Part shown: piece by piece, positions 1 to 42,434 of the stretch
How the letters are laid out: every line of letters begins with the position of its first letter
How positions within the stretch are numbered: position 1 is the stretch's first letter
Source of the DNA: Burkholderiaceae bacterium
GTDB taxonomy: Bacteria; Pseudomonadota; Gammaproteobacteria; Burkholderiales; Burkholderiaceae_C
DNA length: 42,434 bases
Assembly (NCBI GenBank): GCA_016790515.1
Contig: JAEUOY010000087.1
Location: forward strand, 1-42,434
Reading direction: 5' to 3'
Notes under the pieces: generated by a model
What the model was told of the DNA's origin: nothing
Database searches by the model: none
What the model saw: only the letters and a program-made list of their open reading frames with translations
Translations under genes and position numbers: made by a program

Positions 1-1959
1 CGCCACGCCGACGTCGGCGCGCGCGAGCGCCGGCGCGTCGTTGACGCCGTCACCGGTCATGGCCACCACCTCGCCGCGCGCTTGCAGCGCCTCGACGATG
101 CGCAGCTTCTGCGCCGGCTGCACGCGGGCGAAGACGGCGACCCCTGGCAGTTCGTCGCGCAGCTCGGCCTCGCCCATGTGTTCGAGTTCGGGGCCGTCCA
201 CGGCTCGATCGCCATCGCGCGCGATGCCGAGTTCGCGCGCGATCGCCAGGCCGGTCAGCTTGTGGTCGCCCGTCACCATGATGGGGCGGATGCCGGCGGC
301 GCGGCAGTCGGCAACCGAGAGCTTGACCTCCTCGCGCGGCGGGTCGATCTGGCCGACGAGGCCGAGCAGGCGCGCGCGTCCGGCCAGGGCATCGAAGCCG
401 GCGGCCGGATCGAGCGCGTCGTCGTCCACGGTGGCGAAGGCCAGAACGCGCAGCGCCTGCGTGGCCATGTGCTCGGCAGCGTCCCGCGCCGCCTGCAGCG
501 CCGCGGCGTCTGCGCCCGCGCACAGGCGCAGCACGGCCTCGGGGGCGCCCTTGATCCACACGCGGCGCGGTGTGCCGGCCATGCGGTGCCGGGTGGCCAT
601 CAGCTTGGTGTCGCTGTCGAAGGGCAGTTCAGCCTCACGCGGCGCGTCCATGCGAAGGCCTTCGAGCACGAGGCCGGCCTTGCGTGCCAGCACGAGCAGG
701 GCTCCTTCAGTTGGGTCGCCCAGCACCGACCAGCCGACGCGTTCATCCTCGGGCGGCAGCAGCTGGGCGTCGTTGCACAGCGCCGCGGCCACGCACAGTT
801 CACGCACCGCCGGATCGGCACCGCTGGCAGGCCTCGCGTTGTCGGACATCTCGCCTTCGGGCGCGTAGCCAATGCCGGCGACGGCGATCGCGCGACCCCC
901 GGGCAGCCACAGCGCCACTGCCGTCATCTCGTTGCGGGTGAGGGTGCCGGTCTTGTCGCTGCAGATGACGGTGGTCGACCCCAGCGTCTCCACCGCCGAC
1001 AGCCGCCGGATGATCGCCCCCCGGTCGGCCATGCGTTGCATGCCCACCGCGAGCGCAATCGTCATCGCGACCGGCAGGCCCTCGGGCACCATCGAGACCA
1101 TCTGGCTGATGGCGACCATCAGCACCTCGGACAGCGGCAACTGGCGCCACAGGCCCAGCAGCACCACCAGCACGAACAGGCCCAGCGCCGCCACCACCAG
1201 AGCACGGCCGAACTGCTCGAGGCGCAGCTCCAGCGGCGTCTTCGGCTCCTCGGCGCGTTCGGTCAGCCCGGCAATGCGGCCCACTTCAGTGTGGATGCCG
1301 GTGGCGACGACGACCGCGCGTGCCCGCCCGGCGGTGACATGGGTGCCCGAATACACCATGCAGTGGCGGTCGGCCAGGCCGGTGGCCTCGGGCACCGGCA
1401 ACACCGACTTCGACACCGGCACCGACTCGCCGGTGAGCGCCGCTTCGGCCACCTGCAGCTGGGCCTCCTCGACCAGGCGCGCGTCGGCAGCCACCGCGTC
1501 GCCCGCGGCCAGCAGCACGGTGTCGCCCGGCACCAGCTCGCGTGCCTCGACGACGAGTTCGCCGCCATCGCGCTGCACCCGCACGTGCAGCGCTGACAGT
1601 CGCCGCAGGGCGGCCATCGAACGTTCGGCGCGGCCTTCCTGGAAGCTGCCGATCAGCGCGTTGACCAGCACCACCGCGAGGATGACCCCGGCATCGCCGT
1701 GATGCCCCAGCGCCACCGCGAGCACCGCGGCGACGAAGAGGATGTAGATGAGCGGGCTCTTGAACTGGCGCACGAAGGTGCGCCACAGGGGCTTGGGCGG
1801 CGCCTCGGGCAATTCGTTGGGTCCGTGCCGGGCCTGGGCGCTGCGCACCGCGGCTGCATCAAGGCCGCGCTGCGGGTCGAGTTCGAAGTGGCGCAGCAAC
1901 TGGTCGACCGGCAGGGCGTGCCAGACGGGGTCGGTGTCGTCGGTGCTCCTGTCCGCCAT
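1..1959 (-). CDS. Cation-transporting P-type ATPase (partial)
   Basis: This is the first 653 residues of a P2-type ATPase that pumps a cation across the inner membrane using ATP; the C-terminal membrane part lies beyond the window start. Visible in order: an N-terminal cation-ATPase domain (about 10-75), M1-M2 helices (about 65-105), the actuator motif TGES (176-179), PEGLP in M4 (292-296), the phosphorylation motif DKTGTLT with Asp335, KGAPE in the nucleotide domain and the hinge TGDGVNDAPAL near 635-645. PEGLP resembles calcium-type pumps rather than plant/fungal proton pumps, but the ion cannot be settled because M5-M6 are missing. The ATG at 1957-1959 follows a GGAG. It lies 57 bp after the Usp gene on the same strand, so both probably share the FNR-box promoter region. 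Confidence 0.93.
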   Translation of the reverse strand, partial: MADRSTDDTDPVWHALPVDQLLRHFELDPQRGLDAAAVRSAQARHGPNELPEAPPKPLWRTFVRQFKSPLIYILFVAAVLAVALGHHGDAGVILAVVLVNALIGSFQEGRAERSMAALRRLSALHVRVQRDGGELVVEARELVPGDTVLLAAGDAVAADARLVEEAQLQVAEAALTGESVPVSKSVLPVPEATGLADRHCMVYSGTHVTAGRARAVVVATGIHTEVGRIAGLTERAEEPKTPLELRLEQFGRALVVAALGLFVLVVLLGLWRQLPLSEVLMVAISQMVSMVPEGLPVAMTIALAVGMQRMADRGAIIRRLSAVETLGSTTVICSDKTGTLTRNEMTAVALWLPGGRAIAVAGIGYAPEGEMSDNARPASGADPAVRELCVAAALCNDAQLLPPEDERVGWSVLGDPTEGALLVLARKAGLVLEGLRMDAPREAELPFDSDTKLMATRHRMAGTPRRVWIKGAPEAVLRLCAGADAAALQAARDAAEHMATQALRVLAFATVDDDALDPAAGFDALAGRARLLGLVGQIDPPREEVKLSVADCRAAGIRPIMVTGDHKLTGLAIARELGIARDGDRAVDGPELEHMGEAELRDELPGVAVFARVQPAQKLRIVEALQARGEVVAMTGDGVNDAPALARADVGVA

Positions 1960-2016
1960 GCAGTTGTTCTCCGGGGGTGAACGAGACCGGGGTCGGTTGC
2001 GTGCAAGCCGCGTCTA

Positions 2017-2892
2017 TCAGGAGTCGCGTACGACCAGCGTGTCGCAGTCGAGCGTGTGCAGCAGGTTCTCTGCGGTGCTGCCCAGCAGCGCCCTGGCCAG
2101 GCCGCTGCGGCCTTGCGAACCCAGCACGACCAGATCCACCCCGGCGTTTGTGACGAAGTCGGGAAGCAGGGTCTCGGGGGTGCCGAACTCCAGCACGCGA
2201 TCCAGCGCGGCTTCGCTGGGTTTCGGAAGCTCGGCCTCGGTCACGTGGGAGGCGCACTGCTGGGCAACCGCAGCGCGCCACGAGTGGCTGGGCCCGGTAC
2301 CACTGGTCAGGGACGAGCCGGGCGGTATGTAGGCATGGAAGAGCGTCAGCCGAGCTCCCGTGAACCAGTGCGCAGCCAGGCGCAGAGCCTGCATCGCGGG
2401 CTCGGAGAAGTCGGTCGCGACGACCACGTGTCGATAGGCCCCTCGGGCGCGATTGCGCACATTCAGGACGGGCACGCGCGATCGCCTGACCAGGGTGTCG
2501 ACCGTGCTGCCCAGCTGGATGCGGTCCATTCGCGCGTCCTTGGCGATGCCGAGCACGACCAGGTCCGCGTTGTCGTCGGCCGCACTCTGCAGTACCGCAT
2601 CGGTCGTCGAGCCGACCACGACCCTCGACGTGGCAGCGATTCCTTCGGCTGCCAGGTCGGCGCGCAGGGCCCGCTCCAGCGTCTGCGACCAGGACTCCGG
2701 TCGGCGCCATGACGGCGCGCCGCTCGCGAGGCGGTCGCGCGCAGCCACTTCGGCAGCATGCACGACATGCACGACGGTCAGCTTGCCGTGCCAGGCCTGT
2801 GCGAGCTGGGCCGCCCGGGCCAGCGCGCGGTCGCACCGGGCGCTCAGATCGTTGGCCATGAAGATGCGTTGGGGCGGCGTGGTTTCGTTCAT
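2017..2892 (-). CDS. Universal stress protein, tandem UspA domains
   Basis: This is a 291-residue cytoplasmic protein with two UspA folds, linked in this family to survival under energy limitation or low oxygen. The first half has a degenerate nucleotide loop (GIAKDARMDRIQLGST). The second half has the full G-x2-G-x9-G-S/T pattern in GSQGRSGLARALLGST and ends in a typical VVRDS strand. I chose the ATG at 2890-2892 because GAGGAGACGACG precedes it; the frame stays open further upstream but without a ribosome site. It is the first gene of a likely operon with the P-type ATPase and faces a divergent Usp gene across a 354-bp region containing an FNR-like box. Confidence 0.92.
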   Translation of the reverse strand: MNETTPPQRIFMANDLSARCDRALARAAQLAQAWHGKLTVVHVVHAAEVAARDRLASGAPSWRRPESWSQTLERALRADLAAEGIAATSRVVVGSTTDAVLQSAADDNADLVVLGIAKDARMDRIQLGSTVDTLVRRSRVPVLNVRNRARGAYRHVVVATDFSEPAMQALRLAAHWFTGARLTLFHAYIPPGSSLTSGTGPSHSWRAAVAQQCASHVTEAELPKPSEAALDRVLEFGTPETLLPDFVTNAGVDLVVLGSQGRSGLARALLGSTAENLLHTLDCDTLVVRDS

Positions 2893-3246
2893 CGTCGTCT
2901 CCTCGTTGAGCGGGGCTGGTTTCGGCAGGTCAGTGGGGCGTGACGGATCGTCCTTGCCGCGTGCATTCACTGGAGCCCGAACCGGGCAACTCCAACTCGG
3001 ATCGGTTTCGGACCGCGTTACCACCGACGCTTGATCGACATGCCAGCGTGGTGGCTGGTTCCGGAGGTGACGTTGATGCGCATCAATGGCTGCAGCGGGC
3101 CGGCACGAGCGTGTCGCCGTCGACGAACTTGCTCTCCTATGGCGGCGGCCTCAATCGCAGGTTTTCTCGATGAATCAGGACCGAAGATTCGAAGGGTCGA
3201 CAAGCTGCTGCGGACCTACAGTCCACTTGCCGACGAGGGGTTTGCC
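2893..3246. other. Divergent intergenic region, two Usp genes
   Basis: This is 354 bp between divergent Usp start codons. It holds a perfect FNR/ANR-type palindrome at 3073-3086, about 187 bp from the leftward start and 167 bp from the rightward start. Short open frames cross it but none has a good ribosome site or a recognisable product. No clear sigma70 -35/-10 pair stands out; a weak TATGGC at 3139-3144 would place the box near -70 of a rightward start, a known class I FNR spacing. Confidence 0.6.
3073..3086. promoter_or_regulatory. FNR/ANR-type box TTGATGCGCATCAA
   Basis: The 14-bp sequence is a perfect inverted repeat matching TTGAT-N4-ATCAA, the consensus for oxygen-sensing FNR/ANR/DNR regulators. 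It sits between divergent stress genes (Usp plus P-type ATPase to the left, Usp to the right), the gene class controlled by such boxes in several beta- and gammaproteobacteria. Which direction it serves, or both, is inference. Confidence 0.8.
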
Positions 3247-4152
3247 ATGGCATCCGTTCGTGATCTGGTCGTTCACGTCAATGACGAGGTGGTGTCGCGC
3301 CATGCGTTCGAGCTGGCGACTTCTCTGGCTGCCGACCTGGGCGCCAGGTTGACGGCCGTGCTGGTCGCTGCGCCCGTCAACGCCGGCGTGGGCCTCAGTG
3401 CGGAGACAGCGTCGCTCGCGCAGCAACTGGCGCAGGCGCAGCGCACGACGCTGCTGGGCATCGGGGAGCGCCTTGCGGTGGGCGCCCGGCAGCGTCACGA
3501 CCTCGCCGTCGATGTGCGATGCGTCGATGGCGACCCGGTCGAGGTGCTCCAGTCCCATGCCCGCGCCGCGGATCTTCTGATCACGTCGCAACGCGATCCG
3601 GCTCGCGAAGGTGGGCTGTCGACCGGCCAGTCGGCGCGGCTGCTCGTCGGCGCGGCCTGCCCGGTGCTGACCGTCCCCTATGTCGGTCTGCCCGCCGCAG
3701 AGACCGTGTCCGGCGAGGCGGCTCCTCTGCGCCGAGCACTGGTGGCGTGGGCAGACACCCGTGAAAGTGCGCGCGCCCTGCGCGATGCGTTGCCGCTGCT
3801 GGCGCGCGCCTCGCATGTCGAACTGGTCAGCTTTTCCAAGGACGGTCAGAGCGACGGGTCATCGCAGCGTGCAGCGCTCGAGCGGGTGGTGACCTACCTT
3901 GCACGGCACGGCGTGCAGGCTCTTCCCATCGTGCTCACCCAGGCCGAAGCGTCGGTCGGCGAACGCATGCGTCGCGGCGGCGTGCCCGACGTGGCCGTGG
4001 CCGAAGCGCTGCTGTCCCACGCTGCCGACATGCACGCCGACTTCATCGTGATGGGCGGGTATGGCCACTCACGACTGTGGGAACTGGTCCTGGGGGGTGT
4101 CACCCGCACGATGCTCGAGACGATGACGGTTCCGGTGCTGATGTCGCATTGA
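3247..4152 (+). CDS. Universal stress protein, tandem UspA-like domains
   Basis: This is a 301-residue two-domain Usp-like protein. The N-terminal half starts MASVRDLVVHVND and lacks the classical nucleotide loop. The C-terminal half ends IVMGGYGHSRLWELVLGG, a modified G-x2-G-x9-G pattern with Thr following after a valine, so nucleotide binding is uncertain. The chosen ATG at 3247 follows GAGGGG at a good distance; the frame is open about 216 bp upstream but has no ribosome site there. It is transcribed away from the FNR box and ends 30 bp before the convergent NhaR-like gene. This type resembles Usps that accompany low-oxygen loci in Burkholderiales. Confidence 0.88.
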   Translation: MASVRDLVVHVNDEVVSRHAFELATSLAADLGARLTAVLVAAPVNAGVGLSAETASLAQQLAQAQRTTLLGIGERLAVGARQRHDLAVDVRCVDGDPVEVLQSHARAADLLITSQRDPAREGGLSTGQSARLLVGAACPVLTVPYVGLPAAETVSGEAAPLRRALVAWADTRESARALRDALPLLARASHVELVSFSKDGQSDGSSQRAALERVVTYLARHGVQALPIVLTQAEASVGERMRRGGVPDVAVAEALLSHAADMHADFIVMGGYGHSRLWELVLGGVTRTMLETMTVPVLMSH

Positions 4153-4182
4153 GCGCCTGCCGCCGACGCGTTGCACGCTGTG

Positions 4183-5136
4183 TCATGCCGGCGTTCGCCG
4201 CCGCGCAGCGCGGGGCCCGTTGGCACGTGCCGTGGACTGAAACAACTCGCCTCGCGCGGCGCGGGTGATGGCGAGCACGCAGCTGTGGGTGATGCGCCGC
4301 TCGACCGAGATGGCATAGAAGTGCTCCTCGACCCCATCGATCGTGCCGATGTGCTGGACCTGGTGCCGTGACTCGATCTCGTCGACCAGCACTTCCGGTG
4401 CCAGCAGGTAACCCACGCCCTGGCGGCCGAACTCCTGGGCCAGCGCGCTGTCGTCGAACTCGGCGACGATGCGCGGCCGCAGGCCCTGCGACTTGAACCA
4501 GGCGCGCAGCTGCTGCCCGACCGCGGAATCCTCGCCGGGCATCAGCAGCGGTGCGCCGTCCAGGCAATCAGGGAAGGGTCTGCGCGTTCTGGCCTTCAAG
4601 GCGCGCGCCGCGAAGACCCCAACGCGCGAGCTGCCGAGGAGGTGACTGAAGGCCTTCACGCTCACGGTGGATGGCAAGGGCACGTCCGCGATCACCAGGT
4701 CCAGCGTGTGCACGGCCAGTTCCGCCAGCAGGCGATCGAGCCGCCACTCCCGGCACACCATGCGCACCGGTTGTTCGACCGTCAACGCCGGTTCCACCAG
4801 CCGGTAGGCGATCGACTTGGGCACGGCGTCCGCGACGCCGATACGGAACTCCAGTGTCCTTCCGGCGCGGTGCTTCTCGCGCACCGCGGCTTCCAGCTCC
4901 GATCCCAGCGAGAAGATCTCCTTCGCATAGTTCAGGGCCAGCAGCCCGGTCTCGGTCAGCACCAGTCGACGCCCGACCTTCTCGAACAAGGGGCCACCGA
5001 GGCGGTCGCCGAGCAGCTGGATCTGCCCGCTGACAGTCTGCGGCGTCAGGTGCAGCTGCCGGCTGGCTGCTGCCACGCTGCCGGCCTCTGCCACCTGCAG
5101 GAAGTAGTGAAGGTGCTTGTAGTTCATCGCTGGCAT
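4183..5136 (-). CDS. nhaR: LysR-family transcriptional regulator, NhaR-like
   Basis: This is a 317-residue LysR-type regulator. The N-terminal winged helix-turn-helix reads NYKHLHYFLQVAEAGSVAAA and LTPQTVSGQI, close to the NhaR subgroup. The effector domain carries NhaR-like stretches such as RIGVADAVPKSI, LVIADVPLPS, LLMPGEDSAVG and IVAEFDDSALAQEFG. In E. coli NhaR responds to sodium and activates nhaA; here the neighbours are stress proteins and a P-type ATPase, so the target is more likely the divergent hibernation/Usp operon and perhaps the ATPase. Two starts are possible (ATG at 5136 or 5127), neither with a clear ribosome site. Inverted repeats sit just upstream at 5144-5173. Confidence 0.88.
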   Translation of the reverse strand: MPAMNYKHLHYFLQVAEAGSVAAASRQLHLTPQTVSGQIQLLGDRLGGPLFEKVGRRLVLTETGLLALNYAKEIFSLGSELEAAVREKHRAGRTLEFRIGVADAVPKSIAYRLVEPALTVEQPVRMVCREWRLDRLLAELAVHTLDLVIADVPLPSTVSVKAFSHLLGSSRVGVFAARALKARTRRPFPDCLDGAPLLMPGEDSAVGQQLRAWFKSQGLRPRIVAEFDDSALAQEFGRQGVGYLLAPEVLVDEIESRHQVQHIGTIDGVEEHFYAISVERRITHSCVLAITRAARGELFQSTARANGPRAARRRTPA

Positions 5137-5143
5137 CAGATTT

Positions 5144-5173
5144 ATTCGAGTGTCAGCACTCGATTAATCGAGT
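5144..5173. promoter_or_regulatory. Candidate LysR operator, three related half-sites
   Basis: Three copies of one octamer in alternating orientation occur here: ATTCGAGT (5144-5151), ACTCGATT and AATCGAGT. The last two form a perfect 16-bp palindrome, ACTCGATTAATCGAGT, at 5158-5173. The site begins 8 bp from the NhaR-like start codon and abuts a possible -35 box for the divergent operon, the usual place for a LysR activator and autorepressor site. Confidence 0.6.
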
Positions 5174-5201
5174 TTACGCGCGTGTGCGAGAGGCCTAGAG
5201 T
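5173..5201 (+). promoter_or_regulatory. Possible sigma70 promoter of hibernation/Usp operon
   Basis: TTTACG and TAGAGT are separated by 17 bp, immediately downstream of the LysR-like palindrome. A hairpin (5209-5228, AGCG-TTCA paired with TGAA-CGCT, one bulged A) would lie in the leader just before the GTG start. The hexamers are only moderate matches. Confidence 0.35.
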
Positions 5202-5243
5202 GATATTGAGCGTTCACGGTGAAACGCTAGAAGAGAACCCGAC

Positions 5244-5582
5244 GTGGACATCCGCTTCCAGAGTGAGAGGACCCCGGCCGATGTCGAACTTGCAGCGTAT
5301 GCGCGCAGGTGTCTGCTGCTTCGCCTGCAGCATCGCGACGACCGCGTGGACCACGTCGACGTCGAGCTGGTCGACGCCGCAGGCCGTGTGCCGCAACGAG
5401 ACAGCTACTGCATCGTGCGCATGAAGCTCCATGGATTGCCAGCGGCAACCGTTGTGGATGTCGGTGCGGACGTCCATTTCGCGATCGACCGCGCTGCCCA
5501 TCGCGCAGGTCGCCTGGCGGAGGAGCAGGTACGGCAGGCTGACAGTCCGCAACTTCCACAGACCGAGGCGGCGGCCACATGA
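5244..5582 (+). CDS. HPF/RaiA-like ribosome hibernation protein
   Basis: This is a 112-residue protein with the length and pattern of the S30EA/HPF fold: a first strand MDIRFQSER, a helix ADVELAAYARRCLLLRL, a strand VDHVDVELVDAAG, a strand YCIVRMKLHGLPAATVVDVG and a final helix VHFAIDRAAHRAGRLAEEQ. Proteins of this family bind the ribosome decoding centre and silence translation in starved cells. It is more divergent than housekeeping HPF, so a specialised stress paralogue is likely. Translation starts at GTG 5244 behind a weak AGAAGAG. Its stop overlaps the next start as ATGA, so it is translationally coupled to the following Usp gene. Confidence 0.68.
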   Translation: MDIRFQSERTPADVELAAYARRCLLLRLQHRDDRVDHVDVELVDAAGRVPQRDSYCIVRMKLHGLPAATVVDVGADVHFAIDRAAHRAGRLAEEQVRQADSPQLPQTEAAAT

Positions 5583-6505
5583 AGATCCTGATCCCCGTCG
5601 ACGGCAGCGATCAGTCCAATGCGGCGCTGGACTTCGTCGCCTCGCGTTCGACTCTCATCGGCAAAGATCCCGAAGTCCACTTGCTCAACGTGCAGCCGAC
5701 CCTGTCGGCGCGCGTGGTCCGAGCCATTGGCCGAGAAGAGGCAAAGGCCTACCAGCGTGCCCAGGCCGATGACGTGTTGCGCCCGGCCGTGGCGAGACTG
5801 AAGCGTGCGGACATTCCAGCGAAGGCCAGCTATGTCCTGGGCAGTCGCTCGGATGCGATCGGAGCCGTGGCCCTGCGCGGCGGAAGCGACCTGATTGTCA
5901 TGGGTTCTCGCGGCCACTCGGGGCTCAAAGGGCTCCTGTTCGGCTCCATGACGAATGCCGTTCTTGCTGGCTGCACCAAGCCGCTGCTCATCCTGCGCAA
6001 CGCCAGGGCACCTCAGCGGGACTCGCTCTCCGTGGGAATCGCCGTGGACGGCAGCCGCTACGGTCAGGCAGCCGTCCGTTGGGCGATCAAGCACCGCGAT
6101 CTGTTCGGTGCGCAGCCGCGTATCGAGTTGATCCATGTGATCGACAGCCAGCAGAGCGCACCACCGCCCATCGACGGCCTGGCCTACCGCGCGAAACCCG
6201 TCTACGCAGTGGCCGCGGACGGCCATGCGCTCGCACCACAATTTATCAAGGTCATGGCCGGCGCCCTGAAGCTCTTCACCAAGGCGGGCCTGCAGGCCAC
6301 GGCAGCTCCGCTGCTGGGGGCCCAGGCCGGTGATGCCATCGCCGCCTACGCGCGCAGGCGCCAGCTGGACGTCCTGGTCATGGGATCCCATGGCCAAGGG
6401 GCGTTCAAGTCGCTCGTACTGGGGTCGGTCGCCATGCGTGTGGCTGCGCGCAGCGACAAGCCGCTGCTGCTGATCCGCGACCCGCGGCATGCCGGCCGGA
6501 GCTGA
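5579..6505 (+). CDS. Universal stress protein, tandem UspA domains
   Basis: This is a 308-residue cytoplasmic protein of two complete UspA domains. Each has a P-loop-like end: GSRGHSGLKGLLFGS in the first half and GSHGQGAFKSLVLGS in the second, both fitting G-x2-G-x9-G-S/T, so both halves should bind ATP or AMP. The N-terminus MKILIPVDGS is typical. The start ATG overlaps the stop of the HPF-like gene by 4 bp. The next gene is a close tandem paralogue (MKVLIPVDGS, SNAALDF), pointing to local duplication. An insert of about 25 residues between the domains (PPPIDGLAYRAKPVYAVAADG) distinguishes this copy. Confidence 0.93.
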   Translation: MKILIPVDGSDQSNAALDFVASRSTLIGKDPEVHLLNVQPTLSARVVRAIGREEAKAYQRAQADDVLRPAVARLKRADIPAKASYVLGSRSDAIGAVALRGGSDLIVMGSRGHSGLKGLLFGSMTNAVLAGCTKPLLILRNARAPQRDSLSVGIAVDGSRYGQAAVRWAIKHRDLFGAQPRIELIHVIDSQQSAPPPIDGLAYRAKPVYAVAADGHALAPQFIKVMAGALKLFTKAGLQATAAPLLGAQAGDAIAAYARRRQLDVLVMGSHGQGAFKSLVLGSVAMRVAARSDKPLLLIRDPRHAGRS

Positions 6506-6560
6506 TGCCGATGCGCAGGCCCGCTCGGTGCGAAGGCGACAGCCGTTTCCAGGAGCCCAG

Positions 6561-7415
6561 ATGAAAGTGCTGATTCCCGTCGACGGCAGCGTCAGCAGCA
6601 ACGCCGCACTCGACTTCATCACCGCCCGCGCTGCCTGCCTCGGCGCTCGCCCGGAGTTGCGGCTGCTCAATGTCCAGTTTCCCATCCCGCCCCGTGCAGC
6701 GCGAGCCGCGGGGCGCGAGCTGGTGCGCAGCTATCACCAGACCGAGGCCAAGGCGGTGCTCGACCCGGCGCGGAAGTGTCTGGCCGATGCAGGACTCAAG
6801 GCCAAGGCGCAGCACGTTGTCGGCAGCCCGGCCGAGGTGGTCAGCCGCACGGCCACGCAGGGCCACGCCGATCTGGTGGTGATGGGTTCGCGCGGGCAGA
6901 CGGCGCTGAAGGGGCTGCTGTTCGGCTCGGTCACCCAGGCAGTACTGGCCTCCAGCACGGCACCCCTGCTGGTGGTGCGAGAGGGGGCGACACCGCGCGC
7001 CGCGTCCCTCCGCGTGGTGATTGCCGTCGATGGCAGCCGCCACGGGCTGGCGGCCGTGCGGGCGGCGCTGGCGCTGCGGGAGGTGTTCGGCCCTGCGCCG
7101 CAGTTCCGGCTCTTGCACGTGGTGGACGGGCAGTCCGACGTGGCCAACCTCGACGCGGCCACCGCCCCGGCACTCGCGCTGTTCTCCAAGGCCAAGGTCG
7201 AGGCTGAAATGGTGCGGCTCGAGGGGCGCAACGCCGGCGATGTGATCGTGGAGTACCTGGCATCGCACCCGGCGGACCTGCTGGTGATGGGGTCACATGG
7301 GCGGGGTGCGTTCAAGGCCGTGCTGCTGGGCTCGGTGGCCACGCGTGTGGCGGCGCGCTGCAAGCTGCCGCTTCTGATCGCCCGGCCCCGTCGCCGAGGT
7401 CGACACGTGTCATGA
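6561..7415 (+). CDS. Universal stress protein, tandem UspA domains
   Basis: This is a 284-residue double UspA protein, paralogous to the preceding gene. The nucleotide-binding loops are GSRGQTALKGLLFGS and GSHGRGAFKAVLLGS. I use the ATG at 6561 because AGGAG lies 5 bp upstream; an earlier in-frame start would add 24 unrelated residues. It lies 55 bp after the upstream Usp and 12 bp before the TerB-like gene, so a four-gene operon with the HPF-like gene is likely. The C-terminus is rich in Arg (RPRRRGRHVS). Confidence 0.93.
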   Translation: MKVLIPVDGSVSSNAALDFITARAACLGARPELRLLNVQFPIPPRAARAAGRELVRSYHQTEAKAVLDPARKCLADAGLKAKAQHVVGSPAEVVSRTATQGHADLVVMGSRGQTALKGLLFGSVTQAVLASSTAPLLVVREGATPRAASLRVVIAVDGSRHGLAAVRAALALREVFGPAPQFRLLHVVDGQSDVANLDAATAPALALFSKAKVEAEMVRLEGRNAGDVIVEYLASHPADLLVMGSHGRGAFKAVLLGSVATRVAARCKLPLLIARPRRRGRHVS

Positions 7416-7427
7416 GGAGGAGAGACG

Positions 7428-7853
7428 ATGTCGCCTTCTATGCAGGCACCTGACGAGGTCTTGGCGCGTGCGCTGGCCATGATCGTCGCTGCCAACGGGC
7501 GAATCGACGCGCGAGAACTCGGCGCGCTCGACGAACTCCAGGCGTTCCGGCGAATCGGCGTGAGCCGCGAGCGCTTCGTCGCCATCGCCCGTACCTGCGT
7601 GGCCGATGTCGGGGCTCATCTCGGTGATCGCTCGTGGCTTTGCGCTGACCATCTCACCTACATCGACGCACTGCTCGATGCGGTTCCGGAAAGGACCGCC
7701 AGGATGCTCGTCTGCCGCCTGGCCGCCGCAGTCATCACCGCTGATGGATGCGTGACGCAGGACGAGCGGCTGGTCTACGCACACGCTCTGGCGCGCTGGC
7801 GCATCAACCAGTCCGACGTGACGCAGGCCATCCTCGACGATCGCATGCAATGA
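7428..7853 (+). CDS. TerB-like small helical protein
   Basis: This is a 141-residue all-helical protein with two acidic repeats of the TerB/DjlA-N type: AANGRIDARELGALDEL near the start and TADGCVTQDERLVYAHALA near the end. The TerB family occurs in tellurite-resistance and membrane-stress loci, where acidic residues may bind metal; the molecular role is not known. The ribosome site is strong (GAGGAGGAGAGACG before ATG). It follows the Usp gene by 12 bp, so it should be the last gene of the stress operon. No membrane segment or signal peptide is seen. Confidence 0.62.
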   Translation: MSPSMQAPDEVLARALAMIVAANGRIDARELGALDELQAFRRIGVSRERFVAIARTCVADVGAHLGDRSWLCADHLTYIDALLDAVPERTARMLVCRLAAAVITADGCVTQDERLVYAHALARWRINQSDVTQAILDDRMQ

Positions 7854-7953
7854 ACGCCGAGTCGCGCAAGTCCGGGCAGGATCCCGGTCGCCACACCTGT
7901 CCGATGGCCCGTCGTCGGCTGAACACATCGTCCGACCCATGAACCCGCCTGGC

Positions 7954-7967
7954 GTGGTTGCAACCAC
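7954..7967. promoter_or_regulatory. Perfect palindrome GTGGTTGCAACCAC
   Basis: This 14-bp perfect inverted repeat lies in the 168-bp gap before the Bax-inhibitor-1 gene, 55 bp upstream of its ATG. It could be an operator for that gene. No adjacent -35/-10 pair was convincing. Confidence 0.35.
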
Positions 7968-8021
7968 CGGGACGCAGTTCGCTTTCCGACACCTCCATCG
8001 CATCTCTTCACAGGACAACCC

Positions 8022-8714
8022 ATGAACCAGACCACCACCTACGACCCGACCACTTCTGGTGTCTCCAGCGTCGGCGAACGCAACCGAGTCCTGCGCAACA
8101 CGTATTGGTTGCTCGCGCTGTCGATGGTGCCGACCGTGCTCGGTGCCTGGATCGGCGTACAGACCGGGATTGCCCGCGCGATGTCGCCGGGCATCGGCCT
8201 GGTCGTCTTCCTCGTCGGAGCCTTCGGCTTCATGTTCGCGATCGAGAAGACCAAGAACTCGGCCGCCGGCGTGCCGGTGCTGCTGGCGTTCACCTTCTTC
8301 ATGGGCATCATGCTCTCGCGCCTTGTTGGCGTGGTGCTCGGCCTGAGCAACGGCGCGAGCCTGATCATGATGGCCTTTGCAGGCACCGGTGCGATCTTCC
8401 TCGGCATGGCCGCCATGTCGTCGATCATCAAGCGCGACCTGTCGGCGATGGGCAAGTGGCTGTTCATCGGTGCCATCATGGTGCTGGTGGCGGGCATCGC
8501 CAACTTCTTCATCCAGTCGAGTGCTCTGATGATCACGCTGTCGGTGCTGGTGATCGGCATCTTCTCGGCCTTCATCCTGTACGACCTCAAGCGTGTGCAG
8601 GACGGACTGGAGACGAACTACATCAGCGCCACGCTGGGTGTCTACCTGAGCATCTACAACGTGTTCCAGGCCCTGCTGTCGCTGTTCGGCATCGCTGGTG
8701 GCCGCGACGAGTGA
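8022..8714 (+). CDS. Bax inhibitor-1/YccA family membrane protein
   Basis: This is a 230-residue inner-membrane protein with about seven hydrophobic segments, typical of the BI-1/YccA (UPF0005) family. YccA in E. coli modulates FtsH, and family members may leak calcium or protons. Hallmarks are RNRVLRNTYWLLALSMVPT at the start, FGFMFAIEKTKN, and the end YISATLGVYLSIYNVFQALL. AGGACAACCC before ATG is the ribosome site. It is a paralogue of the gene at 33355-34053, with long identical stretches. Its position next to Usp/HPF genes suggests a stress-specific copy, while the other copy sits in a housekeeping setting. Confidence 0.93.
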   Translation: MNQTTTYDPTTSGVSSVGERNRVLRNTYWLLALSMVPTVLGAWIGVQTGIARAMSPGIGLVVFLVGAFGFMFAIEKTKNSAAGVPVLLAFTFFMGIMLSRLVGVVLGLSNGASLIMMAFAGTGAIFLGMAAMSSIIKRDLSAMGKWLFIGAIMVLVAGIANFFIQSSALMITLSVLVIGIFSAFILYDLKRVQDGLETNYISATLGVYLSIYNVFQALLSLFGIAGGRDE

Positions 8715-10125
8715 ATGACCCGGAGACCGGGCGGTCAACGCGGCGGGCGCGTGGACCGAAGCCGCCTTCCTGATGCTGCTGCAAGTGTTGACCAAGTTCC
8801 TGTCGGATCTCGTTGAGCGCATTCCTGCACATCCGCTGCTGGCCAGCGCGTGTCAGACCGCCCCGACGTGCTGTGCAGCCTCGGCGTCGGCAAGTGGCGT
8901 GAGGTCGCTCGGCACGGCTCGGAACAGTGTGGATGCCAGATGCCAGGAGGCCCGGGCTTGGCCTCGGGCGGCTCGGAGCGGGCCGACAGGCAGGTGTCGG
9001 CGGGTCTGAGCCGCTCGCAGCCAGTCGTCAAGGGCGCAGTGCACCCGGAGACCGCCGAGCATACCGTCACAGGGTCAGCTGTACCGACACGGCGTGCCTA
9101 CTGCGGCTGTCGATACCGTGACCACCCCGCCCGATGCGAAAGGTCGGTCATACTGACGGGCCACGAGGCAGAGGGCCGGGCGGGGCGCGAGAGAGGTTGC
9201 GATACCGTCATCGACCCTGTCAATACCGTCATCGGCTCGGGAGACCCGTCTCCGGATACCGTCAATAGTGCCCTCGAACCACGGCTTCCGCCTCGAGGAA
9301 GAGAACATTGCGAGTTTCATCGCTGAAGGTCATATCGACAGGCCACCGAGTGCACTGCTTGGCGACGGTAGAAATGTCGGTATCGGGCCGACTTTCGCGC
9401 CAGTCGGGCTGACTTCTACCTATGAGCAGCACCTTCCTGTTGACAATAGAGTGGGAATGACGGGTCCGCTGAAAAGTCGCTGCAGATCGACGGTTTGCAT
9501 CGCTCGTTGACGATCTGGCCGCGCTGTCGACCAGCCTCGCCGATTTCACTGCAGAGTCCTTGTCGCCACCGCGGCGAGGCAAGGCCTCGGCCGCCCATGC
9601 GACGGACCATTCGACTGCGCGAGACCGTGGCCGTGCCATGAGGCGCCGCAACGGCGGCGGCAGGGCAGGGCGCTTGGTTCGGCAGCACATCGAATGGCTG
9701 CGTTCGCAGGGGGCCTCGTTGAGGATCCGACCCCGTGCCGACTCGCCTCGGAACGGCCAGTCGCCCATGCGGCGGGCGCTCGTCCGCCGAGCGCAGCCGC
9801 CACCTCGGCACGGCCTGCAGCCAGTGGGCAGGAACAGCCGCTGGTCGTCGAAGGCTGGTCGGGAACTGGCTGCGCAGGGACACGCTGCGGCGCACCGGCG
9901 CACCGCCGGACAAGTGCGAGGCGACGGAGTGGGTGAAGCGACATGGCGCGCTGCAGGTCCAGCCGTGGACCGAGAGCACCCGGCTACGGTCTTGCCGGGG
10001 CCTGCCGCGGCGACACGCCACGGCCAACCCTCGCCGCCGCAGGCACACTATGCTTGAGGCCTTTTGGCGAGCCGCGTGCGCACGCACGACGGGTACCGCC
10101 TGCGTCGAACCACAGGAGAGGGCCG
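8715..10125. other. Gene-poor 1.4 kb stretch with repeat cluster
   Basis: I see no intact gene here. Open frames cross the region in several phases, but none gives a recognisable protein, a good ribosome site and steady coding character. Short protein-like pieces (for example a plus-strand stretch ASLVDDLAALSTSLADF near 9500-9550 and a minus-strand MTFSDETRNVLFLEAEAVV near 9265-9330) suggest decayed genes or mobile DNA. The part around 9060-9500 looks less GC-rich than its surroundings and holds five ATACCGT(C/G)A repeats. A possible -10 TATGCT (10050-10055) for the downstream hydrolase lies near the right end. Confidence 0.55.
9061..9264. repeat. Cluster of ATACCGTCA direct repeats
   Basis: TACCGTCA occurs in the same orientation at 9062-9069, 9203-9210, 9224-9231 and 9257-9264, with a one-base variant TACCGTGA at 9114-9121. 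All five are preceded by A, and two extend to ATACCGTCATCG. Start-to-start steps are 52, 89, 21 and 33 bp, the last two near two and three helical turns. The array lies in a stretch without a convincing gene. Confidence 0.75.
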
Positions 10126-10929
10126 TTGAACATCATCGAGCGCAACAACGTCCAGCAACTGGGTGACCGCGGCCCCGTCCTGCTGTACGCGCATGGCTTC
10201 GGCTGCAACCAGGACATGTGGCGCTTCGTCACGCCCGCGTTCGCCGCAACACACCGCCAGATCCTGTTTGACTACGTCGGCAGCGGCAGATCCGATCTGT
10301 CGGCCTTCGAGCCGCGCCGCTACGCCAGCCTGGACGGCTACGCCCAAGACCTGCTCGAGGTCTGCGACGCGCTGGGGCTGACCGAGGGCGTGATCTTCGT
10401 CGGGCATTCGGTCAGCTGCAGCATCGGGATGCTGGCATCCATCGCGCGCCCGGGGCTTTTTCAGCGGCTGGTGCTGGTAGGCCCTTCGCCCTGCTTCTTG
10501 AACCACCCGCCCGGGTACCTGGGCGGCTTCGAGCGCGAAGACCTGGAGGGCCTGCTGGCCCTGATGGACCAGAACTACATGGGCTGGGCCCAGTACCTGG
10601 GGCCGGTGGTGGCGGGCCCGGCGGGCACCGGTGAGGTGGCCACGCTGCTGACCAGCAGCTTCTGCTCGACCGACCCCAAGGCCGCCAAGGTGTTTGCGCG
10701 AGCCACGTTCTTCGCCGACAACCGGGCCGATCTGCCGCGCGTCACGCGGCCTGCGCTGATCCTGCAGAGCCGCAGCGACACGCTGGCGCCCGTGGGTGTG
10801 GGCGAGTACCTCCACCGCCACCTGAAGGGCAGCCATCTGCGCGTCCTCGACGTGGCGGGAGACTGCGCCCACCTGAGCCATCCGGACCTCGTCGTCGAGG
10901 CCATGCAGGACTTCCTCGCTCGCACCTGA
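10126..10929 (+). CDS. rsbQ: RsbQ-like alpha/beta hydrolase
   Basis: This is a 267-residue alpha/beta hydrolase closely resembling Bacillus subtilis RsbQ in length and order of motifs: AHGFGCNQDMW, FDYVGSGRSDL, SLDGYAQDLLEVCDALGL, GHSVS with nucleophile Ser95, VGPSPCFLNHPPGY, FCSTDP, Asp218 in QSRSDTLAP and the catalytic His in CAHLSHPD. RsbQ produces or processes a small hydrophobic signal needed by the PAS domain of RsbP in energy stress. The likely start is TTG at 10126 with AGGAGAG 5-6 bp upstream; this gives the RsbQ length. It stands 27 bp before a gene whose first domain is a PAS, so the RsbQ-PAS pairing is kept but with a different output. Confidence 0.92.
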   Translation: MNIIERNNVQQLGDRGPVLLYAHGFGCNQDMWRFVTPAFAATHRQILFDYVGSGRSDLSAFEPRRYASLDGYAQDLLEVCDALGLTEGVIFVGHSVSCSIGMLASIARPGLFQRLVLVGPSPCFLNHPPGYLGGFEREDLEGLLALMDQNYMGWAQYLGPVVAGPAGTGEVATLLTSSFCSTDPKAAKVFARATFFADNRADLPRVTRPALILQSRSDTLAPVGVGEYLHRHLKGSHLRVLDVAGDCAHLSHPDLVVEAMQDFLART

Positions 10930-10956
10930 GCCGCCAAGCCCAGCGCCCGTCGGCCC

Positions 10957-13900
10957 ATGACGCTGCTCGATCAACTGCCGTGTGCCGTGCTCATCACCGA
11001 CGGCAGCGGCAGCGTGATGGCGCTGAACGCCGAACTGCTGTCGCTGATCGGCGACTCCCGCCAGCGCTGGCTGGGCGCACCGGTCGACGACATGCTGCCG
11101 CCCGCCGGCCGCATCTTTCTGCAGACCCACGTCTGGCCGACGCTGTTGCGCGATGGCCGCGTCAACGAGATCCACCTGCAGCTGAAGACCGCTGGCGGCG
11201 AGCGCCTGCCGGTGCTTCTGAACAGCAGCCGCGGCGAACATGCCGGCCAGCCCGCCTTCTTCTGGACCTTCTTCTCCGCGAGCGAGCGGCACCGCTTCGA
11301 GGCCGAACTCGTCGCGCAGCGCAACCGGGCCGACTCGACCAGCCAGGCCCTGCAGGCCAGCCAGCGGTTCGTCACAGGCATCACCGACGCCATTCCGGGT
11401 CTGGTGGCCTACTGGGACCGCGAACTGCGATGCCGCTTTGCCAACCCTGCGTACCAGGCCTGGTTCAGCCGGGCGCCCGCGGACATGCTCGGCGCCCGGA
11501 TGCCGGATCTGCTGGGCCCGCAGTTGTTCGAGCAGACCCGGCCGCACGTCGATGCCGTGCTGGCGGGCCAGGAGCAGCGCTTCGAGCGTGCGCTGCGCCG
11601 CCCCGACGACAGCACAGGCCACCTCTGGGTCCACTACCTGCCCGACCGGGTCGACAACGGGGTGGTCGGCTTCTACGTGCATGCCGCCGACGTGACCGAG
11701 ATGAAGTCCGCCCAGCTGGCACTGGCGCAGGCCCGGCACGAACTGGAGCGCGAGCACGATCGCCTTCGCAACCTGATCGACAGCACGCAGGCGGGCACCT
11801 GGGAGTGGAACGTGCGGACGGGCGAGGTCATCGTCAACCGTCGCTGGGCCGAGATACTGGGCTGGACTCCGCAGGAACTCGGCCCGGTGCACAACCAGCT
11901 GCGGGTCGATCTTTCCCACCCGGACGAACTGGCGAACACGCGCCACCTGCTGCGCGAGCACTTCGCGGGCCGCACCGATTCGTACGTCACCGAGGTGCGC
12001 CTGCGCCACCGGGATGGCCGTTGGATCTGGGTCGAGGACCGCGGGCGCCTCGTCACCCGCACGGCCGACGGTCGCGCGGAGTGGATGTTCGGCGTGCAGA
12101 TCGACATCACCGACCGCAAGCGCCGGGATGAAGCCCTGCGCCGCAGCGAGGCCCTGCTCAACCGCACCGGCGAAGCGGCCGGGGTCGGCGGCTGGGAGCT
12201 CGACCTGGCCACCCGGCAGCTCAGCTGGTCGGCCCAGATGCGGCGGATCCACGGCGTGGCCGACGACTTCCAGCCCGACCTGGATGCCGCCATCGCCTTC
12301 TTTGCGCCGCAGGCGCGGCCCATGATGCGGGGCGCCGTGGAACAGGCGATCGGCAGCGGCCGCCGCTGGGACGTCGAGGCGCCTGTCGTCCGCGCCGATG
12401 GGAGCCGCATCGTCGTGCGCTCGGTGGGCCAGGTGGAGTTCGAGGGTGGGCGCCCCGCCCGCCTGCTGGGCGCCCTGCAGGACATCACCGCGACCGTCGA
12501 GCACCGGCGTGCCCTGCAGGCCGCGCACCAGCGCATGGCGCTGGCAGCCGACAGCGGCGGCATTGCCGTCTTCGAGATCGATCTCGCGGCTGGCACACTC
12601 GTCGCCGACGCATGGTTGGTGCGCCAGTACGAGTTGCCGCCGGGCCGTGGCCATGTCCCGGCCGACCTGTGGTCCTTGCGTCTGCACGCCGACGACCGCG
12701 AAGCGCTGGCGCGTGCCGTGGCGCATGCCACGGCGCGCCAGCGCACGCTGGAGGCCGGCTTCCGCATCGTGCGCAGCGATGGCACGCGCCACATGCGCGT
12801 GGCCGCCCGCATCACCCGCGACGACCATGGCCAGGCGCAGGGCCTGGTGGGGGTGAGCTGGGACGTGACGGCCTTGCAGGAGCTCAGTGCGCGGCTGGCC
12901 CAGCAGCACGAGCTCATGCGCGTGACGCTGCAGTCCATCGGCGACGCCGTCATCACCACCGATGCCGCCGGCCTCGTCACCTGGCTCAACCCGGTGGCAG
13001 AGCGCATGACGGGCTGGCCGGCCGCCGAGGCGCAGGGCCAGCCGATGACCGAGGTCTTCCGCATCGTGCACGAGCAGACCCGCGAGCCAGCGCCCGACCC
13101 CGTGGCCGCGTGCCTGGCCGAGCGGCGCACGGTCAGCCTGGCAGACCCCACGGTGCTGTTGGCGCGCGACGGCGCCGAGCACGGCATCCAGGACTCCGCG
13201 GCACCCATCCTGGGCACCCGCAACGAGGTGCTGGGCGTGGTCCTGGTGTTCCATGACGTCAGCGAACAGCGGCGACTGACCGGTGAGCTCGCCCACCGGG
13301 CCACGCGTGATGCGCTGACCGGTCTGGTCAACCGCGCCGAGTTCGAGTCCCGGCTGCTGCGCGCGCTGCGCAGCGCCCAGGACGACGGAAACCAGCACGC
13401 GCTGCTGTGCATCGACCTGGACCATTTCAAGCAGGTCAACGACGCCTGCGGCCACGCCGAAGGCGACCGCCTGCTCAAGCAGATCACCCGGCTGCTGGCC
13501 GATGCCGTCCGCGGGCGCGACACCGTGGCACGGCTGGGGGGCGACGAGTTCGCCATCCTCCTCGAGCACTGCAGCCAGGACCAGGCCCTGCGCGTGGCAC
13601 AGAAGGTCTGTGACCAGGTGGACCAGTTCCGCTTCGTGCACGGCGAGCGACGCTTCCGGGTCGGCACAAGCATCGGGCTGGTACCGGTGCACAGGCGCTG
13701 GCCCAGCGTCGCGGCGCTGCTGAAGGCGGCCGACGGCGCCTGCTACGCGGCCAAGGAAGCGGGCCGCAACCGGGTGCAGGTCTGGTCCGACGACGACGCT
13801 GAACAGCAGGTGCGGCAGGCCCAGGTGCAGTGGTCCACGCGCATCGAGCGGGCGCTCGACGTCACCGGGTTTGCGCTCCATGCGCAGCGCATCTTGCCCT

Positions 13901-14607
13901 TGTCCGGCAAGCCGCGTGGGCTGCGTGCCGAGGTGCTGCCGGGCCTGGAGAACGAGGACGGTTCGGTCACGCTCCCCGGCGCCTTCCTGCCCGCCGCCGA
14001 ACGCTTACACCTCGCCACCCGCATCGACCGGCGGGCACTCGAAGCGCTGGTGCAGCGCTTGCTCGCGCTGCCGTCCCTGAACGGGATCGAGCGGCTCAGC
14101 GTCAACCTGTCGGGCCAGTCGCTCGAAGACCGCGCCTTCCGCGCCTGGGCCGTCGATCTGCTCGACAGGGCGGGCCCCGGGGTCTGCCGCTGCCTGGGAC
14201 TGGAGGCCAACGAAACCGCTGCCGTGGCCCACCTCGCCGACGCAAGGCAGTTCTTCGAGCAGGTGCGCTCGCGGGGGGTCCAGGTCGCGCTGGACGACTT
14301 CGGCGCCGGTGCCTCGTCTTTCGGCTACCTGAAGACGCTGCCGGTCGACGTGCTGAAGATCGACAGTCAGTTGGTGGCCAACCTGATCGATGAGCCTCTG
14401 GACGAAGCAGCGGTGCGCTGCTTCGTCGACGTGGCACGCGTTGCGGGCCTGAGCACCGTGGCCGGGTCCGTGGAACGGGCCGACGTGCGACAGCGGCTGC
14501 TGGAACTGGGCGTGGATGACGCGCAGGGCAACCTGCTCCACGGCCCGGAGCCGCTCGACCGGGTGCTGGCCATCGTGATGTCGGCAACTGCCAGAACCCA
14601 TGCCTGA
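10957..14607 (+). CDS. Multi-PAS GGDEF protein with degenerate EAL domain
   Basis: This is a 1216-residue cytoplasmic cyclic-di-GMP signalling protein without evident membrane helices. Order: six PAS-like units starting near residues 3, 138, 270, 397, 525 and 652, then GGDEF (about 780-935) and EAL (about 955-1210). The GGDEF motif is intact (861-865) and is preceded by RGRD, the RxxD inhibitory site, so diguanylate cyclase activity is expected. The EAL domain is altered: AEVLPGL replaces E(A/V)LLR (E992), and the AE.VE loop reads AGSVE (G1170), although NLSGQS, DDFG (1113-1114), KID (K1134) and a late QG remain. Phosphodiesterase activity is therefore doubtful. It follows rsbQ by 27 bp and overlaps the next kinase gene by 8 bp. 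No strong ribosome site precedes the ATG. Confidence 0.9.
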   Translation: MTLLDQLPCAVLITDGSGSVMALNAELLSLIGDSRQRWLGAPVDDMLPPAGRIFLQTHVWPTLLRDGRVNEIHLQLKTAGGERLPVLLNSSRGEHAGQPAFFWTFFSASERHRFEAELVAQRNRADSTSQALQASQRFVTGITDAIPGLVAYWDRELRCRFANPAYQAWFSRAPADMLGARMPDLLGPQLFEQTRPHVDAVLAGQEQRFERALRRPDDSTGHLWVHYLPDRVDNGVVGFYVHAADVTEMKSAQLALAQARHELEREHDRLRNLIDSTQAGTWEWNVRTGEVIVNRRWAEILGWTPQELGPVHNQLRVDLSHPDELANTRHLLREHFAGRTDSYVTEVRLRHRDGRWIWVEDRGRLVTRTADGRAEWMFGVQIDITDRKRRDEALRRSEALLNRTGEAAGVGGWELDLATRQLSWSAQMRRIHGVADDFQPDLDAAIAFFAPQARPMMRGAVEQAIGSGRRWDVEAPVVRADGSRIVVRSVGQVEFEGGRPARLLGALQDITATVEHRRALQAAHQRMALAADSGGIAVFEIDLAAGTLVADAWLVRQYELPPGRGHVPADLWSLRLHADDREALARAVAHATARQRTLEAGFRIVRSDGTRHMRVAARITRDDHGQAQGLVGVSWDVTALQELSARLAQQHELMRVTLQSIGDAVITTDAAGLVTWLNPVAERMTGWPAAEAQGQPMTEVFRIVHEQTREPAPDPVAACLAERRTVSLADPTVLLARDGAEHGIQDSAAPILGTRNEVLGVVLVFHDVSEQRRLTGELAHRATRDALTGLVNRAEFESRLLRALRSAQDDGNQHALLCIDLDHFKQVNDACGHAEGDRLLKQITRLLADAVRGRDTVARLGGDEFAILLEHCSQDQALRVAQKVCDQVDQFRFVHGERRFRVGTSIGLVPVHRRWPSVAALLKAADGACYAAKEAGRNRVQVWSDDDAEQQVRQAQVQWSTRIERALDVTGFALHAQRILPLSGKPRGLRAEVLPGLENEDGSVTLPGAFLPAAERLHLATRIDRRALEALVQRLLALPSLNGIERLSVNLSGQSLEDRAFRAWAVDLLDRAGPGVCRCLGLEANETAAVAHLADARQFFEQVRSRGVQVALDDFGAGASSFGYLKTLPVDVLKIDSQLVANLIDEPLDEAAVRCFVDVARVAGLSTVAGSVERADVRQRLLELGVDDAQGNLLHGPEPLDRVLAIVMSATARTHA

Positions 14608-16141
14608 CCTGGACGATCAACCCCGCCTCGCCGCGCTGCACGATCTGGCGGTGCTGGACACGCCCCCCGAACCGGTGTTCGACGCCATCGCCGCGCTCGC
14701 CGCGCAGGTGTGCGAGGTACCGATCGCGCTGATATCGCTGGTGGACGTGGCGCGCCAGTGGTTCAAGGCCAACATGGGGCTTCCGGGGGTCAGCCAGACG
14801 CCGCGCGAGGTGGCCTTCTGCCACCATGCCATCGCCCAGGCCGCGTTGCTGGAGGTTCCCGACGCCCAGGCCGACCCGCGCTTCCGGGACAACCCTCTGG
14901 TGACCGGCCGGCCCGACATCCGCTTCTACGCGGGTGCGCCCATCGAAGTGGCTGGCGGCCACCGCATCGGCACGGTATGCGTGATCGACCGTCAGCCCCG
15001 GCAGTTGACGGATGTGCAGCGCACCGTGCTGGCCGGCCTGGCGCGCATCGCCAGCCTGGCGCTGGCCGATCGACGCAGCAGCCAGGATGCGGCAGCGGCC
15101 TTGGCCCAGAGCGAGGCCCGCTACCGCGCCATCGTGGAGGACCAGAGCGAACTGATCTCGGTGGCCGACCCCGATGGCACCCTGCGCTTCGTCAATGCGG
15201 CCTACGCCAGGCACTTCGACATGACGCCGCAGCGCATGGTGGGCCGCAACCTGCTCGACTTCGTCGACGATGCCGACCGCGCCGCCGTGGCTGCGCATCT
15301 GGCTTCGTTGCGCCAGAGCGGGGCCGCGGCCGGCGGCATCAACCGCATGCGGTCCGCAGCCGCGGCGGCGCGCTGGGTGTCCTGGGTCAACCGGCCGCTG
15401 CTGGGCGCAGGCGGCGCGGTGCAGGCGATCCAGTCGGTCGGCCGCGACATCACCGAGCAGCACCAGGCCCAGGAAGCCTGGCGGGCAGCCCTGGCCGAGC
15501 GTGAGACCCTGCTCAAGGAGGTCTACCACCGGGTCAAGAACAACCTGCAGATGGTGCAGAGCCTGCTCAGCCTGCAGCAGCGCGCGTCGACCAACCCGCT
15601 GGCGCAGCATGCGCTGCAGGAAAGCGCGCGCCGCGTGCGCGCCATGGCCCTGGTGCACGAGAAGCTGTACCAGACAAGCAACCTGCGGACGGTCTCGCTG
15701 CGCGACTACACCGCCGATCTGCTGCGCCAGATCGACGAAGCCACCGGCGCCACGCGGCAAGGCGTGGCGTTGCAGGCCGCAGTGCCGGACCTGGCCTGCC
15801 AGCTCGACGGCGCCATCCCCTACGGCCTCATCGTCACCGAGCTGGTGACCAACGCGATGGAGCACGCCTTTGCCGGCGGCAGGGCCGGCCGGCTGCAGGT
15901 CACACTCGAGCTGCAAGGCGAGGTGCCGGTGCTGTCGGTGTTCGACGACGGCCCCGGCCTTCCGGCCGACTTCGACATCGACAAGGCGCCGTCGATGGGC
16001 CTGCAGCTGGCCAGCGCGCTGGCCGCCCAGCTCGGCGGCCGGCTGCAGGCCCGATCGGCGCAAGGCGCGCAGTTCAGCGCCGCACTGCCGCGCCTCGTGG
16101 CCGCTGCGCCAGCGGCGGTCAGCCCGCCGCCGGCAGCGTGA
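14600..16141 (+). CDS. GAF-PAS sensor histidine kinase, HisKA_2 family
   Basis: This is a 513-residue soluble kinase: GAF (about 20-160, with FKANMGLPG and FCHHAI), PAS (about 170-290), HisKA_2 dimerisation domain with EVYHRVKNNLQ (His310) and a HATPase (about 390-500) with NAMEHAF and DDGPGLP. HisKA_2 kinases are often sensors of light or redox, but the ligand is unknown here. Its ATG overlaps the upstream gene's stop by 8 bp, so it is coupled to the GGDEF protein. Its last 23 bp overlap the 3' end of the convergent REC-PAS kinase gene. The kinase core is very like that of the dCache kinase at 18008-19945. Confidence 0.92.
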   Translation: MPDLDDQPRLAALHDLAVLDTPPEPVFDAIAALAAQVCEVPIALISLVDVARQWFKANMGLPGVSQTPREVAFCHHAIAQAALLEVPDAQADPRFRDNPLVTGRPDIRFYAGAPIEVAGGHRIGTVCVIDRQPRQLTDVQRTVLAGLARIASLALADRRSSQDAAAALAQSEARYRAIVEDQSELISVADPDGTLRFVNAAYARHFDMTPQRMVGRNLLDFVDDADRAAVAAHLASLRQSGAAAGGINRMRSAAAAARWVSWVNRPLLGAGGAVQAIQSVGRDITEQHQAQEAWRAALAERETLLKEVYHRVKNNLQMVQSLLSLQQRASTNPLAQHALQESARRVRAMALVHEKLYQTSNLRTVSLRDYTADLLRQIDEATGATRQGVALQAAVPDLACQLDGAIPYGLIVTELVTNAMEHAFAGGRAGRLQVTLELQGEVPVLSVFDDGPGLPADFDIDKAPSMGLQLASALAAQLGGRLQARSAQGAQFSAALPRLVAAAPAAVSPPPAA

Positions 16142-18011
16142 GGATCGCGGTGGTGCCGACACGGGCCTCGCTGTCGATCACCAGGGTGCCCTTCATCTCG
16201 GCCACCAGTGCCCGGCAGATCACCAGCCCCAGTCCCGTGCCCTGCACGCGCGTTCGCTCGGCGCCGAGGCGGTCAAAGGGCTGGTAGAGGCGCTCGAGCT
16301 GGTTCGGCGTCATGCCGATCCCGCTGTCCTTCACGCTGACGATCACCTGGCCGGCGCCACCGGCCTGCGCCGACATCCGCACCTCGCCCCCCTGACGGTT
16401 GTACTTGATCGCATTGGAGCCCAGGTTCAGCAAGACCTGGCGAAGGCGCTTCGCGTCGGCCATCACCAGGAGCCCTTCCGGGACGTTCACCGCCAACGTG
16501 ATGCCATGCGACCGGGCCAGCCCCTCGATCAGCATGCGGGTCTCGGCGACGACCTCGTCCAGCCTCGTGGGCTGCAGGTCCAGCTGAAGCGCGCCCTGCG
16601 CCGCACGGTTCAGGTCCAGGAGGTCGGTCACCAGGCCCAGCAGGTGCTCGCCGGCGCTGCGGATGTGGTCGACATAGGTGCGCATCTGCTGCGGCTCGAG
16701 CGCAGCGCTGCTCATCTGCATCAGTTGCGCAAAGCCGATCACCGCGTTCAGCGGCGTGCGCATCTCGTGGCTGACGCGTGACAGGAACTCGCTCTTGTGC
16801 GCGCTGGCCAGCTCGCTGGCCTCGCGGCGCATGCGCTCCTGGGCCAGCTCGGCCAGGCGCTCCGCGGCCTGCTTCTGCTCGCTCAGGTCGTGCACCTGGT
16901 AGAGGTGGCAGGTCGCTTGCGGGCCGTCGCCGAGCTGGGAGACGCTGACCAGCGTCCACACCGGCTCGGCCGGCGCCGGGCGCAGGTAGCGCTTTTCGAA
17001 CTGCACCATGCGGGTCTGCCCCGACGCCAGCTCGTGCAGGCGCTGCACCTCGTGCTCGCGGTCGGCCTCGACCGTGAACTCGGTGTGGCTGCCACGGTGC
17101 AGCCGATCGCGCTCGACACCGAGCAGCCGGCACAAGGCGTCGTTGACCTGCAGGAAGTGGCCGTCGACAGACACCAGCGCCATGCCGAGCGGCGCGTGGT
17201 CGAAGGTGCTGCGGAAGCGCTCCTCGCTGGCACGCAGCTGGGCTTCATGCGCCAAGCGCTCGGTGGCGTCGCGCAGCACCAGCACGGCTCCGAGTGCCTG
17301 GCCGTCCTCGGTGCGGACGGGGCTTGCGGTGTTGTCCACGACCTTGTCGGCGCCTGCGCGGTGCAGCAGTGGCTGGCCGTGCAGGACCGGCCTGGGCCGG
17401 CCCTCGGCGATGACGTCGCGCACCAGGCCAGCCGCCGCGGCGCCGCCACCCTCGGGCGCCAGCCGCACGACCTCGTCCACGCTGCGCCCCGCGGCGTCTT
17501 CGCTCGGCCAGCCCGTCAGGCTTTCCGCGGCCGGGTTCAGGAACCGGACCCGCGCCTGCAGGTCGGTCACCACCACGCCATCGGCCACGCACTGCAAGGT
17601 GCTGGCAAACCAGCGGTCGGCCTCGCGAAGCTGTCGCTCCAGCTGCGCTTTCGTCAGTGCCACCTCGATGCCGGCCCGAAGTTCCTTCAGCTGGTAGGGC
17701 TTGGTGAGGTAGCCGTAGGGCGCCGTGCGGGCGGCGCGCTGCACGGTCTCGGCATCGCTGTGCGAGGTCAGGAAGATCACCGGCGTGGCATGCTCGCGGC
17801 GGATCTGCTCGGCGGCGTCGATGCCGTCGCCCTGGCCCTGCAGGCGCACGTCCATGAGCACCAGCCCGGGCCGGTGCCGGTGGACGGCCGCCACCGCATC
17901 GGCGGCGCTGCTGGCCATCCCCACCACCTGGTAGCCCAGGTCCTGCAGCTGCAGCTTGAGGTCCAGCGCGACGATGGCTTCGTCTTCAACGATCAGGATC
18001 GCGGCGTTCAT
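16119..18011 (-). CDS. REC-PAS-PAS hybrid histidine kinase
   Basis: This is a 630-residue soluble protein beginning with a receiver domain (ILIVEDEA, phospho-acceptor Asp54 in VLMDVRL, Lys104 in YLTKPY), followed by two PAS domains (about 125-255 and 260-385), HisKA with SHEMRTPLN (His415) and HATPase ending GTGLGLVICRALV. A receiver at the N-terminus means its own kinase is probably gated by another kinase; the upstream coupled dCache HisKA_2 kinase is the natural partner. I start at ATG 18011, where a receiver domain normally begins and which overlaps the upstream stop by 4 bp (ATGA). The 3' end overlaps the convergent GAF-PAS kinase by 23 bp. Confidence 0.92.
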   Translation of the reverse strand: MNAAILIVEDEAIVALDLKLQLQDLGYQVVGMASSAADAVAAVHRHRPGLVLMDVRLQGQGDGIDAAEQIRREHATPVIFLTSHSDAETVQRAARTAPYGYLTKPYQLKELRAGIEVALTKAQLERQLREADRWFASTLQCVADGVVVTDLQARVRFLNPAAESLTGWPSEDAAGRSVDEVVRLAPEGGGAAAAGLVRDVIAEGRPRPVLHGQPLLHRAGADKVVDNTASPVRTEDGQALGAVLVLRDATERLAHEAQLRASEERFRSTFDHAPLGMALVSVDGHFLQVNDALCRLLGVERDRLHRGSHTEFTVEADREHEVQRLHELASGQTRMVQFEKRYLRPAPAEPVWTLVSVSQLGDGPQATCHLYQVHDLSEQKQAAERLAELAQERMRREASELASAHKSEFLSRVSHEMRTPLNAVIGFAQLMQMSSAALEPQQMRTYVDHIRSAGEHLLGLVTDLLDLNRAAQGALQLDLQPTRLDEVVAETRMLIEGLARSHGITLAVNVPEGLLVMADAKRLRQVLLNLGSNAIKYNRQGGEVRMSAQAGGAGQVIVSVKDSGIGMTPNQLERLYQPFDRLGAERTRVQGTGLGLVICRALVAEMKGTLVIDSEARVGTTAILTLPAAG

Positions 18012-19945
18012 GCTTCTTGCTCTCTCGCAGCGGGCTCTGCAAACGCAGGCATCTCGGTGGTCAACACGGCGCCGTCGGCGACCTGAACCGTGAGCTTGCC
18101 GCCCAGTTGTGCCGCCAGGCTGCAGGCCAGTTGCAAGCCCATCGATGCATTGGCATCGAGCGTGAAGCCGCGCGGGAAACCTGCACCGTCGTCGCGCAGC
18201 GCCAGGCGCAATCCTCGACCGGCGCGCTCGACAGTCAGCCACACGTTACCACCGGATCCGGCCGCGAACGCGTGCTTCAGGCTGTTGCTGATGAGCTCGT
18301 TGACCAGCAGCCCATAGGGAATTGCCGCTTCGATCCGGGCCTCGAAGCCCACCACGTCGGCGTGCAGCCGGACGCCGCGGTCCGATGCGCCCGTGGTCTC
18401 ACCCAGGTACTGCAGCAACTCGTGGGTGTAGTCCGGCAAGGACACGGCTTCCAGCGACGCTGACTGGTAGAGCTTCTCGTGCACCAGCGCCATGGCCCGA
18501 ACCCGGCTGGCGCTCTCGTCCAGCGCCTCCTGCGCCGCACTGTCGCTGAGGCCGCGGCGCTGCAGGCGCAGCAGGCTCTGGATGACCTGGAGATTGTTCT
18601 TCACGCGGTGGTAGACCTCACGCAGCAAGGTCTCGCGTTCCTTCAGAGCCGCGTCGAGCCGGCGGCGCTGTTCGAACGGCTCGGAGACGTCCAGGCTGGC
18701 GGTGTAGAGGCCGACGATATCCCCGGTCTCGTCGCGCTCGGGGGCCAGCAGGGTGGCCCAGACGCGGTGGCCGGCTGCTGAGGTCTCCTCGATCTCGACG
18801 TTCTGCGCCTGGCCCTGCAAGGCGCGTTCGATGGCCAGCACCAGCGCAGGTGGTGCGGGCCGGTCGCCGAGCTCTTCGCTCGTGCGGCCCAGGATGCGCT
18901 CGCGCGGCAGCGCCAGGTACCGGCACTGCGCAAGGTTGACGAAGCGGTAGCGCCGCGACGGGTCGAGGTAGGCGATGCGCAACGGCAGGTTGTCGGTGAT
19001 GGTGCGCAGGAAGGATTCACTGCGCTCGGCGTGATGGCGCGCATCCACCAGGGCCTGCTGGGCCTGCTCGCGCCGGCCGATCGTGCGCGACATGCCAAAC
19101 GCCCCGGCAAAGAACGCGGCCGATACCAGCGCGATCAGGACACCGTGCCAGACCAGGCGCTGGCGCCAGGCGGCGAGTGCATCGGTCAGCGAGATGCCGG
19201 CCGAGATCACCAGCGGGTAGTTGCCGAGGGTGCGGTAGCTGTACAGGCGCTCGGTGCCATCGCGCACCACGACCTGCTGCACCGTGCCATGGGGCGCGCG
19301 CGGCAGGTGCTGCGTGAACATCGGCGCGTCGGCCCAGTTTCGTTCCGACAAGGCATCGTTGCGCGGCGCCGTGGCCAGCAGCCAGCCGTCGCGGGTGAAG
19401 AGGGTGGCAAAGCCGTTGTTGCGCGTGTCCGCGGTGTCCAGCAGGCGTTGCAGGGGTTGAAGGTCGAGCTGCGCCTGCCAGGCAGTCCTGCCGCCGCCGG
19501 TCTGCGCGGCGGGGAACTTGCCCACCGTCAGGCGCCAGGAGCCGTCCGCATCCCGCCGCAGACGGTCCACCTGCAGCAAGCCCGGCCCGGCCTGCAGCAG
19601 CCGGGTGCGCCACTCGTCGGCGCGACCGTTGTCCAGGACGACCGGCTGCGCAGCGCGCAGGAGGCCAGCCACGGGCAACGCGGGGCGCGCCGACGGCGGA
19701 CCGTGCGCCAATTCATCGAGCTCGACGTCGGCACGCCGGACCAGCTGGTGCACGGTTTCGCCGAGCAGACGGGCCAGCGCTGCGGTCTGCCCACGCGCGG
19801 TCTGGATGGCCTGAGCGCGCTCCCGGTACAGATCGTAGGCGGCCGAAGCCATCAAGGTCAGGCAGGTCACACCGGCGATGACGTAGGGCTGGAGATGGGG
19901 ACGCAGGATCATGGAACGCGCGGCGCTGCTCGATGAGTGAATCAT
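18008..19945 (-). CDS. Membrane dCache-PAS histidine kinase, HisKA_2 family
   Basis: This is a 645-residue inner-membrane kinase. One helix near 21-40 and a second near 265-285 bracket a periplasmic double-Cache-like sensor (SWRLTVGKFPA, NNGFATLFTRDGWLLAT, YSYRTLGNYPLVISAG). A PAS domain (about 310-430) and HisKA_2 with EVYHRVKNNLQ (His446) follow, then HATPase with NSLKHAF and DDGAGFP. The kinase core shares long identical runs (ASRVRAMALVHEKLYQ) with the GAF-PAS kinase at 14600-16141. Start could be ATG 19945 or 19912; neither has a good ribosome site. It is coupled by ATGA to the REC-PAS kinase and is preceded by a perfect 16-bp palindrome at 20002-20017. Confidence 0.92.
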   Translation of the reverse strand: MIHSSSSAARSMILRPHLQPYVIAGVTCLTLMASAAYDLYRERAQAIQTARGQTAALARLLGETVHQLVRRADVELDELAHGPPSARPALPVAGLLRAAQPVVLDNGRADEWRTRLLQAGPGLLQVDRLRRDADGSWRLTVGKFPAAQTGGGRTAWQAQLDLQPLQRLLDTADTRNNGFATLFTRDGWLLATAPRNDALSERNWADAPMFTQHLPRAPHGTVQQVVVRDGTERLYSYRTLGNYPLVISAGISLTDALAAWRQRLVWHGVLIALVSAAFFAGAFGMSRTIGRREQAQQALVDARHHAERSESFLRTITDNLPLRIAYLDPSRRYRFVNLAQCRYLALPRERILGRTSEELGDRPAPPALVLAIERALQGQAQNVEIEETSAAGHRVWATLLAPERDETGDIVGLYTASLDVSEPFEQRRRLDAALKERETLLREVYHRVKNNLQVIQSLLRLQRRGLSDSAAQEALDESASRVRAMALVHEKLYQSASLEAVSLPDYTHELLQYLGETTGASDRGVRLHADVVGFEARIEAAIPYGLLVNELISNSLKHAFAAGSGGNVWLTVERAGRGLRLALRDDGAGFPRGFTLDANASMGLQLACSLAAQLGGKLTVQVADGAVLTTEMPAFAEPAAREQEA

Positions 19946-20001
19946 CGTCGACAGAGCGGCCCATCGCCAGTGACGCCTCCTGGCCGTGATGGCAAGACCT
20001 G

Positions 20002-20017
20002 CATGACGGCCGTCATG
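20002..20017. promoter_or_regulatory. Perfect palindrome CATGACGGCCGTCATG
   Basis: This 16-bp perfect inverted repeat lies 57 bp upstream of the dCache kinase start, in a 130-bp gap. It is a plausible operator for the kinase pair; no regulator can be assigned. Confidence 0.4.
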
Positions 20018-20075
20018 AGAAGACCTCCGTCATCAGAAACCTGGGCGCGACGCAGGCCGGGAGGCCGCATGGAGA

Positions 20076-20369
20076 TCAGGCGTCCTGCCTGTGAGCCGCA
20101 CCCGACTGCCGACCCGTGAGCGGCAATGAGCCGGTGGCGTCACGGCCGCCGCAAGTGTTGGCCGAGAGGCCTCGCAGCGCGGCGGCCGGTCGATCGTGCG
20201 TGATGCCGAACTCGGCCACGCGCGCGATGTCGGGCTGCCGCTGGCGCAGGAGAACCTCGCCGCCGACGGGGATCACCTCCCCGACGCCGTGTACCGAGAG
20301 CGGCCGGGGCCGCAGCACCCGGTCGGGGTTCTCGCGCATCGCCACCGGGCCGAGGCCGGGCGCGCGCAT
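20076..20369 (-). CDS. Small unrecognised ORF coupled to eamA remnant
   Basis: This is a possible 97-residue protein whose ATG overlaps the stop of the EamA remnant (TGATG at 20367-20371), a layout typical of translational coupling. Third codon positions are mostly G or C as in neighbouring genes. The middle reads VHGVGEVIPVGGEVLLRQRQ; I do not recognise a family. No membrane segment or signal peptide is seen. It may be a real small partner gene, a fragment of a larger gene lost with the truncated transporter, or chance coding. Confidence 0.3.
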   Translation of the reverse strand: MRAPGLGPVAMRENPDRVLRPRPLSVHGVGEVIPVGGEVLLRQRQPDIARVAEFGITHDRPAAALRGLSANTCGGRDATGSLPLTGRQSGAAHRQDA

Positions 20370-20830
20370 CAGTGCGAGTGCCGTCGGTGCTGGTCCGGAA
20401 AGCGCGCATGCGAGTGCACCAGCGGCAAATGGCGGTGGCGCTGCGTGTGCCGCGCCGGATCGACCTCGCCGGGCAGGTGGTGGTCGTGGTGCAGGTCGTG
20501 CTCGTGCTCGTGTTCGTGCTCCAGTGCCTCGTGCGCCTGCCGGTGCAGATGGCGCTCGCCCCGGTGCAGCCACACGCCCAGGCCCATCGCCGCCCCGGCC
20601 AGCAGCAGCGACGGCGACACCGTCTCGCCGAGCACCGTCACGGCGAGCAAGGCGCCGAAGGACGGGACCATCGGGAAACAGGCACCGGCGCGCGCGGTGC
20701 CCAGGTGCCGCAGCGCGACGACGAACAGCATCAGGCTGATGCCGGACGAGAGCGAGCCCAGCAGCGCCGCCGCGGCGAGCGTGCCCCAGGCCGGCATGCC
20801 CGCCAGGCGACGAGGTGGCCCGCCTGCAAG
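20369..20830 (-). pseudogene. Truncated EamA/DMT transporter, His-rich tail
   Basis: Only the C-terminal half of a drug/metabolite transporter (EamA family) remains: AAALLGSLSSGISLMLFVVA, ALRHLGTARAGACF, FGALLAVTVLGETVSPSLLL and GVWLHRGERH, about four helices. A cytoplasmic or periplasmic tail extremely rich in His follows (EHEHEHEHDLHHDHH and RHRHLPLVHSH), ending at 20369. Such tails occur in an EamA subgroup and may bind metal ions. Homologues are about 300 residues or more; here an in-frame ATG at 20797 would give only 142. The sequence upstream of about 20830 is the MATE leader, so the N-terminal half has been lost. A functional half-transporter is possible but unlikely. Confidence 0.75.
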
Positions 20831-20977
20831 CCTTCCGGACGATCTGCTTCGCAGTCGGCACCGCCGCGCCGCGTATGCTCGCGGCTGCCGGCTTCCTGAA
20901 GTGAAACGCCCAGGCCCGCTTCGCTCGCTCGCCCCGAGGGGTGCCGCAGTACCTTCGGTCGGCGGGGCGGCACTGAG

Positions 20978-22426
20978 ATGGCGGCTCGGCGGCAGCTGGA
21001 GACCGTCTTGTCCGCATCGTCCGAGGCATCGCCCGCACCCACGCATTCGCTCTGGAGCGACCTGCGCGCCGCGCTGCGCGGCACCGACGCGGACTACACG
21101 CGCATCCCGCTGAAGCGCGCGGTGCTGCTGCTGGCGGTGCCGATGATGCTCGAACTCGTGCTCGAGTCGACCTTCGCCGTCGTCGACATCTGGTTCGTCG
21201 CCCGGCTCGGCGCCTCGGCGGTGGCCACCGTCGGGCTGACCGAGACCTACCTGTTCCTGCTGTACTCGGTGGCGATGGGGCTGGCGATGGCGGTGACCGC
21301 GATCGTCGCCCGCCGCGTCGGCGAGCGGCGCGGCGACGAGGCCGCGCTGTCGGCGGTGCAGGCGATCGTGCTGGCCTTGCTGGTGTCCCTGCCTTTCGCG
21401 CTGGCGGGCGTCTTCTGGGCCCAGGACCTGCTGCGCCTGATGGGTGGCGACGACTGGGTCGTCGAGCGCGGCTACCGCTACATGCAGTGGATGCTGGGCA
21501 GCAACGCGGTCATCATGCTGCTGTTCGTCGTCAACGCGATCTTTCGCGGCGCCGGCGACGCGTCGGCCGCGATGCGCGTGCTGTGGGTCGCCAACGCGCT
21601 GAACATCGTGCTCGATCCGCTGCTGATCTTCGGCTTCGGGCCGGTGCCGGCGATGGGCGTCGAAGGGGCGGCGATCGCCACCGTCATCGGCCGCGGCGCC
21701 GGCGTGGCGATGCAGCTGTGGATCCTGCTGCGGGGCAGCGAGCACCTGCGCATCGGCCGCAAGGCGCTGCGCTGGGACGGCGCGACGGCGCTGCTGATCG
21801 CCCGCACCTCGCTGGGCGGGGTCGGACAGATGATCGTCGGCATGACGGCCTGGATCTTCCTGATGCGCATCCTGGCCAGCGTGTCGACCGAAGCCGTCGC
21901 CGGCGCGACGATCGCGCTGCGGATCATGATGTTCACGCTGATGCCGGCCTGGGGCATGTCGAACGCCGCCGCCACCCTGGTCGGCCAGAACCTCGGCGCC
22001 GGCGAGCCGGCGCGCGCCGAGGCCGCGGTGTGGCGGATCGGCTGGATGAACATGGCCTTCACGCTGGCGGTCTCGGTCGCCTTCTTCGTCGCCCACGACG
22101 GCATCGTCGGCCTGTTCACCGAGGACCGCGCCGTCATCGCGATCGGCGGCGAGTGGCTGTCGATCCTGGCCTATTCGTATTTCGTCTACGGCTGGTGGAT
22201 GGTGTCGGTGCAGGCCTTCAACGGCGCCGGCGACACGATGACCCCGACCTGGATCAACCTGGTCTTCTTCTGGCTGATCCAGATCCCGCTGTCGTGGCTG
22301 CTGGCGCTGCCGCTGGGCTGGGCGCATTCGGGGGTGTTCTGGGGCGTGTTCGTCTCCGAGACCGCGGTCGGGCTGTTCACGCTGTGGCTGTTCAGCCGCG
22401 GTAGGTGGAAGGCCGCCAGGGTCTGA
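20978..22426 (+). CDS. MATE-family efflux transporter
   Basis: This is a 482-residue inner-membrane protein with about twelve helices in two six-helix halves, as in MATE exporters that expel drugs or metabolites in exchange for Na+ or H+. Typical stretches are LAVPMMLELVLESTFAVVDI, VGLTETYLFLLYSVAMGLAM, NAIFRGAGDASAAMRVLW, NLGAGEPARAEAAVWR and FNGAGDTMTPTWIN. The first ATG (20978) has no clear ribosome site. TTG at 21008, with GGAGA 5 bp upstream, is an attractive alternative that trims ten residues. The gene is flanked on both sides by gene remnants, so it may have arrived or been retained during rearrangement. Substrate unknown. Confidence 0.92.
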   Translation: MAARRQLETVLSASSEASPAPTHSLWSDLRAALRGTDADYTRIPLKRAVLLLAVPMMLELVLESTFAVVDIWFVARLGASAVATVGLTETYLFLLYSVAMGLAMAVTAIVARRVGERRGDEAALSAVQAIVLALLVSLPFALAGVFWAQDLLRLMGGDDWVVERGYRYMQWMLGSNAVIMLLFVVNAIFRGAGDASAAMRVLWVANALNIVLDPLLIFGFGPVPAMGVEGAAIATVIGRGAGVAMQLWILLRGSEHLRIGRKALRWDGATALLIARTSLGGVGQMIVGMTAWIFLMRILASVSTEAVAGATIALRIMMFTLMPAWGMSNAAATLVGQNLGAGEPARAEAAVWRIGWMNMAFTLAVSVAFFVAHDGIVGLFTEDRAVIAIGGEWLSILAYSYFVYGWWMVSVQAFNGAGDTMTPTWINLVFFWLIQIPLSWLLALPLGWAHSGVFWGVFVSETAVGLFTLWLFSRGRWKAARV

Positions 22427-22479
22427 CGCTGCCGCCGGCGCGGTCGGGGCGGACGCCCGCCACGTGGACTGCGCCGCCG

Positions 22480-22925
22480 CGCCGCGCCTCGAGCCACCTG
22501 ATCACTGCCGAGCGGCTGCAGGCGCACGACGCGCCCGGCCGCATCGCGCTGTACCGGCGCGAGCTGGCGCTGTTCCTCGAGGGCTCGCGGCTGATGGGCG
22601 ATGCGGTCGAGCGCGTCGAGACGACCCGCAGCACATCGGCCGGGAAGGCGTCTCGCTCGGCGGCTACCACTGCCCGCGCGCGGTGACCTTCGAGCCGCGC
22701 CTCGCCTCGCCTGCGGCGTCGTCTGTGGCGCCAAGCACGACTGGCGCGAGGTGCAGGAGCGCCGGCGCGAGAAGGAAGGCGATTTCCCGGTGCCGCATCG
22801 CTGCTCGCATGTCTGCCGTGTGGGGCGCGAAGGACATTGCCGACTTCATGCGCATCGCCGAGGACGTGCACCTCGACGGGGCGGTCGGGAAGAGCCGCGT
22901 GCCCTTCCTCTTGACGCACGGCGAG
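22480..22925 (+). pseudogene. Decayed alpha/beta hydrolase remnant
   Basis: Pieces of one protein appear in three phases. AERLQAHDAPGRIALYRREL and LMGDAVERVE (from about 22502) come first. Then REGVSLGGYHCPRAVTFEPR (from 22632) contains a GxSxGG nucleophile elbow. ACGVVCGAKHDWREVQERRR follows in another phase, and VWGAKDIADFMRIAEDVHLD with RVPFLLTHGE returns to the former phase. The order fits the 2,6-dihydropseudooxynicotine-hydrolase-like family. One frameshift is explained by a 5-bp tandem duplication, CTCGCCTCGCC, at 22701-22711; a second 1-bp shift lies near 22818. About 100 residues between the first two pieces are missing. It cannot encode a working enzyme. Confidence 0.75.
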
Positions 22926-23230
22926 CGCTTCGGCGAGCCGCATGGCCGCGAGATGAACTTCGGCTTCGGCGAACTGCTCGCGCACGCGGCGCGCACGCGG
23001 CGGCTGACGGCCGGCTGCATCGTCGGTTCGGGCACGGTGTCGAACGCCTCGGGCGCGGCGGGCTCGGCCTGCATCGCCGAACGCCGGGTGATCGAGAAGA
23101 TCGACCTCGGCGAGATCCGCACCGGCTTCATGCGCTTCGGCGACCGCGTGCGCATGCAGGCGCGGTTCGACGACGGGCGCGACGGCCCCTTCGGCGTGAT
23201 CGACCAGCGGGTGGTGGCGGCGCGCTGCGC
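22926..23230 (+). pseudogene. C-terminal fragment, fumarylacetoacetate hydrolase family
   Basis: In the same phase as the last hydrolase piece, the sequence switches at about 22925 to the end of a fumarylacetoacetate hydrolase (FAH)-family enzyme: GREMNFGFGELLAHAARTRR, GCIVGSGTVSNAS, SACIAERRVIEKIDLGEIRT, GFMRFGDRVRMQA and FGVIDQRVV. These are the active-site and dimer-core strands of the family, but the N-terminal two thirds are absent. The frame continues beyond the usual end without a stop. The joint THGE/RFGEPHG suggests recombination between two genes that shared short sequence. Confidence 0.72.
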
Positions 23231-23268
23231 CGCGGGTCACGCCGCGGCGGGCGACCGCCAGGCGGACG

Positions 23269-23661
23269 TCAGTCGGTCCACTCGCCGCGTTCGAGCAGCA
23301 CCTCGCGCAGCCGCTGCAGGCCTTCGACGACCACCGGCATGCCGCCGTAGGTCACCTGCTGGAAGATCACCTCGGCGACCTCGGCGCGGGTGGCGCCGAC
23401 GTTCATCGCGGCATGGATGTGGGCCCGCAGTTCGTTGCCGCGCTCGAGCACGGTGAGCGACGCGCAGGCGCAGAGTTCGCGGGTCTTCTGCGGGATCACC
23501 TCGCGCGAGTACAGCACGCCGGTGTAGAACATCGAGAGTTCCTTCGCGAGCTCCGCGTCGAACTTCTTCCACAGATCGAAGCCGACGCCGCCTTTCAGCG
23601 TCGAGAACAGCTTCTTCGCGGTGTCCTTCGTGCGGCGCCGCCGCTCCATCTCGTCCATCAT
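23269..23661 (-). CDS. Carboxymuconolactone decarboxylase-like protein
   Basis: This is a 130-residue helical protein of the CMD/AhpD-like superfamily. Key segments are FYTGVLYSREVIPQKTREL, ELCACASLTVLERGNELRAH and IHAAMNVGATRAEVAEVIFQ, the family's conserved centre with Cys, Glu and His residues. PcaC acts in protocatechuate breakdown, but lone copies like this one often have unknown substrates or thiol-peroxidase roles. Its ATG overlaps the sensor-kinase stop (ATGA at 23658-23661), and AGGAG lies 7 bp upstream, so it is the last gene of a regulator-kinase operon. A start at the adjacent second ATG (23658) is also possible. Confidence 0.88.
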   Translation of the reverse strand: MMDEMERRRRTKDTAKKLFSTLKGGVGFDLWKKFDAELAKELSMFYTGVLYSREVIPQKTRELCACASLTVLERGNELRAHIHAAMNVGATRAEVAEVIFQQVTYGGMPVVVEGLQRLREVLLERGEWTD

Positions 23662-25973
23662 CGATCGTCTCCTGCGGGCCGGGTGGCGGCGGCCTGGGTG
23701 GGTGCCGCCGCGGATTCTGCGCGCAGCGGCGCCTGCACCTCGCAGCGGATGCCGCGGGCCTCGCGCTCGACCCAGCGCACCTGGCCGCCGAGCAGCTTGA
23801 CCCGCTTGCGCACGCCGCCCAGGCCGAGCCCATGCGGCCACTTGTCCGGTGCGCGGCCGCTGCCGTCGTCGCTGACCTGCAGCTGCAGCTGGCCGCGATC
23901 GAGCTGGATGCTGATCTCCACCTGGGTCGCACGGGCATGGCTGATGACGTTGTTGACCAGCTCGCGCAGCACGCGGGTCAGGCCCGACCACTGCACCACC
24001 GACAGCGTCAGGTCGCGGTCGGCCGAGAAGCTCCACTGCAGCTGGCAGCCCGCGGCGTTCAGGCGCTGGGTGATGTCGGCCTTCCACTCCGCGGCGGCGT
24101 GCGACAGGCGCTGGTTCGACGCCGCCAGGCCGCGGGTCAGCGTCTTCAGGTCCTGCAGCGTGTGGCGGATGTACTCCTCGATCTCGGGGTCGGAGGACTT
24201 GTACATCAGCGTCAGCAGCCGCGCGCCGATGTCGTCGTGCAGGTCCTGGGCGATCCGGGCGCGTTCCTCGGTGCGGCCCTGCTCGACGGCGCGGTCGAAG
24301 GCGACCGCGCGGCGCAGCTGCTCGATCAGTCGCTCGCAGAGCCGGCCGTCCTCCTGGGTGAACAGGCGCCGGCCGCGGCCGGCATGGCGCAGCACGATCG
24401 CGCCGCCGGCGGGTTCGTCGCCCAGGCGATCGCCGGGGCCCAGCGCCATCGCCGGCACGACCAGGGTCGAGCCATCGGCCGCCACCCGGATCTCCGGGAC
24501 GCTGCGCGCGCTGCGCGCGGTCTCCGCCGGGTCGAACACCTCCTGCAGCAGCGTGGTCAGCAGGTCGTCGGCCTTGCCGGGGGCCTGCTCGAGCGCCCGC
24601 GCGGCCCGGTAGAGGCTGTCGAACATGCGTTCCCCGCCGACCGGACCCGAGCCGGTCAGATGGGCCAGGATCCACGGCCGCGCGGCGACATAGATCGCCA
24701 CCGCCGCGGCCAGCGCGAGCAACAGCGCGACCGTCGCCGGCAGCGGCAGCACGCCCGGCAGCAGCAGGCACAGCGACACCGCCACCGCGCTGATGCCGGC
24801 AAGCACGGTGAACTCGCGCAGCACCTTGCGCGCCGTCAGCAGCACCGGGCCGAGCATCAGCAGTGCGGCGAAGAACACCGACCAGGCCACCGCGCCGGCG
24901 CTGGCCAGGCCTGATTGCGCGGCGCCGCGATGCTCGGCGGCGACCACCGCCGTGCTCAACAGCAAGAGCGCGCCCGTGCCGGCCAGCACCAGGCGCTGCA
25001 GCTGGCGGGCCAGCGGATCGGCCGTCCGATGCTGCGCCGCGCCGAGCAGCCCGGCCGCGGCGGCCCCGCCGGCCAGTGCCAGGCCCTGGGCATACCACCA
25101 CAGGCCTGCCGGCGACAGCCACAGCAGCGTGGCCGTGCCGCCGACCATCAGCAGCCAGGCGGTGGCGGCCAGCGGCTGCGCCGCCGCCAGCCGGCGCGGG
25201 TAGAGCGTGAACACATGCACCAGCGCGGCCGCGGCCGTGGCATCGGCCACCAGCCGGACCGCCAGCCCGAACCGGACCAGGCCCGCCGGCAGGCCCATGC
25301 CGGGCAGCGATTCGGCACCGATCAGCAGCAGCACGACGGCGTGCGAGCCCGCCAGCAGCGCGTACAGCAGCGCCGCCCGTCCGGGCGTGGTCAGCAGCAC
25401 CGCCGCGCCGGCCAGCGCCAACGCCAGCGCCAGCGCCGCGGCCAGCCAGCTGGTCAGGCCGAGCCCGGCGATGCCGCGCGGGCGCGGCGACAGCGGCAGA
25501 TCGGCGGCACCTTCCAGCCGCAGCGTCATCGCCGGTTGCCGCGCCGCCTCGCTCAGCTGCTGCTGCACCGCCAGCCACTGCTGCCGCTGGGCATCGTCGA
25601 CGGTCCAGCGGGGTGAGCGCGGCAGCAGCGCGCTGCTGGCGGGCAGGCTGCGGCCGTCGGCGAACACCAGCGCCTGCAGCCGGCGGCCGACCAGCGGCTG
25701 CAACGCCGCCTGGCTGCCGTGGTCCAGTTCGAGCGCGCCGCCGTCGACCGCACGCCAGACCAGCGGCCAGTGCGGCTCGGCAGCCAGCAGGCGCAGCCAC
25801 GACACCATCGCCGTGGCGACCAGCAGGCCGATCAGCAGCAGCGTGCGGGCGCGCTGGGCCGATGGTGGCTGGCGGCTGCTGTGGCGGCCGGCCAGCGCGG
25901 CATCGACCCAGGTGGCCTCGGGTCCGGCAGCGTCGGCCGCGCGGTCGGCCGGGTCGCGCACGGCAGGCGCCAT
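23658..25973 (-). CDS. Multi-TM sensor histidine kinase, NarL-type partner
   Basis: This is a 771-residue inner-membrane kinase. A helix near 43-65 is followed by a non-membrane segment of about 100 residues, then some seven helices (about 170-430). A cytoplasmic GAF-like linker and a HisKA_3 domain with ARIAQDLHDDIGARL (His579) come next, and a HATPase with ELVNNVISHA and HGLGLGGVRKRV. HisKA_3 kinases pair with LuxR-type receivers, and one lies 21 bp upstream. The membrane sensor is unlike common PAS-containing kinases, and its signal is unknown. A short weak GAGACG precedes the ATG. It is coupled downstream to the CMD-like gene, which may act on or report the same signal. Confidence 0.9.
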   Translation of the reverse strand: MAPAVRDPADRAADAAGPEATWVDAALAGRHSSRQPPSAQRARTLLLIGLLVATAMVSWLRLLAAEPHWPLVWRAVDGGALELDHGSQAALQPLVGRRLQALVFADGRSLPASSALLPRSPRWTVDDAQRQQWLAVQQQLSEAARQPAMTLRLEGAADLPLSPRPRGIAGLGLTSWLAAALALALALAGAAVLLTTPGRAALLYALLAGSHAVVLLLIGAESLPGMGLPAGLVRFGLAVRLVADATAAAALVHVFTLYPRRLAAAQPLAATAWLLMVGGTATLLWLSPAGLWWYAQGLALAGGAAAAGLLGAAQHRTADPLARQLQRLVLAGTGALLLLSTAVVAAEHRGAAQSGLASAGAVAWSVFFAALLMLGPVLLTARKVLREFTVLAGISAVAVSLCLLLPGVLPLPATVALLLALAAAVAIYVAARPWILAHLTGSGPVGGERMFDSLYRAARALEQAPGKADDLLTTLLQEVFDPAETARSARSVPEIRVAADGSTLVVPAMALGPGDRLGDEPAGGAIVLRHAGRGRRLFTQEDGRLCERLIEQLRRAVAFDRAVEQGRTEERARIAQDLHDDIGARLLTLMYKSSDPEIEEYIRHTLQDLKTLTRGLAASNQRLSHAAAEWKADITQRLNAAGCQLQWSFSADRDLTLSVVQWSGLTRVLRELVNNVISHARATQVEISIQLDRGQLQLQVSDDGSGRAPDKWPHGLGLGGVRKRVKLLGGQVRWVEREARGIRCEVQAPLRAESAAAPTQAAATRPAGDDR

Positions 25974-25994
25974 CGTCTCAGCACAGGAGCGGCG

Positions 25995-26735
25995 TCAGAC
26001 CAGGCCCTGCTTGGTGGCCAGCACCGCGGCTTCGGCGCGGCTCGACACGTTGAGCTTCTTGTAGATCGACTTGATGTGGTCGTTGACGGTGAACCACTTG
26101 ATGCCCATCAAGCTGGCGATCTCCTTGATCGTGAAGCCCTTGCTGAGGTAGGTCAGCACCTCGCTCTCGCGCGGCGTCAGGCGCTCGTGTTCGGGTACCT
26201 TGCCGATGGGCACCGGCGAGCTGGTGGTGGCGAATTCCTGCGGCGTCGTGAACCCCGAATCGGGCGCGCGGCCGTCGGCGCGGCCACCCTGGCGGAAATG
26301 GGTCAGCAGGCGCCTGGCGATCGCCGGCGACAGCGGCGGCTGGCCGCGCACGATCTTCTGCAGCTCCTCGACCAGCACCTCGAAGCGGTCTTCCTTCAGC
26401 AGATAGCCGTCGGCGCCGCGCTGCAGCGCCGGGAACAGGTGGTCGTCGTCGGAGTACAGCGTGGTGACGATCTTGGTCGCCGGGTAGTGGGTCAGTTCGG
26501 CCAGCAGCTCCATGCCGTTGCCGTCGGGCAGTTCCAGGTCGACCATGATCAGCTTGAACGGGTCGACGCCGTGCAGCCCGCTCGCGCCGCCGGTCAGGCT
26601 GATCTGCGAGCGCGCCGTTTCCAGGTCACCGGCCTCGGTGATCGCGATCGTGTCGCTGAAGCTCTCGCGCACCACGCGGCACAGGAAAGCGCGTGCCACC
26701 GGGTTGTCTTCGAGGATGAGGACCTTGACGGCCAT
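25995..26735 (-). CDS. NarL/FixJ-type response regulator
   Basis: This is a 246-residue two-domain regulator: receiver with VLILEDNPVARAFL, phospho-acceptor Asp66 in IMVDLELPDG and Lys114 in YLLKED, then a linker of about 55 residues and a LuxR-type helix-turn-helix (LTPRESEVLTYLSKGFTIKE, about 185-245) with DHIKSIYKKLNVSSR. GGGAG precedes the ATG at 26735. It is the first gene of a three-gene operon with the HisKA_3 kinase and the CMD-like gene. No operator could be assigned in the 100-bp upstream gap, which holds a GC-rich CCCTCC/GGAGGG hairpin. Confidence 0.93.
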   Translation of the reverse strand: MAVKVLILEDNPVARAFLCRVVRESFSDTIAITEAGDLETARSQISLTGGASGLHGVDPFKLIMVDLELPDGNGMELLAELTHYPATKIVTTLYSDDDHLFPALQRGADGYLLKEDRFEVLVEELQKIVRGQPPLSPAIARRLLTHFRQGGRADGRAPDSGFTTPQEFATTSSPVPIGKVPEHERLTPRESEVLTYLSKGFTIKEIASLMGIKWFTVNDHIKSIYKKLNVSSRAEAAVLATKQGLV

Positions 26736-26837
26736 GGCTGGTATCTCCCGGCGCGGATGCTAGCGCAGTTGCCGCCGTGCCGGGAGGCGCCGGCGCCCCT
26801 CCTGCGGGGGAGGGCCGGGCCGGGGTGTCAGCAGTTG

Positions 26838-27815
26838 TTACCCCTGCGTCAGCACCAGCTTGCCGACGACCTGGCGGCTGCTCATGCGGGCGTAGGCGGC
26901 CATCAGGTCGCTCAGCCTCAGGGTTTGGTCGAGCACCGGCCGCACCTTGCCCTCGGCGTACCACTGCGCGAGCTGCTGCAGGTCGCGCTGGAAGGCGGCC
27001 GGCTCGCGCCGCACGAAGTCGCCCCAGAACACGCCGACGATCGCCGCGCCCTTGAGCAGCGACAGGTTCAGCGGCAGCGCCGGGATGCCGCCGCCGGCAA
27101 AGCCCACCACCAGGTAGCGGCCGCGCCAGGCGATCGAGCGGAACACCGGCTCGGCCAGGTCGCCGCCGACCGGGTCGTAGACGACGTCGGGGCCCTTGCC
27201 GCCGGTCAGCGCCTTCAGCGCGTCGCGGATGTTCTCGCTCGCGTAGTTGATCGTCGCGTCGGCGCCGATCTCGCGGCAGCGCGCGCATTTCTCGTCGGTC
27301 GACGCGGCGGCGATCACCCGCGCGCCGGCGGCCTTGGCGATCTGGATCGCGGCGGTGCCGACGCCGCCGGCCGCCCCCAGCACCAGCACGGTCTCGCCGG
27401 CCTGCAGCGCGCCGCGGTCCAGCAGCGCGTGCTGCGAGGTGCCGTAGGTCATCAGGAAGGCCGCGCCGTGTTCGAACGACATCGTCGGCGGCAGCGGCAC
27501 CAGCTTGCCGGCCGGCACGATGGCGTGGGTGCCGAAGCCGCCGGTGCCGGCCATCGCGGCGACCCGGTCGCCCGGCTTCACCGAAGTGACGCCTTCACCC
27601 ACCGCCTCGACGACGCCGGCGAACTCGCTGCCCGGCACGAAGGGCGGCTCCGGCTTGAACTGGTACTTGTTCTGGACGATCAGGATGTCGGGGAAGTTCA
27701 GGCTCGAGGCCTTCACCGCCACTCGCGCCTGGCCGGCCTGGGGCTCGGGCGTGGGCAGTTCCTGCCATTGCAGGGCATCGACACCGACCGGGTTGCTGCA
27801 GATCCAGGCATGCAT
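26838..27815 (-). CDS. NADPH:quinone oxidoreductase family protein
   Basis: This is a 325-residue medium-chain reductase of the QorA/zinc-independent type. The N-terminal GroES-like fold carries SSLNFPDILIVQNKYQ, FVPGSEFAGVVEAVGEGV and KPGDRVAA. The Rossmann fold has VLVLGAAGGVGTAAIQIAK (AxxGxxG-type motif) and VVYDPVGGDL, and the protein ends SSRQVVGKLVLTQG. Zinc-ligand cysteines are absent. Such enzymes reduce quinones or act on enoyl substrates with NADPH; the specific substrate is unknown. GAGGAGAG precedes the ATG at 27815. It is divergent from surE. Confidence 0.92.
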   Translation of the reverse strand: MHAWICSNPVGVDALQWQELPTPEPQAGQARVAVKASSLNFPDILIVQNKYQFKPEPPFVPGSEFAGVVEAVGEGVTSVKPGDRVAAMAGTGGFGTHAIVPAGKLVPLPPTMSFEHGAAFLMTYGTSQHALLDRGALQAGETVLVLGAAGGVGTAAIQIAKAAGARVIAAASTDEKCARCREIGADATINYASENIRDALKALTGGKGPDVVYDPVGGDLAEPVFRSIAWRGRYLVVGFAGGGIPALPLNLSLLKGAAIVGVFWGDFVRREPAAFQRDLQQLAQWYAEGKVRPVLDQTLRLSDLMAAYARMSSRQVVGKLVLTQG

Positions 27816-27918
27816 GGCTTCTCTCCTCGTGGGGCGTCGATCATAGGCAGCCGCGGCGCCGGCCGCTCGTCGCCGGCGCGACTGGTGAAGCGCGGCGTCG
27901 GCCGCCCGGGGTGGTGCC

Positions 27919-27924
27919 TACAAT
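27919..27924 (+). promoter_or_regulatory. -10 box TACAAT close to surE start
   Basis: TACAAT ends 9 bp before the surE ATG, so transcription would begin 2-4 nt before, or at, the start codon. No ribosome site precedes this ATG, which supports a leaderless mRNA. A matching -35 is not clear. Confidence 0.45.
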
Positions 27925-27933
27925 CCCGGTCCC

Positions 27934-28695
27934 ATGCGGATCCTGATTGCCAACGACGACGGGTACCTCGCGCCGGGGCTCGCCGCCCTGGTGGCGGCGG
28001 TGCAGGGGCTGGGCCAGGTCGAGGTGGTGGCACCGGAGCAGAACGCCAGCGGCACCTCCAACGCGCTGACGCTGAACCGGCCGCTGCAGGTCTTCACCGC
28101 CGGGGCGTCGGCACCGGGCGTGCAGGTCATCAACGGCACGCCGTCGGACTGCGTGCACGTCGCGCTGACCGGGCTGCTCGGCTACCGGCCCGACCTGGTG
28201 CTCTCGGGGATCAACCAGGGCGCCAACATGGGCGACGACACGCTCTATTCGGGCACCGTGGCCGCGGCGATGGAAGGCTATCTGTTCGGCATCCCGGCGA
28301 TCGCCTTCTCGCAGGTCCAGAAGGGCTGGGGCGATCTCGACGCCGCCGGCCGCGTCGTCAGGGCGGTGGTGCAGCAGGTGCTGGAGCAGGGCCTGCCGGC
28401 ACAGCCGTTCCTGCTGAACGTGAACATCCCGAACCGGCCCGACGCCGACCGGCTGCCGCGCCGCGTCACCCGCCTGGGCCGCCGCCATGCCAGCGAACCG
28501 GTGATCCGGCAGATCAACCCGCGCGGCGAGCCGATCTACTGGATCGGCCCGGCCGGCGATGCGCGCGAAGCCGGCGAAGGCACCGATTTCCACGCCACCG
28601 CCAGCGGCTTCGTCTCGATCACCCCGCTGCAGGTCGACCTGACCGACCACGCCCGGCTGCCCGACTGGCGCGCCCGGCTGGAGCGCGCCGGGTGA
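27934..28695 (+). CDS. surE: 5'/3'-nucleotidase SurE
   Basis: This is a 253-residue metal-dependent phosphatase acting on nucleoside monophosphates and polyphosphates in the cytoplasm. The metal-binding NDDG (Asp8, Asp9) opens the protein; [55 protein letters not shown] and LNVNIPN are family signatures. Its length matches E. coli SurE. It starts the surE-pcm-nlpD order conserved in proteobacteria. The ATG lacks a ribosome site and lies just after a -10-like TACAAT. Confidence 0.97.
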
Positions 28696-28801
28696 GCGGC
28701 GGCCCGCCTGCCGCGGCGCCGGCCCGCCGGGTGGCGGCAGTGAGCGCGCCGGCCCGCTCCCCGGCGCGAAGCCCGGAACGCGCAACCTGGAGGGTGGTTC
28801 G

Positions 28802-29620
28802 GTGACCCAGGGCAGCGCCAAGCCGGCACGCTTCCCTCTGGCGCTCGAGCGGGTGGGCCAGGCCGGCAGCGCGGCGAAGCCGCGCGAGACGCTGCGGCCG
28901 CAGCGGCCGCTGCACGAAGCGGCCCGCGACGCCCGGGCGCGGACCGTGCCGCAGGGCCTGGGGCTGGACTCGGCGCTGGTGCGCCAGCGCATGGTGCAGC
29001 GCCTGCGCGGCGAAGGCATCCGCTGCGAGCCGGTGTTCGCGGCGATGGACAAGGTGCCGCGCCACTTGTTCGTCGACACCGCGCTGGCGATCCAGGCCTA
29101 CGAGGACACCAGCCTGCCGATCGGCCACGGCCAGACGATCTCCAAGCCCTCGGTCGTCGCGCGCATGATCGAACTGCTGTTCGACGGTGCCAGCGCGCGT
29201 GCTGCCGGCCACCTCGGCCGCACGCTGGAGGTGGGCACCGGCTGCGGCTACCAGACCGCGCTGCTGGCGCAGCTGGCGCGCCGGGTGGTGTCGATCGAGC
29301 GGCTGCGGCCGCTGTACGACAAGGCGGTCCTGAACCTGGCGCCGTGGCGGCTGGACCATGTGCGCCTGGTGTACGGCGACGGCATGCTCGGCCATGGCCC
29401 CAACGCACCGTACGACAGCCTGGTCGCAGCCGCCGGCGGCGACGACCTGCCGCCGGCCTGGCTGGCCCAGCTGGCCGTCGGCGGGCGCCTGGTGGCGCCG
29501 ATGCACCGCTGGGGCGGGCGCGGCCAGGTGCTGGTGGTGGTCGATCGCCACGAAGGCGGTCTGGTTCGCACCGAGCATGAGTCGGTGCACTTCGTCCCTC
29601 TAAAATCCGGTGTTGTCTGA
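28802..29620 (+). CDS. pcm: Protein-L-isoaspartate O-methyltransferase
   Basis: This is a 272-residue cytoplasmic enzyme that methylates isoaspartyl residues in damaged proteins using S-adenosylmethionine. Signatures are VDTALAIQAYEDTSLPIGHG, QTISKPSVVARMIELL, LEVGTGCGYQTALLAQLA (SAM-binding) and SIERLRPLYDKA. A proline/arginine-rich N-terminal extension of about 60 residues precedes the catalytic domain, longer than E. coli Pcm (208 residues). The GTG start at 28802 follows GGAGGGTGG; an internal start is possible. The next gene nlpD starts 13 bp after its stop. Confidence 0.95.
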   Translation: MTQGSAKPARFPLALERVGQAGSAAKPRETLRPQRPLHEAARDARARTVPQGLGLDSALVRQRMVQRLRGEGIRCEPVFAAMDKVPRHLFVDTALAIQAYEDTSLPIGHGQTISKPSVVARMIELLFDGASARAAGHLGRTLEVGTGCGYQTALLAQLARRVVSIERLRPLYDKAVLNLAPWRLDHVRLVYGDGMLGHGPNAPYDSLVAAAGGDDLPPAWLAQLAVGGRLVAPMHRWGGRGQVLVVVDRHEGGLVRTEHESVHFVPLKSGVV

Positions 29621-29633
29621 TTCGGCCCGTCCC

Positions 29634-30515
29634 ATGATCCATTTCCGCCTGCCGTCGGGCCTGCTGTCTGCCGCTGTTCTGGCGCTGATGCTGGCCGGCT
29701 GCGGCTCCAAGCCGACCAAGGCGCCGGTCGAGGACCGCAGGCCGCCTAAGGCCGCCGAGCCGGCCGCGGCGGCGTCCAAGCCGGCGCCGCCGGTCAGCTC
29801 GGAAACGCCAAAGCCCCTGCCCGGCGCCGAGAATGCCGGCCGCGCGGGCTACTACACCGTCAAGCCCGGCGACACGATGATCCGCATCGGGCTCGAGAAC
29901 GGCCAGAACTGGCGCGACATCGTGCGCTGGAACGGCATCGAGAACCCGAACCTGATCGAGGTCGGCCAGGTGCTGCGCGTGGTGCCCCCCGGCGTCGACG
30001 CGTCGAGCGTGGCCAGCCGGGGCGTGGCGCCGCCCCAGGTCGAGGCGCGGCCGCTCGAGGCCAGGCCGGTGGCTGCGGCGGCGTCGGCAGCACCCGCGGC
30101 ATCGTCCGCATCGGCGCCGGCGCCGGCTGCGCCGCGCGAGGTCGACGAGGAGCCGGCCTGGGCCTGGCCGGCCGGCGGCCCGGTGCTGGCCGGCTTCGAG
30201 GAAGGCCGGCAGAAGGGTCTGCTGATCGCCGGCAAGGCCGGCGACCCGGTGTTCGCTGCCGCCGATGGCCGCATCGTCTATGCCGGCTCCGGGCTGCGCG
30301 GCTACGGCAATCTGGTGATCGTCAAGCACAACAACACCTACCTCACCGCCTACGCGCACAACCAGACGCTGCTGGTCAAGGAAGACCAGGTGGTGCGCCG
30401 CGGCCAGAAGATCGCCGAGATGGGCTCCAGCGATGCCGATCGGGTGCAGCTGCATTTCGAGATCCGCCGCCAGGGCAAGCCGGTCGACCCGGCGCGCCAG
30501 CTGCCGCCGCGCTGA
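29634..30515 (+). CDS. nlpD: NlpD-like lipoprotein, LysM and M23 domains
   Basis: This is a 293-residue outer-membrane lipoprotein that activates amidases during cell separation. A signal peptide ends in the lipobox LMLAGC (Cys23). A Pro/Ala-rich linker, LysM (about 73-116, YYTVKPGDTMIRIGLENGQN), a second linker and a LytM/M23 domain (about 180-285) follow, with GYGNLVIVKHNNTYLTAYAH and LHFEIRRQGKPVDP. As in E. coli NlpD, the first zinc ligands of active M23 enzymes are missing (KGLLIAGKAGDPVFAA), so it is an activator rather than a peptidase. I use ATG 29634; GTG 29610, inside pcm, would spoil the signal peptide. rpoS does not follow. Confidence 0.94.
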   Translation: MIHFRLPSGLLSAAVLALMLAGCGSKPTKAPVEDRRPPKAAEPAAAASKPAPPVSSETPKPLPGAENAGRAGYYTVKPGDTMIRIGLENGQNWRDIVRWNGIENPNLIEVGQVLRVVPPGVDASSVASRGVAPPQVEARPLEARPVAAAASAAPAASSASAPAPAAPREVDEEPAWAWPAGGPVLAGFEEGRQKGLLIAGKAGDPVFAAADGRIVYAGSGLRGYGNLVIVKHNNTYLTAYAHNQTLLVKEDQVVRRGQKIAEMGSSDADRVQLHFEIRRQGKPVDPARQLPPR

Positions 30516-30533
30516 GCGGGCGATCGGCGGCCG

Positions 30534-30557
30534 GGCGCCCCGCGGACGGGGGGCGCC
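30534..30557 (+). terminator. Possible terminator after nlpD
   Basis: GGCGCCCC and GGGGCGCC pair around an 8-nt loop, 19 bp after the nlpD stop. No run of T follows (TCAGCGTTT), so termination would be weak or Rho-assisted. A perfect palindrome GCCGCCATGGCGGC lies further on at 30581-30594, before the binding-protein gene. Confidence 0.35.
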
Positions 30558-30644
30558 TCAGCGTTTCCCTGAGGCCGGCAGCCGCCATGGCGGCGATAGC
30601 ATCGCGCGGCGGGCTGGTCGGGTCCGGAACTGGAGACACACCTC

Positions 30645-31808
30645 ATGAAGATGGCATCCATCGCCCTGGCAACGCTGGCACTGCTGGGGTCCGGCGCGGC
30701 GCAGGCGCAGTCGCAGGGCGTCAGCAAGACCGAGGTCACCATCGGCACGATCCAGGACCTGTCCGGGCCGATCGCGGCCTTCGGCAAGCAGTCGCGCAAC
30801 GGCATGCAGTTGCGCGTCGACGAGATCAACGAGCAGGGGGGCATCGCCGGCCGCAAGATCAAGCTGATCGTCGAGGACGCCGGCTACGACCCCAAGCGTG
30901 CGGTGCTGGCGGCACAGAAGCTGGTCAACCAGGACAAGATCTTCCTGATGGCGGGCCATATCGGCACCGCGCACAACAACGCGGCGATGCCGGTGCAGTT
31001 CGAGAAGAACGTCATCAACTTCCTGCCGATCACCGCAGCGCGCGAGATGTACGAGCCCTTCCACAAGCTCAAGTACTCGTTCGCCGCGACCTACTATGAC
31101 CAGATACGCATGGTCTTGCCCAAGCTGGTGAAGGACAAGGGCGCGAAGAAGGTCTGCACGATGTACCAGGACGACGAGTTCGGACTCGAAGTGCTGCGCG
31201 GCGCCGAGGCGGGGCTGAAGACGCTGAACATGGAACTGGGCGAGAAGACCAGCTACAAGCGCGGCGCGACCGATTTCTCGTCCCAGGTGGCCCGGATGAA
31301 GGCCGGCGGCTGTGATCTGGTGGTGCTGGGCACCATCATCCGCGAGACGATCGGCGCGATCGGCGAGGCGCGCAAGACCGGCTTCAACCCGACTTTCCTC
31401 GGCAGCAGCGCGTCCTACACCGACCTGATCCACAAGCTGGGCGGCAAGCCGATGGACGGCCTGTATGCCACCCACACCGCGCAGCACCCCTACCTGGACG
31501 AGGCCTCGCAGCCGCTGCGCTTCTGGGCCAACAAGTACAAGACCAAGTTCAACGAGGATCCGACCGTCTTCTCGGTCTATGGCTACCTGATCATCGACAC
31601 CTTCGCCCGAGCTGCATCCAAGGCCGGCGCCAACCTGAACACCGAGACCTTCATCAAGGCGATGGACACGATGGTCATCGAGCCCGACATGTTCGGCTCG
31701 CCACAGTCCACGTTCACGGCCACCAAGCGGCTGGGCAACGACCTGTCGCGCATGTCGCAGATCCAGGACGGCCGCTGGAAGGTCGTCTCCGACTACGTCA
31801 AGCCCTGA
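30645..31808 (+). CDS. Branched-chain amino-acid-type ABC binding protein
   Basis: This is a 387-residue periplasmic substrate-binding protein of the LivK type. A signal peptide ends AAQAQS (about residue 22). The mature part reads EVTIGTIQDLSGPIAAFGKQ, NGMQLRVDEINEQGGIAGRK, IKLIVEDAGYDPKRAVLAAQ and TDFSSQVARMKAGGCDLVV, typical of type I binding proteins for amino acids, amides or aromatic acids. No permease or ATPase genes adjoin it, so it is an orphan that must use a transporter encoded elsewhere. GGAG lies 9 bp before the ATG. A strong terminator follows. Its place between nlpD and rlmD is one where rpoS is commonly found. Confidence 0.92.
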   Translation: MKMASIALATLALLGSGAAQAQSQGVSKTEVTIGTIQDLSGPIAAFGKQSRNGMQLRVDEINEQGGIAGRKIKLIVEDAGYDPKRAVLAAQKLVNQDKIFLMAGHIGTAHNNAAMPVQFEKNVINFLPITAAREMYEPFHKLKYSFAATYYDQIRMVLPKLVKDKGAKKVCTMYQDDEFGLEVLRGAEAGLKTLNMELGEKTSYKRGATDFSSQVARMKAGGCDLVVLGTIIRETIGAIGEARKTGFNPTFLGSSASYTDLIHKLGGKPMDGLYATHTAQHPYLDEASQPLRFWANKYKTKFNEDPTVFSVYGYLIIDTFARAASKAGANLNTETFIKAMDTMVIEPDMFGSPQSTFTATKRLGNDLSRMSQIQDGRWKVVSDYVKP

Positions 31809-31828
31809 GCGATCCGGGCCGGACTCCC

Positions 31829-31854
31829 AGGCCGCCCTCGGGCGGCCTTTTTTT
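31829..31854 (+). terminator. Rho-independent terminator
   Basis: AGGCCGCC and GGCGGCCT form an 8-bp stem with a CTCG loop, directly followed by a run of seven T. It ends the binding-protein transcript 21 bp after its stop codon. Confidence 0.92.
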
Positions 31855-31861
31855 CGCCCTC

Positions 31862-31867
31862 GATAAT
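31862..31867 (+). promoter_or_regulatory. -10-like GATAAT next to rlmD start
   Basis: GATAAT lies 7 bp before the rlmD ATG, right after the strong terminator of the preceding gene, so rlmD needs its own promoter here. No ribosome site is visible, as expected for a leaderless message. No good -35 is seen. Confidence 0.4.
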
Positions 31868-31874
31868 CCCGCGG

Positions 31875-33245
31875 ATGACGACGCAAGACGAATGGCTGAA
31901 GGTCGAATCGATCGACCTCGAGGCCCAGGGCGTGGCCCGCAATGCCGAGGGCAAGGTGGTGTTCATCGAGGGGGCGCTGCCCGGCGAAGAGGTGCAGGTG
32001 CGGGTCGGCCGCAGCAAGAACGCCTGGGAGCAGGGCGTGATGAGCGCGCTGCGCCATGAGAGCTCATTGCGCGTGCGCCCCGGCTGCCCGCACTTCGGCC
32101 TGCACGCCGGCGCCTGCGGCGGCTGCAAGATGCAGCACCTTGACGCCGCGGCGCAGGTGGCCGTCAAGCAGCGCGTGCTCGAGGACAACCTGCTGCACCT
32201 GGCCAAGGTGCGGGCCGAGAACATCCTGCGGCCGATCGAAGGGCCGGCCTGGGGCTACCGCTTCCGCGCCCGGCTGTCGGTGCGCCATGTGCCGCGCAAG
32301 GGTACCGTGCTGGTCGGGTTTCACGAGCGCAAGAGCCGCTACGTGGCCGACATGCAGGTCTGCCCCGTGCTGCCGGCGGCGGTCAGCGCGCTGCTGATGC
32401 CGCTGCGGGCCTTGATCGGCAGCATGGACCAGCGCGACCGAGTGCCGCAGATCGAACTGGCGATCGGCCAGCGGCTCGAGGGCCCGGTGATCGCGCTGGT
32501 GCTGCGCCACCTCGAGCCGCTGAGCACCGCCGACGCCGACCGGCTGCGCGCCTTCGGAGCCAGCCATGACGTGCAGTGGTGGCTGCAGCCGAAGGGCCCG
32601 GAGACGGTGCACCGGCTCGACGAGGGCGGCCCCGAACTGGCCTATGCGCTGCCCGAATTCGGCGTCACGCTACCCTTCGAGCCGACCGATTTCACCCAGG
32701 TCAACCACCCGATCAACAGCGTGCTGGTCGGCCGTGCGCTGCGCCTGCTGGCGCCGGCGGCGCACGAGCGGCTGATCGACTGGTTCTGCGGCCTGGGCAA
32801 CTTCACGCTGCCGATCGCCACCCGCGCGCGCGAGGTGCTGGGCATCGAGGGCAGCGAGACCTTGGTGCAGCGCTCGCGCGACAACGCCCGGCGCAATGGT
32901 CTCGCTGCGAAGGCCAGATTCGCCGCCCGCAACCTGTTCGATTTGGCACCGGCCGACCTGGTGGCCTACGGCACGGCCGACAAATGGCTGGTCGACCCGC
33001 CACGCGAGGGCGCCTTCGCACTGGCCAAGTCGCTGGCCGACCTGCACGCGGCTCCGCCCGAGGGCTGGGCGCCGCCGCGGCGCATCGTCTATGTCAGCTG
33101 CAACCCGGCGACGCTGGCCCGCGACGCCGGATTGCTGGTGCACCAGGCCGGTTACCGCTGCTCGGCAGCGGGGGCGGTCAACATGTTCCCGCACACGGCC
33201 CATGTCGAAAGCGTGGTGGTCTTCGACCGCCAGAGCTCGGTGTAG
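31875..33245 (+). CDS. rlmD: 23S rRNA (uracil-1939-C5)-methyltransferase RlmD
   Basis: This is a 456-residue cytoplasmic RNA methyltransferase using S-adenosylmethionine. A TRAM domain (about 5-60) precedes four cysteines for a [4Fe-4S] cluster (Cys71, Cys81, Cys84, Cys163). The catalytic part has [21 protein letters not shown] and the nucleophile Cys409 in [12 protein letters not shown]. The length is close to E. coli RlmD (433 residues). The gene stands alone after a strong terminator and ends at a hairpin shared with the convergent Bax-inhibitor-1 gene. Confidence 0.95.
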
Positions 33246-33314
33246 GGTCACTTCGCGAAGCGCAGCGGGCAGGAACCACGCGATGGCGGTGTTCGATCCG
33301 GACCGGCCATGAGA

Positions 33315-33336
33315 AAGGGCTCCCGAGGGAGCCCTT
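33315..33336. terminator. Bidirectional terminator hairpin
   Basis: AAGGGCTCCC and GGGAGCCCTT form a near-perfect stem between the convergent rlmD and Bax-inhibitor-1 genes. Read leftwards it is followed by TTTCTC; read rightwards it ends in CTTG. It probably serves both transcripts. Confidence 0.78.
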
Positions 33337-33354
33337 GTCGAAGGTGGCCGAGGC

Positions 33355-34053
33355 TCAGTCGCGCTCGCCGCCCGCGATGCCCAGGATCGCCAGCAGGCTC
33401 TGGAACACGTTGTAGATGTCCAGGTAGATCGCCAGCGTGGCGCTGATGTAGTTGGTCTCGCCGCCGTCGATCACGCGCTTGATGTCGAACAGCATGAAGC
33501 CCGAGAAGATCACGATCGCCAGCACCGACAGCGTCATCATCAAGGCAGTGGACTGCATGAAGATGTTGACGATGCCGGCGGCCAGCAGGATCAGCGCGCC
33601 GACGAACAGGAACTTGCCCATGTTCGACAGGTCGCGCTTGATCACCGTGGCCAGCGTGGCCATGCCGACGAAGACCACCGCGGTACCGCCGAAGGCGGTC
33701 ATGATCAGCGACGAACCGTTCTTGAAGCCCAGCACCGCCGACAGCAATCGCGCCAGCATCAGCCCCATGAAGAAGGTGAAGGCGAGCAGCACCATCACGC
33801 CGGTCGACGAATGCTTGGTCTTCTCGATCGCGAACATGAAGCCGAAGGCGCCCGCCAGGAAGACGATCGCCGACATGCCGACCCCGAGTGCCGAGGTGAT
33901 GCCGGTGGCCACGCCCACCCAGGCGCCAAGCACCGTGGGCACCATCGACAAGGCCAGCAGCCAGTAGGTATTGCGCAGGACACGGTTGCGATCAGCGGCC
34001 AGCGAGCCTGAACCGGCATATCCGGGAAAGGTTTGCAGGCGTTGTTCGTTCAT
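33355..34053 (-). CDS. Bax inhibitor-1/YccA family membrane protein
   Basis: This is a 232-residue inner-membrane protein with about seven helices, paralogous to the gene at 8022-8714; both contain RNRVLRNTYWLLALSMVPT, FGFMFAIEKTK and ETNYISATL. In E. coli YccA interacts with FtsH, and here ftsH lies about 8 kb away, which may be chance. GGAGG precedes the ATG at 34053, and TACAAT on this strand at 34117-34122 is a possible -10. The N-terminus differs from the paralogue (MNEQRLQTFPGYAGSGSLA). This is probably the housekeeping copy. Confidence 0.94.
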   Translation of the reverse strand: MNEQRLQTFPGYAGSGSLAADRNRVLRNTYWLLALSMVPTVLGAWVGVATGITSALGVGMSAIVFLAGAFGFMFAIEKTKHSSTGVMVLLAFTFFMGLMLARLLSAVLGFKNGSSLIMTAFGGTAVVFVGMATLATVIKRDLSNMGKFLFVGALILLAAGIVNIFMQSTALMMTLSVLAIVIFSGFMLFDIKRVIDGGETNYISATLAIYLDIYNVFQSLLAILGIAGGERD

Positions 34054-34223
34054 GGAACCTCCAGAAAGGGTGGTCGGGATGGGGATTCATCCGAGCGGGT
34101 CTGATCCGCGAAGACGATTGTAAGTTCCGCAGCGGCATCGAAGCGCAGGGTCGGCGGCGGCAACAGCCACCGGCTTCGAGCCGCTGGGGCACACTGCGCA
34201 ACATCGAATTTCGGAGCGTAGCC

Positions 34224-34631
34224 ATGAAAATCAAGTCCGTACTGACCCTGAGCGACGTGCGCACCATCGCCCAGGCGGCCGAGGCCGAGGCGCTGGCCCA
34301 CCAGTGGGCGGTGACGATCGCGATCGTCGACGACGGCGGCCACCTGCTGTGGCTGCAGCGGCTGGACGGCGCCGCGCCGATCTCCGCGCACATCGCGCCG
34401 GCCAAGGCGCGCACCGCGGCGCTGGGCCGGCGCGAGAGCAAGGCCTACGAGGACGTGATCAACCAGGGCCGCTACTCATTCCTCAGCGCGCCGCTGCTCG
34501 AGGGCATGCTCGAAGGCGGCGTGCCGGTGATCGTCGATGGCCAATGCATCGGCGCGGTGGGCGTCAGCGGCGTCAAGTCGACCGAGGACGCCCAGGTGGC
34601 CCGGGCCGGGATCGCCGCGCTCGGGGCCTGA
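34224..34631 (+). CDS. GlcG/HbpS-like heme-binding domain protein
   Basis: This is a 135-residue protein of the GlcG/HbpS/PduO C-terminal family: LTLSDVRTIAQAAEAEALAH, VTIAIVDDGGHLLWLQRLDG, ISAHIAPAKARTAAL and VPVIVDGQCIGAVGVSGVKS. Members bind heme or cobalamin-like ligands or stabilise partner enzymes; the exact role is often unknown. GGAG precedes the ATG at 34224. It is probably monocistronic, divergent from the Bax-inhibitor-1 gene and followed by the carAB leader. No signal peptide is present, so it is cytoplasmic. Confidence 0.9.
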   Translation: MKIKSVLTLSDVRTIAQAAEAEALAHQWAVTIAIVDDGGHLLWLQRLDGAAPISAHIAPAKARTAALGRRESKAYEDVINQGRYSFLSAPLLEGMLEGGVPVIVDGQCIGAVGVSGVKSTEDAQVARAGIAALGA

Positions 34632-34682
34632 CGCAGGTGTTGCGGCCCACCACCCCGTCCATGCGGGACAACCCGAAGCCGG

Positions 34683-34791
34683 TATACTTCGAAGGTTTAC
34701 CTGCCACCACCGCAGCCTAGCGAAACTCCTGCGAAGTTTCACCACCGGACTTCCTGCTCGCGGCCCCTCTGACGGGGGTCGAGGCCCGAGC
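34683..34791 (+). promoter_or_regulatory. carAB promoter -10 and structured leader
   Basis: A -10-like TATACT is at 34683-34688; the -35 is poor. The leader of about 130 nt contains a small hairpin (GAAACT/AGTTTC at 34722-34740) and a longer one at 34756-34791 (GCTCG and GGCC arms pairing with GGCC and CGAGC). No T-run follows, so classical attenuation is not evident. Control by pyrimidines or arginine is a guess from the operon's role. Confidence 0.35.
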
Positions 34792-34826
34792 GGAGCTGGG
34801 CGCGCGCGACTTCCGGAGTCACTGTC

Positions 34827-35991
34827 TTGTTGCCCCTTCTGCCCCCCGCCGTCCTCGCGCTCGCCGACGGCACGGTCTTCCAGGGCCATTCCATCGGCGC
34901 GGCCGGTTCGACGGTGGGCGAGGTGGTGTTCAACACCGCGCTCACCGGCTACCAGGAAATCCTCACCGACCCGAGCTATTGCCGGCAGATCGTCACGCTG
35001 ACCTACCCGCACATCGGCAGCTACGGCGTCAACGACGAGGACGTCGAGGCCAGCCGGGTCCATGCCGCCGGGCTGATCGTCAAGGACCTGCCGGTTCGTG
35101 CGTCGAACTTCCGCGCCAGGCTGACGCTGGACGCCTACCTGCAGCGCGAAGGCACGGTGGCGATCGCCGGCATCGACACCCGCCGCCTGACCCGCCGGCT
35201 GCGCAGCGGCGGCGCCCAGAACGGCTGCATCGCCACCTTCGCCGCCGGCCATCGGGTGACGCCGGTCGAGGTCGCCGCGGCGATCGCCCGCGCCCAGGCG
35301 GCCCCAGGCATGGCCGGGCAGGACCTGGCGCAGGTCGTCTCGGCCGGCGAACCCTACGGCTGGACCGAGACCGAGTGGTCGCTGGGCACCGGCTACGGCC
35401 GCCTGGCGGACACCCGCTTCCATGTCGTCGCCTACGATTTCGGCATCAAGCGCAACATCCTGCGCATGCTGGCCAGCCGCGGCTGCCGCGTCAGCGTGGT
35501 GCCGGCACGAACGCCGGCCGCCGAGGCGCTCGCGCTGAAGCCCGACGGCATCTTCCTGTCCAACGGCCCGGGCGACCCCGAGCCCTGCGACTACGCGATC
35601 ACCGCCGTGCGCACGCTGGTCGACACCGGCATCCCGACCTTCGGCATCTGCCTGGGCCACCAGATCTTGGCGCTGGCCTCGGGCGCCAGGACCTTCAAGA
35701 TGAAGTTCGGCCACCACGGCGCCAACCACCCGGTCAAGGACCTGGACTCGGGCCGCGTCTCGATCACCAGCCAGAACCACGGCTTCGCGGTCGACGCGCA
35801 ATCGCTGCCGGCCCAATTGCGGCCGACCCACGTCAGCCTGTTCGACCAGACCTTGCAGGGGCTGGCGCGCACCGACCGGCCGGCGTTCGGCTTCCAGGGC
35901 CACCCCGAGGCCTCGCCGGGCCCGCACGACATCGCCTACCTGTTCGACCGCTTCACGACGCTGATGGCCAGGGCGCAGGCGGAGAAGACCC

Positions 35992-35999
<8 letters not shown>
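34827..35999 (+). CDS. carA: Carbamoyl-phosphate synthase small subunit
   Basis: This is a 390-residue glutaminase subunit that supplies ammonia for carbamoyl phosphate, feeding arginine and pyrimidine synthesis. The N-terminal CPSase domain ([32 protein letters not shown]) is followed by a class I amidotransferase with nucleophile Cys275 in FGICLGHQ and the His/Glu pair in [11 protein letters not shown]. The start is TTG at 34827, with GGAG 8 bp upstream; no ATG fits the domain start. The 3' end overlaps carB by 8 bp, giving coupled 1:1 synthesis. Confidence 0.97.
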
Positions 36000-39285
<3,286 letters not shown>

Positions 39286-39301
39286 ACTCGCGCCTCACCG
39301 C

Positions 39302-39356
39302 TCCGCCGCCTTCGCGCCTGCGTCCGCAGTCGCCCAGTGCGGCGGATTTGCTTTTT
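39302..39356 (+). terminator. Probable terminator after carB
   Basis: TCCGCCGC (39302-39309) pairs with GCGGCGGA (39339-39346), with an inner CTGCG/CGCAG hairpin in the loop. TTTGCTTTTT follows. The branched shape is unusual but the T-rich tail supports termination between carB and greA. Confidence 0.5.
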
Positions 39357-39395
39357 GTCGGCCCGTCCCGGGCCTCATCGATGTCAGGAGGCCCG

Positions 39396-39872
39396 ATGGC
39401 CACCATCCCCCTCACCACGCGCGGTGCCGTGAAGCTCAAGGAGGAGCTGCACCGTCTCAAGTCCGTCGAGCGCCATGCCGTGATCCAGGCCATCGCCGAG
39501 GCGCGCGCCCAGGGCGACCTGTCGGAGAACGCCGAATACGAGGCGGCCAAGGACAAGCAGGGCTTCATCGAAGGCCGCATCCTCGAGATCGAGGGCAAGC
39601 TGGCCGCGGCCCAGGTCATCGACCCGGCGGCGCTCGACGCCGGCGGCCGCGTGGTGTTCGGCGCCACGGTCGACCTGGAGGAGGAGGCGTCCGGCCAGGA
39701 AGTCACCTACCAGATCGTCGGCGACGACGAGGCCGACCTGAAGAAGGGGCTGATCTCGATCAGCTCGCCGATCGCCCGTTCGATGATCGGCAAGGAGGCC
39801 GGCGACGTCGCCGAGGTGCAGGCGCCCGGCGGCGTCAAGCGCTACGAGATCGTCGAAGTCCGCTACGTCTGA
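39396..39872 (+). CDS. greA: Transcription elongation factor GreA
   Basis: This is a 158-residue factor that enters the RNA polymerase secondary channel and stimulates cleavage of backtracked RNA. The coiled-coil N-terminal domain (1-75) has the tip acidic residues Asp41 and Glu44 in [13 protein letters not shown]. The C-terminal FKBP-like domain ends [20 protein letters not shown] before the ATG at 39396 fixes the start. It lies downstream of carB, as in many betaproteobacteria, and the DUF4149 gene begins 5 bp after its stop. Confidence 0.98.
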
Positions 39873-39877
39873 CCCGC

Positions 39878-40339
39878 GTGGTCGAGCGGCTGCGCAGGAT
39901 GCTGCCCGGCCTCTGGGCCGGAATGCTGCTGTGCATCGCGGCGATCGCCACGCCGGCGGTCTTCGCGGCGCTGCAGCGCGGCGATGCCGGCCGGGTCGTC
40001 GGCCGCATCTTCGGGGTCGAGGCCTGGACCAGCCTGGCGCTGGCGATGCTGCTGCTGGCGATCGAGCGCTCGCGGGCGCGATCGGCCGCCGAGGCCGGCC
40101 GGGGTTCGGTGCTCAGCACCGAGATGCTGCTGGTGCTGGGCACGGTGTTCTGCACCGTCGCCGGCTACTTCGCGGTCCAGCCGCTGATGCCGGCGGCGCG
40201 GGACGGGCAGGGGCCGCTGAGCTTCGGCCAGCTGCATGCGCTCAGCAGCGGCTTCTTCGGCCTGAAGATCGCGCTGCTGGCGGTGCTGGCCTGGCGCGCC
40301 GCCGCGCCGGGGCCGATCAGCCGGCCGCCTTCTTCTTGA
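39878..40339 (+). CDS. DUF4149 domain membrane protein
   Basis: This is a 153-residue protein with four hydrophobic helices: LPGLWAGMLLCIAAIATPAV, AWTSLALAMLLLAIE, LLVLGTVFCTVAGYFAV and GFFGLKIALLAVLAW. This matches DUF4149, a small inner-membrane family of unknown function found beside greA/yhbY in betaproteobacteria. GTG at 39878 starts 5 bp after greA, so translation is probably coupled. Its last 23 bp overlap the convergent yhbY gene. Confidence 0.85.
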   Translation: MVERLRRMLPGLWAGMLLCIAAIATPAVFAALQRGDAGRVVGRIFGVEAWTSLALAMLLLAIERSRARSAAEAGRGSVLSTEMLLVLGTVFCTVAGYFAVQPLMPAARDGQGPLSFGQLHALSSGFFGLKIALLAVLAWRAAAPGPISRPPSS

Positions 40340-40790
40340 CGCTGGTCGAGCGCGGCTTGGCGCGCTTGATCTCGCCGCCGGCGGTGACGCGCTGGTTGCC
40401 GTAGACCGTGACCTTCTTGATCTGCGGCCGGTTCCTGCCGTTCTTGCTGAACTTCAGGATCTTGACCACCCGCGGCGCGGCCATCGCGCCATCGCGCTCG
40501 GCCCGGGCCTTCTCGGGAACCGGCCGCCACAGCACCAGTAACTTGCCGATGTGCTGCACCGGCGCGGCCTCGAGCCTGTCGGCCAGCGCGGCCAGCGCGG
40601 CCTCGCGGTCGGCGCGCACATCGGAGAACATCCGCACCTTGATCAGCCCGTGGGCGTTCAGCGCGATGTCGGCCTCCTTGACGACGGCGTCGGTCAGGCC
40701 ATCGGCGCCGATCAGCACGACCGGGTCGAGGTGGTGGGCTTCGCCGCGCTTTTCCTTGCGTTGGGCGGGCGTCAGTTGAAGAGCGGGCAT
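40317..40790 (-). CDS. yhbY: YhbY-like RNA-binding protein (CRM domain)
   Basis: This is a 157-residue protein with an N-terminal CRM domain ([51 protein letters not shown]), as in E. coli YhbY, which associates with pre-50S ribosomes. The C-terminus (about 100-157) adds a basic, Lys/Arg-rich tail not found in the 97-residue E. coli protein. I start at ATG 40790, giving the normal domain start. The start codon is 21 bp from the divergent rlmE start, and the 3' end overlaps the DUF4149 gene. Confidence 0.93.
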
Positions 40791-40795
40791 GCAAC

Positions 40796-40802
40796 GATTA
40801 TC
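40796..40802. promoter_or_regulatory. Overlapping divergent -10 elements, yhbY/rlmE
   Basis: GATTATC between the divergent starts reads GATAAT leftwards, 6 nt before the yhbY ATG, and GATTAT rightwards, 10 nt before the rlmE ATG. rlmE has no ribosome site in the 21-bp gap, so leaderless or near-leaderless starts are likely. -35 elements would lie inside the opposite gene and are not obvious. Confidence 0.4.
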
Positions 40803-40811
40803 TCCCTCGCC

Positions 40812-41486
40812 ATGAAAATCGACTCGAAGAGCAAGAAGATCAACAAGGCGTGGCTCAGCGAGCACGTCAACGATCCCTACGTCAAGCTGGCGCAGCGCGA
40901 GGGCTACCGCGCGCGCGCGGCCTACAAGCTGAAGGAGATCGACGAGGCACTGGGCCTGATCAAGCCCGGCCAGCTGGTGGTCGACCTAGGCTCGGCGCCG
41001 GGCGCCTGGAGCCAGTACCTGCGACGCCGCTTCGCGCCGAAGTCGGCCGGCAGCGGCGGCGCGGCGGCGGGTGAACTGCTGGGCACGATCATCGCGCTGG
41101 ACATCCTGCCGATGGAGCCGATCGAGGGCGTGCTGTTCATCCAGGGTGACTTCCGGGACGACGCCGTGATCGAGCGGCTGCACCAGGCGGTGGCCGGCCG
41201 GCCGGTCGACGTGGTGGTGTCCGACATCGCGCCGAACCTGTCGGGCATCGAATCGGCCGACGCCGCGCGCGTCGAGCAGCTGATCGAGCTGGTGCTCGAG
41301 TTCGCCCAGGCTCACCTGAAGCCCGGCGGCGTGCTGGTCGCCAAGGTGTTCCACGGCAGCGGCTACAGCCAGCTCGTCGAGCGCTTCAAGCGGCAGTTCC
41401 GCATCGCCAAGCCGATCAAGCCCAAGGCCTCGCGCGACAAATCGGCGGAAACCTTTCTGGTGGGAATTGGTCCGAAGAACACTTGA
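40812..41486 (+). CDS. rlmE: 23S rRNA (uridine-2552-2'-O)-methyltransferase RlmE
   Basis: This is a 224-residue heat-shock methyltransferase (FtsJ/RrmJ) acting on the 50S subunit. Signatures: [16 protein letters not shown] with the first catalytic Lys, [12 protein letters not shown] for SAM binding, [13 protein letters not shown] with the catalytic Asp, VAKVFHG with the second Lys and SAETFLVG with Glu. A short insert [10 protein letters not shown] lies after the first SAM motif. The gene precedes ftsH as in many proteobacteria, but a 205-bp gap with its own promoter separates them. Confidence 0.97.
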
Positions 41487-41571
41487 CCGGGGACAAACCC
41501 GGCGCCGAAATGAGTCGGAATGACCTTCATTTCAGCGCTTTCGGGCCCGGCCCCGTCGGCCCTCCAGGGAA

Positions 41572-41600
41572 CTTGACTGGACTAGAATCGTCCCTATATG
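41572..41600 (+). promoter_or_regulatory. Candidate heat-shock (sigma32) promoter of ftsH
   Basis: CTTGACT, 13 bp, then CCCTATAT (41592-41599) resembles the RpoH consensus CTTGAAA-N(13-15)-CCCCATnT. The same bases also fit a sigma70 reading, TTGACT-N16-TATATG. It lies about 92 bp before the ftsH GTG. FtsH is RpoH-controlled in E. coli, which supports the reading. Confidence 0.5.
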
Positions 41601-41691
41601 CCCCTTGGTCGGGCGGTTGACGGTACCTGGTTGGCAGCAGGCAGGTTCATCGTGGGTCCGATATGTTGGTTTTTTGGCTGAAGGAGCCGCG

Positions 41692-42434
<743 letters not shown>

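Follow-up and report, generated by a model that had tools for sequence, protein, structure and literature searches.

An RsbQ homologue with aspartate at the catalytic histidine position, encoded next to a six-PAS GGDEF-EAL protein in a Burkholderiaceae bacterium

What the alpha/beta hydrolase RsbQ does for its partner RsbP has been a question since 2001, and the locus described here could help to test whether hydrolases of the RsbQ type have to cleave a molecule or whether binding it is enough. The karrikin and strigolactone receptors of plants arose from this hydrolase family, and for them, too, cutting versus binding has been debated. The window, by which we mean the whole 42,434-nt stretch of DNA that was analysed, comes from one fragmented assembly (5.0 Mb, 176 contigs, 82% complete). 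Two open reading frames, at 10126-10929 and 10957-14607, lie where the original prediction had placed them, and their features are as follows.

10126..10929, + strand: RsbQ-type alpha/beta hydrolase, 267 aa, TTG start, assigned by 1wom, Pfam and AlphaFold2
10861..10863, + strand: GAC (Asp246), at the codon for the catalytic His (H247 in B. subtilis)
10957..14607, + strand: six-PAS GGDEF-EAL protein, 1216 aa, 27 nt past the rsbQ stop
10957..11292, + strand: PAS1, residues 1-112, RsbP-PAS type, F-alpha signature, no DIT, PAS fold in AlphaFold2
11110..11139, + strand: RIFLQTHVWP, residues 52-61, F-alpha signature, within modelled helix 49-66
11347..13281, + strand: PAS2-PAS6, residues 131-775, ordinary DIT-type, Pfam PAS_3/PAS_4/PAS, borders by our own division
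13297..13782, + strand: GGDEF domain, residues 781-942, Pfam E = 7.5e-44, RGRD I-site and GGDEF motif intact
13822..14556, + strand: EAL domain, residues 956-1200, Pfam E = 3.8e-46, EVL motif present

The hydrolase frame has AGGAGA at 10114-10119, ahead of its TTG start. Its best match among solved structures was B. subtilis RsbQ (1wom/1wpr, E = 3.8e-91, residues 2-264), which bears out the predicted RsbQ-like identity, followed by Olei00960 (3qvm, 2.9e-76) and then plant D14-like receptors (4.4e-53 and weaker). Pfam assigned Abhydrolase_1 (E = 1.3e-15), NCBIfam returned sub-threshold hydrolase names only, and the AlphaFold2 model had a mean pLDDT of 89.0 and a pTM of 0.90. The pocket and gate residues proposed for B. 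subtilis RsbQ, namely F27, V97, F136 and F196 (Fig. S2 legend, PMC3183031), are present as F25, V96, F135 and F195, in agreement with the prediction that the substrate-pocket motifs are kept. A search for a second RsbQ in the source genome, as assembled to 82%, gave general hydrolases of 23–31% identity as next best matches. By sequence, plant KAI2/D14 receptors are members of this hydrolase family (best plant match E = 4.4e-53) and share the triad positions, which are in use in KAI2 (PMC3548789), but they differ in that their partner is F-box/SMXL rather than PAS, and 1wom is much closer to the window protein (E = 3.8e-91).

The gene that follows was predicted to begin with a PAS domain as in RsbQ-RsbP, and PAS1 not only opens the partner, directly downstream of rsbQ, but carries the marks of the RsbP class. 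RsbP-type PAS domains have a conserved F-alpha helix (residues 53, 55, 56 and 59, with P62), where residue 53 is basic, 55 aromatic and 59 His or Tyr, as well as C10, E72 and P86, and have no terminal DIT motif (PMC3183031). PAS1 has C9, R52, F54, H58, P61, E71 and P85 and no DIT end, its numbering being related to RsbP by an inferred offset of one, since the comparison was made from the published residues. The signature RIFLQTHVWP occurs in PAS1 alone and D[IV][TS] is absent from it; PAS2-PAS6 each end in DIT, DVT or DVS, and none has the F-alpha helix pattern. The count of six PAS domains is our own division of the partner, for which Pfam gives PAS, GGDEF and EAL matches. The AlphaFold2 model of PAS1 (residues 1-132, mean pLDDT 87.8) has a PAS-like order of elements, with the signature held in helix 49-66, while the best solved relative found by profile was FixL, at an E value of 0.0082 that is too weak to use. 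The F55A substitution in RsbP abolished RsbQ binding, and F55 and Y59 have a role in the contact (PMC3183031); by our own residue mapping, RIFLQTHVWP is the predicted counterpart of the B. subtilis RsbP helix that contacts RsbQ.

We surveyed the neighbours of rsbQ for such partners using 178 tblastn matches of at least about 150 aligned residues, which gave 156 distinct homologues once identical proteins were collapsed. In 143 of these, the 700 nt downstream contained an RsbP-type PAS on the rsbQ strand; 12 lacked one, and one sequence ended too early, so that the domain was found directly downstream in 143/155 homologues with enough downstream DNA (window included). By sample, the figures were 75/80 for genome_contigs loci (the related loci surveyed being the best 80 of 115), 20/22 for phylum-sample matches and 63/70 for family-sample matches, the three samples overlapping partly in species and being not fully independent. 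The rsbQ-PAS pairing is far from chance, and the co-occurrence on which the original prediction depended is wide. RsbQ was found at E = 1e-45 or better in 20/398 phylum genomes and at 1e-60 in 58/399 family genomes (G000 included in each).

The 72 seeds of the PAS1 profile were downstream PAS domains from loci L001-L099, among them PAS1 of the window; no seed came from loci numbered L100 and up, some of which share a species with seeds. The profile was specific, with 165 of 181 matches in 1.31 Mb of locus DNA lying just downstream of RsbQ. The other PAS domains of the window scored at most 8.8 bits with it, and PAS1 scored 183.8 bits, a value that is high by construction, as for near loci, because PAS1 is among the 72 seeds. 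The strict F-alpha helix pattern was present in 107/143 downstream PAS domains, with looser versions in the more distant RsbQ copies.

Among the 12 exceptions is L061, where a strong RsbP-type PAS profile match lies upstream of rsbQ, at about 3569 (+), and where the gene order may be swapped. Three RsbQ copies of 63–65% identity with GHSAS or GRSAS (L040, L043 and L057) have no RsbP-type PAS partner nearby; L040 repeats the protein of L043, and L057 lacks the His preceding the Ser. Four further rsbQ copies (L042, L079, L091 and L136) have one or two in-frame stops and are errors or pseudogenes.

Nadezhdin et al. 2011 (PMC3183031) had described modules of RsbQ and RsbP-PAS whose outputs are phosphatases, kinases and cyclases, EAL being present in three, and novelty of the rsbQ-cyclase pairing was therefore rejected. 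Comparison with known systems supports reading the window pair as an RsbQ/RsbP-PAS pairing with c-di-GMP output in place of the phosphatase, which is not a new idea. The window shares with RsbQ-RsbP of the B. subtilis sigma-B energy-stress branch an adjacent upstream hydrolase gene, an N-terminal PAS of the same class and the RsbQ pocket and gate residues, but it has GGDEF-EAL instead of PP2C, five extra PAS domains and Asp in place of the triad His. With the published RsbQ-PAS-cyclase modules, for example the two of Psychromonas ingrahamii, it shares the two-gene arrangement and the cyclase output, and one of the P. ingrahamii copies has EAL as well, as do two other proteins (PMC3183031). Those modules differ in having one or few PAS domains against six here, and in a triad that is called highly conserved there (PMC3183031), whereas the window has lost the His. 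Among the 142 distinct non-window partners in our survey, outputs were histidine kinase in 65, GGDEF without EAL seen in 46, GGDEF-EAL in 22 and none seen in 9, as called with window seeds, to which phosphatase outputs are invisible, and with 23 partner genes ending at the locus border.

The overall account that we consider likely is that the window encodes the published RsbQ/RsbP-PAS sensor module and that the hydrolase gates c-di-GMP synthesis through PAS1. RsbQ would dock on PAS1 through the helix with F54 and H58, and PAS1 would change with the state of the RsbQ pocket; the signal would then pass through helical linkers and the five further PAS domains to the activity of the GGDEF dimer, and the hydrolase would in this way gate c-di-GMP synthesis. 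Direct contact between RsbQ and RsbP is backed by two-hybrid and pull-down data in B. subtilis (PMC3183031), and the 2RsbP/2RsbQ complex of that species has been predicted with AlphaFold2 in a 2025 paper (PMC12143880). According to the authors of PMC3183031, the energy-status assumption is without experimental support. Counted against the gating account are the 12/155 RsbQ homologues without such a PAS downstream, and the cyclase could be controlled chiefly by the five extra PAS domains.

Single-chain fusions of the two parts were found in two output classes. In genome G362 (one contig), hydrolase, PAS region and GGDEF are joined in one 582-residue frame (L119:583-2331, -), for which Pfam gives the hydrolase and GGDEF and the PAS1 profile gives the PAS part; in genome G771, hydrolase, PAS, HisKA and HATPase share one 665-residue frame (L163:1450-3447, +). 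By alignment, G908 covers residues 14-660 of the latter with no internal stop, and the relatives G877 and G886 of this kinase form align with one stop. The fused cyclase form occurs in 1/13 genomes of its genus, where three other copies have one in-frame stop between the parts. Natural RsbQ-PAS fusions favour direct contact, with the two parts working side by side, and the RsbQ-PAS-GGDEF and RsbQ-PAS-kinase chains could be purified at a fixed 1:1 ratio. In the available text of PMC3183031, 'fused' and 'fusion' denote PAS-output proteins and laboratory constructs, not hydrolase-PAS fusions; a targeted literature search for the latter gave only this paper, and we make no wider claim of unpublished status.

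The window departs from the prediction that its hydrolase keeps the triad. The B. subtilis triad is S96, D219 and H247, and the window retains Ser95 (TCG) and Asp218 (GAC), but 1wom aligns with the His of GHCPHMS (H247) where the window has Asp246, so that GAC at this position rules out an intact triad as the sequence stands. His was present in 154/154 other homologues covering the position. Across the 156 distinct homologues, Ser was conserved in 155/156, Asp in 156/156 and His in 154/155 covered, the sole Ser deviant being L159 (Leu), and from this near-total conservation we argue that the triad residues matter. The first set (92 tblastn matches, window included) likewise had no other covering copy without His, L076 ending before the position. 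We class the window protein as an RsbQ homologue whose triad is broken as sequenced, and do not count it as a proven active RsbQ. If the Asp is not an error of assembly, the hydrolase should, by analogy with plant AtD14, be impaired; as assembled it is probably unable to turn over substrate, and the input in the source genome would be weakened, lost or reduced to binding.

Because the His loss comes from one assembly that is 82% complete, it is possible that it reflects assembly error, recent loss or a binding-only hydrolase. A serious possibility, which we put a little short of an even chance, is an error in the assembly consensus; the triad of the organism's RsbQ would then be normal and the module a typical member of its class. 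Asp246 is a single-codon deviation and, at the 64 columns with at least 95% conservation in the first set (distinct sequences other than the window's), the window's only departure; the genome is fragmented and incomplete, and there is no decay elsewhere in rsbQ. Set against this, 17 columns had at most one deviant in the 156 sequences, 14 of them none, and the three deviants fell on H94 (L057), S95 (L159) and H246 (window), where random errors need not cluster, though the numbers are small. The module is known already; it is the triad anomaly that needs read-level confirmation.

On the output side, the partner retains an intact diguanylate cyclase signature in the alignment, with GGDEF and the RxxD I-site (RGRDTVARLGGDEF). 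The EAL domain was compared in 16 aligned proteins, window included, one relative ending before the last motif. Two residues kept by the relatives are replaced in the window, namely the Arg after EVL (EVLLR-type motif), kept in 15/15 other aligned EAL relatives, and the Glu of the EGVE-like motif (VAE), kept in 14/14 covering relatives. This Glu is presumably among the ten residues important for EAL activity. The Arg is number 2 of those ten (PMC3527489), and the residues required for phosphodiesterase activity are not all present in the window. Since the EAL domain is without two residues kept by its relatives, the cyclase is likely the only output of the partner. The proposal that GGDEF-EAL has replaced the PP2C phosphatase stands as far as it concerns a c-di-GMP output, with GGDEF and RxxD intact, but not for an EAL domain that lacks Arg and Glu.

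The hydrolase and its partner belong to a five-gene cassette that also includes the following genes.

14600..16141, + strand: GAF-PAS-HisKA_2 kinase by Pfam, 78% identity and the same order in Rubrivivax pictus
16119..18242, - strand: receiver-PAS-PAS-HisKA-HATPase protein by Pfam, convergent, 80% identity in R. pictus
18008..19945, - strand: dCache-PAS-HisKA_2 kinase by Pfam, end of the cassette, 76% identity in R. pictus

The first of these shares 8 nt with the cyclase gene at its stop and is probably on the same transcript as the cyclase. Window positions 10127-19912 are collinear with R. pictus over five genes and 9.8 kb (81% nucleotide identity), and about 4 kb on either side of the R. 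pictus cassette had nothing detectable in common with the window. The close RsbQ type (85%) occurs in 2/21 genus genomes, the source genome and R. pictus, and a 51–56% type occurs in G006, G011 and G012 and as a second copy in G008. From this distribution, the cassette looks like a block that was gained or lost as a whole. The R. pictus module (L009, L183) has the same gene order and a hydrolase 85% identical, but it keeps the triad His where the window has Asp. Arg and Glu are present in its EAL domain, but the DDFG of the window and 14 others is EDFG there, so that different EAL residues have been lost in each of the two closest copies.

Between the window and R. pictus, dN/dS was 0.14 for RsbQ, 0.65 for PAS1, 0.35 for PAS2, 0.21–0.25 for PAS3-5, 0.39 for PAS6, 0.29 for GGDEF and 0.37 for EAL. 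PAS1 was the fastest-evolving part, in line with the lower identity of PAS than of RsbQ reported in PMC3183031. Branch counts for rsbQ did not differ between the window and R. pictus with three outgroups (p = 0.17, 0.84 and 1.0), nor did those for the partner (whole protein p = 0.85, GGDEF p = 0.61), and relaxed selection on the window branch was accordingly rejected as proof of decay. Departures from the relatives' consensus in GGDEF numbered 15 window-specific against 4 R. pictus-specific (binomial p = 0.019, one of eight domains and uncorrected; p = 0.61 by nucleotide count).

That excess, together with the loss of the triad His and two EAL residues, is what would be expected if the module were decaying in the source organism, with hydrolase and EAL inactive and PAS1 no longer signalled. 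We regard such decay as unlikely, given that both frames are open, the GGDEF motifs are intact and the branch counts do not differ. The EAL loss is moreover not tied to the His loss, because R. pictus keeps the His and has an EAL change of its own, and an rsbQ under constraint like that of its relative (dN/dS 0.14) fits badly with a long-dead hydrolase.

For what RsbQ contributes, two models are set out in PMC3183031. In the first, which the original prediction adopted, a small product made by RsbQ is passed to the pocket of PAS1. The near-exceptionless triad conservation given above speaks for it, as does the requirement for the triad in B. subtilis, where RsbQ triad substitutions are null (PMC3183031). 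Yet the window copy lacks the His, L159 lacks the Ser and still has a PAS partner, plant AtD14 D218A signals without hydrolysis (PMC6331613), and no ligand of RsbP-PAS is known according to PMC3183031; on balance we hold this model to be possible though rather doubtful. In the second, the hydrolase pocket itself is the sensor (PMC3183031).

A further reading would make RsbQ a receptor that binds without cutting, and in the window lineage the synthesis of c-di-GMP would then be set, by way of PAS1, by binding only. It would fit triad-broken copies (His to Asp in the window, Ser to Leu in L159) that keep a PAS partner and remain under constraint, and if true it would parallel plant D14, where signalling does not require hydrolysis, and would speak for the second of the models in PMC3183031. 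The AtD14 mutants also bear on it from the other side: D218A complements, while H247A and S97A give neither hydrolysis nor complementation (PMC6331613), and on this pattern His loss, unlike Asp loss, is expected to harm binding as well. We give binding alone little credence, less than we give decay of the module.

For the choice between cutting and binding, the survey adds three handles, namely the regular pairing (143/155), the single-chain fusions and the two triad-broken copies with a PAS partner, of which the fusions and the second triad-broken copy (L159) are the most useful by-products. A GGDEF member makes the choice directly testable, because an assay for c-di-GMP is simpler than one for a sigma-factor cascade.

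In the RsbQ homologue encoded at L159:4486-5310 (-), Leu replaces the catalytic Ser (VGHLVS), and a PAS-kinase gene comes next. Relatives from its genus are 69–73% identical, and L165, from the same place as one of them, has Ser. No tRNA was found in the 42,434-nt window. To the left of the cassette, 6489-7415 encodes two universal-stress-protein domains and 8022-8714 a Bax1-I family membrane protein, both ordinary.
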